Origin: Paenibacillus alkaliterrae
GTDB taxonomy: Bacteria; Bacillota; Bacilli; Paenibacillales; Paenibacillaceae
Assembly: GCF_021532375.1 (NCBI RefSeq)
Contig: NZ_JAKGAP010000007.1
Span: forward strand, 1-64,000
DNA: 64,000 bases
Direction: 5' to 3'
In this document: piece by piece, positions 1 through 64,000 of the stretch
Numbering within the stretch: position 1 is the stretch's first letter
How the letters are laid out: every line of letters starts with the position of its first letter
Made by a program: the position numbers and the translations under genes
The notes under the pieces: generated by a model
Database searches by the model: none
Told to the model about the DNA's origin: nothing
Seen by the model: the letters and a program-made list of their open reading frames with translations, nothing else

Positions 1-94
1 CACTGCGTAAACTAGGGAACCGCCGTATACCGAACGGTACGTACGGTGGTGTGGGAGGTCGGCTACTCAAATAATGAGTAGCCTCCTACCCGAT
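1..94 (+). mobile_element. 3' end of a group II intron (domains V and VI), probably group IIC
   Basis: Positions 19-50 fold as a domain V hairpin: 19-27 pairs with 42-50, a two-base bulge lies at 40-41, an upper stem 28-31/36-39 follows, and the loop is 32-35. The triad at 21-23 is CGC with a central G-U wobble (G22-U47), the form known from group IIC introns; IIA and IIB usually carry AGC. Domain VI follows at about 53-91, with GGG/CCC and AGG/CCT stems, an inner stem 61-69/75-83, and a single unpaired A at 88 in the branch-point position. The 3' splice site should be near 94-95. The reverse transcriptase and 5' part lie left of the window. Confidence 0.8.
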
Positions 95-195
95 TTGGGT
101 TATGAGGAAAAAGCTTCTTGCTGCAAGAGATTAATGAAACATTTTTAATTTTTGCACGTAGTAGGGTACAATACATGAAAAAGAGGAGGGCCTTC

Positions 196-1572
196 TTGCA
201 CATGAACCGATGGCGAAGAAGATTGTTCGGAGCACCAATGCTGCTGGCTGCATTGTTGCTCGTGACAATTGCAGGATTGTTAGGTGCTCCGTCGGAGCCC
301 GCGAAAGCTACGGCCAATATAGGTCCAGCTGTCTATATTGTACCGGTGAAGCAAACGGTTGAATCAGGGCTTCAATCATTTTTGGAACGCGCTTTTAAGG
401 AAGCAAAAGAAGCAAATGCAGAGCATGTCGTGCTCGTCATTAATACGCTCGGCGGACGAGTGGACAGTGCGGAACGGATTGGTCATCTTGTCCGGTCAAG
501 CGGCATTCCGACGACCGCATTCGTAGAAGGGAAAGCTGTTTCGGCTGGAACGTATATTGCATTAAATGCCGGCAAGATTGTGATGCAGCCAGGCAGCACG
601 ATCGGCGCGGCAGCGGTTGTCGACGGCTCGGGTACGCTAATCGATAATCCCAAAACGGTTTCCTTCTGGGTGAAGCAAATGATGGAGGCTGCAGCTTTGA
701 ACGGACGGGACGATCAAATTGCCGCAGCAATGGTCGATCCGAAGGTCTCCTTAACGCTGCAGGATAAGATTGGCCGTGATAAGAAGGTTGGTGATATACT
801 TACGTTATCCGCGAGTGAAGCGGAAAAAGTCGGATATTCGGACCATACTGCCAATACCGTAGATGAAGTTATTGCATGGCTTGGTTTGGAAGAGCGCGAA
901 CGGGTGGAGCTCAATCCGTCGCCTGCTGAGGCTGTTGCTAGGTGGCTGATTAACCCTGTCGTAGCAACGGTGCTTCTTATTCTCGGCATAGCAGGCGTAG
1001 CCATAGAGCTGCTTGTTCCGGGCTTCGGCGCTCCGGGAATTGTAGGAATACTGTCGTTTGGCTTATATTTCTTCGGTCACTATATCGCAGGATTCGCCGG
1101 AATGGAATCCGTCGTGCTGTTTGTACTCGGGATCGCTCTTCTTATCGTTGAGGTATTCGTCCCTAGCTTCGGCATATTGGGGATTCTTGGAAGCATTTCG
1201 TTAATTACGGGAGTGGTCATAGCGGCGCCTAACCCGATGACTGCTTTCATTTCGATTGTAATTGCGTTCGTCGCAGCGGTCTTCATTATCGTGTTCGCCG
1301 CCAGAAAGTATAAAAACCGCGGCATATGGAATAAGTTTATCCTTCGCGAGAAGCTGACGACGGAGCAAGGTTATTTGTCTGCGGATGTAAAGGACTCGCT
1401 GCTTGGCCAAGAGGGTTTAACTATAACGCCGTTAAGGCCTGCCGGCACAGTCCGAATCGGAGACAGCAGGATCGATGTCGTAACCTCCGGCGAGTTCGTA
1501 GATGCGAACAGGGCCGTAAAAGTAGTTAAAGCTGAAGGCACATGGGTAGTTGTGAAAGAAGTAGTAAAATAG
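196..1572 (+). CDS. NfeD family membrane serine protease (YqeZ type)
   Basis: About 458 residues. An N-terminal signal or anchor segment (residues 5-38) precedes a ClpP-class protease domain. The motif AVSAGTYIA places the nucleophile at Ser116, and the Lys partner of the Ser-Lys dyad is probably Lys153 or Lys160. Several membrane helices follow (about 255-395), then a soluble C-terminal NfeD domain. Family members partner flotillins and organise membranes, and floA follows directly. TTG at 196 sits six bases behind AGGAGG (184-189); ATG at 202 is the alternative start. A weak TACAAT box lies at 167-172. The intron end lies about 100 bases upstream, where B. subtilis has yqeY. Confidence 0.88.
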
Positions 1573-1607
1573 GTGCAGGTCATTACAAAATATGGAGGTT
1601 ATCTTAC

Positions 1608-2597
1608 ATGGATCCATTAATATCGGTTTTAATTTTAGTAGTCGTAGCTATCGTCGTTTTGTCAATATTTCTAAGCTTTTTCCCAATCATGCTGTGGATT
1701 TCCGCATTGGCTTCAGGTGTAAGGGTAGGTATCATTACACTCGTAGCGATGCGGTTGCGTCGAGTGGTCCCAAGCAGAATCGTTAATCCATTGATTAAAG
1801 CAACAAAAGCAGGGCTCGGTCTTAACATTAATCAGCTCGAAAGCCATTTCCTCGCAGGCGGTAACGTTGACCGCGTTGTGAATGCGCTGATTGCCGCTCA
1901 ACGGGCGAACATTCCGCTTATATTCGAGCGTGCCGCAGCAATCGACCTTGCCGGTCGCGACGTGCTCCAGGCGGTACAAATGAGCGTTAATCCCCGCGTT
2001 ATAGAAACACCGACCGTTGCGGCAGTTGCGAAAGACGGTATTGAAGTTAAAGTAAAAGCCCGCGTAACGGTTAGAGCGAATATCGACCGCCTTGTCGGGG
2101 GCGCCGGTGAAGAAACGATCATTGCCCGCGTCGGTGAAGGCATCGTAACGACTGTTGGATCCGCGAACTCCCATAAGGACGTGTTAGAAAATCCGGATAT
2201 GATTTCGCGAACCGTTCTCGGTAAAGGGCTCGATGCCGGAACGGCATTTGAAATTTTATCGATCGATATTGCGGACGTTGATGTAGGCAAGAACATCGGT
2301 GCACATTTGCAAACCGAGCAAGCGGAGGCAGATAAGAAAATTGCCCAAGCCAAAGCAGAGGAACGCCGTGCAATGGCCGTTGCTCAAGAGCAAGAGAATA
2401 AAGCGAAGGTTGTAGAGATGAAAGCACGGGTTGTAGAATCCGAGTCTCAGGTGCCACTTGCCATGGCAGAAGCGCTCAAGAGCGGAAAAATCGGAGTAAT
2501 GGACTACATGAGCCTGAAAAATATTGAAGCAGACACACAAATGCGAAGCTCTATCGGCAAGCCGGATGACTCCGCTGATAACAAAGAAGGTCGTTAA
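1608..2597 (+). CDS. floA: flotillin-like protein FloA (YqfA)
   Basis: 329 residues. A hydrophobic membrane-insertion segment (about 3-30) is followed by a PHB/SPFH-like domain and an Ala-Glu-Lys-rich helical region (about 230-285, with [18 protein letters not shown]) typical of flotillin coiled coils. FloA scaffolds functional membrane microdomains in Bacillota and is normally encoded next to its NfeD partner, as here. ATG at 1608 follows GGAGG at 1592-1596; the longer open frame from 1542 has no ribosome site. The 35-base gap to nfeD indicates one operon. Confidence 0.95.
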
Positions 2598-2655
2598 TGC
2601 AAGCGTTCATTCAAGGGGAAATCGTTAGGCGCCGCCGAGCCTTGGAGGTGAAGGC

Positions 2656-3165
2656 ATGATGAGAATTATTGAGTTTTTGTTAAATAACATCTTCATTGTA
2701 GTTATCATTTTTGGAGCTTTGGCTTCGTTATTCGGCAAAGCGGGTTCGAAGAAGAAACCAAGTCAAATGCCGAACTTCGGCGGGGGAGGATTGCCTCGCA
2801 TTCCATCGCCGATGACGGATGAAAGGACGCATAGGGAAGAAAGGCCTCTGCAAGAACGCACAGATGTGCAGCCGCTCTATCGAAGCGCGAGTGAGCAGGA
2901 GCGTCAGCAAGCAAAGATGAGCGGGCCTTTAGCGGGCTCCCAAGAGGTCGGAAATGCTTACAGCACTTCACAAGCGGCCTCGCGCGAACGCTCGCCGCAA
3001 ATAGTCGTCGCAGCGAATGTAACGAAGGAGGCACAGGGAGCTAGTGCCGCGCCCGTCAACAAAAGCTTCAGTGCAACCGCTGTACAAGCAAATGATCTGC
3101 GGCGAGCGGTGGTGTGGGCCGAGATTTTAGGACCGCCGCGCTCCAAAAGACCTTATCGCAGATAA
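2656..3165 (+). CDS. hypothetical membrane-anchored protein downstream of floA
   Basis: 169 residues. One N-terminal hydrophobic helix (about 4-25, IIEFLLNNIFIVVIIFGALAS) anchors a polar, low-complexity tail rich in Gly, Pro, Ser, Arg and Gln that ends in basic residues. I recognise no domain. The start is well supported by GGAGGTGAA just before ATG. It is the third gene of the nfeD-floA operon and is followed by an intrinsic terminator. B. subtilis has a shorter gene (yqfB) in this slot that this protein does not clearly resemble. A role in the NfeD/flotillin membrane complex is possible by context only. Confidence 0.75.
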   Translation: MMRIIEFLLNNIFIVVIIFGALASLFGKAGSKKKPSQMPNFGGGGLPRIPSPMTDERTHREERPLQERTDVQPLYRSASEQERQQAKMSGPLAGSQEVGNAYSTSQAASRERSPQIVVAANVTKEAQGASAAPVNKSFSATAVQANDLRRAVVWAEILGPPRSKRPYRR

Positions 3166-3171
3166 TAAACG

Positions 3172-3211
3172 AACCGTCGAAGCATCCAGCCTCGGCGGTT
3201 TTTGTTTTTTC
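3172..3211 (+). terminator. intrinsic terminator after the nfeD-floA operon
   Basis: A nine-pair stem (3172-3180 with 3192-3200, one G-U pair) is followed directly by a T-rich run at 3198-3210. It separates the membrane operon from the sporulation genes. Confidence 0.85.
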
Positions 3212-3243
3212 GTCAAACTCGGCTGCATGTCCGCTACATTAAT

Positions 3244-3273
3244 CTCATATTTAGCCGACAGTTTGCATATTTT
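3244..3273 (+). promoter_or_regulatory. candidate sigma-E promoter for yqfC-yqfD
   Basis: CTCATATT at 3244-3251 and CATATTTT at 3266-3273 are 14 bases apart. This matches the sigma-E layout (TCATATT, 13-14 bases, CATACAAT): strong at -35, with CATA and the final T at -10. yqfC and yqfD are sigma-E genes in B. subtilis, which supports the call. Confidence 0.5.
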
Positions 3274-3300
3274 GGTATAGTACATGAAAAATCTCATGCA

Positions 3301-3333
3301 TTCGCTTACGAAGTAGGTTTGCTCCGCAAACCT
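3301..3333 (+). repeat. 33-bp hairpin repeat, copy 1, upstream of yqfC
   Basis: Shares its sequence with 44141-44173 and 44178-44210: a conserved GCTTACGAAG block and then a perfect eight-pair stem, AGGTTTGC (3315-3322) with GCAAACCT (3326-3333). The yqfC ribosome site AAGGAGG starts three bases later (3336-3342). Confidence 0.75.
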
Positions 3334-3355
3334 TTAAGGAGGCAATGATTCGTCC

Positions 3356-3634
3356 ATGCGTCGTATAAAAAGAAAATTTCGGAAAGTAACCGCTGAGCTA
3401 TTGGATATGCCGCATGACGTCGTATATGATTTGCCGCGCTTAACGATGATAGGAGATCGACAATTATATATCGAAAATCACCGGGGAGTCGTACATTTTT
3501 CAAGCGAGCGTCTGCGACTTGCCTTAAGTAAGGGACAGCTGGAAGTAACGGGCAGCGATCTCGTCATCCGCACGATATGGACGGAGGAAGTATTTGTCGA
3601 AGGCCTCATTGAAAACATAAAATTTTTTCCTTGA
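3356..3634 (+). CDS. yqfC: sporulation protein YqfC
   Basis: 92 residues, the usual family length. Basic N-terminus, then the conserved LDMPHDVVYDLPRLTMIG and NHRGVVHF stretches of the YqfC/YabP-like family. It is made in the mother cell under sigma-E and is required for efficient sporulation; biochemical role unknown. ATG at 3356 lies 13 bases after AAGGAGG. An ATG nearer the ribosome site (3345) is in another frame and opens only seven codons. It is followed by yqfD, as in B. subtilis. Confidence 0.92.
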   Translation: MRRIKRKFRKVTAELLDMPHDVVYDLPRLTMIGDRQLYIENHRGVVHFSSERLRLALSKGQLEVTGSDLVIRTIWTEEVFVEGLIENIKFFP

Positions 3635-3688
3635 ATTCGCTTTTTCAAAAATAGCATTCATCTTTAGATTTTATGGGAGGGGAACCGT

Positions 3689-4885
3689 TTGAGCGTACAG
3701 GGCAGCACACAATGGTTGAAGGGGATCGTTACCGTTCAGATTCGCGGGGGACAACCTGAACAGCTTGTTAATCAGGCTCTTTCCGGCGGGCTTGAGCTGT
3801 CTTCCATCAGGTGGACAAGCAAAGGCTTGCTCGAATTCGAGCTGTCGGTTAGTGACTTTTTCCGGCTTCGCGCATACTTAAAGGAGACAGGCTGCCGTTC
3901 GCATGTGAGCAAACGGAAGGGCTTGCCTTTTTGGCTGGCGAAGGCCGAGCGGCGGAAGCTGTTTGCGGGCGGACTCGTCTTGTTTATTGCGCTTATTTTC
4001 ATGCTTTCTTCACTTGTGTGGAGTGTCGAGGTTGAGGGGAACGTAAAACTCTCGGAGGAACAGATTCGCGAGGCAGCCAGGCAAGAGGGGCTCTACCCTA
4101 TGCAATGGTCATTCCGGCTGGCGAATGCCGATGTGCTCTCCAAACAGCTTGTTCAGAAGCTCCCAGGCTCTTCATGGATCGGAGTGGAGAAGAAAGGGAC
4201 AAAAGTCATCATTCAAGTTGTCGAGCAAACGATACCGGAACAGAGCCCCCTGCAAAATCCGCGGGACTTTGTCGCATCCGCCGATGCGGTAGTCACGGAG
4301 ATTATTGCCGAGGCGGGCAGGCCTGTCGTCAAGAAGAACATGAGGGTCAAGAAGGGCGATACGCTTATCTCGGGAACAATCGGCGGAGAGGAATATTCGC
4401 GAACGGTCGTTGCGAAAGGGAAAGTGAGAGGGCTTGTATGGTATGAATTTGACATAGCAGCACCGCTGGTCCAGCATGTAAAAGTGTACACGGGCGAGAA
4501 GAAAACGAAGTGGTACGCTGTTATAGGTTCCAGGACTCTACAAGTTAGCGGGTACGGAGACCATCCATATGCGGCTTCGGAAACGATCCGACATGAGGAA
4601 CAGGCGGCTTGGCGCAAATGGGCATTGCCGATCGGGCGAATGAAAGAGACGATTATGGAGATGAGAGTAGAGGATCGAACGTTAACGGAAGCCGAGGCGA
4701 AGAGTGTCGGCATTTTGCAGGCCAAAGCGGATGTGCTTATAAAAGCAGGCTCTGATTCCATCATCAGGAATGAAATTGTTTTGCATGAAAAGGCGGAGAA
4801 TGGTAAAGTTTATATGAAAGTTCTTTTTGAGGTCGAGCAATCAATCGTTAAGGAAATGCCACTAGTCCAGATGCAAGGAGATTGA
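3689..4885 (+). CDS. yqfD: sporulation protein YqfD
   Basis: 398 residues, matching the family. A soluble N-terminal domain of about 90 residues is followed by one membrane helix (about 91-112, LFAGGLVLFIALIFMLSSLVW). A large outer domain then begins with WSVEVEGNVKLSEEQI, which looks like the start of a POTRA-like fold. It is a mother-cell sporulation membrane protein acting with YqfC. The start is TTG at 3689, eight bases after GGGAGGGG. phoH begins only three bases after its stop. Confidence 0.93.
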   Translation: MSVQGSTQWLKGIVTVQIRGGQPEQLVNQALSGGLELSSIRWTSKGLLEFELSVSDFFRLRAYLKETGCRSHVSKRKGLPFWLAKAERRKLFAGGLVLFIALIFMLSSLVWSVEVEGNVKLSEEQIREAARQEGLYPMQWSFRLANADVLSKQLVQKLPGSSWIGVEKKGTKVIIQVVEQTIPEQSPLQNPRDFVASADAVVTEIIAEAGRPVVKKNMRVKKGDTLISGTIGGEEYSRTVVAKGKVRGLVWYEFDIAAPLVQHVKVYTGEKKTKWYAVIGSRTLQVSGYGDHPYAASETIRHEEQAAWRKWALPIGRMKETIMEMRVEDRTLTEAEAKSVGILQAKADVLIKAGSDSIIRNEIVLHEKAENGKVYMKVLFEVEQSIVKEMPLVQMQGD

Positions 4886-4888
4886 GAA

Positions 4889-5863
4889 TTGTTGCAAATA
4901 GAGACGAAAGTAATTAAGATACCGCTCGGCAACGCAGTGGAAGGATTGGCTGTATTCGGACCGCAGGACAAGTACTTGCGCCAAGTACAGGAGCAGGTAG
5001 AAGCCTCAATTACGTCGCGTGACGCGGAGATCGTCATTTCGGGCCCGGCGGAGGAGGTTGAATCACTGGAGCAGCTCTATACCGTGCTGCTGCAGCTCGT
5101 TCGAGGGGGGTATACACCATCGGAGAGGGATGTATTTTACGCGCTTGAATTGGCAAGGTCTATGCAGGCCGAGGAGTTGCTAGACTTATTTAAAAAGGAA
5201 ATTACGACGACCTTTCGCGGCAAGCCCATCCGTGTAAAGACGATTGGTCAGCGTCATTATGTGAAGACAATCCGCAAGCGGGATATCGTTTTCGGGATAG
5301 GGCCTGCCGGAACAGGCAAAACCTATCTAGCTGTCGTTCTCGCGGTGGCTGCTTTGAAAGAAGGCTCGATCAAACGGATCGTCCTTACGAGGCCGGCGGT
5401 CGAAGCGGGCGAGAACTTAGGCTTCCTGCCGGGTGACCTTCAGGAAAAAGTAGATCCATATTTGCGCCCGTTATACGATGCGCTGCATGACGTGCTTGGG
5501 CCCGAGCAAACGGTTAAGGCGATCGAACGCGGCATGATCGAAATCGCTCCGCTTGCTTATATGCGCGGACGTACACTGGACGATGCCTTTATTATTTTGG
5601 ATGAAGCACAAAATACGACGCCCGAGCAAATGAAAATGTTTCTAACAAGACTCGGCTTCGGTTCGAAAATGGTTATTACGGGTGACGTCACGCAGATCGA
5701 CTTGCCTCGAGGAAAAAACTCGGGTCTAATCGAAGCGCAGCGCATTTTAAAGGATATTGAGGAAATTGGTATCATTCTTTTCTCTGAACAGGATGTCGTT
5801 CGACATTCTTTAGTTCAGAAGATTATTGTGGCCTATAATTGGGATGCTGATAACAAAGCCTAG
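4889..5863 (+). CDS. phoH: PhoH-like ATPase
   Basis: 324 residues. Walker A GPAGTGKT lies at about 138-145, a Walker B-like IILDEAQNTTPEQMK at about 235, and then MVITGD, as in the helicase-like PhoH family. The N-terminal region is KH-like. In many bacteria it is encoded beside ybeY and is linked to RNA or ribosome metabolism. The start is TTG at 4889, eight bases after AAGGAG (4875-4880); the next codon is also TTG. Coupled to yqfD. Confidence 0.95.
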   Translation: MLQIETKVIKIPLGNAVEGLAVFGPQDKYLRQVQEQVEASITSRDAEIVISGPAEEVESLEQLYTVLLQLVRGGYTPSERDVFYALELARSMQAEELLDLFKKEITTTFRGKPIRVKTIGQRHYVKTIRKRDIVFGIGPAGTGKTYLAVVLAVAALKEGSIKRIVLTRPAVEAGENLGFLPGDLQEKVDPYLRPLYDALHDVLGPEQTVKAIERGMIEIAPLAYMRGRTLDDAFIILDEAQNTTPEQMKMFLTRLGFGSKMVITGDVTQIDLPRGKNSGLIEAQRILKDIEEIGIILFSEQDVVRHSLVQKIIVAYNWDADNKA

Positions 5864-5880
5864 AGAGGAATGTCTGCTGC

Positions 5881-8127
5881 ATGAACCAAAATCAGACCGG
5901 AAAACAGGGGAGCTTGCGGCCATCTAAGACGGCGGGTTGGAAGCATAGTGCAGCCGTTCGATGGGCGCTGATGTTTATGTTTGTGCTGCTGTTCTATTTC
6001 AGTTTAGCACCGCATGTAGTACCCGAAACGTACGATATTGAAGAGGGCGCCGTAAGCGAAAAAGACATTAAGGCGCCCTTCCAAATTAAAGACGACAAGG
6101 CGACGAGGCAAGCGGAGGAGGAGGCGGCCGAGAAGATCGATTTCATATATTCAATCGTTCCTCTTCGCAACGAAACGCTTGTCGACCAGATATTTGTGCG
6201 AATTGAGCAGCTGAATTTGGATGATCAAGTGACCGTACAAAATAAAATCGATATATACCGCAATGAAATTCCGGGCAGGTATTCTGAATATATCGATAAT
6301 TTCGTTAAAGTTAACAAGGGCACGGGCACGTATAATGATGCGCTCCTGGAGGAAATGGCTATCATTGCGAAGGAGCAGCAATACACCATACCCGAAGAAA
6401 CGTTTTACAAAATGCCGAACCTTACATCCGAAACGTTGACGGAAATGCGAAGCGTCGCGCGCGATATTGTTCGAAAGCTGACAGGCGAGCAGCTTCGTGA
6501 AGCGGAAACGGCAAGGACCCAAGTTGCCGAGCTCGTTAATGCAAGCTCGCTTTCGAGCCGGACAAGCCGTGAAATCGTACAGGAGCTGGCGAGGTTCGCC
6601 ATTTCACCAAACAAATTTTTGGACAAGACAGCTACCGATGAGGCGAAGGAGCAGGCGAAGCAAAATACGCCTCCTGTCATCATCAAGGAAGGCGAATTGA
6701 TCGTGAAGCGCGGCCAAACGATCACTCCTGACTTGTACAAGCTGTTAGCCGATTCCTCTTTGCTGCAAGATAAACAGAACTACTGGCCGCAGCTTGGACT
6801 GTTGATTATGTCGATTATGTTTATTGTTGTGCTGTATGCATATTTGCATCAATCAGGCAGCATTAACGGCTTAAAGCCAAAATATAACAACGCTTCACTC
6901 CTTATGCTATGGTTGATCTTTCTTATTAACATCATTACCATACAAATTATATCCCTGACGCAGACCGATGCTGCTCCCTATGCCGGATATCTTGCGCCAG
7001 CCGCGCTGGGAGCCATGCTTATCACCTTGCTGCTCGATATGCATCTAGCCATGATCAGCTCTATATTATTCGCGATTATGGGCAGTATTATATTAAATAC
7101 AGGCCAGCATCAAATATTTGATTTTCAATATGGCTTTGTCATTATCGTCGTTTCAATTGCCGCGATCTTCTCCATACATCGGGCAAGTCAGCGATCCACC
7201 ATACTCAAAGCAGGCATCATGGTCAGCTTATTCGGATCTTTGTCGGTCTTAACGATTTTGCTGCTATCTGAACAGCTTGAGCGAGTGTCCTTTATTTATT
7301 CGATTGCCTTCGCCTTTGCAAGCGGTTTGGTTACCGCGGTGCTGGTCATCGGGTTAATGCCGTTTTTTGAAGTGACGTTCGGCATCTTGTCTGCCCTGAA
7401 GCTCGTGGAGCTGTCCAATCCGAACCATCCGCTTCTGCGCAAACTGCTTACGGAAACGCCGGGAACCTATCACCATAGCGTGATGGTAGGAAATTTATCT
7501 GAAGCAGCGGCTGAAGCAATTGGAGCGGACGGGCTGCTTTGCCGGGTAGGCTCGTTTTACCATGATATCGGGAAGACGAAGCGGCCGAATTATTTTATCG
7601 AAAATCAGACAAACATCGAGAATCCGCATGATACGATTGATCCGAAGCTTAGCAAATCCATTATTGTCGCCCATGCAAGGGATGGTGTGGATATGCTTCG
7701 GGGGCATAATATACCTAAGCCGATCCGCGACATTGCAGAGCAGCATCACGGCACAACGTCGCTTAAGTTCTTTTATTACAAAGCGATTAAGCAACTGGAG
7801 GAGCAGGGTGTAGAGCCAACGTTTACGGAGGATGATTTCCGCTATCCCGGCCCGAAAGCCCAATCGAAGGAGGCTGCCGTCGTCGGAATCGCCGATTGCG
7901 TGGAAGCAGCGGTACGAAGCCTGCGGAATCCAACCGTAGAGCAGGTAGAAGCGATGATTAACAAGATCATCAAGTACAGGCTCGACGATAATCAATATAA
8001 TGAATGCGATTTGACATTGAAGGAACTTGATAAAATTGCGCAATCGCTTAAAGAAAGCGTTATAGGTATCTTCCACTCACGCATTGAATACCCGGAAGAT
8101 GTAAAAACAAAGGAGCGTATGGGATGA
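5881..8127 (+). CDS. pgpH: cyclic-di-AMP phosphodiesterase PgpH (YqfF, 7TM-HD)
   Basis: 748 residues. An N-terminal helix (about 25-42) leads to an extracytoplasmic 7TMR-HDED-like domain (about 50-290), then seven membrane helices (about 295-495) and a cytoplasmic HD domain. The motif FYHDIGKTKRPNYF gives His561-Asp562, with upstream HHSVMVGNLSEAA and downstream EQHHGTTSLKFFY providing further metal ligands. It hydrolyses c-di-AMP to pApA in related Bacillota. ATG at 5881 follows GAGAGGAATG. ybeY overlaps its end by four bases. Confidence 0.95.
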   Translation: MNQNQTGKQGSLRPSKTAGWKHSAAVRWALMFMFVLLFYFSLAPHVVPETYDIEEGAVSEKDIKAPFQIKDDKATRQAEEEAAEKIDFIYSIVPLRNETLVDQIFVRIEQLNLDDQVTVQNKIDIYRNEIPGRYSEYIDNFVKVNKGTGTYNDALLEEMAIIAKEQQYTIPEETFYKMPNLTSETLTEMRSVARDIVRKLTGEQLREAETARTQVAELVNASSLSSRTSREIVQELARFAISPNKFLDKTATDEAKEQAKQNTPPVIIKEGELIVKRGQTITPDLYKLLADSSLLQDKQNYWPQLGLLIMSIMFIVVLYAYLHQSGSINGLKPKYNNASLLMLWLIFLINIITIQIISLTQTDAAPYAGYLAPAALGAMLITLLLDMHLAMISSILFAIMGSIILNTGQHQIFDFQYGFVIIVVSIAAIFSIHRASQRSTILKAGIMVSLFGSLSVLTILLLSEQLERVSFIYSIAFAFASGLVTAVLVIGLMPFFEVTFGILSALKLVELSNPNHPLLRKLLTETPGTYHHSVMVGNLSEAAAEAIGADGLLCRVGSFYHDIGKTKRPNYFIENQTNIENPHDTIDPKLSKSIIVAHARDGVDMLRGHNIPKPIRDIAEQHHGTTSLKFFYYKAIKQLEEQGVEPTFTEDDFRYPGPKAQSKEAAVVGIADCVEAAVRSLRNPTVEQVEAMINKIIKYRLDDNQYNECDLTLKELDKIAQSLKESVIGIFHSRIEYPEDVKTKERMG

Positions 8128-8621
8128 GCATACAATTGGATTGGAGCAATGAACAACAAAAGATGGAAATTCCGGATAGCTGGATAGTGAAGCTGGAACA
8201 ATTGCTGCAATTAGCCGCTGAGGCGGAGGGCGTTACGGAAGGCGAGGTATCGCTGACATTTACGGACGATGAGGAAATTCATCAGCTAAACCGTGAATAT
8301 CGCGGCATCGATAGGCCAACCGACGTATTATCATTTGCCATGCAGGAAGACGGTACGGAAGAGCTTGATATCATTTTTGAGGTGGAGAGCGAGAACGAAT
8401 CCGATCCTATATCCGGCATGCTCGGAGACATCATCATTTCCGTGGAGACAGCGGCGGCACAAAGCGAAGAATACGGACATTCTTTAGAACGTGAAATAGG
8501 TTTTTTGTTTGTTCACGGCTTTTTACATTTGATTGGTTATGATCATCAGGACGATGCTGCTGAGGCGGAAATGACCGCAAAGCAGGAAGCCATCCTGCAG
8601 CAAGCGGGTCTTTCTCGTTAA
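8124..8621 (+). CDS. ybeY: endoribonuclease YbeY
   Basis: 165 residues. The zinc signature HGFLHLIGYDH (HxxxHxxxxxH, about 132-142) is intact, preceded by RPTDVLSFAMQED, typical of the UPF0054 family. YbeY acts in 16S rRNA 3'-end maturation and 70S quality control. Its ATG overlaps the pgpH stop (ATGA), and its TAA overlaps the dgkA ATG, so translation is coupled on both sides. Confidence 0.96.
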   Translation: MSIQLDWSNEQQKMEIPDSWIVKLEQLLQLAAEAEGVTEGEVSLTFTDDEEIHQLNREYRGIDRPTDVLSFAMQEDGTEELDIIFEVESENESDPISGMLGDIIISVETAAAQSEEYGHSLEREIGFLFVHGFLHLIGYDHQDDAAEAEMTAKQEAILQQAGLSR

Positions 8622-8983
8622 TGCGAAAACTTTTTCGCAGCTATTTAGTTGCATTGTCAGGCATAAGCTTTGCAATACGAACACAAGGACATATGCGTAT
8701 TCACTTATTTGCGGCAATAGTTGCTTGCGGTTTAGGATGGTATGTGGCACTTAAACCATTGGAATGGGCGATTCTATTGCTGACAATTGCCGTTGTCCTC
8801 AGCGCGGAAATGATAAACACCGCTGTTGAACAAGCGGTAAATCTTGCAAGTCCGGACATTCATCCTGTCGCAAAGATAGCGAAGGATGTCGCTGCCGGTG
8901 CGGTTTTGATTGCGGCAACCATCTCTGCTGTTATTGGGCTGCTCATTATTGGGCCGCCCTTCTGGCATTTATTGTTCAAATGA
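8621..8983 (+). CDS. dgkA: diacylglycerol/undecaprenol kinase family protein (DgkA)
   Basis: 120 residues with three membrane helices. The family signature AEMINTAVEQAVNLAS, followed by HPVAKIAKDVAAGAVLI, carries the conserved Glu-Asn and Lys-Asp residues. Gram-positive members phosphorylate undecaprenol for cell-wall lipid recycling and affect sporulation. The start codon overlaps the ybeY stop by one base. Confidence 0.95.
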   Translation: MRKLFRSYLVALSGISFAIRTQGHMRIHLFAAIVACGLGWYVALKPLEWAILLLTIAVVLSAEMINTAVEQAVNLASPDIHPVAKIAKDVAAGAVLIAATISAVIGLLIIGPPFWHLLFK

Positions 8984-9010
8984 GCCTGATTGAATTTGGG
9001 GGATCGTGAA

Positions 9011-9445
9011 ATGGTGTTTGATGGTTTATCAGAGCCTTATACAAAGCTGCTATCCGCAGCAAGAGATGCAATGCCGAATGCGTATGTTCCCTATTCGAAT
9101 TTTCAGGTAGGAGCCGCGTTGCTTGATGATGAAGGTCATATCCACCATGGTTGCAATGTAGAGAATGCCGCATACGGCCCTACGAATTGCGCTGAACGCA
9201 CTGCGTTGTTTCGCGCGATTGCAGACGGAAAGCGAGCAGGACAGTTTAAGGCTATCGCGGTAATTGGCGACACGAAAGGTCCTATAGCGCCTTGCGGTAT
9301 TTGCAGACAGGTCTTAGTTGAGCTTTGTGCACCTGATATGCCTGTTGTTATGGGAAATTTAAACGGACAGTGGACGATTTCGACCGTGTCCGATATATTG
9401 CCGGGAGCTTTTACTCCGGCATCATTAGATAATGGGGAGCGTTAA
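9011..9445 (+). CDS. cdd: cytidine deaminase
   Basis: 144 residues, close to the 136 of B. subtilis. It has the proton shuttle and zinc ligand in NCAERTALF and the PCGICRQ pair of Cys ligands, plus the substrate loop GCNVENAAYG. It deaminates cytidine and deoxycytidine in pyrimidine salvage. The open frame extends upstream to 8990, but GGGGGAT (8997-9003) points to ATG at 9011. Confidence 0.95.
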   Translation: MVFDGLSEPYTKLLSAARDAMPNAYVPYSNFQVGAALLDDEGHIHHGCNVENAAYGPTNCAERTALFRAIADGKRAGQFKAIAVIGDTKGPIAPCGICRQVLVELCAPDMPVVMGNLNGQWTISTVSDILPGAFTPASLDNGER

Positions 9446-9452
9446 TTAAAGG

Positions 9453-10376
9453 ATGAGCAAAACAACATCGAAGGAACGCGATAATAAAAAATTTAAATCG
9501 GGCTTCGTAGCTATTATTGGCAGACCGAATGTCGGAAAATCAACGTTGATGAATCATTTGATTGGTCAGAAGATTGCCATTATGTCAGACAAGCCCCAAA
9601 CGACACGAAACAAAATACACGGCGTTTACACAACAAACGATACACAGATCGTATTTTTGGATACGCCCGGTATTCATAAGCCGCAGTCGAAGCTTGGCAA
9701 TTACATGATGCAAACGGCAGAAAGCGCCCTAAAGGAAGTGGAGGCCGCGTTGTTTTTGATCGATGCGTCTGAAGGCCTCGGTGGCGGCGACCGCTTTATA
9801 ATCGAACAGCTAAAGAAGGTCAAAACACCCGTTTTCCTTGTTATGAACAAAATCGATAAGGTGGAGCCGGAGCAATTGCTGCCCATGATTACACAATATA
9901 ACGAACTGCATGAATTTGCGGAAATTATTCCGATTTCTGCGCTTAAAGGCAATAATATCGAAACGCTGCTCGAGCAAATTTCCCGTTATTTGCCAGAAGG
10001 TCCGCAATACTACCCCGCTGATCAAATTACGGATCATCCTGAGCAATTCGTATGCTCGGAGCTTATTCGCGAGAAAATATTGCATATGACCCGCGATGAA
10101 ATTCCGCATTCCATTGCGGTCACGATAGAAGATATGCGCGTAAAGGAAAACGGAGTTGTGTATATTGGAGCGGTCATCTTCGTCGAAAGGGACTCCCAGA
10201 AAGGGATCATAATCGGCAAAAAAGGGGAGCTGCTGAAGGAAGTCGGCAAGCAGGCCCGCAAGGATATCGAGGCATTGCTTGGCTCCCGCATTTTTCTGGA
10301 GCTTTGGGTCAAGGTTAAGAAGGATTGGCGTAATCAAGAGCGCGTGCTGAAGGATCTTGGCTTTCGACATGATTGA
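9453..10376 (+). CDS. era: GTPase Era
   Basis: 307 residues. G1 is GRPNVGKST (about 22-30), G3 DTPGIHKP, G4 NKID and G5 SALKG, followed by a C-terminal KH domain around [20 protein letters not shown]. Era binds the 3' end of 16S rRNA and helps assemble the 30S subunit, in keeping with its neighbour ybeY. It begins seven bases after cdd and is part of the same operon. Confidence 0.97.
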
Positions 10377-10476
10377 ACCTATTTGACGAATTTTGTTAAG
10401 GATAGATGACGGTCGATTATCACATCCTAATAACGTCTGAAGCAGCATTTCAGGGGGACGAAAGGGATGAATACGA

Positions 10477-10638
10477 ATGCGAGATTTTTCGTGGAAGTAT
10501 TTTACGTTGACCGGGGATGTCGAATCCTTCATGCTTTACAAGGAGATGAATCAGTTTGGAGCGGAGGGTCCTGCTGATTCAATAGCTGGAGCCGAAGACG
10601 AGTTTGAAAAGATGGAATTGGAAGCTGAATCAAACTAA
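10477..10638 (+). CDS. yqzL: small protein YqzL
   Basis: 53 residues. The N-terminus MRDFSWKYFTLTGDVESFML matches the pattern of YqzL, a short protein of unknown function encoded between era and recO in many Bacillales; the tail is acidic. ATG at 10477 lies ten bases after AAAGGG (10461-10466). A competing ATG at 10467 in another frame has no family resemblance. Easily missed because of its size. Confidence 0.85.
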   Translation: MRDFSWKYFTLTGDVESFMLYKEMNQFGAEGPADSIAGAEDEFEKMELEAESN

Positions 10639-10742
10639 CGGTTCCAATGAATTTATCGTATAGGCTGATTATCGAAAGAACGTTTAAAGAATATAAGCAA
10701 GCATAGCTTTTGATCGTATACTTGGCTTATATGTCGTCGCGC

Positions 10743-10780
10743 AGCGGAAGCGCGCCTCCATGGGAAGGCATGCTTCCGCT
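10743..10780 (+). other. strong hairpin between yqzL and recO
   Basis: AGCGGAAGC (10743-10751) pairs with GCTTCCGCT (10772-10780). Inside it GCCT pairs with AGGC around the loop CCATGGGA. There is no T run, so it is not a standard terminator. It ends about 26 bases before the recO start and may act as an RNA-stability or weak attenuation element. Confidence 0.5.
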
Positions 10781-10806
10781 TTCGCGTTCAGGGGAGAGTT
10801 TGCGTT

Positions 10807-11550
10807 ATGTTGTATCGTGTCGAAGGTATTGTTATTCGGAGCATGGATTATGGGGAAAACAACAAAATTGTAACGCTGCTTACAAAGACAAACGGCAAGG
10901 CAGGCGTACTTATACGCGGAGCAAAAAAAGTAAAAAGTAAGCACTCATCGCTTGCGCAGCCATTTACATACGGAGAGTTCGTTTATTTTCGAAGCAATGG
11001 TCTGGGAACGCTTAATCATGGTGAGATTATAGAATCTCACCATCTTTTGCGTGAACAGCTGGATATGGCAGCCTATGCGTCGTATGCGGTCGAGCTTACG
11101 GATCGCTCCTTACAGGACGAAGAGGCGACAGGTTTTCATTTTGAACAGTTAAATGCCTGCCTATCGGCACTTGAGCAAGGTAAGGATGCACAAATAGTCA
11201 TTCATTTGTACGAGATGCGTATTCTGGATTTATCCGGCTATGCGCCAGAGCTTGAGGAATGTGTAAGCTGTGGCAATAGGTTGGGCCCTTTTAAATTATC
11301 GCCGCATGCAGGCGGTATTTTATGCTCTCGATGTTCAGGCAAGGATTCGAGTGCCATACCGCTGGGAGAAGGGGCGTATAAACTGCTCCGGTTATTTCGC
11401 ATGATGGATATGCGAAGGCTGGGCAACATTCAAGTAAAGCTAGAAACGAAAGAGCAGTTAAAGGTGTGCATGCGCAAGCTGATTGATACTCATTTGGGGT
11501 TCCAGTTAAAGTCGCGCAGCTTTCTGGATCAGCTGGATAAGCTATTATAG
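10807..11550 (+). CDS. recO: DNA repair protein RecO
   Basis: 247 residues, the usual length. An N-terminal OB-fold (VEGIVIRSMDYGENNKIVTLLT) is followed by a helical domain with a four-Cys zinc motif, CVSCGNRLG and CSRC (about 158-178). RecO loads RecA and anneals single strands in the RecF pathway. GGGGAGAG lies just before the ATG. A hairpin lies in the leader. Confidence 0.95.
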   Translation: MLYRVEGIVIRSMDYGENNKIVTLLTKTNGKAGVLIRGAKKVKSKHSSLAQPFTYGEFVYFRSNGLGTLNHGEIIESHHLLREQLDMAAYASYAVELTDRSLQDEEATGFHFEQLNACLSALEQGKDAQIVIHLYEMRILDLSGYAPELEECVSCGNRLGPFKLSPHAGGILCSRCSGKDSSAIPLGEGAYKLLRLFRMMDMRRLGNIQVKLETKEQLKVCMRKLIDTHLGFQLKSRSFLDQLDKLL

Positions 11551-11559
11551 GCAAACGGT

Positions 11560-11588
11560 TTGACATTTGGCATAAAAAAGCATAAAAT
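11560..11588 (+). promoter_or_regulatory. sigma-A promoter of glyQS
   Basis: TTGACA at 11560-11565 and TAAAAT at 11583-11588 are separated by 17 bases, giving a predicted start near 11595, at the beginning of the T-box leader. Confidence 0.8.
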
Positions 11589-11594
11589 AGTGCA

Positions 11595-11820
11595 TTATGA
11601 ATATGGGGCAGTGATGGAGAAAGTAATCGTTCGATGTCGTCTGAAATAGCGAGCCGGGAATAGTGAGAGCCTGGACGGACACGACGAAGAAAAGGCACTC
11701 CGGAGTCGTAATAAACTAAGAGGGTATACTCCAGAAGAGTAAACCAAGTAGGGTGGAACCGCGGGATAATAACTCTCGTCCCTACGTCTGGCAGCAGGCG
11801 TAGAGACGGGAGTTTTTTTG
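11595..11820 (+). promoter_or_regulatory. glycine T-box riboswitch leader of glyQS
   Basis: The conserved T-box core AGGGTGGAACCGCG is at 11750-11763. The terminator that competes with it pairs AACTCTCGTCCCTACG (from 11771) with CGTAGAGACGGGAGTT and ends in seven T. The likely specifier is GGC (Gly) at 11694-11696, followed by A, in the Stem I internal loop. Uncharged tRNA-Gly should bind and favour antitermination. Confidence 0.93.
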
Positions 11821-11893
11821 CATATCTGCCTTCGCTGATCCAGAAATAGTCCGCAAGCGGACATAAAACAGAGGAAGAAGGAGAGGATCGATT

Positions 11894-12781
11894 ATGAATT
11901 TTCAAGGAATGATTTTGACGCTGCAGAAATTTTGGGCCGAACAAAACTGCATTCTGGTTCAGCCCTATGATGTAGAGAAAGGTGCGGGAACGATGAACCC
12001 TATGACGTTCCTGAGGTCAATCGGGCCTGAGCCTTGGAATGTTGCGTACGTGGAGCCGTCTCGTCGTCCTGCTGATGGCCGTTATGGCGAAAATCCTAAC
12101 CGTCTATATCAGCATCATCAGTTTCAGGTCATTTTGAAGCCTTCACCGGACAATATTCAAGAGCTATATTTGGAGAGCCTGAAGCAGCTCGGAATCGATG
12201 CGAATGACCATGATATTCGCTTTGTTGAGGATAACTGGGAATCACCGACTCTAGGCGCATGGGGCTTAGGCTGGGAGGTGTGGCTGGATGGCATGGAAAT
12301 TACGCAGTTTACTTATTTCCAGCAGGTTGGCGGTATCGATGCTAATCCTGTTGCCGTTGAAATTACCTATGGCATGGAGCGGCTTGCTTCTTATATTCAA
12401 CAAAAAGAAAATGTGTTCGATCTGGAATGGGTGGATGGCGTAACGTATGGTGATGTCTTCAAGCAGCCCGAATATGAGCATTCGAAATATACGTTTGAAA
12501 CGTCTGATTCGGCTATGCTGTTCACCTTGTTCAACATGTATGAGGAAGAAGCGAAAAAAACGATGGATCATAACCTCGTATTTCCTGCCTACGACTATGT
12601 GTTGAAATGTTCGCATACGTTCAATTTGCTTGATGCGCGCGGAGCAATCAGCGTGACGGAGAGAACGGGCTATATAACGAGGGTAAGGAATTTGGCACGT
12701 GCCTGCGCATCAACTTACTACGAGGAAAGGGAACGTCTTGGATTCCCGCTGCTGAACAAAGGAGTGAAGCAAAATGACTAG
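11894..12781 (+). CDS. glyQ: glycyl-tRNA synthetase alpha subunit
   Basis: 295 residues. It begins [19 protein letters not shown] and carries the class II motifs seen in [27 protein letters not shown] and in [10 protein letters not shown]. With GlyS it forms the bacterial alpha2-beta2 enzyme that charges tRNA-Gly. Controlled by the T-box upstream; it overlaps glyS by eight bases. Confidence 0.97.
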
Positions 12782-14855
12782 AGATTTGCTGCTGGAAATC
12801 GGTCTGGAGGAAGTGCCGGCAAGGTTTGTGCGCGGAGCAATGAACCAGCTGAAGGAAAAAACGGTTAAATGGCTATCCGATTCCCGCATTGAGCACGGCG
12901 GTGTGGATGCGTTCGCAACTCCGCGCCGACTCGCTGTGCTAGTGCGCGATGTGGCTGAGAAGCAGACTGATATGAACGAGGAGGCAAAGGGTCCAGCTCG
13001 AAAAATCGCTCAGGATGAGCAAGAAAATTGGAGTAAAGCGGCGCTTGGATTTGCGCGCAGTCAAGGCGTTGAGACAGATCAGTTGTATTTCCAAGAGTTG
13101 TCTGGCGTAGAGTACGTCTATGCAAAGAAAAACAGCATTGGAGCGGATACGACAAGCCTATTGCCAGAGGGACTGCTCTCCATCATTACTTCAATGTCTT
13201 TTCCAAAAAATATGCGATGGGGAACCCATGAGCTTCGTTTCGTAAGACCCATTCGCTGGCTTGTCGCGCTGTTTGGCAAAGAGGTTATTCCTTTTGAGAT
13301 AACGAATGTAAAGACAAGCAACGTTTCTCGCGGTCACCGTTTCCTTGGCAGCGACGCAACGGTGCATGAACCGTCCCATTACATTGAGCGTCTGCGCGAG
13401 CAGCATGTCATTGTTGACGTAAGCGAACGCGAACAGCTAATCATCACTCAGATTAAGGAGTTGGTGAAGGAAAAGGGCTGGGAAATTGCGGTCAAGGAAG
13501 ACTTGCTTGAAGAAGTGCTGTTCTTGGTTGAATATCCTAACGTATTGTTTGGCGGCTTTGAACCTGAATTCCTTCACATTCCGCAAGAAGTGCTCATTAC
13601 CTCAATGCGCGAGCATCAGCGGTATTTCCCGGTGTTTAACGGGGAGGGCCAGCTTCAACCTTACTTCGTAACGGTACGGAACGGCGATCTTAAATCGATC
13701 GAGCTTGTTGCGAAAGGAAATGAGAAAGTGCTTCGGGCAAGACTTTCCGACGCGAAATTTTTCTATGAAGAGGATCATAAGCTAACGATTGAGCATGCGC
13801 TTTCGAAGCTTGAGAATATCGTTTATCACGAAGAGCTTGGTTCAGTTGCGGACAAAGTGAGACGCATCCGCGAAACGGCGGATTTGATTAGCAAGCATTT
13901 GCTTATTGATGGGCAGACTGCTCAGGATATTAGCCGTGCAGCGGATATTTGCAAATTCGATCTTGTATCGCAAATGGTATATGAGTTCCCTGAGCTTCAG
14001 GGAATTATGGGCGAGGATTATGCCCGCAAAGCGGGCGAGCGCGAAGCTGTGGCGAGAGCCATTAACGAACACTATCAGCCACGCTTTGCCGGCGACTTGG
14101 CTCCTTCCGATTCGACAGGAACAATCGTAAGCCTAGCGGATAAAATAGATACAATTGTCGGATGTTTCTCGATTGGCATTATTCCGACGGGCTCACAGGA
14201 TCCATATGCGCTTAGAAGACAAGCTGCAGGCATCGTGCAAATCATTTTGGCACATGGCTTGAGGCTGCAATTGCACGATTTATATGATGCTGCATTGGCG
14301 GTTCATGAGAACCGCGGTTTGAAACGGAATGCAACGGATATTCGCAAGGATCTCTCGGATTTCTTTGCTCTTCGCGTGAAAAACGTGCTTTCCGAGCAGG
14401 GCGTACGCTACGACGTCATCGATGCGGTAATGGCTTTCGGATTTGCTGATTTGCGCTCCACGATCGAGCGCGCAGCAGTTGTTCAACTGCTTGCGGCCGG
14501 CGAGGATCGAGCGGAGTTTAAGCTTACGGTCGAGCAATTTAACCGCGTTAGCAATCTGGCGTCGAAGGCGACCAGTAACACGGTTGATCCTTCCCTGTTC
14601 GCAGAACAAGTGGAAACGGACCTGTATGAGCAATGGCTGGCGCAGCGTCCAACGTTCCTAACCGCAATCGAGCAAGGAGATATCACAAAAGCGGTACAAT
14701 CCTTAACATCTTTGAAGCCTTTTATTCATACGTATTTTGAAAAAGTTATGGTCATGTCGCCGGATGAGGCAATTCGCGCGAACCGGTTGTCAACGCTTGC
14801 AAGCATTGCGGAAGATATCGCGATTGTCGCCGATTTCTCGAAGCTGGTTTGGTAG
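12774..14855 (+). CDS. glyS: glycyl-tRNA synthetase beta subunit
   Basis: 693 residues. The N-terminal [18 protein letters not shown] and the HD-like segment [19 protein letters not shown] are characteristic, with a DALR-type anticodon-binding region at the C-terminus. It contributes tRNA recognition to the GlyQS complex. The start overlaps glyQ, which implies translational coupling and balanced subunit production. Confidence 0.97.
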
Positions 14856-14914
14856 TCGAGCGAAAAAACGCTCATAGCTGATCTTCTTAACATTATGCGT
14901 CAGGGGGAAGATAG

Positions 14915-15733
14915 ATGATGGCTAGCGCAATTCCAGAAGTAATTGTATTTGTCGTATCCGATGCCGCCGGAGATACGGGAGAGCTTGTCGTTCGTGCGGC
15001 AATCGCTCAGTTTCATCCGATAAATGCGGATATCCGAAGGGCGCCTTTTATTACGGATGAGGCAGGCTTGCAGCGCATTGCGCTGCAAGCGAAGCAAGCG
15101 GATGCGATTGTGCTGTATACATTAGTTATTCCGCAGCTTCGTGACAGCATGCGCAGGCTTTCCGAAGCTAACGGCATCGTGGCCATAGACCTGTTGGGGT
15201 CATTTATAGAGACGCTGGAATTGCGTACCGGTCGTAAATCAAGGCAAGAGCCTGGGCTTAATCATGTGCTTGATGCGGATTACTTCCGGAAGGTGGAAGC
15301 CGTCGAGTTTGCCGTTAAGTATGATGATGCGCGTGATACGTCCGGTGTTTTAAAGGCTGATATCGTGCTTGTCGGCGTGTCTCGGACCTCCAAAACTCCC
15401 TTGTCCATGTATCTTGCACACCAAAAATATAAGGTTGCTAACGTGCCGCTTGTTCCCGAGCTGAAACCGCCGGACGAGCTGTTTAAGCTACCGAAGCGCA
15501 AGGTGATCGGACTTACGATAGGTGTACCCTATTTGAATACGATACGCAAAGAGCGGTTAAAGGCGCTAGGTTTGCCTAACAATGCCTCCTATGCAACGAC
15601 GGACCGAATTGAAAAGGAGCTTCAATATGCCGATACAATAATGAAGCAGCTCGGATGCGTTGTTATCGATGTTTCACACCGCGCCGTCGAGGAGACGGCA
15701 AGCTTAATTATGGAATATGTGCGGATGCCATAA
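14915..15733 (+). CDS. pyruvate, phosphate dikinase regulatory protein (YqfL family)
   Basis: 272 residues, matching B. subtilis YqfL (about 270). The P-loop-like GVSRTSKTPLSMYLA (about 152-166) identifies the DUF299 bifunctional Ser/Thr kinase-pyrophosphorylase family, which inactivates and reactivates PPDK or PEP synthase. In B. subtilis the gene affects gluconeogenic gene control. ATG at 14915 follows CAGGGGGAAG. The order glyS-yqfL-yqxD-dnaG is conserved. Confidence 0.92.
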   Translation: MMASAIPEVIVFVVSDAAGDTGELVVRAAIAQFHPINADIRRAPFITDEAGLQRIALQAKQADAIVLYTLVIPQLRDSMRRLSEANGIVAIDLLGSFIETLELRTGRKSRQEPGLNHVLDADYFRKVEAVEFAVKYDDARDTSGVLKADIVLVGVSRTSKTPLSMYLAHQKYKVANVPLVPELKPPDELFKLPKRKVIGLTIGVPYLNTIRKERLKALGLPNNASYATTDRIEKELQYADTIMKQLGCVVIDVSHRAVEETASLIMEYVRMP

Positions 15734-15813
15734 GTACGTAAGGCAGGATTTTTTATAGTTTTGCCGTATATAATAGTACAGGTTAACAATTTGAATACGA
15801 GCGGTGATTCATT

Positions 15814-16284
15814 ATTCGGATAGAGCAGCCAACCATTGTTGTCGATGCGGATGCATGCCCGGTAAAAGCGGAAATAGCAGAAGCTGCAAGATTGTTCGCG
15901 GTGCGCGTGCTAATGGTCGCGTCTCATGATCATCGTTTGCTGCCGCAAGAGGGAGTGGAAGTCGTTCAGGTGGATCGGTGCAATCAATCGGTTGATCTGT
16001 ACATTGTGAACCATATAGTACGCGGAGATATTGTTATCACCCAAGATTTTGGTTTGGCATGTATAGCGATCGGTAAAGGTGCTCTCGTGCTGTCTCCGCG
16101 AGGCGAGCAATACACGGATGAAAACATCGATTATTTGATGGAACGAAGGCATGAGTTGGCTAAGCGGCGTCGAACCGGCGGTAAAACAAGAGGCCCAAAA
16201 GCCATGAACCAAGCAGATCGCGATCGTTTTCAACAAAAGTTGACAAAAGTTTTGCGAAATGAGCAGGAGAACCATGACGCATAG
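15814..16284 (+). CDS. yqxD: YaiI/YqxD family protein (DUF188), probable ATT start
   Basis: About 156 residues from ATT at 15814. The family signature VVDADACPVK lies at residues 10-19, upstream of the first in-frame standard start (TTG at 15892). The conserved SHDHR, NQSVDLYIVNHI and ITQDFGLA motifs are intact, and the tail is basic. Between the in-frame TGA at 15805 and VVDADACP the only near-start codons are ATT at 15811 and 15814, plus ATA. GGTGATTC at 15803-15810, complementary to the 16S tail, is suitably placed. TATAAT at 15769-15774 may be its promoter. Function is unknown; the fold is nuclease-like. Confidence 0.8.
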   Translation: MRIEQPTIVVDADACPVKAEIAEAARLFAVRVLMVASHDHRLLPQEGVEVVQVDRCNQSVDLYIVNHIVRGDIVITQDFGLACIAIGKGALVLSPRGEQYTDENIDYLMERRHELAKRRRTGGKTRGPKAMNQADRDRFQQKLTKVLRNEQENHDA

Positions 16285-16325
16285 CGAATATTATTTACGT
16301 GTTACTAGGATGAAGGTGATGAACG

Positions 16326-18179
16326 ATGACATACGGTAATAAAATACCGGAAGAGGTCATAGAGGCGGTACGTAAGCATCATGACATCGTAGAGACGGTC
16401 GGGAAATACGTTCATCTCACGAAGCACGGCAAATATATGAAGGGGTTATGTCCGTTCCATTCGGAGAAAACACCTTCGTTTACGGTTACGCCGGAACTCC
16501 AAATTTACCATTGCTACGGCTGCGGCAAAGGCGGTAATGTCATACGTTTTGTCGAAGAAATGGAAGGCTACACCTTTCCTGAAGCTGTACGGATGCTCGC
16601 AGAGGATGCAGGAATGCCCATTACGTGGGCTTCGCCTGACGGTAGTAAACCTACTCCTCATGATGCAGACCGGACAAAGATCATTGAAGCTCATGAGTTA
16701 ACAATTAAGCTGTATCACCACGTGTTAAACAACACGAAGCAGGGGCAAGCAGCAAAGCAGTATTTGCGGGAACGCGGATTGAGCGATAAGCTGATCGATC
16801 ATTTTATGATTGGCTATGCCCCTGAAGAATGGGATGTACTGGCAAGATTTTTAACGAAACGCGGATATGAGCTTGCATTAATGGAGAAAGGCGGATTGTT
16901 ATCGGCTAAGTCGGACGGGAGCGGGTACGTGGATCGGTTTCGCAATCGCATTATGTTTCCAATTTGGGATCGAGACGGCAAAGCTGCCGCGTTTGCGGGT
17001 CGCATTATAGGCGAAGGACAGCCGAAATACTTGAATACCTCGGAGACGATGTTGTTTACGAAGAGCAAGACACTATACAACTTGCATTATGCGAGACCGG
17101 CTATCCGAAAAAGCAAGCAAGTTGTATTGTTTGAAGGCTACATGGATGTGATCAAATCTTGGAGTGCCGGCGTGAAAAACGGCATCGCAACGATGGGCAC
17201 CGCCTTAACCGATGAGCATTGCGCCATTCTGAGGCGGCAAGCAGAAGAAGTCATCGTATGCTACGACGGTGATGACGCTGGACAAGCAGCCGCTTTCAAA
17301 TCGATTCCGATGCTAGAGAACGCAGGTCTCAAAGTATCGGTAGCGATGCTTCCGAAGGGCAAGGATCCCGACGATTATATAAGTGAATACGGTCCGGAGG
17401 CATTCCTGCGGGAAACGATGGATCAGCCGGTATCGGTTACAAAATTTAAGCTTATATATTCTAGGAAAAACCATATACTGCTAAAAGAAGAAGGCAGGAA
17501 AAATTACCTGCTTGAAGCGGTAGAAACGATTGCGGAGCTTGATTCATCAACAGAACGCGAAGTCTACCTGAAGGAATTGTCCCGAGAGTTCGAAATCACA
17601 CTTGACTCCTTGAAGCAGGACTGTTTTCAAAAGCGGCAAGAGCTTCAAAAAAAGAAGCCGCAAGGGGATAATAACGACAATTCGTGGAATAATGGTAGGA
17701 ATGAAAAGCCCCGAAAGTCTGGTCCTCCTGCTCTTCGGCCTGCATACACTTATGCGGAGCGCAGATTGCTGCATGTTATGATGCGTGACAGAGATGTAGC
17801 GCAAGCGGTTCATGAACGTCTGGGCGATGCGTTTAATGTAGAGGATCATGCAGCGCTTGCCGCTTATTTATACGCTTATTATGCACAAGGCTATGATCCG
17901 GATGCCAGTCGATTTATTGCAACGCTGCATGATGACCGTTTAGAACGTACTGCCGCATCCATCTTGATGATGGACAGCGACTTTCCGTTTGATGAAACAA
18001 CAATGGAAGCTTATATCCAGGATATTATAAAGGTTCCGCAGTTTCGGGATATTGAGCAGAGGAAAGAAGAAATGGTGCGTGCCGAGCGCGCTGGTGATGC
18101 TTTGTTGGCAGCACAATTAGGTCTTGAGATTATAACCCTAGAGAGACAGCTTAAAGCGAGACTGGACGATCGGATCTAG
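16326..18179 (+). CDS. dnaG: DNA primase
   Basis: 617 residues. Domains in order: CHC2 zinc finger (CPFHSEKTPSF...HCYGCGKGG, about 42-66); RNA polymerase core with a Toprim fold (VLFEGYMDVI about 266, CYDGDDAGQAA about 316); and a C-terminal helicase-binding region. DnaG synthesises RNA primers at the fork. ATG at 16326 follows AAGGTGATG. It precedes sigA by 18 bases, the conserved macromolecular-synthesis arrangement. Confidence 0.97.
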   Translation: MTYGNKIPEEVIEAVRKHHDIVETVGKYVHLTKHGKYMKGLCPFHSEKTPSFTVTPELQIYHCYGCGKGGNVIRFVEEMEGYTFPEAVRMLAEDAGMPITWASPDGSKPTPHDADRTKIIEAHELTIKLYHHVLNNTKQGQAAKQYLRERGLSDKLIDHFMIGYAPEEWDVLARFLTKRGYELALMEKGGLLSAKSDGSGYVDRFRNRIMFPIWDRDGKAAAFAGRIIGEGQPKYLNTSETMLFTKSKTLYNLHYARPAIRKSKQVVLFEGYMDVIKSWSAGVKNGIATMGTALTDEHCAILRRQAEEVIVCYDGDDAGQAAAFKSIPMLENAGLKVSVAMLPKGKDPDDYISEYGPEAFLRETMDQPVSVTKFKLIYSRKNHILLKEEGRKNYLLEAVETIAELDSSTEREVYLKELSREFEITLDSLKQDCFQKRQELQKKKPQGDNNDNSWNNGRNEKPRKSGPPALRPAYTYAERRLLHVMMRDRDVAQAVHERLGDAFNVEDHAALAAYLYAYYAQGYDPDASRFIATLHDDRLERTAASILMMDSDFPFDETTMEAYIQDIIKVPQFRDIEQRKEEMVRAERAGDALLAAQLGLEIITLERQLKARLDDRI

Positions 18180-18197
18180 GGGGGAGGGAGTTGGAAT

Positions 18198-19328
18198 ATG
18201 GCGAATGATCAACATACTGAGCTAGATACGGAACAAAAGCTGGATCATGTAAAGGATCAATTGATCGAGCAGGGCAAAAAGAGGTCATCCTTAACGTATA
18301 AAGAAATTATGGAGAAATTGTCTCCGTTCGATCAGGATCCCGAACAAATTGACGAATTTTTTGAGCAGCTCGATGATTTTGGGATTGAGGTTCTGAACGA
18401 GAATGACGAAGAAAATCCGCTTGCCGCACAAGGGGAAGAGCAAGAGCGCGAGCAGGATGACTTTAATTTCGATGATGATTTGGCTTTGCCGCCAGGCATC
18501 AAAATTAACGATCCGGTAAGAATGTATTTAAAAGAAATCGGCAGGGTTCCGCTTCTTTCCGCGGATGATGAGATTGAGCTTGCTCAACGAATCGAGAATG
18601 GCGATGAAGAAGCTAAGCGGAGACTTGCGGAAGCGAATCTGCGTCTAGTGGTCAGCATCGCGAAACGATATGTCGGCAGAGGGATGCTGTTTCTCGACCT
18701 GATTCAAGAAGGGAACATGGGTCTTATTAAAGCCGTCGAGAAGTTTGATCATCAGAAGGGCTTTAAATTCAGTACGTATGCGACATGGTGGATTCGTCAA
18801 GCTATCACACGGGCGATTGCCGATCAAGCCCGAACGATTCGGATTCCGGTTCATATGGTGGAAACCATTAATAAGCTGATTCGCGTATCGCGCCAATTGC
18901 TGCAGGAGCTGGGACGTGAACCGACTCCGGAAGAGATAGCAGCGGAGATGGAGCTCAGCACCGAAAAGGTTCGCGAAATTATGAAAATTGCACAAGAGCC
19001 GGTATCGCTGGAGACGCCAATTGGAGAAGAGGATGATTCCCACCTCGGCGATTTCATTGAAGACCAAGAAGCGTTGGCACCGGCAGATGCTGCCGCGTAT
19101 GAATTGCTTAAGGAACAACTCGAGGATGTACTCGATACGTTAACGGAGAGAGAAGAAAATGTGCTTCGCCTTCGCTTCGGGCTTGATGACGGACGCACAA
19201 GAACGCTAGAGGAAGTTGGCAAGGTATTCGGCGTTACGCGCGAGCGGATTCGTCAAATCGAGGCCAAGGCGCTTCGCAAGCTTCGTCATCCCAGCCGCAG
19301 CAAACGTTTGAAGGATTTTCTCGAATAA
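18198..19328 (+). CDS. sigA: RNA polymerase primary sigma factor SigA
   Basis: 376 residues. Region 1.1 is shorter than in enterics. Region 1.2 is [16 protein letters not shown], region 2 contains [13 protein letters not shown] and [13 protein letters not shown], and region 4 contains the [20 protein letters not shown] helix-turn-helix. It is the housekeeping sigma factor; the TTGACA/TATAAT boxes elsewhere in the window are its expected targets. The ribosome site is GGGGGGAGGG. Confidence 0.98.
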
Positions 19329-19347
19329 AAAGTTAGGAACATACATT

Positions 19348-19380
19348 GACCTTTCTGCTCCTGCAGCGAGGTCTTTTTTC
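19348..19380 (+). terminator. probable intrinsic terminator after sigA
   Basis: GACCT (19348-19352) pairs with AGGTC (19369-19373) around a small inner GCT/AGC stem, followed by six T. The stem is modest. Confidence 0.5.
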
Positions 19381-19429
19381 TAAATATGAGATCGGATATT
19401 AGTCGAGACCGGAAGGACAACGGGTTATT

Positions 19430-20266
19430 ATGAATCAGGACCGCCGAAATATTATCGTAAAGGAAATTGAACATTGGCGCCGAAGCAAGCTGCTGCCGGA
19501 TCAATATTGTGATTTTCTGTTAAATTTATATGATGATCAAGATACGCACCGCATACCAAACGAGCAGCATGGTACAGTTGGCAAAGCCATAGCTGCAGTT
19601 CAGCGGGCAACCGGGATGCAATGGCTTCTTACTTTTGGAACTTTTACCTTAATCTCCTTTGTTGTGCTTTATTTTAACGAATTTCACTCATTATTGCAAA
19701 TGGCTGTAATAGTGGGAGGAGCGGCCGTTTTTTTATGGATTGGCGGTCGTCTGCGCAGTAGGAATGAGGCTGCCGGAATGTCTTTGATCAGTACGGGAAT
19801 GCTCCTTCTGTTAGGCGGGGGATTGTATATGCTGAATCTGCATAATTTAGAATATTGGGGCTGGAAAACGGGATTACTTGCTTTATGCTCGCTTTTTTGG
19901 GTCATTTATGGAATAGCTGCCCGCATACCTGTTCTGCACTTATGCGGCTGGTTAGCGGCAATATTGGTTTATGCATGGCTGTTATCTCAATATATGCTTG
20001 ATTCCTATTGGTACGAAATACAACTATACTGGCTGCCGCTTGCTTGTTTATTCGGTTGGAGCAGCTGGTTCGTTCATCGTTGGGCCAAGTCTGTCTCCGC
20101 CGTATTGTTCTTGACTTGTGCCATCGTTTGGTTTATGCCTGAATTATATACAGCGATGTTTGATGATGTTGCGATTTGGCTTCAACTTCAGCTGCTGATT
20201 AAAATTGGAATCGGCGGAGGATTATTATTTTCAATGCGAAAACAATGGATGGTGTGGGTTGTATAA
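19430..20266 (+). CDS. multi-pass membrane protein, DUF2157-like
   Basis: 278 residues. A soluble N-terminal helix pair (EIEHWRRSKLLPDQYCDFLLNLY) recalls DUF2157 proteins and is followed by about eight hydrophobic helices from residue 63 on. Function unknown. ATG at 19430 is preceded by only a weak GGAAGG. It lies between sigA and trmK, its stop overlapping the trmK ATG by one base, so it probably shares a transcript with trmK and nif3. Confidence 0.75.
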   Translation: MNQDRRNIIVKEIEHWRRSKLLPDQYCDFLLNLYDDQDTHRIPNEQHGTVGKAIAAVQRATGMQWLLTFGTFTLISFVVLYFNEFHSLLQMAVIVGGAAVFLWIGGRLRSRNEAAGMSLISTGMLLLLGGGLYMLNLHNLEYWGWKTGLLALCSLFWVIYGIAARIPVLHLCGWLAAILVYAWLLSQYMLDSYWYEIQLYWLPLACLFGWSSWFVHRWAKSVSAVLFLTCAIVWFMPELYTAMFDDVAIWLQLQLLIKIGIGGGLLFSMRKQWMVWVV

Positions 20267-21039
20267 TGTTAAAACTATCGAAACGTCTGCAAGGGATTGC
20301 AGATTACGTAAGTCCCGGATCCAAAATAGCCGATATCGGCTCGGATCATGCGATGCTGCCCGTTTATTTGCTGCAGATCGATAAATGCCCTGCCGCCATT
20401 GCGGGCGAGCTGAACGCCGGACCTTACGAGGCGGCAAAAAAACAAGGCGCCGATGCAGGATTGTCCAATCGATTGACGGTTCGTCAAGGCGATGGCTTGC
20501 AGGTATTACAGCCTGGGGAAGCTGATACCGTAACCATAGCGGGTATGGGCGGAAGTCTTATGAGCGAGATTTTGGAGGCGGGACATGCTGCAGGGAAGCT
20601 TGAGGGAGTAAAGGAGCTTGTTCTACAGCCAAATGTAGGCGAAGAAATTGTGCGTGAATGGCTTCTGGAGCATGGCTGGTATTTAGAAGCGGAGTCCATT
20701 CTTGAGGAAGACGGGAAGATCTATGAAATCATGCATGCCGTGAGGATATCCGAGGCCGATATTAGAAATGCGAATCTGTATGAGGGGGAATTTTTGCCGG
20801 CAGTCCTGCCGAATGAAACGAAAATCAAGCTGCTAAAGAAAATGGGTCCTCATTTGCTTCGCAATCCTAAGCCTGTTCTGTATAAGAAGTGGCGACATGA
20901 GCTGAATAAGCTCGAAAGAATTTGTGATCAGTTAGCCGGCTCAGATTTGGCGGAATCGGCACATAAACAAGCGCTGTTCCGTGCAGAGATAAAAGCAGTT
21001 GAGGAGGTTTTGCAATGTTTGCCCATGGCCAAACCGTAA
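20266..21039 (+). CDS. trmK: tRNA (adenine(22)-N1)-methyltransferase TrmK
   Basis: 257 residues. The SAM-binding motif IADIGSDHAMLPVYLL (about 24-39) and the catalytic-region VTIAGMGGSLMSEIL are those of the TrmK family, which methylates A22 in tRNA; a C-terminal coiled-coil segment follows. The ATG at 20266 overlaps the preceding stop. The tail overlaps nif3 by 25 bases, as is common in Bacillota. Confidence 0.93.
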   Translation: MLKLSKRLQGIADYVSPGSKIADIGSDHAMLPVYLLQIDKCPAAIAGELNAGPYEAAKKQGADAGLSNRLTVRQGDGLQVLQPGEADTVTIAGMGGSLMSEILEAGHAAGKLEGVKELVLQPNVGEEIVREWLLEHGWYLEAESILEEDGKIYEIMHAVRISEADIRNANLYEGEFLPAVLPNETKIKLLKKMGPHLLRNPKPVLYKKWRHELNKLERICDQLAGSDLAESAHKQALFRAEIKAVEEVLQCLPMAKP

Positions 21040-22136
21040 TTCAGATCATGGAGCAGCTGGCTCCAAAGCATTACGCGGTTGAGAATGATAAAATCGGTCT
21101 GCAGCTAGGCACGTTAAATAAGCCGATAAAGAAGCTGCTGGTCGCACTGGATGTGACAGATTCCGTCGTTAATGAAGCGATAAAGCAAGGTGTTGAACTC
21201 ATTATCGCTCACCATGCGATTATATACCGTCCCCTTGCGAAGCTGGATACTTCGACAGCCGCCGGACAACTTTATGAGAAGCTTATCAAGCATGATATAG
21301 CCGTATATATTTCGCATACGAACTTAGACGTAGCTGACGGCGGGATGAATGATTGGCTCGCGGATCTGGTCGGAATCGTACCGGAAGAACGTCAATGTCT
21401 AGAAGAAGTACATACTGATAAATTGTATAAGCTAGTCGTGTTCGTACCCGAAAGTCACCATGAACAGGTTTTAGAAGCTGTATGGCGCTCGGGAGCCGGG
21501 GAAGTTGGCAACTATACCAATTGCAGCTTCAACATGAAAGGAACCGGAACTTTTATACCGGGTCAAGGAACCGATCCGTTTGTCGGCACGCAAGGCAAGC
21601 TTGAGAAAGCGGATGAGATTCGAATCGAAACGATCGTTCCCTACAGCGTTCATCGCAAAACGGTGCAGGCGTTGTTAAAGGCGCATCCTTATGAGGAGGT
21701 CGCCTATGATTTATATCCGGTTGATTTGAAGGGACGCTCGTTCGGTCTCGGACGCTCCGGCAAGCTGGCAGAGCCTGTTAGCTTAGGAGAGCTTGCTGAG
21801 CAAGTGAAACGAATTTTCGAAGTTCCAGCTGTTCGGGTCGTAGGTCCGCTGGACCGGGTTGTGCGCAAAGCAGCGGTACTGGGAGGCGCCGGGGCAAAAT
21901 ATGTGAGGCATGCGATTTTCGCCGGAGCGGATGTCCTAATTACGGGCGATATCGATTATCATACCGCTCACGACGCTTTAGCAGCCGGTATGACGATCAT
22001 TGATCCCGGTCATAACATGGAGAAGGTTATGAAGCAGCGCGTCGCAGATTGGATGAACGAGCGTCTCCAGGGAAGTAAATATGAAACGACAGCAGTTGCC
22101 TCTGTTATGAATACGGAGCCGTTCACGTTCATCTAA
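21015..22136 (+). CDS. Nif3-like dinuclear metal-centre protein (YqfO)
   Basis: 373 residues, the long form with a PII-like domain inserted (about 130-235) between two Nif3 halves. Metal ligands are visible in IIAHHAIIY, SHTNLDVADGGMND and ITGDIDYHTAHDA...DPGHNMEK. Related proteins bind two metal ions; some are annotated as GTP cyclohydrolase I type 2, but the reaction is not settled. A strong GAGGAGG site lies inside the end of trmK. Confidence 0.93.
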   Translation: MFAHGQTVIQIMEQLAPKHYAVENDKIGLQLGTLNKPIKKLLVALDVTDSVVNEAIKQGVELIIAHHAIIYRPLAKLDTSTAAGQLYEKLIKHDIAVYISHTNLDVADGGMNDWLADLVGIVPEERQCLEEVHTDKLYKLVVFVPESHHEQVLEAVWRSGAGEVGNYTNCSFNMKGTGTFIPGQGTDPFVGTQGKLEKADEIRIETIVPYSVHRKTVQALLKAHPYEEVAYDLYPVDLKGRSFGLGRSGKLAEPVSLGELAEQVKRIFEVPAVRVVGPLDRVVRKAAVLGGAGAKYVRHAIFAGADVLITGDIDYHTAHDALAAGMTIIDPGHNMEKVMKQRVADWMNERLQGSKYETTAVASVMNTEPFTFI

Positions 22137-22169
22137 CTGGAAATCGTTTCACTGGAATTCGTTTCAGGG

Positions 22170-22198
22170 TTGAGCTTTTTCAAATTACCTTGTATACT
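22170..22198 (+). promoter_or_regulatory. sigma-A promoter of rnpB
   Basis: TTGAGC at 22170-22175 and TATACT at 22193-22198 with a 17-base spacer, placing the start near 22205 at the mature 5' end of RNase P RNA. Confidence 0.75.
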
Positions 22199-22204
22199 TA
22201 GTCA

Positions 22205-22626
22205 TGCTACGGAAAGTTTGACAGACAATCGCTGGCGGCCTTGTTGCCGCGAGAGGAAAGTCCGGGCTCCACAGGGCAGGATGCTGGATAACGTCCAGTC
22301 AGCGCGAGCTGAAGGATAGTGCCACAGAAATGGACCGCCGATGGCCGGCTTTACAGAGCCGGTACAGGTAAGGGTGGAACCGTGGTGTAAGAGACCACGA
22401 GGAGCATAGGTGACTATGTTCCTGGTAAACCCCATCTGGAGCAAGACCGAGAGGACGCGGCAGCCTTCGAGCTGCAGCCTTAGCCTGAGGCGCGTCCGGG
22501 TTGGTTGCTGGAGCCGTGCAGCAATGTACGGCCTAGATAGATGATTGTCGCTTCTTCGTGGGAGGGTCGTTCCCGTTCGCACCACCAGAAGTACAGAACC
22601 CGGCTTACGGCAAACTTTCCACACGA
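22205..22626 (+). ncRNA. rnpB: RNase P RNA, B-type
   Basis: The 5' GGAAAGTTT (22211-22219) pairs with AAACTTTCC (22612-22620) to make P1. The conserved core GAGGAAAGTCCGGGCTCC begins at 22253, and the 3' segment AGAACCCGGCTTACGG lies at about 22595-22610. The length (about 420 nt) and the layout fit the Bacillus-type RNA subunit that processes tRNA 5' ends. Ends are approximate. Confidence 0.95.
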
Positions 22627-22641
22627 CCACTCGAATCAAAG

Positions 22642-22672
22642 AGCACCCTTCGCATGCGAAGGGTGCTTTATT
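22642..22672 (+). terminator. intrinsic terminator of rnpB
   Basis: A perfect 13-pair palindrome at 22642-22667 followed by TTATTGTT. It lies between rnpB and the convergent protease gene, whose stop is at 22700, and may serve both. Confidence 0.75.
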
Positions 22673-22699
22673 GTTGCCGCTTTGAAGGCCATCACTTAA

Positions 22700-24550
22700 C
22701 TATTCGTATTTTGAAGCGATCCGCTCTAATCTGCGTTTGACATGCTCAGGAAAGGTTTGCAGCGTGCCTCCGAAAGTGGAGGCAGCCTGCAGAGCTTTAT
22801 CCACATCAATTTCCCCATAGCCGAAATAGATATCTTTGCCTTCGGCGCCTAAATCAACAGCTGATTTCCGCATGATATCCATAACCTCGACATTAGAAAG
22901 CTCCGGATTAACGGAACGGATTAATCCGGCGAGCGCAGCCACGTGCGGGCTAGCCATCGATGTGCCTGACAGTGCGGCATATTGGCTGCCGTGATACGTG
23001 CTTGCGATGCTGTCGCCAGGCGCAGCGACGTCAATATAGTCTCCGTAGTTGGAGAACGAAGCTTTTTCTTTATTGCTGTCAGTCGCGGCAACGGCGAATA
23101 CCTCAGGGTAAGCTGCAGGATACCCCGGCCGCTCTGTGTTGTCATTGCCGCTTGCCGCGATCATTACAACATCCCGCTCATAAGCGTACTTTATCGCATC
23201 GTGCAAAAAGTCTGCCTGGGCATAATTGCCGAGACTCATATTAATGACTTTGGCGCCGTGGTCAACCGCCCATATAATCCCTTGCGCAACGGAATAGGTG
23301 GAGCCTGCGCCGCTGCTGTCCAAAACTTTAATCGGCATGATTTTGTTATACCAAGAGAGTCCGGCAACGCCTTCGCCATTGTTGACCGTGGCCCCGATTA
23401 TTCCGGATACATGCGTGCCATGACCAACATCGTCATTCGGCTCCTGCTCCTCGTCGATAAGATTAATGCCTTCTGTTATTTTATTTTTGAGGTCAGGATG
23501 GTTGCTTTGAACTCCGGTATCCAGAACGGCAACGACAATTTGTTCATCGCCTTTGGAAATATTCCAGCCTTTTTCAGTTTCAATGGAAGGAAGGTTCCAT
23601 TGGTATTCCGAATAGAGAGCGTCGTTCGGCACAATCGAATCTTCTTCGTCATTGGTTAAATATAAATAATGGGGCTCCGTATATTCGGTCTGCCATTTTT
23701 GCTTGAAATAAGGAATGAGCTGCTCGGTTTCCATGTTTTTTGAACGGAAAACGAAAGTATCGCCAATCTGCTTCACCGATTCAGCATGAATATCTTGTTT
23801 CACTTGTTTCATTTCGGCTTCTGACATTGGTTTGGCGAAATGGACAACAACGTCGCGAACATGGTAATGACTTGCATTTCCATTTTCCTCACCCGTACGT
23901 ACGGTTGTATCTATAGTTGAATTTGGCTTGACGGATTCAATTTTGTAATTGCCCTCCGCAGGGTAAGGGACGAGGCGAAGGTTCCGCATTTGATGCTTTT
24001 CAACCGATTTGACGATATCCTGCTTAATCACTCCTATGACCCCGATGCCGGCATGCCGGGAATCAGGCACTCCAAGCACCATGTAGCGGCTTCCGTCCAA
24101 TGCTGTAAAAGCAGACGATTCAAACTTTGCTCCTTTGCCAACCTGCGCTTTAGCGGTCGCTACGTAGGCTTCGGCTTCATTTTTGCCGGTTTTGGGAATG
24201 CTGCCGCGATCGACGCTGCGCGTGCCGGAAACCCAACTCACGTAGCTCATGTGCATGTGCTCATGCATCATCTGCTTTAGTTGCGCATCTGCTTTTGCGC
24301 GCGATCCGTCGCTTGCACTCATCAGCTGTTGAAAATCTTTGGAGCATTCCGATATGCATAACATGGCAGTCGCATTCATATCCTCTTGTACGGCAGCGAG
24401 CTTAAGCGTATGCTCACGCTTGGCCGAGAAGCTCGACGATTGAGGCGCTCTATCGCTTTCGTACTCGCGAGGCTCGAATAAATTTGTTGACGGTATAAGT
24501 AAAGCAGCAACTGCTAAAATTGTAAGAGCACCAATCCATTTTTTTCCCAT
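22700..24550 (-). CDS. S8 family subtilisin-like serine protease with long N-terminal region
   Basis: 616 residues. A signal sequence (about 4-24) is followed by a long N-terminal region, then the catalytic domain with Asp344 (AVLDTGVQSNHPD), His377 (GHGTHVSG) and Ser531 (SGTSMASPH); the oxyanion Asn is in AASGNDN. Residues 50-200 look like an extracellular sensor-type fold (TALDGSRYMVLGVPDS, IGVIGVIKQDIV), and 225-310 like an inhibitor-type propeptide. It is probably exported and autoprocessed; substrate unknown. GGGAGG lies eight bases before ATG. Convergent with rnpB. Confidence 0.92.
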   Translation of the reverse strand: MGKKWIGALTILAVAALLIPSTNLFEPREYESDRAPQSSSFSAKREHTLKLAAVQEDMNATAMLCISECSKDFQQLMSASDGSRAKADAQLKQMMHEHMHMSYVSWVSGTRSVDRGSIPKTGKNEAEAYVATAKAQVGKGAKFESSAFTALDGSRYMVLGVPDSRHAGIGVIGVIKQDIVKSVEKHQMRNLRLVPYPAEGNYKIESVKPNSTIDTTVRTGEENGNASHYHVRDVVVHFAKPMSEAEMKQVKQDIHAESVKQIGDTFVFRSKNMETEQLIPYFKQKWQTEYTEPHYLYLTNDEEDSIVPNDALYSEYQWNLPSIETEKGWNISKGDEQIVVAVLDTGVQSNHPDLKNKITEGINLIDEEQEPNDDVGHGTHVSGIIGATVNNGEGVAGLSWYNKIMPIKVLDSSGAGSTYSVAQGIIWAVDHGAKVINMSLGNYAQADFLHDAIKYAYERDVVMIAASGNDNTERPGYPAAYPEVFAVAATDSNKEKASFSNYGDYIDVAAPGDSIASTYHGSQYAALSGTSMASPHVAALAGLIRSVNPELSNVEVMDIMRKSAVDLGAEGKDIYFGYGEIDVDKALQAASTFGGTLQTFPEHVKRRLERIASKYE

Positions 24551-24732
24551 ACATACAACCTCCCGTAATCGATCTGATAAGAGATGAGCCTAAACTATAG
24601 GTTCGGATTTCTAAGATGAAAATATGCGAACGGAAGCCTTAATCGCCAGTACCATCTCGATGTAATTTGTGGTACGATGATGATGATTGTAGTTTTTATG
24701 CTTGCTTGGATTATGAAAGGGGATCTACCTAT

Positions 24733-25233
24733 ATGCCATCTGCTAACGTCAAAGCACTTACGGAATCAACCCGCACAAAGCTAAAGGATGCAGTAAACCA
24801 GCTTGAACCGTTTCTTAACAACTATGCTTTACTCCAATTGACCGGAGAGAACAATGGAGAGGACGCTCAAACGTTTTATAAAGGCTTATTATCCGATTTA
24901 AGACATTTGTTGGTGTTTTCTGAAGTCTCGGTTGAAAAGCTGGGAGTTTTGCTCAGACGGCCCAATTTCGATACAGATTATGCGGAACGCGTGCTGTATG
25001 AGGTTTACCATCATTGCGTGAGCGCGTTCTTCTATCCGAAAAACGAATGTTATTCCGAGGACGGCCGATACGCTTACACAGGCCAGGATGCTATCCGTTT
25101 CCGATACAAGCCTATTCGCGAAGCTCGTGATATCGTGCTTGGCGTTTCGAAAATTTTCGAGGAGCTGCGCGATGAATTGGCCTATTACGAAAATGACTAC
25201 ATGACGCAGCGCCGCATGCAAGGACAAAAATAA
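24733..25233 (+). CDS. YpuI family protein (DUF3907)
   Basis: 166 residues. Conserved features are VYHHCVSAFFYPKNECYSEDGRYAYTG and RFRYKP, as in B. subtilis YpuI, a cytosolic protein of unknown function. ATG at 24733 follows GAAAGGGG (24715-24722); the open frame extends to 24667, but that part has no ribosome site. Its 182-base upstream gap is shared with the divergent protease gene. Confidence 0.85.
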   Translation: MPSANVKALTESTRTKLKDAVNQLEPFLNNYALLQLTGENNGEDAQTFYKGLLSDLRHLLVFSEVSVEKLGVLLRRPNFDTDYAERVLYEVYHHCVSAFFYPKNECYSEDGRYAYTGQDAIRFRYKPIREARDIVLGVSKIFEELRDELAYYENDYMTQRRMQGQK

Positions 25234-25286
25234 GGCAGAATGAATCACCTCCGATCAGGGAAACTTGATAACGGAGGTGATTTTTT

Positions 25287-25499
25287 ATGCCGAAAGGCGT
25301 GACATGTAGTGTCGCTAACTGCAACTTCTGGAAAGAAGGCAATAACTGCGGTGCTGATGAAATTAAAATCGAAATTGATCAGCATGCAGGAGCTAATTTA
25401 AACGAGGAGTTTGCCGGTGACGAGTTAGGCTTATATCATCAGGATGAAGCAAAGCAATCAGCCGCAACATGCTGCCAAACCTTTAAACCAAAGGAGTGA
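25287..25499 (+). CDS. DUF1540 cysteine-rich small protein
   Basis: 70 residues. The pattern VTCSVANCNFW...NNCGADEI with a later TCC has the regularly spaced cysteines of DUF1540, thought to bind metal. Function unknown. ATG at 25287 follows a strong CGGAGGTGAT. The next gene starts six bases after its stop. Confidence 0.87.
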   Translation: MPKGVTCSVANCNFWKEGNNCGADEIKIEIDQHAGANLNEEFAGDELGLYHQDEAKQSAATCCQTFKPKE

Positions 25500-25505
25500 A
25501 GGTCG

Positions 25506-25922
25506 ATGGGCAAGTATGAAGAAGATTTTAAACAATTGTTGGATGAACGAGACCGGCTATCACATGCGGGCAGATCTGTTGAAGGAACGAACGGCTTGCA
25601 AAATGTCAATGAAGAAATGGGCGCTGATTTTGCGGTCGACAGTCCAGTCGTGCATGCGGAGCGGAGAGAGGAACGATTCGTTGAGCGGTCAGAGCGGGCA
25701 GACGCCAAAACAGGCGGATATGCGCTTGGATGGGTATCACTTGTATTTGCGATAGCTTCATGGTTTATTTGGCCGGTTTTGCTTGGAGCAACAGCAGCGG
25801 TACTCGGCTTTATCGCATACCGACAAGGTGCGCGAGGGCTCGGCGGTTGGTCTATGGCAATCGGAATCATTGCATTAGCATTAAACTTACTCATTGTGCC
25901 TTTTTATTACGCGGTAACTTGA
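25506..25922 (+). CDS. DUF4190-like membrane protein
   Basis: 138 residues. A charged N-terminal half (about 1-72) is followed by two hydrophobic segments (about 75-100 and 117-135) flanking AYRQGARGLGGWSMAIGIIAL, the usual DUF4190 layout. Function unknown. AAAGGAG precedes ATG. Likely cotranscribed with the DUF1540 gene and ended by the hairpin that overlaps its stop. Confidence 0.78.
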   Translation: MGKYEEDFKQLLDERDRLSHAGRSVEGTNGLQNVNEEMGADFAVDSPVVHAERREERFVERSERADAKTGGYALGWVSLVFAIASWFIWPVLLGATAAVLGFIAYRQGARGLGGWSMAIGIIALALNLLIVPFYYAVT

Positions 25923-25971
25923 AATAAGAAGGAGCTCCTCCCCGGTTAGGGAAGGAGCTTCTTCTTATTTC
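25921..25971. terminator. long bidirectional hairpin terminator
   Basis: About 22 pairs: GAAATAAGAAGGAGCTCC (25921-25938) and following bases pair with GGAGCTTCTTCTTATTTC, around the loop CGGTTA. T-rich flanks occur on both strands. It terminates the 25287-25922 pair. Confidence 0.8.
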
Positions 25972-26070
25972 AACGCCTGCTCGCGCAGCTGCTCCTGAAT
26001 ATGTGGCGGAATCTGTTTATTAAATTTATAATAAATCTTATGGACGTACGGAAGATAGGAGAGGGATTCA

Positions 26071-26859
26071 ATGATTATAGACATAAGAAATGTATCATGG
26101 GCACGCGAAAACAAAACCATTTTACAAAATATAAATTGGTCGGTACGCGAAGGAGAGCACTGGTGTCTGCTCGGATTGAACGGTTCGGGCAAAACAACGC
26201 TCCTTAATATGATAAATGGGTATATATGGCCGTCCGAAGGGACGATGTCGGTGCTTGGCAAAACGTTTGGCGAATTCGATTTGCGCGAGCTGCGCAAAAG
26301 CATAGGCTGGGTCAGCACCTCGTTGCAGCAAATGCTGTATGGCAGCGAGACGGCATTAAATATTGTCCTTAGCGGAAAGTTTGCTACGATCGGGTTATAT
26401 GATGCAACCGACGCGGAGGACAGGGATAAAGCTGAAGCGCTTATGCGCTCACTAGGCTGTTCAGCTTTAATCGGCCGAGTCTACGATACACTATCGCAAG
26501 GGGAAAGACAGCGTGTACTTATCGCGCGCGCCCTTATGGCTTCGCCGAAGCTGCTCATTCTAGACGAGCCGTGTACGGGCCTTGATGTGTTTGCCAGAGA
26601 GCAGCTCCTTCAGATGATCGCAATGGTTGCGAAGCAACGACAAGCTCCAACCATTGTGTACGTAACCCATCATGTAGAGGAAATTTTGCCTTGCTTTACG
26701 AATTCGCTTCTAATCAAGGATGGACAAGTATTTGCGGCTAGTGAAACGAAAGAAGTGCTTACATCTGCCATGATGAGCGATTTCTTAGGCGTGTCTGTTG
26801 AAATGAACAGACGTTCCGATAGAAGCTGGTTGTCTGTTAAGGGGGCTTTATGGAGCTAA
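26071..26859 (+). CDS. ABC transporter ATP-binding protein (YlmA-like)
   Basis: 262 residues, a complete ABC ATPase: Walker A GLNGSGKT at 35-42, a Q-loop, signature LSQGERQRVLIARAL, Walker B LLILDEPCTGLD and the H-loop YVTHHVEEI. It resembles B. subtilis YlmA, a solo ATPase. No permease is nearby; the overlapping next gene encodes a membrane protein with a hydrolase domain. AGGAGAGGG lies before ATG. Transport substrate unknown. Confidence 0.88.
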   Translation: MIIDIRNVSWARENKTILQNINWSVREGEHWCLLGLNGSGKTTLLNMINGYIWPSEGTMSVLGKTFGEFDLRELRKSIGWVSTSLQQMLYGSETALNIVLSGKFATIGLYDATDAEDRDKAEALMRSLGCSALIGRVYDTLSQGERQRVLIARALMASPKLLILDEPCTGLDVFAREQLLQMIAMVAKQRQAPTIVYVTHHVEEILPCFTNSLLIKDGQVFAASETKEVLTSAMMSDFLGVSVEMNRRSDRSWLSVKGALWS

Positions 26860-29159
26860 CTTTGGAAGAGTCAAAGCAGCAAATGCCGGAGCCAAGCAGA
26901 CCGCAACAAATGAAAGCATGGGTGATGAATCGTTATTATGTGCGCAACAAACGGGATACGTACGTATGGCGCGTCGCAACCGGCAGTACGGCCATGTTCG
27001 GATCGCTATCGATGCTGACAGCCGCTCTGGGAATGCCAACCGGGTTTGGAACCTTTGTCGACTTGATTTTATTTTTAAGTGCCAATATCATTGCCATGTT
27101 CGCAGCATCGTTTCTGCTAACCTTTATTTTTTCACTTATGTATATCCCGCTGCCGCGGCGGTTTATTTCTACTGTGTTATACGTCGTTATAGAAACATAC
27201 CTGATTTTATATTTTGCTGAATTTGGTCGAATGATGTCGATTGCGCTTGCTGCGGCATTCGCCTTCATAGGCGCCTTTGCGGGAGTTCTTATTGGACTGC
27301 TTTACCGTTGGGAAACGAAAGCTGTCCGAAAAATAGGTATTGCATTTCTGACAGCTCTTCTTTCCGTTGCCATATTTAAGTTCTCGGATTGGCCGGCTCC
27401 TGCCGACATTCCGCAAAGGGAAGAAGCGCAATCCGGCCAAGCGGCCGATTGGCGCCGACCTTTGCAAATACCCAATCCTGCTGAAAAAGGAAACCTTACC
27501 GTTCAAACCTTCACATACGGCAGCGGCAAAGACAAGCATAGAAATTGGTTTGGCGATCAGGTGGACGTTCGGACTGCCAGCGTTGATGCATCTGGCTACA
27601 TCACGAAATGGCCGAAGCTTAAAACCTTTTTCTGGGGCTTTGACGAGCACGCACTTCCATTAAACGGACAAGTATGGATGCCTAAGGAAGCAGGAACGTA
27701 TCCGCTGGCTTTGATTGTGCACGGCAATCATCTTATGGAACATTTTTCAGACGGCGGATATCGTTATTTGGGCGAGCTGCTGGCCAGTAAAGGCATTATT
27801 GCGGTATCGGTGGACGAAAATTTTCTCAACTATTCGGTATGGTCGGGTATACCCAATCACGATATGAAAATGCGCGCTTGGGTGCTTCTCAAGCATCTGC
27901 AGCAAATTCAGCAGCTGAATGAGCAAACCGAAAACCCGCTTTCAGGCCGAGTGGATTTGAGTCGGGTTGCTTTAGTAGGGCATTCAAGAGGTGGCCAGGC
28001 TGCCGCGATGGCTGCAGATGCGGACCGCTGGTTCAAACAGGATCAAACGATTGACAGCCTGGAGCATATTCACATTGAATCCGTTATTGCCATTGCGCCT
28101 ACTGATAAGAAAGTGGATAAGCAATCGGCCCGGCTGGTTGATGTCAATTATTTGACGCTTCAGGGTGCTAGAGATGCCGATGTGAACAATTTTTATGGCG
28201 ACCGGCAGTACAGCAGAGTCTCGTTCGGACCGCAAAGCGATAAATTTAAAGCGGCATTATATATTGAGGACGCCAATCATAGTCAGTTTAATTCAGATTG
28301 GGGCAGTATGGATGAACGGCCGCCCGGGGGCTTGTTCTTGAATCGCAAAGGATTATTGGAAAGTGAAGATCAGCGCCAACTATCAAAGGTATACATTTCA
28401 GCCTTCCTGGAGGCTACTTTGCTCGGAGAGAGGGAGTATGCGGCATTGTTCCGAGATTACAGGAGCGGACTAGACTGGCTGCCAAGCACGGGATACATGA
28501 ATCGTTACGAAGAGTCAGGTTTCACCGAGATCGCACGGTTCGAACAGAGCAGCAAGACAGTGCTGAACGATGGAGGGAAAGCGGCAGCGCAAGGGATGAA
28601 GCAATGGCAGGTCACGTTCGCGGAAGATCGAGACGGCAAAAGTAAGGGGACGAAGGGAATTGAGCTGGAGTGGGCGGAGCCTGGAGCGGAATATAAGTTG
28701 GAGCTGTCTTCCTCAACGGTTGAGCTCGCTGAACAATTATCCGACCCAAGTCTCGTATTTTCAATGGCCAACCTGGAGCGTGATTTGATCGACCTGAACG
28801 AAGAAGATCTTAAGCCGGTCAAAGCTGAAGAAATCGCGCTGCCTCCCTTGCCGGAGCTGGAAGTCGTTTTAACGATGTCGGATGGTGGGACGAGAAAGCT
28901 GGAGCTCGATGCTATCATGCCAGTTCCTCCATCCGTTTATACGGCGTTTATGTCACTATCATGGCTGGAGGAGAGGATGAAGGACGAGAAATATAAGGAG
29001 CCAACGGAGCCGGTGTTTCAAACTTACATCCTGCCTATTGAGCAATTCGGTACGGAGGAGACGGTAATCGCCTTAAATGAGATCAGACAAATTACGTTCC
29101 GCTTCGTGAGCGGACCGGGTAAGGTCATGCTCAATGATATTGGTTTTATATCCAAATAA
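26850..29159 (+). CDS. membrane-anchored alpha/beta hydrolase
   Basis: 769 residues. After a short cytoplasmic start come five or so membrane helices (about 45-190). A large domain follows with the lipase/esterase nucleophile elbow VALVGHSRGGQAAA (Ser379) and the upstream LALIVHGNH oxyanion strand. A His for the triad is likely in EDANHSQFNSDWGS. The C-terminal about 200 residues look beta-rich and are unassigned. The start overlaps the ABC ATPase gene by ten bases. Substrate unknown; the hydrolase side is probably extracytoplasmic. Confidence 0.82.
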   Translation: MELTLEESKQQMPEPSRPQQMKAWVMNRYYVRNKRDTYVWRVATGSTAMFGSLSMLTAALGMPTGFGTFVDLILFLSANIIAMFAASFLLTFIFSLMYIPLPRRFISTVLYVVIETYLILYFAEFGRMMSIALAAAFAFIGAFAGVLIGLLYRWETKAVRKIGIAFLTALLSVAIFKFSDWPAPADIPQREEAQSGQAADWRRPLQIPNPAEKGNLTVQTFTYGSGKDKHRNWFGDQVDVRTASVDASGYITKWPKLKTFFWGFDEHALPLNGQVWMPKEAGTYPLALIVHGNHLMEHFSDGGYRYLGELLASKGIIAVSVDENFLNYSVWSGIPNHDMKMRAWVLLKHLQQIQQLNEQTENPLSGRVDLSRVALVGHSRGGQAAAMAADADRWFKQDQTIDSLEHIHIESVIAIAPTDKKVDKQSARLVDVNYLTLQGARDADVNNFYGDRQYSRVSFGPQSDKFKAALYIEDANHSQFNSDWGSMDERPPGGLFLNRKGLLESEDQRQLSKVYISAFLEATLLGEREYAALFRDYRSGLDWLPSTGYMNRYEESGFTEIARFEQSSKTVLNDGGKAAAQGMKQWQVTFAEDRDGKSKGTKGIELEWAEPGAEYKLELSSSTVELAEQLSDPSLVFSMANLERDLIDLNEEDLKPVKAEEIALPPLPELEVVLTMSDGGTRKLELDAIMPVPPSVYTAFMSLSWLEERMKDEKYKEPTEPVFQTYILPIEQFGTEETVIALNEIRQITFRFVSGPGKVMLNDIGFISK

Positions 29160-29171
29160 AGGAGTGTTATT

Positions 29172-31499
29172 ATGACTAATCCGATTGATCAGCTGAGTCT
29201 CGAGCAGCGGCGCGTAGAAGAAGTGACGGGCATTATTCGTGCAAGAATAGAGGAGCTTCGCAATCAGGTAGGCGGAATGCGTGAGGATATTGTCGATATA
29301 AGGCGAAATTTCTGGGACGATGTGACTTTGAATTTCGAGGATGCGGCTGAATCGGCAGAGTCGCACGCGAGTATGAAGCAGCAGGCGGAGCTGCTGTCGG
29401 AGCGTGAAAGAAGCCATCGCCATGCGGTGGAACAGCTTCAAACCTTAACGAAGCTTGCCCAATCTCCGTATTTCGGAAGAATCGATTTCAACGAAAAAGG
29501 CGAGTCGCGAGCGGAGCAAATCTATTTAGGCGTAGGATCGTTATTAGATGAGAGCGGGCACGAATATTTGATATATGATTGGCGAGCGCCGGTATCGAGT
29601 CTTTATTACGATTATAGTCCGGGTCCTGTTCGATATGAAACGCCCAGTGGCTCTATACAAGGAGAAATGACGTTAAAACGACAATATATGATAAGAAACG
29701 GCGAAATTCGCAGCATGTTCGACACCGGGGTAACGATTGGAGACGAGCTGCTGCAGGAGGTGCTAGGCAAGCAATCCGATGCCCAGATGAAAAGCATCGT
29801 CGCCACGATCCAACGGGAACAAAATCGAATTATTCGTAACGAGAGAGCAAGGCTGCTCATTGTTCAGGGAGCTGCAGGAAGCGGGAAAACGTCAGCCGCG
29901 CTCCAGCGGGTCGCATACTTGCTATATCGGTACCGAGGCATGCTTTCAGCCGATCAAATCGTTTTATTTTCGCCAAACCCGATGTTTAACAGCTATGTTT
30001 CGACCGTGTTGCCCGAGCTGGGGGAACAAAATATGCAGCAAACAACATACCAGCAATATCTCGAGCACAGGCTTGGTAAATCGTTTGAGCTGGAGGACCC
30101 TTATTCGCAAATGGAATATACGCTGGGAGCTGTTCATGAGTCCGAATATGAAACAAGAATAGCTGCGATCAGCTATAAAGCCGGATTGCCGTTTATGCAT
30201 TTGATTGAGAAATACGTAGGGGAGCTTGGCCATTCGGGACTGGTCTTCAAGCCTGTAACGTTTCGCGGACGGACGTTAATCGATGAGGAAGCCATCGCGG
30301 CGCAGTTTTATGCATGCGATCGTTCCGTCTCTATAGGCAATCGAATGCGATTGACGGCGGATTGGATTCTGAAGCAGTTGACGAAATTAAGCCGTGAGGA
30401 ACGCGAGCAGGAGTGGGTGCAGGATCAGATCGAGCTGCTTGATCAAGAGCAGTATGCCCATGCATTCGAAGAGCTGCAGCGAAAAAACCGGTTTGCAGGC
30501 AATTCTTTTGATGATTTTGAGGCGGAAAAGGATTTTTTGGCTTCGATGGTCGTACAGGAGCAGTTTAAAAAGCTGCGGAAACGGGCGAAACGGCTATCCT
30601 TTCTTAATGTTCCTGCGATATATAGACGACTGTATGAAGGGGATCTCGTTCTGTTGGAACGGTTGGATGCCTGCGGGCAGAGTCTGCCTGATAATTGGAA
30701 TCAAATAAGCGAACTAACGAAAGCCAAGCTGGATCGGGGAGAGATCTACTACGAGGACGCTACGCCTTTTTTATTTTTGAAGGAAAAGCTCGAAGGGTTT
30801 CACACGAATACTTCTGTAAAGCATTTATTTATCGATGAAGCGCAGGACTATTCGCCGTTCCAATATTATTATTTGAAACGTATATTTCCAAATTGTAAAA
30901 TGACTGCGCTCGGTGACTTGAATCAATCGATTTTCGCTCATTCCCTTGCCGGAGAAGGATTTGATCCATTATCCGAGCTATATAGCGGGGAGGAGACGGA
31001 AAAAATCATCTTAACGAGAAGCTATCGCTCAACGCGTCCGATCGTGACTTTCACGAGCCGAATAATAGAAGGCGGCAGCCTGATCGAGCCGTTTAATCGC
31101 GATGGCGCAGAACCGACAATAACGCAAACGATAGATGAAGCACATTTAGTGCGAAGCATAAAAGAACGGGTGGAGCAGTTGGTCCAAGCAGGTTATTCCT
31201 CGATTGCAGTCATTTGCAAGACAGCGGAGGAGAGCAGACGCATATATATGGCATTGCAAACGTACATCCGTAAGTTGAGACTGATTGAGAAGGAAACGGT
31301 AACCTTCGAGAAGGGCGCTGTGATCATTCCGTCTTACCTTGCTAAGGGCGTGGAGTTCGACGCCGTTATCATTAGCGATGCATCGGTTGACAACTATGGA
31401 CGGGAGAGCGAAAGAAAGCTCTTTTACACAGCATGTACGCGGGCGATGCATGAGCTGCATCTTTTTTACAGGAATGAGCTTACCTCATTTATAGATTAG
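29172..31499 (+). CDS. helD: RNA polymerase recycling ATPase HelD (UvrD-like)
   Basis: 775 residues, almost the length of B. subtilis HelD (774). An N-terminal coiled-coil region (about 1-100) precedes Walker A GAAGSGKT (233-240). Helicase motifs include FIDEAQDYSPFQYYYLK, ALGDLNQSIF, LTRSYRSTRPI and, at the C-terminus, KGVEFDAVII and LFYTACTRAMHEL. HelD removes stalled RNA polymerase from DNA. AAAGGAG precedes ATG. It converges on the PAS gene with only two bases between the stops. Confidence 0.93.
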   Translation: MTNPIDQLSLEQRRVEEVTGIIRARIEELRNQVGGMREDIVDIRRNFWDDVTLNFEDAAESAESHASMKQQAELLSERERSHRHAVEQLQTLTKLAQSPYFGRIDFNEKGESRAEQIYLGVGSLLDESGHEYLIYDWRAPVSSLYYDYSPGPVRYETPSGSIQGEMTLKRQYMIRNGEIRSMFDTGVTIGDELLQEVLGKQSDAQMKSIVATIQREQNRIIRNERARLLIVQGAAGSGKTSAALQRVAYLLYRYRGMLSADQIVLFSPNPMFNSYVSTVLPELGEQNMQQTTYQQYLEHRLGKSFELEDPYSQMEYTLGAVHESEYETRIAAISYKAGLPFMHLIEKYVGELGHSGLVFKPVTFRGRTLIDEEAIAAQFYACDRSVSIGNRMRLTADWILKQLTKLSREEREQEWVQDQIELLDQEQYAHAFEELQRKNRFAGNSFDDFEAEKDFLASMVVQEQFKKLRKRAKRLSFLNVPAIYRRLYEGDLVLLERLDACGQSLPDNWNQISELTKAKLDRGEIYYEDATPFLFLKEKLEGFHTNTSVKHLFIDEAQDYSPFQYYYLKRIFPNCKMTALGDLNQSIFAHSLAGEGFDPLSELYSGEETEKIILTRSYRSTRPIVTFTSRIIEGGSLIEPFNRDGAEPTITQTIDEAHLVRSIKERVEQLVQAGYSSIAVICKTAEESRRIYMALQTYIRKLRLIEKETVTFEKGAVIIPSYLAKGVEFDAVIISDASVDNYGRESERKLFYTACTRAMHELHLFYRNELTSFID

Positions 31500-31501
31500 G
31501 A

Positions 31502-32395
31502 TCATTTTCTAATCTCCGGCCATATTTCATGCACATCCACTTGAAGCTCCGAGGCGACCAGCTCTGCTGTAAGCCTTTGGGGCTTTTCTATTTTTCCGTT
31601 GCGCAGCTTGGAAATCGTTTGTATCGATATGCCTGTTGACGCTGACAGGTGGCCTGCCGTAACGTCGCGCTTCGCCATCCATATTTTCAACTTCATCGAT
31701 GATGCGATTTTATCGTCGATCGCTCTTAAATCCCATATGACGAATGCAAATTCCTTCACCTCGCCATTGCCGTCGAGAATTGGTGTAAAGGTTATCGAAA
31801 GCTCCAGCTCGATTCCGCTGAGCTTGCTCGTTTGCAGCGTTAGGCTGCGTTCTTTCTTCAAAAGATAGGCTTCCTGAAGCACAAGCTTCAATTTTTCTTG
31901 TTCTTTGTCGGCAATAAATGTCATGAGCGTCTCGTCTTCTATCGTCCGATCCGGTTCAAATAATAAAGGAGCAACGCTGTCACGCAAAAAACGGATATGC
32001 AGATGGCTGTCTACGATGCCGCTAATGAGCACTTTGTTCAGTTCAGCTTGCTCCGCTATCCATTTGTAAGAGGTTAAGTCTTCAAAAACGATAAAAGCCC
32101 TGTTTATGTCGTCATCTTCTTCCTTTGGTAATGGCTGTTGATCAATGCGTACCGGCAGATGACGCTTCAGCTTCGTATACAGCATGACCTCGCTCTTCAA
32201 AACTTGTCGAGTCGTGTCGATATTGTAATTTTGCAATAGGTGCGGGGTGCTCCTGGAACGAAGCTCGGCAAGGGTATATCCCGTTAACCGTAAGAATGCA
32301 TAATTAGCATCCTCGATTTGCACCTCATGATCTTTTTCACGCAGGATAAGCATGGGCTGATCCATGCGTTGAAAGATTTGGTGATATACAGACAA
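31502..32395 (-). CDS. tandem PAS-domain protein with C-terminal XRE-type helix-turn-helix
   Basis: 297 residues. PAS 1 covers about 8-110 (ILREKDHEVQIEDANYAFLR, LTGYTLAELRS). A second PAS-like domain covers about 122-225 (ending in LDGNGEVKEFAFVIWDL). A Cro/CI-type helix-turn-helix lies at 236-297 (MAKRDVTAGHLSASTGIS, TISKLRNGKIEKPQ). The start is TTG, seven bases after GAGGAGG on the minus strand. It looks like a one-component sensor and DNA-binding regulator; ligand and targets are unknown. Confidence 0.82.
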   Translation of the reverse strand: MSVYHQIFQRMDQPMLILREKDHEVQIEDANYAFLRLTGYTLAELRSRSTPHLLQNYNIDTTRQVLKSEVMLYTKLKRHLPVRIDQQPLPKEEDDDINRAFIVFEDLTSYKWIAEQAELNKVLISGIVDSHLHIRFLRDSVAPLLFEPDRTIEDETLMTFIADKEQEKLKLVLQEAYLLKKERSLTLQTSKLSGIELELSITFTPILDGNGEVKEFAFVIWDLRAIDDKIASSMKLKIWMAKRDVTAGHLSASTGISIQTISKLRNGKIEKPQRLTAELVASELQVDVHEIWPEIRK

Positions 32396-32882
32396 AAAAT
32401 AACCTCCTCAAATTCCTAAGCAGCTTCCTAATAAACAAGTTAAAGTATAAAATACCGCGTCGTTACAAACAAGTTCAGGTTTCGATGACTGGGGCCAATG
32501 TCGCCATGCCAATCCGGTTTAATTAATTAAACTCGGTAGCTTAATCGGTATTAAGCACGAGCATATCTTGTATATTTTGCACAAAATCGGCAGTAATAAA
32601 CGTACAGCAAGCTTTATTCCGATCGGCATTACCGATAAGATAGATGAATGACGAGCACTGGCCATCATGAAAGGTTTTTGGGCCAAGCATAATTACATTC
32701 AAAGGGTTGCCAATGCAAGTCAGGTCGGTGTTACGTAATCTGACATGAATGATGTTGTCTTGTCGAAAATCTATGAAAACGGACTGTTATTTTTCAAGAA
32801 ACCATGTATAATGTGTGTTAAGTGATTCATGTACAGAAAGCATCGACTTATCATTATTCATACAACGGGGGTGATACCAGGA
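32396..32882. other. 487-base intergenic region in front of glgB
   Basis: No convincing gene. It holds the minus-strand ribosome site for the PAS gene at its left end. A TATAAT box at 32807-32812, without a good -35, is the best glgB promoter candidate. A plus-strand frame from 32523 to 32741, broken by TGA at 32649-32651, has protein-like composition and may be a gene relic. GGGGGTGAT for glgB lies at about 32866-32875. Confidence 0.5.
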
Positions 32883-34790
32883 ATGGTTCAAGCGGCTCTG
32901 AACGGTTTATCGAAGAATGATTTGTACTTGTTTAACGAAGGAAGCTCCTATCACAGCTACCGTTTTATGGGTGCGCACCCCGTCCGCGTTGACGGCATTG
33001 AAGGTGTACGATTCACGGTATGGGCACCGAATGCCGCAACGGTTCGAGTGATTGGCGGATTTAATAACTGGAACGGCAGCAAGCATCGAATGAAACGTAT
33101 TGGCAAGACGGGCATTTACAGCTTGTTCATCTCGGATATCAATGAAGGCGAATTGTACAAATACGAAATCGTCACTTCTGAGGGTACCGTAATACGTAAG
33201 GCCGATCCGTATGCATTTTTTGCCGAGCGAAGACCGAACACGGCATCTGTCGTAACGCAGCTTGGCGGATACGAATGGGAGGATGCGGACTGGTACGCGA
33301 AGAAGCGTGAGAAGCCTGCTTATTCAAATCCTTTGCTCATTTATGAGGTGCACGCCGGATCCTGGAAAATAAAAGGGAAAGAAGACTTTTATACCTATGA
33401 TGAATTATCCGACGAATTAATCCCTTATGTGGCGAATATGGGCTACACGCACATTGAGTTAATGCCTATATCCGAGCATCCCCTCGATCAATCTTGGGGT
33501 TATCAAATAACCGGTTTCTATGGTGTTACAAGCCGATACGGATCGCCAAAGCAGTTGATGAGGTTTGTTGATAAATGCCATCAGCACGACATCGGAGTCA
33601 TATTGGACTGGGTACCCGGTCATTTCTGCAAGGACGATCACGGTTTGCGCATGTTTGACGGAACCCCGCTCTTTGAAGGACCGGATGCAAAACGCGCTGA
33701 GAAGCCGTTGTGGGGCACGCTTTCCTTTGACTTCGGCAGAAGTGAAGTGATAAGCTTTCTTATTTCCAATGCGATTTATTGGATGGACGTATTTCATATG
33801 GACGGCCTAAGGGTTGATGCCGTAGCCAGTATGATCAATTTACATATGGATAAGCCGCCTGAGATGTTCACGTTTAATTATTTTGGCGGTTCCGACAACT
33901 TAGACGCTCTCCGCTTTTTGAAAAAGTTAAATGAAACGGTGTTTCATTATTACCCCGATACGCTTATGCTTGCAGAGGATTCTTCCGCTTGGCCCGCAGT
34001 CACAGCACCTACCTACAAAGGCGGCCTTGGCTTTAACTTTAAATGGAATATGGGCTGGATGAACGATATGCTGCGCTATATGGCGCTAGATCCGCCTGAA
34101 CGCGCTCACCACCATCATCTGATAACATTCTCACTCCTTTATGCTTTCTCTGAAAATTTCGTCCTGCCGCTTTCGCATGATGAGGTTGTTCACGGTAAAT
34201 GCTCCTTGCTTAACAAAATGCCCGGCACCTATGAAGAAAAGTTCGCCCAATTGCGGCTGTTTTATGGTTTTTGGATGACCCATCCCGGGAAGAAACTTCT
34301 TTTCATGGGTAGTGAATGGGGGCAGTTTGACGAATGGAAGGACGGCGACATGCTGGATTGGATGGTGCTGGAGTACGATACGCACCGCACCATGCATCAT
34401 TATGTCAAATCATTGAACGGCTTCTACCTGAACCAACCTTCACTATGGGAGCGCGACAGCAATCCGGACTGCTTCGAGTGGATTGACGTACATAATGCAG
34501 CGCAGTCTGTCATATCCTTTATCCGCCGCGGTAATTCGGATTTTTCCGTCATCGTTGCTAATTTTTCCGGTAATAACTATTACGATTATCGCATCGGTGT
34601 TCCAGAGCCAGGTCTGTACAGCTCTATCATAAATAGCAATGATACGCAGTTTGGCGGCACGGATACACAACTTCATCCGTTTTACAGCAGTGAAAGCATC
34701 GCTTGGCATGGTCACAATCAAAGCATTTCGCTTCATTTACCCCCCTTTACTTTCCTGCTGCTCAACTTAGATCCGGGGGATACACATTGA
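32883..34790 (+). CDS. glgB: 1,4-alpha-glucan branching enzyme GlgB
   Basis: 635 residues. An N-terminal CBM48 ([20 protein letters not shown]) precedes a GH13 barrel with nucleophile Asp312 (GLRVDAVAS), acid/base Glu365 (LAEDSSAWP) and Asp433 ([10 protein letters not shown]). It introduces alpha-1,6 branches into glycogen. The open frame extends to 32829, but GGGGGTGAT places the start at ATG 32883, giving a length close to B. subtilis GlgB (627). First gene of the glg operon. Confidence 0.96.
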
Positions 34791-34806
34791 GAGGGAGTTG
34801 GTGTCC

Positions 34807-35973
34807 ATGGGCCGTAAAGAAATGATCGCAATGCTGCTCGCCGGGGGCGAAGGCAAAAGGCTTGGTGTTTTAACGAAGGATTTAGCTAAGCCGGCTGTCT
34901 ATTTCGGCGGGAAATACAGAATCATTGATTTTACTTTAAGCAATTGCGCGCATTCGGGCATTGATACGGTAGGCGTCTTGACGCAGTATCAGCCGCTCGA
35001 GCTTAATCGGTATCTTGGCATTGGAAGTCCTTGGGGGCTTGACCGTCGCGATGGAGGCATGACGATATTGCCGCCTTATGTGAAACAAAAGGGCGGCGTT
35101 TGGTATAAGGGCACGGCGAACGCGATCTACCAAAACATGGCCTTTATTGAAAGATACGATCCGGAGTATGTTCTTATCATTTCAGGTGATCACATTTACA
35201 AGATGGATTATGAGCTTATGCTGGATCATCACAAGCGCTCGGGTGCGGATGTTACCATCGCAGGCATAGAGGTCGATTGGAAGGAAGCCAGCAGATTCGG
35301 CGTCATGCATATCGATGATGAGGATCGAGTTACGGCATTTGAAGAAAAACCGAAAAACCCGACCAGCAATATAGCGTCGATGGGCGTATATATTTTCACA
35401 TGGACCGAGCTTCAAAAATATTTGATCTATGATGAAGCTAGCCGAAGCTCAAGCCATGACTTCGGCAAAGACTTAATTCCTTCGATGATGAGAGACGGCA
35501 AGCGTTTGCATTCCTACCCTTTCAAGAGTTATTGGAAGGATGTAGGAACGATCGAAAGCTTATGGGAAGCGAATATGGATTTGCTTGCAGATGAGCCGCC
35601 GCTCGAGCTGGCGGATCCGTCATGGCGTATTTATTCCGTTAATCCAAATCAGCCGGCACAACATATTGGAGCTTCGGCTGAAGTGTCCGCATCGTTAATC
35701 ACCGAAGGCTGCTTGATCGAAGGTGAGGTCGACCGGTCGGTATTATTTTATGGGGTAAGGGCCGCTAAAAACAGCTTAATTGCGGAGTCGGTCGTGATGC
35801 CTAACGTACGAATTGGCGAAGGAGCGCGCATTTACAGAGCCATTATCGGTGAAGGGGCAGTCATCCAAGCGGGCGTTATAATTGGCAGTCCGGATGATAA
35901 TGCCATAACGGTCGTCGCTGTCGATCAATATGTGACGAACGACCATTTACTGAGGGAGGTGGAGCATTCATGA
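34807..35973 (+). CDS. glgC: glucose-1-phosphate adenylyltransferase GlgC
   Basis: 388 residues. The nucleotide-binding [13 protein letters not shown] and [16 protein letters not shown] motifs are intact, as are GTANAIYQN and FEEKPKNP; a left-handed beta-helix follows at the C-terminus. It makes ADP-glucose from ATP and glucose-1-phosphate, the committed step of glycogen synthesis. The start is taken at ATG 34807, nine bases after GAGGGAG. Its end overlaps glgD by four bases (ATGA). Confidence 0.96.
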
Positions 35974-37079
35974 AGCATAAAGTGATGGGCGTCATTAATT
36001 TAATTCATGAGACCGACGAGCTCGAACAATTGACGCAAGGGCGATGCCTGGCAACCGTTCCCTTTGGCGCACGCTACCGATTAATCGATTTTGTATTGTC
36101 GAGCATGGTCAACTCCGGTATTTCCAAGGTCGCCGTATTCGCCCATACCAAATATCGTTCGCTAATGGATCATCTTGGTTCAGGAAAGCATTGGGATTTG
36201 CAGCATCGCCAGAGCGGATTGTTCGTTCTGCCGCCTGCAACCGATGATATTCAAGAAATCAGCCGCGGCGATTTGTATCATTTTTATCAACAGAGGGACT
36301 TTTTTAATCGATCCACATTAGATTACGTCGTAATAACGCGCAGCCACATGGTTTGTAATATCGATTTCGAGAAGGTTATACAATATCATCTGGAGCGAGA
36401 GGCGGATATTACGGTCGTCTGCAAGCAGCAGGATTCATTGGCGGGCAAGGCACGAAAGGTGAGCATGGATGACGAAGGACGCATTACAGCCATTCAAGAT
36501 CATTACGGAAGAATGACAAGCGATATCAGCTCCATGGAAATGTATGTCATGCACAAGGATTTGCTAATGGAGCTTGTAGAGACTTCCCTTGCTCAAGGTC
36601 AGGATCATCTTGTCCGGCATGCGATTTTTTCCAGGCTTGACAAGCTTAAGATATATGGATATATGTACGAGGGCTACTTAGGCATTGTGAATACGTTGAC
36701 AAGCTATTACCGAAACAGCATGAATCTGCTGAGGCCTGAAGTGTGGAAAGAGCTTTTTTATCAGCCAGGTCCTATCTATACGAAGGTGAAGGATGAGCCG
36801 CCAGCCAGGTATCTGGAAAACTCGAAAGCAACCAACTCTCTTATTGCCAACGGCTGCCGCATAGAAGGGACCGTCGTGAATAGTATTTTATTTCGTGGCG
36901 TACATGTGCAGAAGGGCGCAATCGTGAGCAATAGCATCATTATGCAAAACGGTATGGTGGGTGAAAATAGTTTTGTCCAGCACAGCATACTGGATAAAGA
37001 CGTTCGCGTAGAAGCGTATCGCGATATTCGCGGAGCGGATAGTTCCCCTTTCTTGGCAGGCAAACGGAAAATTATTTGA
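35970..37079 (+). CDS. glgD: ADP-glucose pyrophosphorylase regulatory subunit GlgD
   Basis: 369 residues, homologous to GlgC but with a changed active site: the GGEGKRLG loop is absent and replaced by [19 protein letters not shown], while [20 protein letters not shown] is kept. Bacillota GlgD pairs with GlgC and raises its activity. The start overlaps the glgC stop, so production of the two subunits is coupled. Confidence 0.94.
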
Positions 37080-37126
37080 TCATGATAAAGGCGCCATTGC
37101 AGCGTCATATTCGAAAGGAGTTTCCT

Positions 37127-38590
37127 ATGAACATATTGTTCGCAACCTCTGAAGCTGTACCGCTGGCGAAGACGGGCGGGCTCGCTGACGTTGCAGGGGC
37201 GCTCCCTAAAGCGCTGAGCAAGCGTGGCGTTGATGCCAGAGTCGTGCTGCCTAAATACGAAGAAATTCCTGCACATCTAATCGGGCAGTTTGAGCAAATC
37301 GCCCATTTTACCGTATCCTTCAGCTGGCGCAATCAATATTGCGGTTTATTCAAAGCGGAATTAGACGGCGTAACCTATTACTTAATCGACAATGAGCGCT
37401 ATTTTAAGAGAAAAGGACTTTATGGCTATGGCGATGATGCGGAGCGTTTTGTGTTCTTCTGCTTCGCGGTCATGGAGGCTGTACGTTTCATGGATTTCAG
37501 ACCGGATATCGTACATTGCCATGATTGGCAAACCGGACTGATCCCTTTCTTGCTAAAGACGAGATATGCTTTCGATCCTGCCTGGGCTTACGCGAAATCC
37601 GTATTCACTATCCATAATCTGAAATATCAAGGGTTATTTGGAATCGACATGCTTCAGGACTTGATCGGTGCGGGTGACGATATGTTCCGTTATGATAGCC
37701 TTGAATTTCACGGTGCGGCAAGCTGCATGAAGGGCGGACTTGTATATGCAGATAAGCTGACGACAGTAAGCGGTACCTACGCGGAGGAAATTCAGACGGA
37801 ATATTACGGCGAACGGCTCGATTCGCTGCTCAGGCACCGTTCCGGCGATTTAGTCGGCATCGTGAATGGGATTGACGATGAGCTGTTCGATCCGATGAAT
37901 GATTCTGCTCTTCATATGCCTTACCGGAATTCCTTGAGCCGTAAACGGAAAAATAAACTGGAGCTTCAGCGAGAGCTCGGCTTGCCGCAATCGGAGTCTG
38001 TACCGCTTATCGGAATCGTATCCCGTCTTGTCGAGCAAAAAGGCTTCGATTTGATTATGGCGACCTTCGAGGAGCTGCTTGAAGAGGATGTCCAGTTTGT
38101 CATTCTGGGAGCGGGCGATTGGCACTACGAGCATTTTCTAAACGATAAGGCTTATTGGTATCCTGATAAGGTTGCCGTATGGATAGGCTATGACGACCGA
38201 TTAGCCCGCCGGATTTATGCGGGCTCGGATATGTTCGCCATGCCTTCGCAATTCGAGCCATGCGGTCTAAGTCAGTTGATCGCGCTGCGCTACCTGTCTG
38301 TGCCAATTGTTCGCGAGACTGGAGGGCTAAAGGACACGGTACAAGCCTATAATGAATATACTGGCGAAGGAAACGGCTTCAGCTTTACGAATTACAATGC
38401 GCATGACTATATGTATACCGTGCGCAGAGCTCTGTCACTTTATCGTAATGAAGAAGCATGGAAGCAGATCGTGAATAACGGCTCCAAAGAGGATTATAGT
38501 TGGAATCATTCTGCCAAAGCCTATATTTCCGTTTACTCGCAGCTTTTAGCGCACGGAAAGGAGAAGGAACTATGGCCCGTCATATTGTAA
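37127..38590 (+). CDS. glgA: glycogen synthase GlgA (ADP-glucose)
   Basis: 487 residues, a GT5 enzyme. The ADP-glucose-binding KTGGLADV lies at residues 15-22, the HDWQTGLIPFLL motif follows, and the C-terminal nucleotide site contains MPSQFEPCGLSQL. It extends alpha-1,4 chains. The start is ATG 37127 behind AAAGGAG; the frame is open further up to 37076, but the family begins MNILFA. It overlaps the next gene by 19 bases. Confidence 0.96.
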   Translation: MNILFATSEAVPLAKTGGLADVAGALPKALSKRGVDARVVLPKYEEIPAHLIGQFEQIAHFTVSFSWRNQYCGLFKAELDGVTYYLIDNERYFKRKGLYGYGDDAERFVFFCFAVMEAVRFMDFRPDIVHCHDWQTGLIPFLLKTRYAFDPAWAYAKSVFTIHNLKYQGLFGIDMLQDLIGAGDDMFRYDSLEFHGAASCMKGGLVYADKLTTVSGTYAEEIQTEYYGERLDSLLRHRSGDLVGIVNGIDDELFDPMNDSALHMPYRNSLSRKRKNKLELQRELGLPQSESVPLIGIVSRLVEQKGFDLIMATFEELLEEDVQFVILGAGDWHYEHFLNDKAYWYPDKVAVWIGYDDRLARRIYAGSDMFAMPSQFEPCGLSQLIALRYLSVPIVRETGGLKDTVQAYNEYTGEGNGFSFTNYNAHDYMYTVRRALSLYRNEEAWKQIVNNGSKEDYSWNHSAKAYISVYSQLLAHGKEKELWPVIL

Positions 38591-40563
38591 TCGGCAACGG
38601 GAAGATGCTTCTCAATCTAGATAAGCATTGTTATATTCGTGATATTTATTATCCTTATGTTGGACAATTAAACCATGTAGGCGGACAATACTGCCGTCTA
38701 GGCGTTTGGGTTGAGGGGACCTTTACCTGGCTGGATGAGTCGGAGTGGAAGTTTGATCTGGATTATATCGAGGATTCATTGGTTACCAACATTACGGCAA
38801 CGCATGAGAGATTGGGCATCGAGCTTCATATGAACGATGGTATCCATCAGCGTGAATGCATTTATATTAAGAGGGTTGTCATACGCAACAAAACGAGCAT
38901 GGCCAGAGAGGTCAGGCTGTTCTTTCATCAGGATTTGATGATCGATGGTTCGGAGGTTGGTGATACGGCAGTTTATTACCCGGAGAATCATACCCTTTAT
39001 CATTACAAGAGAAACAACTATTTTATGTTCAATGGTTTCTCGGACGAGGGCGGCATGATGCAATATTCGACGGGTATCAAGAGATTTCAGTCAGCGGAGG
39101 GCACGTGGCGTGATGCGGAGGATGGCGTTCTGATGGGAAACTCGATTGCTCAAGGCTCCGTTGACAGTACGATCAGCTTTCGGACGGTCGTGCCTCCTAA
39201 CAGCGAGAAGGACATTTATTATTGGATGTCAATCGGACAAAATTTGGAGGAAGTGAAAGAGCTTAACCAATATGTCCATGAGAACCATCCGGAGAAGCTG
39301 CTCAGCCGAATGGTCATTTACTGGAAGCATTGGCTGCGCCGAGCGGAAACCGATCTGGGAGATTTGCCCCGGGATGTTGTGAAGATGTTCAAGCAGAGCC
39401 TGTTGCTCGTTCGTACGCAGGTTGATGAGCGAGGAGCCATTTTGGCAGCAAATGATACCGATATTTTACAATATAACCGCGATCATTACAGCTATATGTG
39501 GCCGCGTGACGGAGCGCTTATTGCGGATGCGATGTCGATGGCTGGCTACCAGAGCGTTATCGCACCATTTTTCCATTTCTGCGCGCAGGCTCTATCGCCG
39601 GATGGTTACTTGTATCACAAATACAATCCGGACGGAACGGTTGGCTCAAGCTGGCATCCGTATATCGTGCAAGGCAGCAGAAGATTGCCGATACAAGAGG
39701 ACGAGACAGCGCTTGTGCTGTTCGCATTATGGAAGGACTACGAGCGCAATCAAGTGATTGAGCTGCCGCAATCGTTGTATAGCAATCTAATAAGAAAAGC
39801 GGCCACCTTTCTAAGCTCCTATATGGAGCACTCCTTATCCTTGCCGAAGCCGAGCTATGACTTGTGGGAGGAACGCTACGGCATTTGGACCTATACAGCG
39901 GCTTCGGTATATGGCGGGTTGATGGCAGCCTCTTTCTTTACAGAGCTGTTCGGCGATTACGAACGCAGCGATCATTACAAGAACACGGCTCAAGCCATAA
40001 AGCACGGCATCATCTCTCATCTATGGGATGAAGAGTCAGGCCGATTCGCTAGGGGACTTATTCAGAAGGATAATCGATGGGTGAAGGATATGACCTTGGA
40101 GAGCAGTTTGTTCGGCGTCCTTGAGTTCGGAGTTCTTCCCGTCAATGATTATCGAGTCGTTCAGACGATGCAGGCTATCAAGGAAGGGCTGCAAATCAAG
40201 ACGCATATCGGCGGCGTCGCGCGTTATACGAACGATTATTACTTCCAGCAGTCTGGGGAAATTGATAAGGTACCGGGTAATCCTTGGATTATCTGTACGC
40301 TGTGGGTGGCCAATTTCGAGATTGATTCTGCTAATTCGTTGGAGGAGCTTGAAGGGCCTCGCCGCACTCTTCAATGGGTATCCGATCATGCGCTTCAAAG
40401 CGGACTGCTGCCCGAGCAGTTGAATCCTTACGACGGGTCGCCGCTTTCGGTCGCGCCGCTTACTTGGTCGCACGCAACCGTCGTACACAGCGTATGTAAG
40501 TATGCAGAGAAGTATAAGCGGCTTCGGGAGCAAGCCGATTCTAGTGATGAAGCAAAGGAATAG
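38572..40563 (+). CDS. GH15 family glucoamylase-like glycoside hydrolase
   Basis: 663 residues. The N-terminal supersandwich domain (about 1-270, MARHIVIGNGKMLLNLDKH) and the catalytic (alpha/alpha)6 domain are those of bacterial GH15 enzymes. The general acid is likely Glu433 or Glu434 (DLWEERYGIWTYTAAS), and the base Glu615 (LLPEQLNPYDG). No export signal is seen, so it should act in the cytoplasm, probably releasing glucose from glycogen or maltodextrin. AAAGGAG precedes ATG 38572. Last gene of the glg operon. Confidence 0.9.
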   Translation: MARHIVIGNGKMLLNLDKHCYIRDIYYPYVGQLNHVGGQYCRLGVWVEGTFTWLDESEWKFDLDYIEDSLVTNITATHERLGIELHMNDGIHQRECIYIKRVVIRNKTSMAREVRLFFHQDLMIDGSEVGDTAVYYPENHTLYHYKRNNYFMFNGFSDEGGMMQYSTGIKRFQSAEGTWRDAEDGVLMGNSIAQGSVDSTISFRTVVPPNSEKDIYYWMSIGQNLEEVKELNQYVHENHPEKLLSRMVIYWKHWLRRAETDLGDLPRDVVKMFKQSLLLVRTQVDERGAILAANDTDILQYNRDHYSYMWPRDGALIADAMSMAGYQSVIAPFFHFCAQALSPDGYLYHKYNPDGTVGSSWHPYIVQGSRRLPIQEDETALVLFALWKDYERNQVIELPQSLYSNLIRKAATFLSSYMEHSLSLPKPSYDLWEERYGIWTYTAASVYGGLMAASFFTELFGDYERSDHYKNTAQAIKHGIISHLWDEESGRFARGLIQKDNRWVKDMTLESSLFGVLEFGVLPVNDYRVVQTMQAIKEGLQIKTHIGGVARYTNDYYFQQSGEIDKVPGNPWIICTLWVANFEIDSANSLEELEGPRRTLQWVSDHALQSGLLPEQLNPYDGSPLSVAPLTWSHATVVHSVCKYAEKYKRLREQADSSDEAKE

Positions 40564-40581
40564 CGTTCTTATCGTAATCGT

Positions 40582-40619
40582 AAAGAAACCACATGCGACT
40601 CGCATGTGGTTTCTTTTTG
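40582..40619 (+). terminator. intrinsic terminator of the glycogen operon
   Basis: AAAGAAACCACATGCG (40582-40597) pairs perfectly with CGCATGTGGTTTCTTT, then more T. A very stable hairpin. Confidence 0.92.
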
Positions 40620-40725
40620 CTTCGTCACAGCCTAAACGAGAACATTCCGTATGAAAACCATTTTATTACTCAAAATAAAAACGGTAAATTCGACGATAAA
40701 ATAAAATATTTTTTTATAAATAATG

Positions 40726-40754
40726 TTGATTTGAGAAATATTTTTTCATATAAT
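40726..40754 (+). promoter_or_regulatory. sigma-A promoter of gntP with a possible operator
   Basis: TTGATT (40726-40731) and TATAAT (40749-40754) are 17 bases apart in a very AT-rich stretch. Between them, 40731-40747 reads TGAGAAATATTTTTTCA, a near-palindrome with TGA/TCA ends. It is a plausible site for the RpiR-type regulator encoded nearby. Confidence 0.65.
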
Positions 40755-40804
40755 AGAAAAGCTTGCTATCGTATGCTTTAAAGACAACTTAGGAGGACTC
40801 CACC

Positions 40805-42154
40805 ATGTTATTACTTATCGTATTAGCCGCTATTGCAGTGCTGTTGCTGCTAATTACAGTAGCTAAGCTAAACCCGTTCGTTTCTCTCATAGTAACGGCA
40901 ATCGGGGTTGGCCTAGCTGCAGGAATGCCGTTATTTACAACTGAAACAGGCGGCGCAGGCATCATTGACTCGATCAAAACGGGTATGGGGAACACGTTAG
41001 GATTTTTAGCAATCGTACTCGCACTGGGCACGATGCTTGGGAAAATGATGGCCGAATCCGGCGGAGCTGAGAAAATCGCGCAAACGTTAATCAAGCGATT
41101 CGGCGAAAAAAATGTACATTGGGCAATGATGTTTGTTGCTTTCATTGTTGGTATTCCCGTTTTTTTCCAAGTCGGTTTTGTTTTGTTAATTCCATTGGTA
41201 TTTACAATTGCAAGGCAGACGGGCGTATCTCTCGTGAAAATCGGGGTTCCGCTCGTAGCGGGACTATCGGTGGTACATGGACTCGTTCCGCCTCATCCTG
41301 CAGCGATGGCGGCAGTCGGCATTTTTAACGCGGATGTAGGCTTAACGATCTTGTATGCGATAATCGTCGGGTTGCCGACCGCCATATTGGCTGGTCCTGT
41401 TTACGGACAATGGATCGGAAAACGAATTTATAAGCCGGTACCGAAGGAAATGGGAGATCAGCTTACGGAGACCGATTCTAAGAAGCGATTGCCCGGCTTT
41501 TTCAATACGGTATTTACCGTTCTTGTACCTGTCATTCTCATGCTGATCGCTTCGATCGCTGAGCTGTTCCTGGAGAAGGAAAGTGCGTTATACTCGGCAT
41601 TGCGCTTCATTGGAGATCCGGTGACCGCGCTATTAATCGCAACGGTTTATTCCTTCTTCAGCCTAGGCTTCTTCCGCGGCTTAAGCAGGGAATCGGTGCT
41701 CAAATATACGAATGATTGCTTGGCGCCGACAGCTACGATTCTGCTGGTTATCGGGGCGGGCGGTGCTTTTAACCGAGTTCTTCTCGATTCCGGTATCGGC
41801 GAATACATCGCTGAGCTTGCGACATCCTCCAATGTTTCTCCCCTGTTGCTCGGATGGGGAATAGCGGCGTTGATTAGGGTTGCGACAGGATCGGCCACTG
41901 TTTCCATGATGACGGCAGCGGGCATCGTAGCGCCGATTGCAGCCATCGTTCCCGGCGCAAATTTGGAGCTTCTCGTTCTTGCAACCGGAGCGGGCTCGCT
42001 TATTTTATCTCATGTGAACGATTCAGGCTTTTGGATGATCAAAGAATATTTTGGCATGTCGGTCAAAGAAACGTTATTGACATGGACGGCTCTTGAAACG
42101 ATCATTTCCGTAACAGCGCTTGCGTTCATTCTTATACTCGACGTATTCGTTTAA
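40805..42154 (+). CDS. gntP: gluconate permease, GntP family
   Basis: 449 residues with about 12 hydrophobic helices. The family motifs GTMLGKMMAESGGAEKIA and HGLVPPHPAAMAA are intact. It imports gluconate by proton symport; neighbouring kinase and dehydrogenase genes support the substrate. TTAGGAGG precedes ATG. Confidence 0.94.
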   Translation: MLLLIVLAAIAVLLLLITVAKLNPFVSLIVTAIGVGLAAGMPLFTTETGGAGIIDSIKTGMGNTLGFLAIVLALGTMLGKMMAESGGAEKIAQTLIKRFGEKNVHWAMMFVAFIVGIPVFFQVGFVLLIPLVFTIARQTGVSLVKIGVPLVAGLSVVHGLVPPHPAAMAAVGIFNADVGLTILYAIIVGLPTAILAGPVYGQWIGKRIYKPVPKEMGDQLTETDSKKRLPGFFNTVFTVLVPVILMLIASIAELFLEKESALYSALRFIGDPVTALLIATVYSFFSLGFFRGLSRESVLKYTNDCLAPTATILLVIGAGGAFNRVLLDSGIGEYIAELATSSNVSPLLLGWGIAALIRVATGSATVSMMTAAGIVAPIAAIVPGANLELLVLATGAGSLILSHVNDSGFWMIKEYFGMSVKETLLTWTALETIISVTALAFILILDVFV

Positions 42155-42212
42155 TCGAACAAAGGTGAACCCGCGATTTTCCTGTCCATGGTTCCTTTGG
42201 CATTTGTATTCG

Positions 42213-43064
42213 TTATAGGCGGGTATCCGAAATGGCTTCCCGTACTTTCTCAAGTGAATGCTTCGCCTTATCCTTGTTTAGGATCATCACATTGACATAG
42301 AGCGCGTCAATCAAGCTTAGCTGGCCGATCCGTGACGCTAACGCTTCCGAACGGTATTCCGTTTCATCCGAGCTTGTGTGAAGCGATACATCCGCATGCT
42401 GGCTGATCGGGGATTTAGGGAAGCCGGTGATGGCTATTGTTTTCGCGCCGTTAACGCTTGCCGTTTGAATGATGCGAATCGTATCTTTGTTCGTGCCGGA
42501 GTGAGAGATGACGACTGCGACATCTTCCTTAGTCAGCTGTGCGGCCGACATCAGTTGAAAGTGCGCATCGGTAAATGCAAATGCTTGCTTTCCTGAGCGA
42601 ATGAATTTGTGAAACGCATCCATGGCGATGACGCCAGAACCGCCAATGCCATAAAAATGAACGCGATTCGCATCGGCTATGAGCGATACGGCCGTACCGA
42701 AGGCATCGCCGTCTAAGATTTGAAATGTATTTTCTAAAGTGCGGATATTGGATTTGAACACCTTCTCGGCAATCGTCTTGGTGCTGTCGGATTCGTTTAT
42801 TTCTTCGTATAATTGTTGAGTAGGTGTCATAATTTCCGATGCTAGCGCAATTTTCATCGCTTGATAGCCTTTATAACCGATGTGCTTGCAGAATCGGAAT
42901 ACGGTGGCTTCGGCGACATTCAAATCATCCGCGACCTCGTTTATTGTGCTATGAATGATTTTTTCGGGATTATTTAATATATAAGCAGCTATTTTCTTCT
43001 CTTTCTCGCTGAATCTTGCCTGATAAGAACGAATTTTTCCAAGCATATTTTGTACCATAGACAT
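42213..43064 (-). CDS. RpiR family transcriptional regulator (HTH plus SIS domain)
   Basis: 283 residues. An N-terminal RpiR helix-turn-helix (STINEVADDLNVAEATVFRFCKHIGYKGYQ, about 39-68) is followed by a sugar-phosphate-binding SIS domain (VHFYGIGGSGVIAMDA, VVISHSGTNKDTI). Lying between gntP and gnd, it is the likely regulator of this gluconate cluster, sensing a phosphorylated sugar such as 6-phosphogluconate. GAAGGGGAAG precedes ATG. Confidence 0.92.
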   Translation of the reverse strand: MSMVQNMLGKIRSYQARFSEKEKKIAAYILNNPEKIIHSTINEVADDLNVAEATVFRFCKHIGYKGYQAMKIALASEIMTPTQQLYEEINESDSTKTIAEKVFKSNIRTLENTFQILDGDAFGTAVSLIADANRVHFYGIGGSGVIAMDAFHKFIRSGKQAFAFTDAHFQLMSAAQLTKEDVAVVISHSGTNKDTIRIIQTASVNGAKTIAITGFPKSPISQHADVSLHTSSDETEYRSEALASRIGQLSLIDALYVNVMILNKDKAKHSLEKVREAISDTRL

Positions 43065-43192
43065 CCGCTTCCCCTTCGTATCGCAGCTTTTTTCATGAGA
43101 AGTATAACATAAACAAGGAAATGATCCTATTTTCTTAGCTGAATGCTATGAAACTTGTTTGATCGAATAAAACGTTAAGGAGTTGCATAGAA

Positions 43193-44089
43193 ATGCAGGT
43201 TGGTATGATTGGTTTAGGCAAAATGGGCTTGAATTTGACTTATAATGTAATGGAGCAAGGCCATAAGGCGATTGTGTTCGATGTAAATCCAATTGCGGTG
43301 AAGGAGGCAGTGAAAGCAGGGGCTGTCGGTACAGCTTCATTGGAGGAACTGATACAATCGCTGAAGGCTCCTCGCGTCATTTGGATGATGGTGCCGGCTG
43401 GCGAGCTTACGGAGCAAGTAATTCAACAAACTAGCGCCATGCTCGAAAACGGCGATATTCTAATCGATGGAGGAAACTCAAATTATAAAGATACGATCAG
43501 GCGAGCCGAGCAGCTCTCCTTAAAGGGAATTTATTTTCTCGATGTTGGAACGAGTGGCGGTACGTCGGGCGCTAGATTAGGCGCATGTACGATGATCGGC
43601 GGCAATAAAACGGCATTTGCAGCGGTCGAGCAGCTGTTTAAGGATATTTGCGTGAAGAACGGTTATTTACATGCAGGGGAGAGCGGCAGCGGACATTTTT
43701 TGAAAATGGTTCACAACGGCGTTGAATACGGCATGATGCAAGCGATAGCCGAGGGTTTCGAGCTGCTGGAAAAAAGCGCTTACGACTTTGATTTCGAGAG
43801 GGTAGCCCGTGTGTGGAACAATGGTTCCGTTATTAGGTCATGGTTGATGGAGCTTACGGAAAATGCTTTTGCCAAGGATGCGCACCTGGATGGACTAAAG
43901 GGAGTTATGCATTCCTCGGGAGAAGGAAAATGGACGCTAGAGACGGCGCTCGACCTGCAGACAGCGACTCCGGTCATTGCTTTGTCGCTGCTGATGAGAT
44001 ACCGGTCATTAGAGGAGGATACGTTCTCAGGCAAGGTCGTTGCTGCGCTTCGTAATGAATTTGGCGGTCATAGCGTAGAACGTTCTTAA
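43193..44089 (+). CDS. gnd: 6-phosphogluconate dehydrogenase, decarboxylating (short form)
   Basis: 298 residues, the short bacterial type related to B. subtilis YqeC. An N-terminal Rossmann motif GMIGLGKMGLNL precedes IDGGNSNYKDT and the catalytic DVGTSGGTSGARLG and HFLKMVHNGVEYGMMQ (Lys and Asn). It oxidises 6-phosphogluconate to ribulose-5-phosphate and CO2. TAAGGAG precedes ATG. It lies between the regulator and gluconokinase. Confidence 0.93.
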   Translation: MQVGMIGLGKMGLNLTYNVMEQGHKAIVFDVNPIAVKEAVKAGAVGTASLEELIQSLKAPRVIWMMVPAGELTEQVIQQTSAMLENGDILIDGGNSNYKDTIRRAEQLSLKGIYFLDVGTSGGTSGARLGACTMIGGNKTAFAAVEQLFKDICVKNGYLHAGESGSGHFLKMVHNGVEYGMMQAIAEGFELLEKSAYDFDFERVARVWNNGSVIRSWLMELTENAFAKDAHLDGLKGVMHSSGEGKWTLETALDLQTATPVIALSLLMRYRSLEEDTFSGKVVAALRNEFGGHSVERS

Positions 44090-44140
44090 ATGCCAGTTTG
44101 AAAAAATAGCTAATCAGCGGTATTGTAGAAGGAACGTATA

Positions 44141-44173
44141 TATGCTTGCGAAGCAGGTTTGCTGCGCAAACCT
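44141..44173 (+). repeat. 33-bp hairpin repeat, copy 2
   Basis: First of a tandem pair in front of gluconokinase. A TATGCTTGCGAAGC block precedes AGGTTTGC (44155-44162), which pairs with GCAAACCT (44166-44173). Related to 3301-3333. Confidence 0.8.
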
Positions 44174-44177
44174 AGCA

Positions 44178-44210
44178 TATGCTTACGAAGCAGGTTTGCG
44201 CAGCAAACCT
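44178..44210 (+). repeat. 33-bp hairpin repeat, copy 3
   Basis: Second of the tandem pair. AGGTTTGC (44192-44199) pairs with GCAAACCT (44203-44210), and the ribosome site AAGGAGGAGG begins at the very next base. Confidence 0.8.
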
Positions 44211-44226
44211 AAGGAGGAGGAAAAAG

Positions 44227-45765
44227 TTGAGTATGAAATATGTAATTGGCGTTGATATTGGCACAACCAGCACGAAGTCCGTGCTATTTACGGTTAACGG
44301 CTCCATTGTGGCCAGTCATGGCATTGAATATCCGCTCCATTCTCCGTCGCCAGCTATTGCGGAGCAGGACCCGGATGAAATATTCAGGGCCGTTCTCGGG
44401 ACGATCGGACAGGCCGTTGCAAAGAGCAATGTGCAGCCTGCCGACATTTTGTGCGTGTCATTCAGCTCCGCTATGCATAGCGTTATCGCTGTGGATAAGG
44501 AAGGAACTCCGCTTACTAAATGTATTACATGGGCGGATAACCGCAGTTTAGAGTGGACCAATAAAATTAAAAACGATTGGAACGGGCATGACATTTATTT
44601 GCGTACGGGCACGCCTATTCATCCCATGTCACCATTATCTAAGCTTACCTGGCTTCGTCATGATCATAAAGAGCTGTTTGATCGTTCGTATAAGTTTATA
44701 TCCATAAAGGAATATGTGTTCTTTAAACTGTTCGGCCGTTATGTTATTGATTATTCGATTGCATCCGCAACGGGCATGTTCAATTTGCGGCAGTTGCAAT
44801 GGGATGAAGAAGCGCTCGAAGTTGCAGGGGTTACTGCTGACCGGTTATCCGAGCTCGTACCGACGACTTACAAGCTGGAAGGATTAGATAGTAGTTTTGC
44901 AGAGCAGATGAATATCCTTCGGGAGACGCCGTTCATCGTTGGCGCAAGTGATGGCGTTCTATCTAACCTCGGCGTGAATGCAATCGAGCCTGGGGTCGTT
45001 GCGGTAACGATCGGGACAAGCGGCGCGATTCGAGCCGTAACGGACAAGCCGGTTACAGATCCGAAGGGAAGAATTTTTTGCTACGCCTTGACGGAAAATC
45101 ATTGGGTGATCGGCGGTCCCGTCAATAATGGAGGAATGATCTTCAGATGGGTACGCGATCAAATCGGAACGGCAGAGATTGCTGAAGCTAAGCAGCGCGG
45201 CGTGGATCCCTATGAGTTGTTGACCGAATTGGCGGCAAAAGTGAAGCCGGGCTCCGACGGGCTGATTTTCCATCCATACTTGGCGGGTGAACGCGCGCCG
45301 TTATGGGATGCGAATGCGAGAGGCTCCTATTTCGGACTAGGCTTGCATCATAAGAAGGAGCATCTGATCCGGGCCGCATTAGAGGGCGTTATATATAATT
45401 TATACAGCGTATTGATGGCTCTCGAGGAATTGACCGGCAAGCCGAAAAAAATTCAGGCGACGGGAGGATTTGCGAGATCCGAGCTATGGCGCCAGATGAT
45501 GGCTGATATTTTCGATCAGGAGCTGCATGTTCCCGAAAGCATCGAAAGCTCATGTCTAGGCGCGGTTATTCTTGGATTGTACAGCTTAGGCGAGATCGAT
45601 TCGCTTCATGCCGTAGCGGATATGGTAGGAGCATCGCACTTCCATTTGCCCAATAAGCAAAATGCGGAGATTTATTCCGAGCTCATGAGGATCTATATTC
45701 GCGTTTCTCGTTTATTGACTGATGAATATGCGAATATTGCGGCTTTTCAGCAAAAATGGGTATAG
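44227..45765 (+). CDS. gntK: gluconokinase, FGGY family
   Basis: 512 residues, matching B. subtilis GntK (513). It has the ATP-binding IGVDIGTTSTKSVLF, the substrate-region TWADNRS, the TIGTSGAIR motif and the C-terminal ATGGFARSELW. It phosphorylates gluconate to 6-phosphogluconate; xylulokinase is a less likely alternative given the context. TTG at 44227 is well spaced from AAGGAGGAGG; ATG at 44233 is the alternative. Two hairpin repeats lie immediately upstream. Confidence 0.9.
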   Translation: MSMKYVIGVDIGTTSTKSVLFTVNGSIVASHGIEYPLHSPSPAIAEQDPDEIFRAVLGTIGQAVAKSNVQPADILCVSFSSAMHSVIAVDKEGTPLTKCITWADNRSLEWTNKIKNDWNGHDIYLRTGTPIHPMSPLSKLTWLRHDHKELFDRSYKFISIKEYVFFKLFGRYVIDYSIASATGMFNLRQLQWDEEALEVAGVTADRLSELVPTTYKLEGLDSSFAEQMNILRETPFIVGASDGVLSNLGVNAIEPGVVAVTIGTSGAIRAVTDKPVTDPKGRIFCYALTENHWVIGGPVNNGGMIFRWVRDQIGTAEIAEAKQRGVDPYELLTELAAKVKPGSDGLIFHPYLAGERAPLWDANARGSYFGLGLHHKKEHLIRAALEGVIYNLYSVLMALEELTGKPKKIQATGGFARSELWRQMMADIFDQELHVPESIESSCLGAVILGLYSLGEIDSLHAVADMVGASHFHLPNKQNAEIYSELMRIYIRVSRLLTDEYANIAAFQQKWV

Positions 45766-45783
45766 CTTAAATAGGAACAAATG

Positions 45784-45812
45784 CCGCTCAGATCACGTGA
45801 TCTAAGCGGATT
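45784..45812. terminator. hairpin between gntK and gerPE
   Basis: CCGCT and AGATCAC pair with GTGATCT and AGCGG, with one unpaired base on each side. Only ATTT follows, so termination may be weak. It lies between convergent genes. Confidence 0.5.
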
Positions 45813-45879
45813 TACGCGAACGCCTAAATGGCATCACTAATTATTCCGGTGAACAGGCGCCTTGACCGTTAATGATACG

Positions 45880-46326
45880 CTAACAGCCGGCTGGCGGTGT
45901 TGGGTGCAGTCGAGGATATTGGCGAATATGTTTAATTCTAGAATCGGCTGTCAGATGCATGCCGTTGCCTGCCAAGATGCTGGCGGCTGAGCCTGCTGCA
46001 GTAACACGGATGCATCCGACCGTTATGTTTGGCGAGCCATTCACTCGATCAAGCTGAATAACCGCTCCGTTATCGTCAACAGGATCATTTAGCACGGGAA
46101 ACGGGCGATAGAAAATCGGATAGGATTCAAAAAAAACATCTCCTGCAGTCGTATGATCCTCTTGCCGCTGCAGCGCTATGGCGCGCAGTTTTGCCTTTGT
46201 TTCTCCTCGATCGCCGAGCTGGACGGAGGCCGACTTTGCGGCGCTGATGATGCATATCGCACCTACATTAGCGGTTCTAATAGGAAAGTTAAGATCTGAG
46301 CTTTCATTAGCTGCCATCATCATCAC
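45880..46326 (-). CDS. gerPE: spore germination protein GerPE
   Basis: 148 residues. The N-terminal IRTANVGAICIISAAKSASVQLGD resembles GerPE, and it sits in the conserved fifth position of the cluster. GerP proteins are made late in the mother cell and are needed for germinants to pass the spore coat. GTG at 46326 is followed by three ATG codons, so the exact start is unclear. It overlaps gerPD by 20 bases. Confidence 0.82.
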   Translation of the reverse strand: MMMMAANESSDLNFPIRTANVGAICIISAAKSASVQLGDRGETKAKLRAIALQRQEDHTTAGDVFFESYPIFYRPFPVLNDPVDDNGAVIQLDRVNGSPNITVGCIRVTAAGSAASILAGNGMHLTADSRIKHIRQYPRLHPTPPAGC

Positions 46327-46540
46327 TCACTGTGGACTCGCCCAGCATGTCGCCGGCATTGTCCGGCGAGGGGAATGGAGCTAACGGACCAACGATAACG
46401 GACTCTGGGGGCGTATCGAACATCGAGTACAAGGATACATGATCGGTATCTCCTACCTGAAGCATAGATGCGCTGGATATCCCGAGCAGCTCTATCTGTC
46501 CGACCGAAAGCGCGTGATTTATAACCTTGAAAACGATCAT
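46307..46540 (-). CDS. gerPD: spore germination protein GerPD
   Basis: 77 residues. IVFKVINHALSVGQIELLGISSASMLQVGD matches the GerPD N-terminus; the tail is Pro- and Asp-rich. ATG at 46540 directly abuts the gerPC stop. Part of the gerP operon. Confidence 0.85.
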   Translation of the reverse strand: MIVFKVINHALSVGQIELLGISSASMLQVGDTDHVSLYSMFDTPPESVIVGPLAPFPSPDNAGDMLGESTVSDDDGS

Positions 46541-47209
46541 TTACGCCATACCTCCTGATGAAGGGGAGCCGTTCTGCAGCTGGCGCATGTAGGCGAATAG
46601 AGCAGCATCGGTATCCCTCGTCGTTTTTGCAAGCACACTCGATGTTATATTTCCGGTATCTTTCGCATCTGACTGTCCCTCAGCGCCGTTGCTGAACTGC
46701 TGCATATAATATTGAATTCGTGTAGGTACTTGCTTGCGAATATCCTCTATAATGATTCGTCGGTGAAAGGGATCAAGCGGCAGGCAAAGCTCATTCTCAT
46801 AAGAAATCAGTTTCTGAGCAGCCTGCGTATCCAAATAACGGTTCATTTCGGCAAAAATATCGTCATATGGAGCAGGAAGAGGTGTGATCGCTGGTCCGGC
46901 TGAAGGGAAAACCTGCGGCTCTGTAACGCTAAGCTGGTCAATGCTGCCAGGAAATGTATCATTTCCTGAGCCGGGAGCGGTCATCCCGATATTCAACGTG
47001 CCATCCAGCTGTTCAACCTTCAATTGATCAAAATGATATTCAATGCTTTCGATGTTGTAAGAAGGACGAGCTTCAAGCTTTTTTACCTGATCGTATAAAG
47101 CATTAACCTGCGTCTCCAACTTATCGATGCGTTCTTGCTGTTCTCGCAGCTTATGCTGCACGTCAAGCGACCAGGCTTGCCAAGGAGACAGCTGATTAGG
47201 CTGCTGCAT
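46541..47209 (-). CDS. gerPC: spore germination protein GerPC
   Basis: 222 residues. An N-terminal coiled coil (QHKLREQQERIDKLETQVNALYDQVKKLEA, about 18-47) is followed by NIESIEYHFDQLKVEQLDGTLNIGM and a C-terminal domain with a conserved DIRKQVPTRIQYYM segment, as in GerPC. It contributes to germinant permeability of the spore coat. Confidence 0.88.
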   Translation of the reverse strand: MQQPNQLSPWQAWSLDVQHKLREQQERIDKLETQVNALYDQVKKLEARPSYNIESIEYHFDQLKVEQLDGTLNIGMTAPGSGNDTFPGSIDQLSVTEPQVFPSAGPAITPLPAPYDDIFAEMNRYLDTQAAQKLISYENELCLPLDPFHRRIIIEDIRKQVPTRIQYYMQQFSNGAEGQSDAKDTGNITSSVLAKTTRDTDAALFAYMRQLQNGSPSSGGMA

Positions 47210-47250
47210 CTGTCAATTCCTCCTTCACCTGAGTTAAAGAACTTAACCTG

Positions 47251-47454
47251 TCAGGTTGGGTTTGGGAGCGGGACAAAAGAAAGCGGACTAGGCCCGCCCA
47301 ACTGCGGAACGGGTCCCGTGAACCCGCCCGTATTATACAGCTGCGACAACGAACGAATGGATCCTGCGCTTCCGACCTGCAGGACGGAGCTGTTCGAGAC
47401 ATTATCGACTCGCATCTGATGGATTGTAATTTGCTGATGGATAGTTAGACTCAT
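47251..47454 (-). CDS. gerPB: spore germination protein GerPB
   Basis: 67 residues. The motif IHQMRVDNVSNSSVLQVGSAGSI is typical of GerPB. Its ATG overlaps the gerPA stop (ATGA). Followed by gerPC after a 41-base gap. Confidence 0.87.
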   Translation of the reverse strand: MSLTIHQQITIHQMRVDNVSNSSVLQVGSAGSIRSLSQLYNTGGFTGPVPQLGGPSPLSFVPLPNPT

Positions 47455-47678
47455 AAGACTCCCACATCATTATTCGTGTTATCCTGCACATCTGGATCAA
47501 GCGTGTTCGTAGCGCTCACTGCATTGTTGGAATTCGTAAGGCTTCCTGTTAAGAAAGAGCCTGAACCTGCGTACGTTTTCGAATTGCTGGATGGCGATAC
47601 TTCCAAGGCATCGCCGAACTGGATAATGGAGCCGGAGCCGACGCTAACAATTTTGACAAAACCGACGACAGCGGGCAT
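47451..47678 (-). CDS. gerPA: spore germination protein GerPA/GerPF family
   Basis: 75 residues. MPAVVGFVKIVSVGSGSIIQ, then FGDALEVSPSSNSKTYAGSG and NNAVSATNTLDPDVQDN, place it in the family shared by GerPA and GerPF; first position suggests GerPA. The frame runs open to 47786, but AAAGGGGATG and the family N-terminus set the start at 47678. No second family copy follows gerPE. Confidence 0.87.
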   Translation of the reverse strand: MPAVVGFVKIVSVGSGSIIQFGDALEVSPSSNSKTYAGSGSFLTGSLTNSNNAVSATNTLDPDVQDNTNNDVGVL

Positions 47679-47721
47679 AAGCATCCCCTTTCTTAATGTG
47701 AATATATTGTTCAGCTTCCTA

Positions 47722-47751
47722 CATTCTATGCGGCATACGCCCAGAGGTTCC
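47722..47751 (-). promoter_or_regulatory. candidate sigma-K promoter of the gerP operon
   Basis: On the minus strand, GCATAGAATG (47731-47722) resembles the sigma-K -10 (GNCATANNNT). An AC-containing GGAACC lies at 47751-47746, within the usual distance. gerP is sigma-K dependent in B. subtilis. The match at -35 is poor. Confidence 0.35.
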
Positions 47752-47816
47752 CGATAAGCAAGTAGCCTGAATGCGAGTGGGCGCATATGCTGGTAGAAGT
47801 GCTGGGAGGCAGGTGT

Positions 47817-48248
47817 TTGCTTGTGGCATCCAAATGGGATGATCTGGAACAGTGGATGGAAGGACAGCGGCTTCCAAGAGGCTTTGAGCTATTGCGGGAG
47901 CCGGATTGGGTAGAGCAATACGTTCGTAAAATGATGACCAAAGCGCTGCCCGAAGCTGCTGGAGCGATGATTGGCAAGGGATTGGCGACCTTTTCCGAAA
48001 CGCGCCACTTTGTTCTTGTGAAAATAAATTTACCTGAAGGCTATGAGCGGGAGCAGCTTAAACTGCTCGTACGTGAGGACCGGCTGCGCTTGGAAGGGCT
48101 GCCGGGCGGCAAAAATGAAACGATCAAGCTGCCGAAGCTTGTAAAGCCCCGGGTGTGTGAGACGCTATTGAAGAATGGCTTGTTACGGGTAAAGCTGAAA
48201 AAGCGCCCAACCAATCGTACGTACCATGAGGTCGATATTCGCGGTTAG
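47817..48248 (+). CDS. Hsp20/alpha-crystallin-like protein
   Basis: 143 residues. An N-terminal half with conserved-looking Trp residues (WDDLEQWMEGQRLPRGFELL) is followed by an alpha-crystallin-like sandwich (VLVKINLPEGYEREQLKLLVREDRLRLEG and LLRVKLKK). Divergent from gerPA, so a spore-coat or sporulation role is possible. TTG at 47817 is seven bases behind GGGAGG (47804-47809); the longer frame from ATG 47787 lacks a ribosome site. Confidence 0.72.
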   Translation: MLVASKWDDLEQWMEGQRLPRGFELLREPDWVEQYVRKMMTKALPEAAGAMIGKGLATFSETRHFVLVKINLPEGYEREQLKLLVREDRLRLEGLPGGKNETIKLPKLVKPRVCETLLKNGLLRVKLKKRPTNRTYHEVDIRG

Positions 48249-48263
48249 CTCCTATTGCGAGGA

Positions 48264-48303
48264 GAGATCGAGCGCATGCCAATGAGGCGTGCGCTCTCTA
48301 TTG
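48264..48303 (+). terminator. hairpin after the Hsp20-like gene
   Basis: GAGCGCATGCC pairs with GGCGTGCGCTC (one wobble) around a short loop. Only a weak T-rich tail follows. Confidence 0.55.
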
Positions 48304-48401
48304 TCACGAAATCGACAGGGTTTGCAGCTGGATTATGAGTGCTTTATCCCTTATAATGGCTAGTAAACGTGTACATATTAGCAAAAAAGGGAGTGCTTTC
48401 G

Positions 48402-48602
48402 GTGTCGTTAGTCGATGTAAGCAGTGTTTCTGCTTCGTTATTTATACTTGGAATCGTTTTTTTGTTGCTTATTTTCGGTTTGCTCAGCTTCGGAATATTG
48501 CGGATGTTTCAACAAAAATTTCGTACGGGCTGGCTTAGCTTCGGAGGAGCGGTCATTAGTTTTGCTGTCTTTATGTTGATATTAAATAAGTGGTATCTGT
48601 AG
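48402..48602 (+). CDS. small two-helix membrane protein, unknown
   Basis: 66 residues. Two hydrophobic helices (about 10-34 and 45-62) are separated by MFQQKFRTGWLSFGG. I do not recognise a family. GTG at 48402 lies eight bases after AAGGGAG; an upstream in-frame GTG at 48393 overlaps that site. It precedes another small membrane protein gene by 37 bases. Confidence 0.6.
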   Translation: MSLVDVSSVSASLFILGIVFLLLIFGLLSFGILRMFQQKFRTGWLSFGGAVISFAVFMLILNKWYL

Positions 48603-48639
48603 CGGGACTATAGATATATCACGACCGGAGGAATTAGGC

Positions 48640-48864
48640 TTGTTCTGGACTTTCATTTGGTTTCTCGTTAATATGCTGTTTGTCGCTTCCATTATTACAT
48701 ACTTATTTATGCATCGTTCGTATACGGAAAAGAGAAGGCTCTCGAACGATGCTGAGCTCCTTAACCGGCTGAATCGGCGTCGCAGGCTTGCAGGAGCGCT
48801 AAGTATTATCCTATTCATAGCGATGGCGGCCAGCTTTATGATCAACATGCGATTGAATGGTTAA
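48640..48864 (+). CDS. small two-helix membrane protein, unknown
   Basis: 74 residues. Hydrophobic segments at about 2-24 and 50-68 flank a basic middle (HRSYTEKRRLSNDAELLNRL, NRRRRL). TTG at 48640 follows CCGGAGGAATT. No family recognised. Probably cotranscribed with the preceding small gene and closed by a good terminator. Confidence 0.62.
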   Translation: MFWTFIWFLVNMLFVASIITYLFMHRSYTEKRRLSNDAELLNRLNRRRRLAGALSIILFIAMAASFMINMRLNG

Positions 48865-48867
48865 GAG

Positions 48868-48894
48868 GCTCTCATTGACGAGAGCTTTTTTTTT
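48868..48894 (+). terminator. intrinsic terminator
   Basis: GCTCTC (48868-48873) pairs with GAGAGC (48880-48885), followed by nine T. Confidence 0.88.
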
Positions 48895-48939
48895 GGTCAT
48901 TATGGAGATAGAAACTTTTAAAGTTCGGAGGTTCGATCG

Positions 48940-49377
48940 ATGCATACAATGGAAGACATTATACGCCGGATGTCTAGTCAAGGACTGCGAATAACGGATC
49001 AAAGGAAGACGCTTGCAAAGCTTTTTTCGGAGACGCAGGGTTATTTGGCCCCGAAGGAAGTATACGAATATATGGGCAAATCGTACACGGGCTTAAGCTT
49101 CGATACGGTATATCGCAATTTGCGCGTAATGGAAGAGCTTGGCGTACTGGAGCAGGTCATTTTCGAGGATGGCGGGAAGTTCAAGCTGCATTGCAGAGAG
49201 CATGATCACCATCACCATATGATTTGCCTGCAATGCGGCAAGACGTATCCGATTAAGTTTTGCCCGATGGAGCAGACGATCGTACCGGAAGATTTCCGGG
49301 TGGTGAAGCACAAATTCGAGGTTTTCGGCTACTGTAAGGAATGTGCGCAGGATGAGCCGGCAGCCAGCGAGCTGTAA
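48940..49377 (+). CDS. zur: Fur family regulator, probably Zur
   Basis: 145 residues. A winged-helix domain ([31 protein letters not shown]) is followed by the [18 protein letters not shown] metal region and a second Cys pair (CKECAQ) for structural zinc. The Zur assignment rests on resemblance to B. subtilis Zur and on a Zur-like box in front of znuA at 52233; plain Fur remains possible. GGAGG precedes ATG by about ten bases. Confidence 0.82.
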
Positions 49378-49394
49378 TGCGCACAGGAAGCGTG

Positions 49395-49634
49395 ATGAAG
49401 CGTGTGACACAGGCGCCTATACATTTTTATCGTAAGGTGATATCGCCTCTGACACCGCCTTCGTGCCGGTTTTACCCCACTTGCTCGATGTATGCGCTGG
49501 AAGCGATCGAGAAGCATGGCGCGGCAAAGGGTTCATGGTTTGCGGCGAAACGGATCGCACGCTGTCATCCGTTTAACCCGGGTGGTTATGACCCCGTCCC
49601 GCCGGTGCATGACGATAAGGCTGCTGCACCTTGA
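49395..49634 (+). CDS. yidD: membrane protein insertion efficiency factor YidD
   Basis: 79 residues. The signature [22 protein letters not shown] and [14 protein letters not shown] is diagnostic. YidD assists YidC/OxaA-dependent membrane insertion. ATG 49395 sits behind CAGGAAG; the frame extends to 49377, where it touches the zur stop. The -35 box of the metG promoter overlaps its stop codon. Confidence 0.92.
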
Positions 49635-49660
49635 CAGGGAAGGCAAGGATTCGGTATATT
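49631..49660 (+). promoter_or_regulatory. sigma-A promoter of metG
   Basis: TTGACA (49631-49636) and TATATT (49655-49660), spacer 18. The -35 hexamer includes the yidD stop codon. Confidence 0.72.
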
Positions 49661-49666
49661 TTGAAA

Positions 49667-49977
49667 TAGATGCATCCATATATATCCTGGGAACGGATAA
49701 GTACAATGGAATACCTTTGCAGAGAGTCGGGCATGCTGGTGAGAGCCGACAAGGGAAGCTATTGGAAGATGGTCCGGGAGGATTCGTACTCAAGCTGCAG
49801 CACGATCGATTGCTGAGTAAGGGAACGACGTAATGCCGGCGTTAACGGCTGAGCCGCCAAGAAGGCGGCACACGAAGCTTTCACGCTGCAGAAGGTAATA
49901 TTTGCGCACGTGATCGAAATTTGGGTGGTACCGCGTGAGTGTTAACTCTCGTCCCATGTTGGACGGGAGTTTTTTGC
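49667..49977 (+). promoter_or_regulatory. T-box riboswitch leader of metG
   Basis: The conserved TGGGTGGTACCGCG lies at 49922-49935. The terminator stem pairs AACTCTCGTCCCA (from 49944) with the ACGGGAGTT arm and ends in six T. A candidate Met specifier ATG is at 49769-49771 in GGAAGATGGTCC, within Stem I. It should sense uncharged tRNA-Met. Confidence 0.88.
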
Positions 49978-50000
49978 GTTTTTCAGCTTCAATACGATAA

Positions 50001-52004
<2,004 letters not shown>

Positions 52005-52056
52005 CAAAGAACGTAATTATTCCCAGGTTAGTTAAGGCTGGCAGTAAGGGCAATAA

Positions 52057-52096
52057 GGGGAGTACGGGCTTGCAAAAGCCCGTACTCCCCATTTGC
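52057..52096 (+). terminator. intrinsic terminator of metG
   Basis: GGGGAGTACGGGC (52057-52069) pairs perfectly with GCCCGTACTCCCC, then ATTTG. Confidence 0.8.
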
Positions 52097-52196
52097 TATT
52101 TGGGATAAAATTGTCTCAAACATACGGGGATGACATTATATTTCCTCTTATTCTTGTCAATAGATAGAGTAAGCCTATATATAAGTGTCTCTATGG

Positions 52197-52250
52197 TTGA
52201 CAGCCTGCTGTGAGAGTCGTATAATACAAAACGTAATCATAACGATTACT
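52197..52250 (+). promoter_or_regulatory. znuA promoter with Zur box
   Basis: TTGACA (52197-52202) and TATAAT (52220-52225) are 17 bases apart. Over the expected transcript start lies the inverted repeat GTAATC-ATAAC-GATTAC (52233-52249), close to Bacillus Zur operators. Zinc-loaded Zur bound there would block transcription. Confidence 0.8.
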
Positions 52251-52289
52251 AAAAGAAGCGTATAGAAACAGAAGTGGGGAGAGAATCAA

Positions 52290-53315
52290 ATGAAAACATC
52301 GAATTCATCGATACGATTTACTGCACTAAGCTTGCTGCTATCGGCTCTGCTGATATTTGCGGTTGCCTGTGGAAATAATGTCAATAACGCGAACAAACCG
52401 GCTAATGCCGGCAATACGCCGGAAGTAAGCAATGAAACCGAAGTAGTAGAAAAGCAGCAGGTGAGTGTTGTTACAAGCTTTTATCCTTTGTATTTTCTTG
52501 CCTCTGAAATTGGAGGAGAGCATGTCGAGGCGGTCAATCTAGTAGCTGCAGGCGTAGAGCCGCATGATTGGACTCCAAAGAGCCGTGATTTGGATACCGC
52601 ATCGAAAGCCCAATTGTTCCTGTATCATGGAGTTGGTCTGGAAGGCTGGGTTGACGATTTTGTTAAGGGCTTGTCCAAGGACAGCGCCGTAATTGCGAAA
52701 GAAATGAGCGAAGGCATTGACCTGATTGAAGGCTCTGAAGAGGAGAACGAGCATGCTGAAGAAGAAGGACACGAAGATGAGCATTCGGAAGAGGGATTAG
52801 ATCCGCATACGTGGGTAAGTCCCAAATCTGCACTTATTCTCGCGGAAAACGTGAAAAACAGTTTAGTTGAGGTTGACGAAGCTAATCAAACGGATTACGA
52901 AAAAAATTACGACGAGCTTAAAAAGAAGATTGAGGCAATAGATGCAGACTACACAGCTAAGCTTGCTAATACTTCGAATAAAAACATCGTTGTATCGCAT
53001 CAAGCCTTTGGATATTTGGCACGCGATTACGGTTTAAATCAAGTAGCCATAATGGGACTTAGTCCGGATGCAGAGCCTCGTGCTCAAGATTTACTTAGCA
53101 TTACGGAGTTCGTGAAAGAAAACAATGTCAAATATATTTTCTTCGAGGAGCTGGTATCCGATCAGCTGGCGAGCACGCTTGCTGGCGAAGCGGATGTCGA
53201 GACGTTGGTACTGAATCCGCTTGAGGGATTAACCACAGAGCAGGATAAGTCAGGAGAGACGTATCTATCATTGATGGAACGAAACTTGCAAAATCTCGTG
53301 CAAGCATTACAATAG
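52290..53315 (+). CDS. znuA: zinc ABC transporter substrate-binding lipoprotein
   Basis: 341 residues. A lipoprotein signal with the lipobox AVAC (Cys27) is followed by a cluster A-I metal-binding fold: VEPHDWTPKSRD, a His/Glu-rich loop (about 152-172, NEHAEEEGHEDEHSEEG), DPHTWVSPKSA and VVSHQAFGYLARDYG. It captures zinc outside the membrane for ZnuBC. GGGGAGAG precedes ATG. The charged loop is the usual sign of zinc rather than manganese specificity. Confidence 0.92.
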   Translation: MKTSNSSIRFTALSLLLSALLIFAVACGNNVNNANKPANAGNTPEVSNETEVVEKQQVSVVTSFYPLYFLASEIGGEHVEAVNLVAAGVEPHDWTPKSRDLDTASKAQLFLYHGVGLEGWVDDFVKGLSKDSAVIAKEMSEGIDLIEGSEEENEHAEEEGHEDEHSEEGLDPHTWVSPKSALILAENVKNSLVEVDEANQTDYEKNYDELKKKIEAIDADYTAKLANTSNKNIVVSHQAFGYLARDYGLNQVAIMGLSPDAEPRAQDLLSITEFVKENNVKYIFFEELVSDQLASTLAGEADVETLVLNPLEGLTTEQDKSGETYLSLMERNLQNLVQALQ

Positions 53316-53328
53316 AAAAAAAAAAACC

Positions 53329-53351
53329 TACGGAGCTGATTCAGCTCCGTA
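53329..53351. other. hairpin between znuA and znuC
   Basis: A perfect 23-base palindrome with 11-pair arms (TACGGAGCTGA with TCAGCTCCGTA), preceded by a run of A (53316-53326, broken near its start). No T run follows on the plus strand. It may protect or process the znuA message and favour more ZnuA than ZnuCB. Confidence 0.55.
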
Positions 53352-53371
53352 TTGCTGTGAGGAGAGAAATT

Positions 53372-54196
53372 ATGGCGCAAATAACCTTAACAACAAATGC
53401 AAATGCCAGCTGCCACCAAGAGGTTATTTCCTTACAGGACGTCTCCTTTTCCTTTCAACAGCAGATGGTCATTTCGGATCTAAGCTTTGCGGTGAAGGAG
53501 CGAGATTTCATCGGCCTAATAGGCACTAATGGAGCAGGGAAAACGACATTGCTTCGAATGATCGTCGGCTTATTGAAGCCGACAAGCGGCATGATTCGTC
53601 TTTTCGGAGAGAATATTAACGACTTTAAGCAGTGGGAGCGCATCGGATACGTTCCGCAAAAAAATTCGTTTAATCCGCTTTTTCCGGCTACTGTTCGTGA
53701 AGTTGTACTGTCGGGGCTCTATGGACGAAATAAGCTGTTTAAAAAAATGACAAAGACCGATTATAAGAAGTGTGATGACGCGCTTCATGCGATGGGCATC
53801 GATGATTTGCAGGATAAGCGAATCGGCCAACTCTCGGGAGGACAGCAGCAGCGTGTCTTTTTGGCCAGAGCGCTTATTAATAATCCAACGCTGCTTATTT
53901 TGGATGAGCCGACCGTTGGCATCGATACGGAAACGCAAGAGAGCTTTTTTCATATGATCAAGCATATGCATCAGCATCATAACATTACCTTTTTGATGGT
54001 ATCGCATGATTTGGATATGATTCGCTCGTATTTGGGTGAAGCGCCGGCTTCACAGAATGGAAAACTAAAGTTTCATATTAAGCATTCGCATGAAACGCAG
54101 GATTGTGTGGAAAATGATCTGGCACATAGCTTGAAGGGTCTAAGGGAGCAAATGGAGAGCAGGAAAGAGGTTGTTTTGATTGGAGATCGTAACTAG
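53372..54196 (+). CDS. znuC: zinc ABC transporter ATP-binding protein
   Basis: 274 residues. Walker A GTNGAGKT is at 51-58, the signature [15 protein letters not shown], Walker [13 protein letters not shown] and H-loop MVSHDLD follow. The C-terminal tail contains a few His residues. It drives ZnuB-mediated zinc import. ATG 53372 lies behind GAGGAGAG; the preceding GTG/AGG frame extension is not needed. It overlaps znuB by 17 bases. Confidence 0.92.
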
Positions 54197-54989
54197 CGAA
54201 TTTTTTCAACGAGCCCTCATTGGCGGATTGTTAATTGGCGTAACAGCCCCGCTGATGGGCTTATTTCTTGTCCTTCGCAGGCTGGCCATGATTGGGGATA
54301 CGCTATCCCATGTATCGATTGCCGGCGTTGCGCTTGGTTTCTTGATCGGCGTATACCCGATTGCAGTAGGATTATTGTTTGCGATTGCCGCATCCTTCGC
54401 TATCGAGAAGCTGCGCAAGGCCTATAAGACGTATGCCGAGCTGTCGATTGCGATTATTATGTCCGGCGGTGTCGCTTTGGCTTCCCTCTTATTTACGATG
54501 GGAAAAGATTTTAATATGAACGTGAACAGCTATTTGTTTGGAAGCATTTATACGCTTAACTTGACGGATTTGTATGTAATCGGGGGTGTAACAGCTGTTG
54601 TTCTCATTGCGATCCGGACTCAGGTTAAAGAGCTGTTCCTCATTACATTCGATGAGGACGCTGCGGCGGTCAGCGGCTTGCCCGTCAAATTTTATAATGT
54701 TATGATAAGCGTGCTTACTGCGCTAGTTATTAGTGTTTCTATAAAAATTGTAGGTGCGCTGCTTGTTTCCGCATTGCTCACGATTCCCGCTGCCTGCAGC
54801 TTGATCACAGCCCGGAGCTTTCGGCAGAGCGTCATAACGGTCGTTGTTATCGGCGAGCTGGCCGTTGTCTGCGGTTTGCTCATTGCCGGCATATGGAATC
54901 TTGCGCCTGGCGGAACGATCGTATTATTACTGATTGCTGTTCTACTCTTGCTGCTTCTGTTTCGCCGAGGCGTGCGGGTTGGCAGTTGA
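54180..54989 (+). CDS. znuB: zinc ABC transporter permease
   Basis: 269 residues with eight or so membrane helices. The ABC-3 family motifs LRRLAMIGDTLSHVSIAGVALG and VGALLVSALLTIPAACSLI are intact. It forms the zinc channel. The start is TTG at 54180, inside the end of znuC, behind AGGAAAGAGG. Order znuA-znuC-znuB. Confidence 0.92.
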   Translation: MEIVTSEFFQRALIGGLLIGVTAPLMGLFLVLRRLAMIGDTLSHVSIAGVALGFLIGVYPIAVGLLFAIAASFAIEKLRKAYKTYAELSIAIIMSGGVALASLLFTMGKDFNMNVNSYLFGSIYTLNLTDLYVIGGVTAVVLIAIRTQVKELFLITFDEDAAAVSGLPVKFYNVMISVLTALVISVSIKIVGALLVSALLTIPAACSLITARSFRQSVITVVVIGELAVVCGLLIAGIWNLAPGGTIVLLLIAVLLLLLLFRRGVRVGS

Positions 54990-55009
54990 TCGGAATGAGG
55001 TGAAGAAGT

Positions 55010-55723
55010 TTGTCCGACATTAACATTTGGCTGGCGTTCGGCGCTGGTTTCGCATCGTTTATATCGCCATGTTGCTTACCGCTATACCCGTCGTATTTAT
55101 CATACATAACGGGCATTTCCGTAACCGATTTGAAGGAAAGTACGAATGCAAAGCAAAAACGTATGCGAACAATGTCCCATACGCTGTTTTTCATATTAGG
55201 ATTCTGTACGGTTTATTATGCTTTGGGATATGGAACTAATGTGTTTGCGGAGTTTTTTAGCGATTACAGACAGCTTATCAGGCAATTATCCGCTATCTTG
55301 ATTATTTTAATGGGGCTATTCCTTATCGGCTTGTTTCAGCCGCAGCTGCTTATGAAAGAACGTCGTATGAATTTGATACCGAAAAAAGCTAATTACATCA
55401 GCTCTTTTATTTTTGGAATTGGTTTTTCCGCAGGCTGGACGCCATGCATGGGGCCGGCATTAACCGCTATTCTGGGATTAGCAGCGACTGAACCGGGTAC
55501 ATGGTTTCAATTAACGACTGCCTATGCGTTAGGCTTCGCCATTCCGTTTTTTGTACTTGCTTTTTTCCTTGGAACGGCAAGATGGATTTTGAAATATTCC
55601 GCTGCAGTTATGAAAATCGGCGGAGCCATTATGATCCTGATGGGGATTTTGCTCTTTACGGATCAAATGACCAAAATTACGATATGGCTTAATGTTATTA
55701 CGCCGGAATGGTTAACCTTCTAA
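55010..55723 (+). CDS. ccdA: cytochrome c biogenesis protein CcdA
   Basis: 237 residues, six membrane helices. Cys in SPCCLPLYPSY (21-22) and in GWTPCMGPALTAILG form the redox pair that carries electrons across the membrane to extracytoplasmic thioredoxin-like proteins. In spore formers CcdA serves cytochrome c maturation and spore cortex formation. TTG at 55010 follows GAGGTGAAG. No thioredoxin-like partner gene is adjacent. Confidence 0.92.
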   Translation: MSDINIWLAFGAGFASFISPCCLPLYPSYLSYITGISVTDLKESTNAKQKRMRTMSHTLFFILGFCTVYYALGYGTNVFAEFFSDYRQLIRQLSAILIILMGLFLIGLFQPQLLMKERRMNLIPKKANYISSFIFGIGFSAGWTPCMGPALTAILGLAATEPGTWFQLTTAYALGFAIPFFVLAFFLGTARWILKYSAAVMKIGGAIMILMGILLFTDQMTKITIWLNVITPEWLTF

Positions 55724-55756
55724 ATGATGCAACTGTCCGCAACCGCACAGATCGGG

Positions 55757-55786
55757 TTGCAGTTCGTGTAATAGACAGTGTATGAT
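55757..55786 (+). promoter_or_regulatory. probable promoter of mntR
   Basis: TTGCAG (55757-55762) and TATGAT (55781-55786), spacer 18 bases. Confidence 0.55.
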
Positions 55787-55840
55787 ACATAGAGTAACGC
55801 CTGGGAACTAGGTGAAGAAGTATGGTTAGGGGGTTCTTCA

Positions 55841-56263
55841 GTGCCGACACCGAGCATGGAAGACTACTTGGAAAGAATTTATAAGCTAATCGATGAAAAA
55901 GGTTATGCGCGTGTCTCGGACATTGCAGAAGGACTTGAGGTGCATCCGTCCTCAGTCACCAAGATGATTCAAAAGCTTGATAAAGATAATTATTTGATTT
56001 ACGAGAAGTATCGGGGACTTGTCCTGACCAATAAAGGCAAGAAAATGGGGAAGAGGCTTGTTGACCGTCACCAGCTTCTCGAATCATTTTTGACGACGAT
56101 TGGCGTTCAGGATGAAAATATTTATCAGGACGTAGAAGGAATAGAGCATCATTTGAGCTGGGATTCCATTACCTGCATTGAAACATTGGTTGAATATTTC
56201 CGCCGGGATTCACAAAGATTGGACGAGCTGCGCGCTGTGCGGGCTGAATTGGACAATGAGTAA
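55841..56263 (+). CDS. mntR: manganese-dependent regulator MntR
   Basis: 140 residues, DtxR family. The sequence is very close to B. subtilis MntR in the winged helix ([21 protein letters not shown]) and the dimer region ([13 protein letters not shown]). The metal ligands Asp8, Glu11 and His77 and the Glu/His of EGIEHH are kept; Asp8 marks manganese specificity. GTG at 55841 follows TTAGGGGG. No manganese transporter gene lies in the window. Confidence 0.94.
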
Positions 56264-56290
56264 TACATAAGGGTCGGAAGAAGCGACAAA

Positions 56291-56325
56291 GAAGGGTCGG
56301 AAGCAATTGCTTCCGACCTTCTTCC
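56291..56325. terminator. bidirectional terminator between mntR and a convergent gene
   Basis: A perfect palindrome at 56291-56321 with 15-pair arms, between genes that converge on it. A partial copy of its left arm (GGGTCGGAAG) lies just upstream at 56271-56280. Confidence 0.8.
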
Positions 56326-56331
56326 ATCTAA

Positions 56332-56649
56332 TTAGTGATATTTAGGCAAATCATCGTCTTCCTTGCCGCCCTCGATAACCCGGAAAGGCACCGTCTTGGA
56401 GCGAGGCTTAGTCATTTTTGCTTTAGCGGCGGTTGCGCGTCTTTGCTTCACGTACGTACGGCTCTGCTGGGAGCCAGCGCCTCTAAGGAAAGATGGCGGA
56501 TACTTATACATCAGGAATATACCGCCAAGCACCACGATAGGAATGATAAATGCGCCCGGACTCATAAACACGCTATATACGAGACCGATAACGAGTAATG
56601 CAAATAATGAAATAGACCATACATTCCATTTTCTCGGCATTCTGCTCAT
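56332..56649 (-). CDS. hypothetical membrane protein with basic tail
   Basis: 105 residues from ATG 56649. Two hydrophobic helices (about 10-47, SISLFALLVIGLVYSVFM and IIPIVVLGGIFLMYKY) are followed by a strongly basic, Lys/Arg/Thr-rich stretch and an acidic end. No family recognised. GGAAGGG supports 56649 over the upstream ATG at 56676, which has no ribosome site. It follows yqhQ on the same strand after a 34-base gap. Confidence 0.7.
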   Translation of the reverse strand: MSRMPRKWNVWSISLFALLVIGLVYSVFMSPGAFIIPIVVLGGIFLMYKYPPSFLRGAGSQQSRTYVKQRRATAAKAKMTKPRSKTVPFRVIEGGKEDDDLPKYH

Positions 56650-56683
56650 CGTAATAGACCGCCCTTCCATATTCATAGTGAAA

Positions 56684-57649
56684 TTATTTCATTTGTCCGT
56701 CAATCTCGCGCATCCGATTAAACGATGCAATAGATACCGCAACCTGTTCATCGCGCGGCTCCTTTGTCGTAAGAAGCTGAAGCCACAATCCTGGATAGCC
56801 GAGGTAGCGAAGAACGGGCACATCCCTTAGCGCGTTAGTCCAGCGAAGCACCTCATAGGAGAGCCCGAGTACGAAAGGCAGCAGAAGGATTCTTATATAT
56901 ATCCTTTCCCAGATCGTATCCCAGGTGAAGATGGGAAGCGAATAGACAAAGACGCCAACAATGACAGTAAATACGATAAAGCTTGATCCGCAGCGGTAGT
57001 GCAGCCGGCTATACTTTTGCACTTTTCTTACGGTCAGTTCTTCACCGGCTTCATAGGCGCTAATTACCTTATGCTCCGCACCATGATATTGGAACAAACG
57101 TTTAATGATCGGAGTCAAGGAAATAAAATATAAATAGGCGAGCAGCAGAATGATTTTGATTAGTCCTTCTAATAAATTATGACCTACCTTGTTCACAAAT
57201 ACCCCGGCAAAAAGCAATTCTTCAATCGCAGCCGGAGCAGCCGTAAATATGAGCTTTCCGAAAATAAAGGACAGTACGCCGGCCACAGCAACGCCGACAA
57301 GCATGCTAAGGCTCCAACCGCCTGATTTTTTCTCTTCTTTAACGGGCTTGGCCTGCTTCACATCCGCTTGGTCCTGCTGATCGCCGGCTTCATCCTCGGC
57401 ATAGGCCTCCATGGAGAAATTCAAATGCTGCGAGCCCTTAGCGCTTGATTCGATAATGCCGACCACGCCGCGTACGAGAGGAATTTTCTTCAAGCGCTGC
57501 ACCCAGCGCTGCGAGGTCCGAGGTACCTCATAAAACACGATTTCATCGTTTTTGCGTCGGACAGCTGTTACATTAACGTGTTTGCCTGCAAACATAACGC
57601 CTTCAATAACCGCTTGTCCGCCATATATACTTCGGGAGTCTTGCGGCAA
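56684..57649 (-). CDS. yqhQ: DUF1385 membrane protein YqhQ
   Basis: 321 residues. The conserved N-terminus YGGQAVIEGVMFAG and the central FQYHGAEHKVISAYE motif define DUF1385; four or five membrane helices follow residue 110. Function is not established. An acidic, Gln-rich insert (about 80-108) looks species-specific. The start is TTG 57649 behind AGGAAGGTGA. In B. subtilis yqhQ likewise lies beside yqhR, aroQ and efp. Confidence 0.9.
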   Translation of the reverse strand: MPQDSRSIYGGQAVIEGVMFAGKHVNVTAVRRKNDEIVFYEVPRTSQRWVQRLKKIPLVRGVVGIIESSAKGSQHLNFSMEAYAEDEAGDQQDQADVKQAKPVKEEKKSGGWSLSMLVGVAVAGVLSFIFGKLIFTAAPAAIEELLFAGVFVNKVGHNLLEGLIKIILLLAYLYFISLTPIIKRLFQYHGAEHKVISAYEAGEELTVRKVQKYSRLHYRCGSSFIVFTVIVGVFVYSLPIFTWDTIWERIYIRILLLPFVLGLSYEVLRWTNALRDVPVLRYLGYPGLWLQLLTTKEPRDEQVAVSIASFNRMREIDGQMK

Positions 57650-57862
57650 GAGCTAGTCACCTTCCTTGATTGAGGTATCGTCTTCGATGCTGCGACGAAT
57701 GCACCTATAACTTTGTAAGTCTATTGTACTTGATCTATCTGCGAATTGCCAACGCAGGCAACCGGTTTGCTTCATGGATTAACTGGAAAGGAGGATTACG
57801 GTTCGATATTTTTTCACATACTAAGCCAAACCAAAATACATTGCAATTTGGAGGATAAAGGT

Positions 57863-58369
57863 ATGGCAAAGCATAAGCAGGAAAATAACGATTATACGCC
57901 GCAGCATCATACGAATGCTTGGCTCTTCTCGATTAAAATCGGTTTTTTTGCGGGACTTATTTGGGGAACAATACGTTGGTTGTTTTATGAAATGAAATTC
58001 ACAACAGAACTGCCCGGGTTTGCGGCCGATCCCTTTTTTCAAGAAGCATTTCTGAAAAGCTTCTGGGGTGTTCTGATTGGAATAGGCAGCTTCATACTCA
58101 TCTCGATCGCAGCAGCATTACTCTATAAAGTAATGCTCGGGCGATTGCGCAGCCCGTTGCCGGGCATCATCTACGGTTTAGTCTGGTGGGCGGTCATCTT
58201 CATGGTCATCGGCCCATGGCTTGGCGTAACGGAGAGAATAACGAAGGCAGGATGGAATACGCTCTATACAGAGCTTTGCGTCTTTCTTCTATGGGGCGTT
58301 TTCATCGGCTACTCCATTGCCTTTGAGTTCACGGATGAGGCATCCCGGGAACCGGTTAAAGCACAATAA
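57863..58369 (+). CDS. yqhR: YqhR family membrane protein
   Basis: 168 residues with four membrane helices. WLFSIKIGFFAGLIWGTIRWLFYEMKFT is typical of YqhR, a conserved protein of unknown function. ATG 57863 follows TGGAGGATAAAG; an open frame from 57746 lacks a ribosome site. Divergent from yqhQ. Confidence 0.85.
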   Translation: MAKHKQENNDYTPQHHTNAWLFSIKIGFFAGLIWGTIRWLFYEMKFTTELPGFAADPFFQEAFLKSFWGVLIGIGSFILISIAAALLYKVMLGRLRSPLPGIIYGLVWWAVIFMVIGPWLGVTERITKAGWNTLYTELCVFLLWGVFIGYSIAFEFTDEASREPVKAQ

Positions 58370-58461
58370 CGACTTCTACTTCTCAAGCAGCGGGCATTTG
58401 TGGTAAAATGGCTAATGGCATTTGAAGCAAGGAAAGCTTCGGATGCAGGGGAGGTGCTTTC

Positions 58462-58920
58462 ATGTACAAAATTGTTATTTTAAACGGCCCGAACCTGAAT
58501 ATGCTTGGCATTCGTGAGCCGGATGTATACGGAACGGAAACGCTGGAAGCCATTGAATCGCTCCTAAAGAATAAAGCGGAAGAGCTGGGCGTCCAAGTTG
58601 AATTTTTCCAAACGAATCATGAGGGCGCAATGATCGATCGCATACATAGCGTTTATGGGGACACGGATGGTATCGTCATAAATCCCGGCGCTTGGACGCA
58701 TTACAGCTACGCGCTGAGAGATGCCCTTAGCACGGTAGGATTACCGGTCATTGAAGTGCATATGTCGAACATTCATAAGAGGGAAGCGTTCCGTCATGTA
58801 TCGGTCGTGGCAGCAATCGCGGTCGGACAAATTGCAGGCTTCGGTTCACATAGCTATGAGCTCGGACTTTCCGCGCTTGTAAGCCATTTGAAAAAATTGG
58901 AGAGCGTGTTGAAAGGGTGA
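58462..58920 (+). CDS. aroQ: type II 3-dehydroquinate dehydratase
   Basis: 152 residues, standard for the dodecameric type II enzyme. NGPNLNMLG at 8-16, catalytic Tyr23 in [33 protein letters not shown] and [16 protein letters not shown] are all present. Third step of the shikimate pathway. GGAGGTG precedes ATG. Confidence 0.96.
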
Positions 58921-58927
58921 AGCGATT

Positions 58928-60001
58928 ATGCTGAACGACAGAGTAAAGCGGCTTCGTCAATTGCTTTCGGAACAAGGCTTTGAGGCTATATTAATTGGAA
59001 GCGAGCACAACCGCCGGTATTTGAGCGGCTTCACAGGCTCATCTGGCATGGTGCTTATCACGCATTCCGACAGCTATTTGCTTACTGATTTCCGTTATCG
59101 AACGCAAGCGCCCCAGCAAGCGGCCGGATTTCAAATCGTCGAGCATGGGACTAACCCGATTGAGAATGTACGCGAGCTTTTGGCACAAAATAAGCTGAAG
59201 AAGCTGGCCTTTGAACAGGATCATGTCGTATACAGCCAATTTACGGCTTGGTCAAACACGTTGTCCGGCATTGCGCTTGAACCGGCTTCGGGGCTGGTTG
59301 AACAGCTCCGTATCATTAAGGATGAGGCAGAGCTGCAAATTATGCAGGAGGCCGCTGACCTTGCGGACCGCACCTTCAATCATATCCTGAAGATTATCCG
59401 TCCGGGTGTCAGGGAGACGGATATCGCGCTCGAGATGGAAGTGTTTATGCGCAGCCATGGCGCAACGTCATCTTCCTTTGATACGATTGTAGCCTCGGGG
59501 GAACGTTCTGCATTGCCCCATGGGGTAGCAAGCGGCCGTATCGTCGGTACGAATGAATTTGTTAAGCTTGATTTTGGTGCCTATTATAATGGTTATTGCT
59601 CCGATTTAACCCGGACGGTTGTCGTTGGAACGCCTGCGGACAAGCACAGTGAGATTTACAGTATCGTGCTGGAGGCGCAGTTGCATGCGCTCGAGCATAT
59701 CAAGCCCGGCATGAGCGGCCGCGAAGCGGATGCGCTTACCCGCGATATCATTACGAAATACGGCTACGGTGATCTGTTTGGTCACGGTACGGGACATGGT
59801 CTCGGCATGGAAATTCATGAGTCGCCGCGGCTGTCAAAATTAAGCGACACGATTTTAACCCCCGGCATGACCGTAACGGTAGAACCCGGCATATATGTAC
59901 CCGGCTTTGGCGGGGTGCGCATCGAGGACGACATCGTCATTACGGAAACCGGCATTAAAATATTAACCTCATCCCCGAAGGACTTGATCACTCTGGGCTA
60001 A
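58928..60001 (+). CDS. Xaa-Pro aminopeptidase family protein (YqhT)
   Basis: 357 residues. An N-terminal creatinase-like domain (about 1-125) is followed by a pita-bread M24 domain. Metal ligands are in [18 protein letters not shown] (two Asp), [14 protein letters not shown] (His), TVEPGIYV and [11 protein letters not shown] (Glu). It removes N-terminal residues preceding proline. Between aroQ and efp, as in B. subtilis. Confidence 0.93.
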
Positions 60002-60029
60002 GGACTATTCATTCAGGAGGGAATCTGCA

Positions 60030-60587
60030 ATGATTTCAGTAAACGATTTTAAAACAGGTTTGACCGTACAAGTAGACACAGATATTTTCACCGTGCTTGA
60101 CTTTCAGCACGTAAAACCGGGAAAAGGCGCGGCATTTGTACGCTCAAAGCTGAAAAACCTCCGTAACGGCAACGTTGTTGAGAAAACCTTCCGTGCCGGC
60201 GAAAGCATCGGACGCGCGATAATCGAGAATCGTGAAGTACAATACCTGTACAATTCGGGTTCCGAGTACACATTCATGGACAATGAGACTTATGACCAGT
60301 TCAACCTGGACAAGAAGCAGCTGGAGTGGGAGCTTAACTTCCTGAAAGAAAACATGAATGTTAACATTTCGAGCTATCAAGGAGAAATTCTCGGTATTCA
60401 AATGCAAAACAGTGTTGATCTGAAAGTGATTGAAACGGAGCCGGGTGTAAAAGGCAATACAGCACAAGGCGCAACGAAAAACGCAAAGGTTGAAACGGGC
60501 CTTAACGTTCAAGTTCCTTTATTCATTAACGAAGGCGACGTTTTGTTGATTGATACGCGCGAAGGCAAATACATTTCGCGGGCTTAG
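60030..60587 (+). CDS. efp: translation elongation factor P
   Basis: 185 residues: a KOW-like N-domain and two OB domains. The loop VKPGKGAAF carries Lys32, the residue that receives 5-aminopentanol in B. subtilis; no epmA or epmB gene is seen here. EF-P relieves ribosome stalling at proline runs. TCAGGAGGG precedes ATG. Followed by a strong terminator. Confidence 0.97.
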
Positions 60588-60602
60588 AAGAGCGTTTAAA
60601 AG

Positions 60603-60632
60603 AACCGTCCGAAACTTTCGGACGGTTTTTTG
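60603..60632 (+). terminator. intrinsic terminator of efp
   Basis: AACCGTCCGAAA pairs with TTTCGGACGGTT, followed by more T. Confidence 0.92.
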
Positions 60633-60663
60633 CAGGCGAATATACCCACGAGGTCATCAATTG

Positions 60664-60672
60664 TGATATAAT
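60664..60672 (+). promoter_or_regulatory. extended -10 promoter of lysC
   Basis: TGATATAAT at 60664-60672, an extended -10 element without a recognisable -35 box. A predicted start near 60680 leaves a leader of only about 35 bases. Confidence 0.6.
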
Positions 60673-60714
60673 GTTATCTTGTATGTATATGTCCAGGTAA
60701 GGAGTGAATCAGCT

Positions 60715-61968
60715 TTGTCGTTGATAGTGATGAAGTTTGGCGGCAGCTCCGTTGGAACGCCGGAGCGGATGCAGCGCGTTGCAAAGCGCATTATTGAGAG
60801 GCAGCAAGAGGGCAACGATATCGTTGTTGTCGTTTCTGCCATGGGAGATACGACAGACGATTTAATCGATCAGTCGAAACAGCTTAATCCGAATCCGCCG
60901 GCGCGGGAAATGGATATGCTGTTGACGGTGGGTGAACAAATATCGATCGCATTGCTTTCGATGACAATCAACCAATTGGGCCATCGTGCGGTATCCTTTA
61001 CCGGCTGGCAAGCAGGTATTCGAACGGAAGCGGTACACGGTAAAGCAAAGATGACCAACATTCAGCCTGAGCGTGTATTTAAAGCGCTGGAGCAGGGGAA
61101 CGCAGTTATTATTGCAGGCTTTCAAGGGATGACCGAAGACGGTGAAATCACGACGTTAGGCCGCGGAGGCTCCGACACGACTGCGGTTGCTATGGCAGCG
61201 GCGATGAACGCGGATGTTTGCGAAATTTATACGGATGTTGACGGCGTTTATTCGACAGATCCGCGCGTCGTGAAAAATGCCCGCAAGCTGAATGAGATTT
61301 CTTATGATGAAATGCTTGAGCTCGCGAATTTAGGCGCAGCGGTGCTTCATCCGCGGGCAGTGGAATATGCAAAGCATTATAATGTTAAGCTTGTTGTTCG
61401 CTCAAGCTTTACCCAAAACGAAGGTACAAGTGTGAAGGAGGAAGCGGTCATGGAGCAAGGCGTGGTCGTTCGCGGTATCGCGTTTGACAAAAATGTAGCT
61501 AGAATCAGCATTTTAGGCGTAGAGGATGTACCGGGTGTGCTGGCTAACGTATTTGGCGCATTGGCTGTTAAAGGAATCGATGTCGACATTATCGTGCAAA
61601 GCGGTGTGCAGGACGGTAAGGCAGATTTCTCCTTCACCGTGTCCGGCGACGATAAGGACAAAGCGATTGCCGTTATTGAAGGAAATCGCGGCTCCGTGCC
61701 TTTCCGTGAAGCGACATCCGAAGCGGACTTGGTTAAGGTGTCCATCGTAGGTGCGGGAATGGTCAGCAATCCTGGCGTTGCAGCGAAAATGTTCGCAGCC
61801 ATATCCTCGCTAGGCGTAAGCATTAAGATGGTAAGTACGTCTGAAATTAAATGCTCCTGCGTCATTTCATCCGAGTCTTTGAACGAGGTCGTACGCGCAC
61901 TTCATACAGCATATGGTCTTGATACTGCTGAGCAAGCGTTTGTGGGCGGTCCGCAGGATCGTCGTTAA
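60715..61968 (+). CDS. lysC: aspartate kinase
   Basis: 417 residues. The catalytic domain begins VMKFGGSSVGTPERM and includes TTLGRGGSDTTAVAMAAAM and DVDGVYSTDPR. Two C-terminal ACT domains (about 265-405) should bind the feedback effector. It resembles B. subtilis LysC (408 residues), the lysine-sensitive enzyme that also produces a beta subunit from an internal start. TTG 60715 lies behind TAAGGAG. No lysine riboswitch precedes it. Confidence 0.94.
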   Translation: MSLIVMKFGGSSVGTPERMQRVAKRIIERQQEGNDIVVVVSAMGDTTDDLIDQSKQLNPNPPAREMDMLLTVGEQISIALLSMTINQLGHRAVSFTGWQAGIRTEAVHGKAKMTNIQPERVFKALEQGNAVIIAGFQGMTEDGEITTLGRGGSDTTAVAMAAAMNADVCEIYTDVDGVYSTDPRVVKNARKLNEISYDEMLELANLGAAVLHPRAVEYAKHYNVKLVVRSSFTQNEGTSVKEEAVMEQGVVVRGIAFDKNVARISILGVEDVPGVLANVFGALAVKGIDVDIIVQSGVQDGKADFSFTVSGDDKDKAIAVIEGNRGSVPFREATSEADLVKVSIVGAGMVSNPGVAAKMFAAISSLGVSIKMVSTSEIKCSCVISSESLNEVVRALHTAYGLDTAEQAFVGGPQDRR

Positions 61969-61985
61969 TATTCAATCGAAAAGGA

Positions 61986-62023
61986 AGAGGCTCGTTCCAT
62001 GGGTTGGAACGGGCCTCTTTTCT
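61986..62023 (+). terminator. intrinsic terminator of lysC
   Basis: AGAGGCTCGTTCCA pairs with TGGAACGGGCCTCT (one wobble), then TTTT. Confidence 0.87.
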
Positions 62024-62039
62024 GTTGCATATGTGCGGA

Positions 62040-62495
62040 TTACCCGCTGAACATCTTGAAAATCTTGTATAAGATCGCAGTAATACCCGCCGCCATTAAT
62101 GGTCCGACTGGCACACCCCGCATAAATACGATTCCGAGAATGGAGCCTATTACGAGCCCTACAATAATTTGCGGATCGAATCGCAGCAGGTCAAGTCCTT
62201 TTCCGTTGATGTAGGTCGCCGCCGCTCCGCCGAGTAAGGCTAGCCACCCGGGCCAGGAGGTGATTAGGGCTGTCACATCTTTGGTTTGTATTTTTCCCGC
62301 TGCGAAAGGAACCAGAACGCTTAGTGTGAGAAACAGCAATCCAAGCTCTAGCCCGCGTCTTTCGATCGTCGGAAGATATCGTTCCAGATGTATAAGTTTT
62401 ACTGCAAGCAGAAGGCATGCGGCAGTCGCGATGATGTGGGATCGACCGACTAACCCTATAACAATCAAGATCACCAGAACGATTTCTCCAGCCAT
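62040..62495 (-). CDS. DUF441 family membrane protein (YtwI/YeaL type)
   Basis: 151 residues, four hydrophobic helices. [15 protein letters not shown] and [32 protein letters not shown] are the family's conserved stretches (UPF0756). Function unknown. ATG at 62495 follows GTGAGGAG on the minus strand. Convergent with lysC across the terminator. Confidence 0.9.
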
Positions 62496-62586
62496 GGTAA
62501 TAGACTCCTCACCCGCAAAAATGTCATCAGGTTAGCATTTTGCTAGCCTGCTTCATTATATGGAAAGCCTCGTCCATATATGTCTG

Positions 62587-63297
62587 CTAGATTCGGGTAA
62601 GCTGATCTCCATTCAGACGCGGAACATCATGGTAAATGTCAATTGCCGTGCAGGTTTCTATATCACGCTTCATACCAAGCTTTAAGAGTCTTCTCCCCGA
62701 AATTCCGCTCAATACCGTTTCTTTAATTCGATTCGAACGATTCCGATAAAGCGCAAGCATAGCCGTGCCAAAATCGTCCGTTTCAATTGCGACTTGGCTT
62801 AAGGATTGAAGCTTATCGAGAACAAGACCGGCGCATAGACCATCTTCAATGGCAAACTCATCATGGCTGCCGGCGCATAAAATAATGACATCCCTCCGCA
62901 AATCGATTGCCGCGCGCGCGCAAGCTTCGGCATTCAAGAGGGAGGCGGTCAGCACGTAATCGGCGCGCATCGATTTGTGGATCGCCCTTGTACCGTTCGT
63001 AGTAGTCAGCACGATACGCTTGCCCGCTACGACCTGTTCTGTATATTCCTCGGGCGAATTTCCGAGGTCAAAGCCTGCGATTTTGCGGCAGAAGCGTTCA
63101 CCCCCGAGCAAGTCACCCGGTCGGTGCATCGCACGCGCCTCCATTACGGTTTCCGCCGGGACGACGCACAATGCGCCGGCGGAAATCGCCGTGATAATCG
63201 TACTCGTTGCACGCAGCACATCGATGATAATGGCTGTTTTATGATGAAATCTTGCAGAGCTTGCTTCATTCACGCTTGAAATAACTTGCACTTGCAT
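62587..63297 (-). CDS. comB: 2-phosphosulfolactate phosphatase ComB
   Basis: 236 residues. IIDVLRATSTIITA, LGGERFCRKIAGFDLGNSP and LTTTNGTRAI are ComB motifs. It dephosphorylates 2-phospho-3-sulfolactate to sulfolactate, which Bacillus stores in spores. It lies 47 bases downstream of comA on the same strand. AAAGGCGGTGCG precedes ATG. Confidence 0.92.
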   Translation of the reverse strand: MQVQVISSVNEASSARFHHKTAIIIDVLRATSTIITAISAGALCVVPAETVMEARAMHRPGDLLGGERFCRKIAGFDLGNSPEEYTEQVVAGKRIVLTTTNGTRAIHKSMRADYVLTASLLNAEACARAAIDLRRDVIILCAGSHDEFAIEDGLCAGLVLDKLQSLSQVAIETDDFGTAMLALYRNRSNRIKETVLSGISGRRLLKLGMKRDIETCTAIDIYHDVPRLNGDQLTRI

Positions 63298-63344
63298 TTT
63301 CGCACCGCCTTTCTAATCCATAAATGCCATAGAACAAATTCCGT

Positions 63345-64000
63345 TTATATCATGTAAAAATAAGGCTCCGAGGAGCTTCCGAATTCAAACGTGTCAGAAC
63401 GGAGACCGCGGCGCATCGCTTCAAGTGAAAGAACGTCCGTCGGAGCAATATTTCCCAGATGAGCGTTAGCGCCAATTTGTTGAAGCATGTAAACCTGCTG
63501 CTGTTTCAATGGAGCTTCCCACATAAGACGGCTGCTGTCGCTTACTTTACGCAGAACCTTCTCCAGCGTGCCTTCATCGCATTTGCCTTCCGCATCGAAT
63601 AAACCGACATTCACGCCCGATTCGCGCGCTTCTACCGTAACGAGCCTGGAGCCTGCTTCGAAATCGCATTCCGCCGTGAAAGCAAGCTCCTCCGGGTCGA
63701 TCATGGAGCCGGAGGCTTTTTTTCCATATTCGGTCACGACATATAGCCCGCGTTCTATGCCTTCTTTTATGAGAGAGGTTCTTTGCTTGCGGTCCAGCTC
63801 GATCGTCCCGTCCGAAACCTCTAATCCGTTAAATCCGAGCGAACAAACGGTATCCAAAAAGGATCGAACGGCTTGCTGCTTTATGGCTGCTTCAAGTAAC
63901 GTGCCTCCCGGCATAATAATGAGTCCGTTTTCCTTGGCAGCCATTAGTTTTTTCCGAAGCAAATCCGTCGGGTAGAGGACGCTCGTGCCGAAAGCAAGCT
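63345..64000 (-). CDS. comA: phosphosulfolactate synthase ComA (partial, cut by window edge)
   Basis: About 218 C-terminal residues are visible; the frame stays open to the right edge and reads LAFGTSVLYP at 63999-63970, so the true start lies outside. MPGGTLLEAAI, NGLEVSDGTIEL and GLYVVTEYGKK match the ComA/YitD family, which joins sulfite to phosphoenolpyruvate. With ComB it makes 3-sulfolactate; coenzyme M synthesis is not implied in Bacillota. The internal TTG at 63962 is not the start. Confidence 0.9.
   Translation of the reverse strand, partial: LAFGTSVLYPTDLLRKKLMAAKENGLIIMPGGTLLEAAIKQQAVRSFLDTVCSLGFNGLEVSDGTIELDRKQRTSLIKEGIERGLYVVTEYGKKASGSMIDPEELAFTAECDFEAGSRLVTVEARESGVNVGLFDAEGKCDEGTLEKVLRKVSDSSRLMWEAPLKQQQVYMLQQIGANAHLGNIAPTDVLSLEAMRRGLRSDTFEFGSSSEPYFYMI

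Follow-up and report, generated by a model that had tools for sequence, protein, structure and literature searches.

A small repeat of a decamer and an RNA hairpin placed before ribosome-binding sites in Paenibacillus and its relatives

We analyzed a window of 64,000 nt from Paenibacillus alkaliterrae (GCF_021532375.1, contig NZ_JAKGAP010000007.1, positions 1–64,000, forward strand). The short repeat found in this window is best read as a small dispersing element, whose RNA hairpin would mark and shield the 5′ edge of the ribosome-binding site and whose decamer is perhaps a nuclease signal. Its architecture, its placement, the compensatory pairing of its stem, its presence or absence between relatives, its copies before 5S rRNA and the predicted openness of the adjoining ribosome-binding site were established in this analysis.

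Direct reading revealed three plus-strand units in the window, one located 5′ of yqfC and a tandem pair located 5′ of gntK (Table 1). The first-pass annotation had reported the same three units, and shuffle tests as well as direct reading bore this out. A 19-base head-plus-arm pattern, allowing up to 3 mismatches, matched the window three times compared to 0.04 expected, and none of 100 shuffles reached three. The stem-loop alone, at the same tolerance, also matched three times (0.33 expected; 1 of 100 shuffles reached three). The three units are far above chance. Opposite-strand echoes of these units aside, the genome-wide model search revealed no further site in the window at E ≤ 10. The repeat had been described as a 33-bp unit; it is real, but its period was 37 bases in the gntK array and 36–41 bases in the other arrays examined. 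Likewise, the tandem at gntK does consist of two units, except that the head of the first is a one-base variant, GCTTGCGAAG. The AAGGAGG noted within three bases of the stem was present at both genes (gaps of 2 and 0 nt), and the names given to the two genes were backed by NCBIfam.

Table 1. Repeat units and adjoining features in the 64,000-nt window
Feature	Position	Strand	Evidence and remarks
Head decamer GCTTACGAAG of yqfC	3304..3313	+	Direct reading; same head exact in 51/79 Shine-Dalgarno-adjacent units of five genomes
yqfC hairpin AGGTTTGC-TCC-GCAAACCT	3315..3333	+	Covariance model R1 match 3302-3334, E 4.1e-12; this unit is itself among the 14 used to build R1
yqfC Shine-Dalgarno AAGGAGG	3336..3342	+	2 nt past stem; direct reading
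yqfC CDS (92 aa), downstream gene	3356..3634	+	NCBIfam TIGR02856, 97.4 bits, cut-off 77.8
gntK array unit 1	44144..44173	+	Head GCTTGCGAAG 44144-44153, hairpin 44155-44173, loop TGC; without own Shine-Dalgarno
gntK array unit 2	44181..44210	+	Head GCTTACGAAG 44181-44190, hairpin 44192-44210, loop GCA
gntK Shine-Dalgarno AAGGAGG	44211..44217	+	Abuts stem (gap 0); direct reading
Gluconokinase CDS, downstream gene	44227..45765	+	NCBIfam TIGR01314, 785.7 bits for 44227-45700

Two further observations concern the starts of these genes. A distance of 13 nt separates the yqfC Shine-Dalgarno sequence from ATG 3356; within it a short frame (3345–3368, MIRPCVV) begins with an ATG of its own and overlaps the yqfC start; this intervening ATG was absent from the other yqfC leaders compared. 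Candidate starts of gluconokinase 3′ of its Shine-Dalgarno sequence were TTG 44227 and ATG 44233. The gluconokinase frame is open from ATG 44179, inside the array at the second unit, and no Shine-Dalgarno sequence was seen for this ATG. Thus, the unit would be readable as a 16–18-codon extension if ATG 44179 were used.

Fourteen units, stripped of the Shine-Dalgarno sequence, were used to build a covariance model. In the 5.6-Mb own genome, it gave 34 matches at E ≤ 0.01, one of which was an opposite-strand palindrome echo, leaving 33 units in 29 arrays. As many as 28 of the 29 arrays were followed directly, on the same strand, by a Shine-Dalgarno sequence and a start codon (27 by script and one, C82:68200 with GGGAGG then ATG, by eye), and the sole array away from a gene start was one decayed unit. 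Random positions at the same loci of five genomes passed this test in 539 of 52,000 cases (1.0%). The search of the genome and of relatives therefore yielded many more copies than the original three, and those of the own genome are not random relative to starts, in agreement with the annotated attachment to ribosome-binding sites. A stable hairpin directly 5′ of the ribosome-binding site of the downstream gene is also what is expected for an RNase Y-associated or 5′-stabilizing hairpin.

Next, the pairing of the stem was examined in 124 aligned matches, 103 of them distinct, which came from 86 chosen loci. In this alignment, 95.7% of 807 cells were paired, and double changes were present at seven of the eight pairs. 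Double-changed cells numbered 152 compared to 36.8 after shuffling, and the covariation score was 0.488 compared to 0.131 for shuffled data, falling with each slide of the partner. Since the alignment was fitted to the model, two stem tests that do not use it were run as well. In the first, stems were sought directly in 79 of 80 Shine-Dalgarno-adjacent units of five genomes; the score was 7.2 compared to 1.4 for shuffles, with 50 distinct arms. Among order-wide sequences, a strong stem was found in 68 of 85, compared to 2.3% of shuffles, with 60 distinct arms; in 60 of these 68, the gap between stem and AGGAGG was 2–3 nt. Selection on an RNA hairpin, proposed from the window alone, is thus backed by compensatory changes.

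Those of the 79 Shine-Dalgarno-adjacent units without an exact head carried 1 or 2 mismatches, and at three loci (L209, L233, and L205) the stem had 12–14 pairs or the loop approximately 25 nt, yet head and Shine-Dalgarno sequence were kept. Stem length and sequence differed widely even inside the single genome G013. Stems were alike within a lineage and different between lineages; AAGAATTGC was common in G001 and G008, and AGGTTTGC in the group of the window, which fits the expectation of spread inside genomes. The palindromic unit with a conserved head in many copies, as in REP repeats, was also found here. At yqfC orthologues, 8 of 14 genomes carried the unit and 6 did not. Compared to the other yqfC units, those of G020, G016, and G023 showed a double change, each at one pair and at two different pairs overall; the innermost pair was broken in G021 and G012. 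A second short stem, AAGC/GCTT, upstream of the head was suggestive in the own genome, but was dropped because the upstream bases in another family were often AAGA and unpaired, as judged by eye. Pairing of the decamer with rRNA was judged to be at chance level; complementarity extended over at most 7 nt for 23S (3′ half) and 6 nt for 16S, and 5S had no complement of 6 nt or more. When 12 own-genome loci were searched with Rfam 15 up to E 5, no model matched at the element. Off the element, L21_leader matched elsewhere on L009 and THF-II matched beside the element on L013, below its gathering score.

The repeat was found in all 25 searched genomes of the genus, the own genome included, with 4 to 118 matches each at E ≤ 0.1; these counts are rough, as they include opposite-strand echoes and are taken among at most 150 scored candidates per genome. 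When named genomes were scanned with an exact 19-base seed, 73 stretches were obtained, of which 67 were Paenibacillus or relative-like (including Bacillus sp. FJAT-26390 and FJAT-28004, which are apparent relatives). The other six, from unrelated groups, were taken as chance, showing by eye no comparable hairpin with a following Shine-Dalgarno sequence. In the 67 stretches, a script found a Shine-Dalgarno sequence and a start 3′ of 60 of 72 arrays; this test was lenient, allowing a start codon up to 75 nt away, and the 60 positives probably include at least one false case, L096. The 12 negatives comprised five split or inner parts of arrays (three on L081, L095, and L136), one array at the end of its stretch (L110), two yqfC sites (L078 and L085) with a longer spacer beyond the test range, three copies from Paenibacillus sp. 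P25 (L101 and two on L126), and L105. Arrays contained 1 to 18 units, with a spacing of 36–40 bases in these stretches. The longest were one of 18 units with a 37-bp period 5′ of yqfC in P. paridis (L145) and one of 15 units with a 38-bp period 5′ of a 392-aa gene in strain FJAT-26390 (L139).

Four relatives (G001, G002, G008, and G013) were analyzed by the same census; they were picked non-randomly, for best matches unlike that of the window or for high counts. Arrays lay at gene starts in 25/40, 14/23, 11/19, and 3/18 cases, the last two ratios belonging to G013 and G002, respectively. Extragenic placement with no fixed relation to gene starts, as for REP/RAYT, was not seen in the own genome, and in the relatives only 53 of 100 arrays were at Shine-Dalgarno sites. 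Larger dispersed repeats containing head and hairpin accounted for 29 of the arrays off gene starts (13 in G002, six in G013, and ten in G001 and G008). The other 18 included Shine-Dalgarno sites that the script missed (e.g., L246, L248, and L267, by eye), inner or decayed units, L367, which resembles the G001/G008 repeat, and rRNA-linked or ambiguous places.

Across the order, the pattern head GCTTACGAAG-N(15-40)-AGGAGG was sought with no stem requirement and with the reversed pattern as a control. It was present in 193 of 296 genomes. The pattern undercounts and is by itself no proof of decamer conservation, because the exact decamer and AGGAGG were demanded. The genus of the window gave 94 matches compared to 2 for the control (8 genomes), whereas the other genera of its family showed a weak excess (137 compared to 47; 162 genomes). 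A second large family gave 1069 compared to 43 (104 genomes), with up to 64 per genome; these family totals omit 22 of the 296 genomes, which lie outside the two large families. Of 20 copies fetched from the second family, 19 were followed, 5–9 nt past AGGAGG, by a start codon that opens an ORF of 40 or more codons, and visual reading of the twentieth showed an ATG at 7 nt. In the rest of the class beyond the order, matches were found in 11 of 360 genomes, including G349 with a long hairpin, by eye, and G641 with a 4-bp hairpin. These few matches indicated that the element is mainly a trait of the Paenibacillus order, strongest in the second family and the genus of the window.

We then compared the same genes between species. 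At yqfC and rpmA, the element was present, multiplied, decayed, or missing depending on the genome, and the Shine-Dalgarno sequence was kept throughout, as judged by eye. The array 5′ of yqfC varied from 1 to 18 units depending on the species; such differences in array length at the same gene provide a natural dose series. Several rpmA copies looked decayed by eye, with no replacement. A head with at most one mismatch was found directly 5′ of an RNase J gene in the own genome (L374, C82:246429-246575) and in 7 of 26 other readable genomes (L418-L445; 28 loci examined, 2 of them unreadable). The tagged gene passes the NCBIfam RNase J model, and it scored 782 bits with the J1 model (cut-off 820). 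In the RNase J leader, the 3′ arm was kept, and the 5′ arm was variable and poorly paired in several species, as judged by eye. This poor pairing and the decay at rpmA indicated that the hairpin is not essential at these genes.

The unit was also observed inside larger repeats. One, of approximately 230 bp (L201, L203-L206, and L210 in G013; 13 places in L217-L229 in G002), contains the decamer and hairpin, and it is transposon-like, with imperfect terminal inverted repeats GTTCAAAAAG.CCACTTT. Among its six G013 copies, a unit at one place was present in three and absent from three, and a reversed unit elsewhere was present in two and absent from four, indicating that the unit can be gained or lost on its own. 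A second dispersed repeat, of approximately 160 bp, carries the same decamer with a CTTTCTTNCAGAAAG hairpin (L234, L238, L239, L241, L242, and L245 in G008; L266, L271, L273, and L275 in G001; ten class 2 copies, chosen by eye, were aligned). It is located off gene starts, and several copies were just 3′ of terminator-like sequences. In Paenibacillus sp. P25 (L096, L101, and L126), what came after head and hairpin was GAAGGTCTGG and then a stem and T run resembling a terminator, in place of a Shine-Dalgarno sequence; these copies may represent a different use or a fragment.

Such observations bear on an alternative that we consider somewhat unlikely, namely that the element is a REP-like mobile palindromic DNA repeat with little or no host function. 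The pairing would then reflect a single-stranded DNA hairpin as transposition substrate, and the location would reflect a target preference for AGGAGG-like DNA or the loss of copies landing elsewhere. The units with and without at two places of similar repeats in one genome, one of them reversed, are consistent with this alternative, as are the lineage-specific stems and the patchy, decaying copies at orthologous genes where the native Shine-Dalgarno sequence persists. CTTAC beside GAAG presumably also resembles the cleavage and guide sequences of IS200/IS605. Nevertheless, mobilization by IS200/IS605 or RAYT was rejected, as the Y1 transposase (PF01797) had no match in 21 of 25 same-genus genomes and matched in four; the negative genomes include those with the highest repeat match counts (G020, G022, and G001). 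Carriage by phage or plasmid was likewise rejected, as no phage match and only four weak plasmid matches (E 0.6) were found, one being 24 bases on a Paenibacillus replicon. The single decayed unit off a gene start among 29 own-genome arrays, the very different stem lengths and sequences in G013, and the double changes at the same orthologous gene, yqfC, also argue against a mobile repeat with little or no host function.

Copies linked to rRNA were further found. In G025, which belongs to another family, a unit lies between 23S and 5S rRNA, with 4 nt separating the end of the model match from the 5S gene; a different operon has a unit between 23S and a tRNA. Units were also located 4–5 nt before the 5S gene in G027 and G029, where 5S was located by Rfam. 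A search of 198 genomes of the order, with the exact decamer required, found the pre-5S pattern at 17 places spread over 5 genomes, compared to 6 for the reversed control. Eight of the places were in G192 and showed four different paired stems; four further matches there were not 5S. Units 5′ of 5S rRNA are not explicable by translation, which argues for a non-translational role at the RNA level, and copies ending 4–5 nt before 5S rRNA fit RNA processing or protection better than translation. The annotated suggestion of a mobile repeat that tunes translation thus stands in part: gain and loss as a unit were seen at orthologous genes and inside repeats, but tuning of translation does not cover the pre-5S units. 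In G013, one unit (L199) lies antisense approximately 45 nt before 16S rRNA, and this copy is left unexplained by a role at the RNA level.

The genes upstream of 80 Shine-Dalgarno-adjacent arrays were mixed; there was a same-strand ORF in 58 cases (29 within 60 nt), an opposite-strand ORF in 21, and none in one, by a rough rule that takes the longest upstream ORF and mis-sorts some sites, such as rpmA. This mixture indicated that the element is tied to the ribosome-binding site and not to a promoter or to one type of neighbor. By the same rough rule, a purely intercistronic role was ruled out by the 21 opposite-strand cases. In 59 of 80 cases, the Shine-Dalgarno sequence was predicted to be more open with the native element region than with a shuffled one. 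Its mean unpaired probability was 0.462 compared to 0.379 after shuffling, and slightly higher than the 0.382 at 28 other genes (p 0.047). In the predicted fold the Shine-Dalgarno sequence was not paired as an RNA thermometer or a switch that hides it would require, and this predicted openness makes hiding of the site unlikely. Both the opening and the narrow spacing between stem and Shine-Dalgarno sequence would suit a direct enhancer or insulator of translation that needs neither nuclease nor factor. The helix would prevent upstream bases from pairing with the site and may stack on the helix bound by the ribosome, so that initiation would rise. We regard this as quite improbable, since the effect is modest and predicted, and since neither the conserved decamer nor the pre-5S copies would be accounted for.

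The explanation that we prefer, though we hold it tentatively and somewhat short of probable, is a cis-acting RNA 5′-edge element, composed of a nuclease signal decamer and a protective hairpin before a functional start, that spreads as a unit. The element would consist of a fixed decamer, GCUUACGAAG, and a hairpin of almost any sequence, with the ribosome-binding site 2–3 nt further. The hairpin would act in the transcript directly before the functional start, that is, the Shine-Dalgarno sequence or, in a few genomes, 5S rRNA, and would leave this start open. It may block a 5′-to-3′ exonuclease (RNase J in this phylum), and the single-stranded decamer would be a likely landing or cutting signal for an endonuclease, with RNase Y as the obvious candidate. 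A cut followed by this roadblock would give the downstream RNA its own stable 5′ end, also inside operons. The unit of approximately 38 bp would spread within a lineage; individual genes would gain it, amplify it in tandem, or lose it, and it would be kept before ribosome-binding sites. We infer the nuclease and RNA-stability steps by analogy; a decamer that is conserved, a helix whose sequence is free, and a functional start left accessible together appear to fit a processing or protection element. In the accessible text of PMC11780869, the main role of the hairpin in B. subtilis cggR-gapA is to keep RNase J1 off the RNase Y product, and G|A is favored at sites cut by RNase Y. The decamer contains CGAAG, so that G|A is available. 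According to the same text, RNase Y prefers U at −2 and −3, and the G at −1 is dispensable at tested sites (PMC11780869); CG|AAG in the decamer lacks the preferred U at −2/−3, which does not match the nuclease reading. For hbs mRNA, RNase J1 trims up to the initiating ribosome, as stated in the accessible part of PMC3997798.

Other observations also count against the 5′-edge element. In approximately one fourth of the cases, the element is 3′ of an opposite-strand ORF, and no operon cut is needed there. Moreover, 13 of 18 arrays in G002 and 6 of 19 in G013 are inside transposon-like repeats with no gene start, to which the ten dispersed-repeat copies of G001/G008, the antisense pre-16S copy, and the terminator-side P25 copies are added. 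The yqfC units with a broken innermost pair (2 of 8), the 6 of 14 genomes with no unit at yqfC, the poorly paired or decayed copies at the RNase J gene and rpmA, and the small number of genomes with the pre-5S form (5 of 198) weigh in the same direction. Alternatively, a trans-acting regulator, that is, a Paenibacillales protein or small RNA, may read the decamer and hairpin and jointly switch the translation of many genes. The decamer recurs order-wide (in a search that required it exactly) and the stem is free, as expected if a factor reads the decamer and the helix serves only to position it. Furthermore, the spacing to AGGAGG is narrow in most strong stems, and the same genes are tagged in several species. 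We nevertheless consider such a regulator unlikely, since no shared function is evident among the targets, since presence varies between close species, and since the pre-5S copies are untranslated. Family search named the RNase J family, yqfC, and gntK among these targets; the others, named by reading their proteins, are presumably rpmA, rpmB, grpE, ruvC, ppk, ppc, nirD, and more.

These results suggest that the repeat may be an undescribed RNA signal that protects or processes many messenger RNAs. A broader proposal, which we consider rather doubtful, is an order-wide post-transcriptional code, in which a decamer-hairpin tag is read by a dedicated nuclease or factor, is copied from gene to gene, possibly sets dose by tandem repetition (up to 18), and defines the 5′ ends of mRNAs and some 5S rRNAs. 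If this code were true, feedback would be possible, as the RNase J gene itself is tagged. Should the preferred reading be right, many genes of a large group of soil and plant bacteria would have in common a portable RNA signal next to their ribosome-binding sites, and further genes would be recruited by copying a unit of approximately 38 bp. The element would also be a natural component, ready for use, with which RNA stability or translation could be set. It would exemplify repeats becoming regulatory RNA at scale, and it would open a route to the enzyme that makes the 5′ ends of mRNAs and 5S rRNA in this group.

Finally, the repeat was compared with known systems. REP/REPIN/BIME sequences with RAYT, in the accessible text of PMC2817692 and PMC3116915, are similar in being short palindromes with a conserved head, in tens of copies or more, and lineage-specific; in contrast, the present repeat mostly lacks a Y1 match and shows same-strand placement at Shine-Dalgarno sequences, direct tandem arrays, and free stems. 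MITEs are similar in that units lie inside the ~230-bp repeats with imperfect terminal inverted repeats (G002 and G013). Visual inspection of the ~38-bp unit itself showed no terminal inverted repeats at its ends. For the Bacillus 5′ mRNA stabilizers, namely the aprE leader stem-loop, STAB-SD, and hbs, we know of no repeat family, decamer, or tandem arrays. Their likeness, as given in the accessible part of PMC3997798, is that a 5′ structure or a ribosome guards against decay. The stem-loops of the cip-cel operon of Ruminiclostridium cellulolyticum are alike in being intergenic, directing cutting, and stabilizing ends in a Firmicute operon; however, their cuts are often 3′ of the stems, they concern one operon, and the accessible text of PMC10311766 reports no common decamer. 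The RNase Y cut with a 5′ hairpin in B. subtilis cggR-gapA and glnRA shares with our proposal the hairpin at the 5′ end of a processed RNA and the upstream G|A. As far as the accessible text of PMC11780869 describes them, those are single sites with cleavage, whereas here a decamer recurs with a narrow distance to the Shine-Dalgarno sequence at tens of sites per genome, with cleavage proposed by us. A search of mostly open-access literature, with the decamer and Paenibacillus and with broader terms, found no paper that appears to describe such an element. Stabilizing hairpins and palindromic repeats are each known already; what seems to be new is that the two are combined, in a family of repeats linked to ribosome-binding sites throughout an order.
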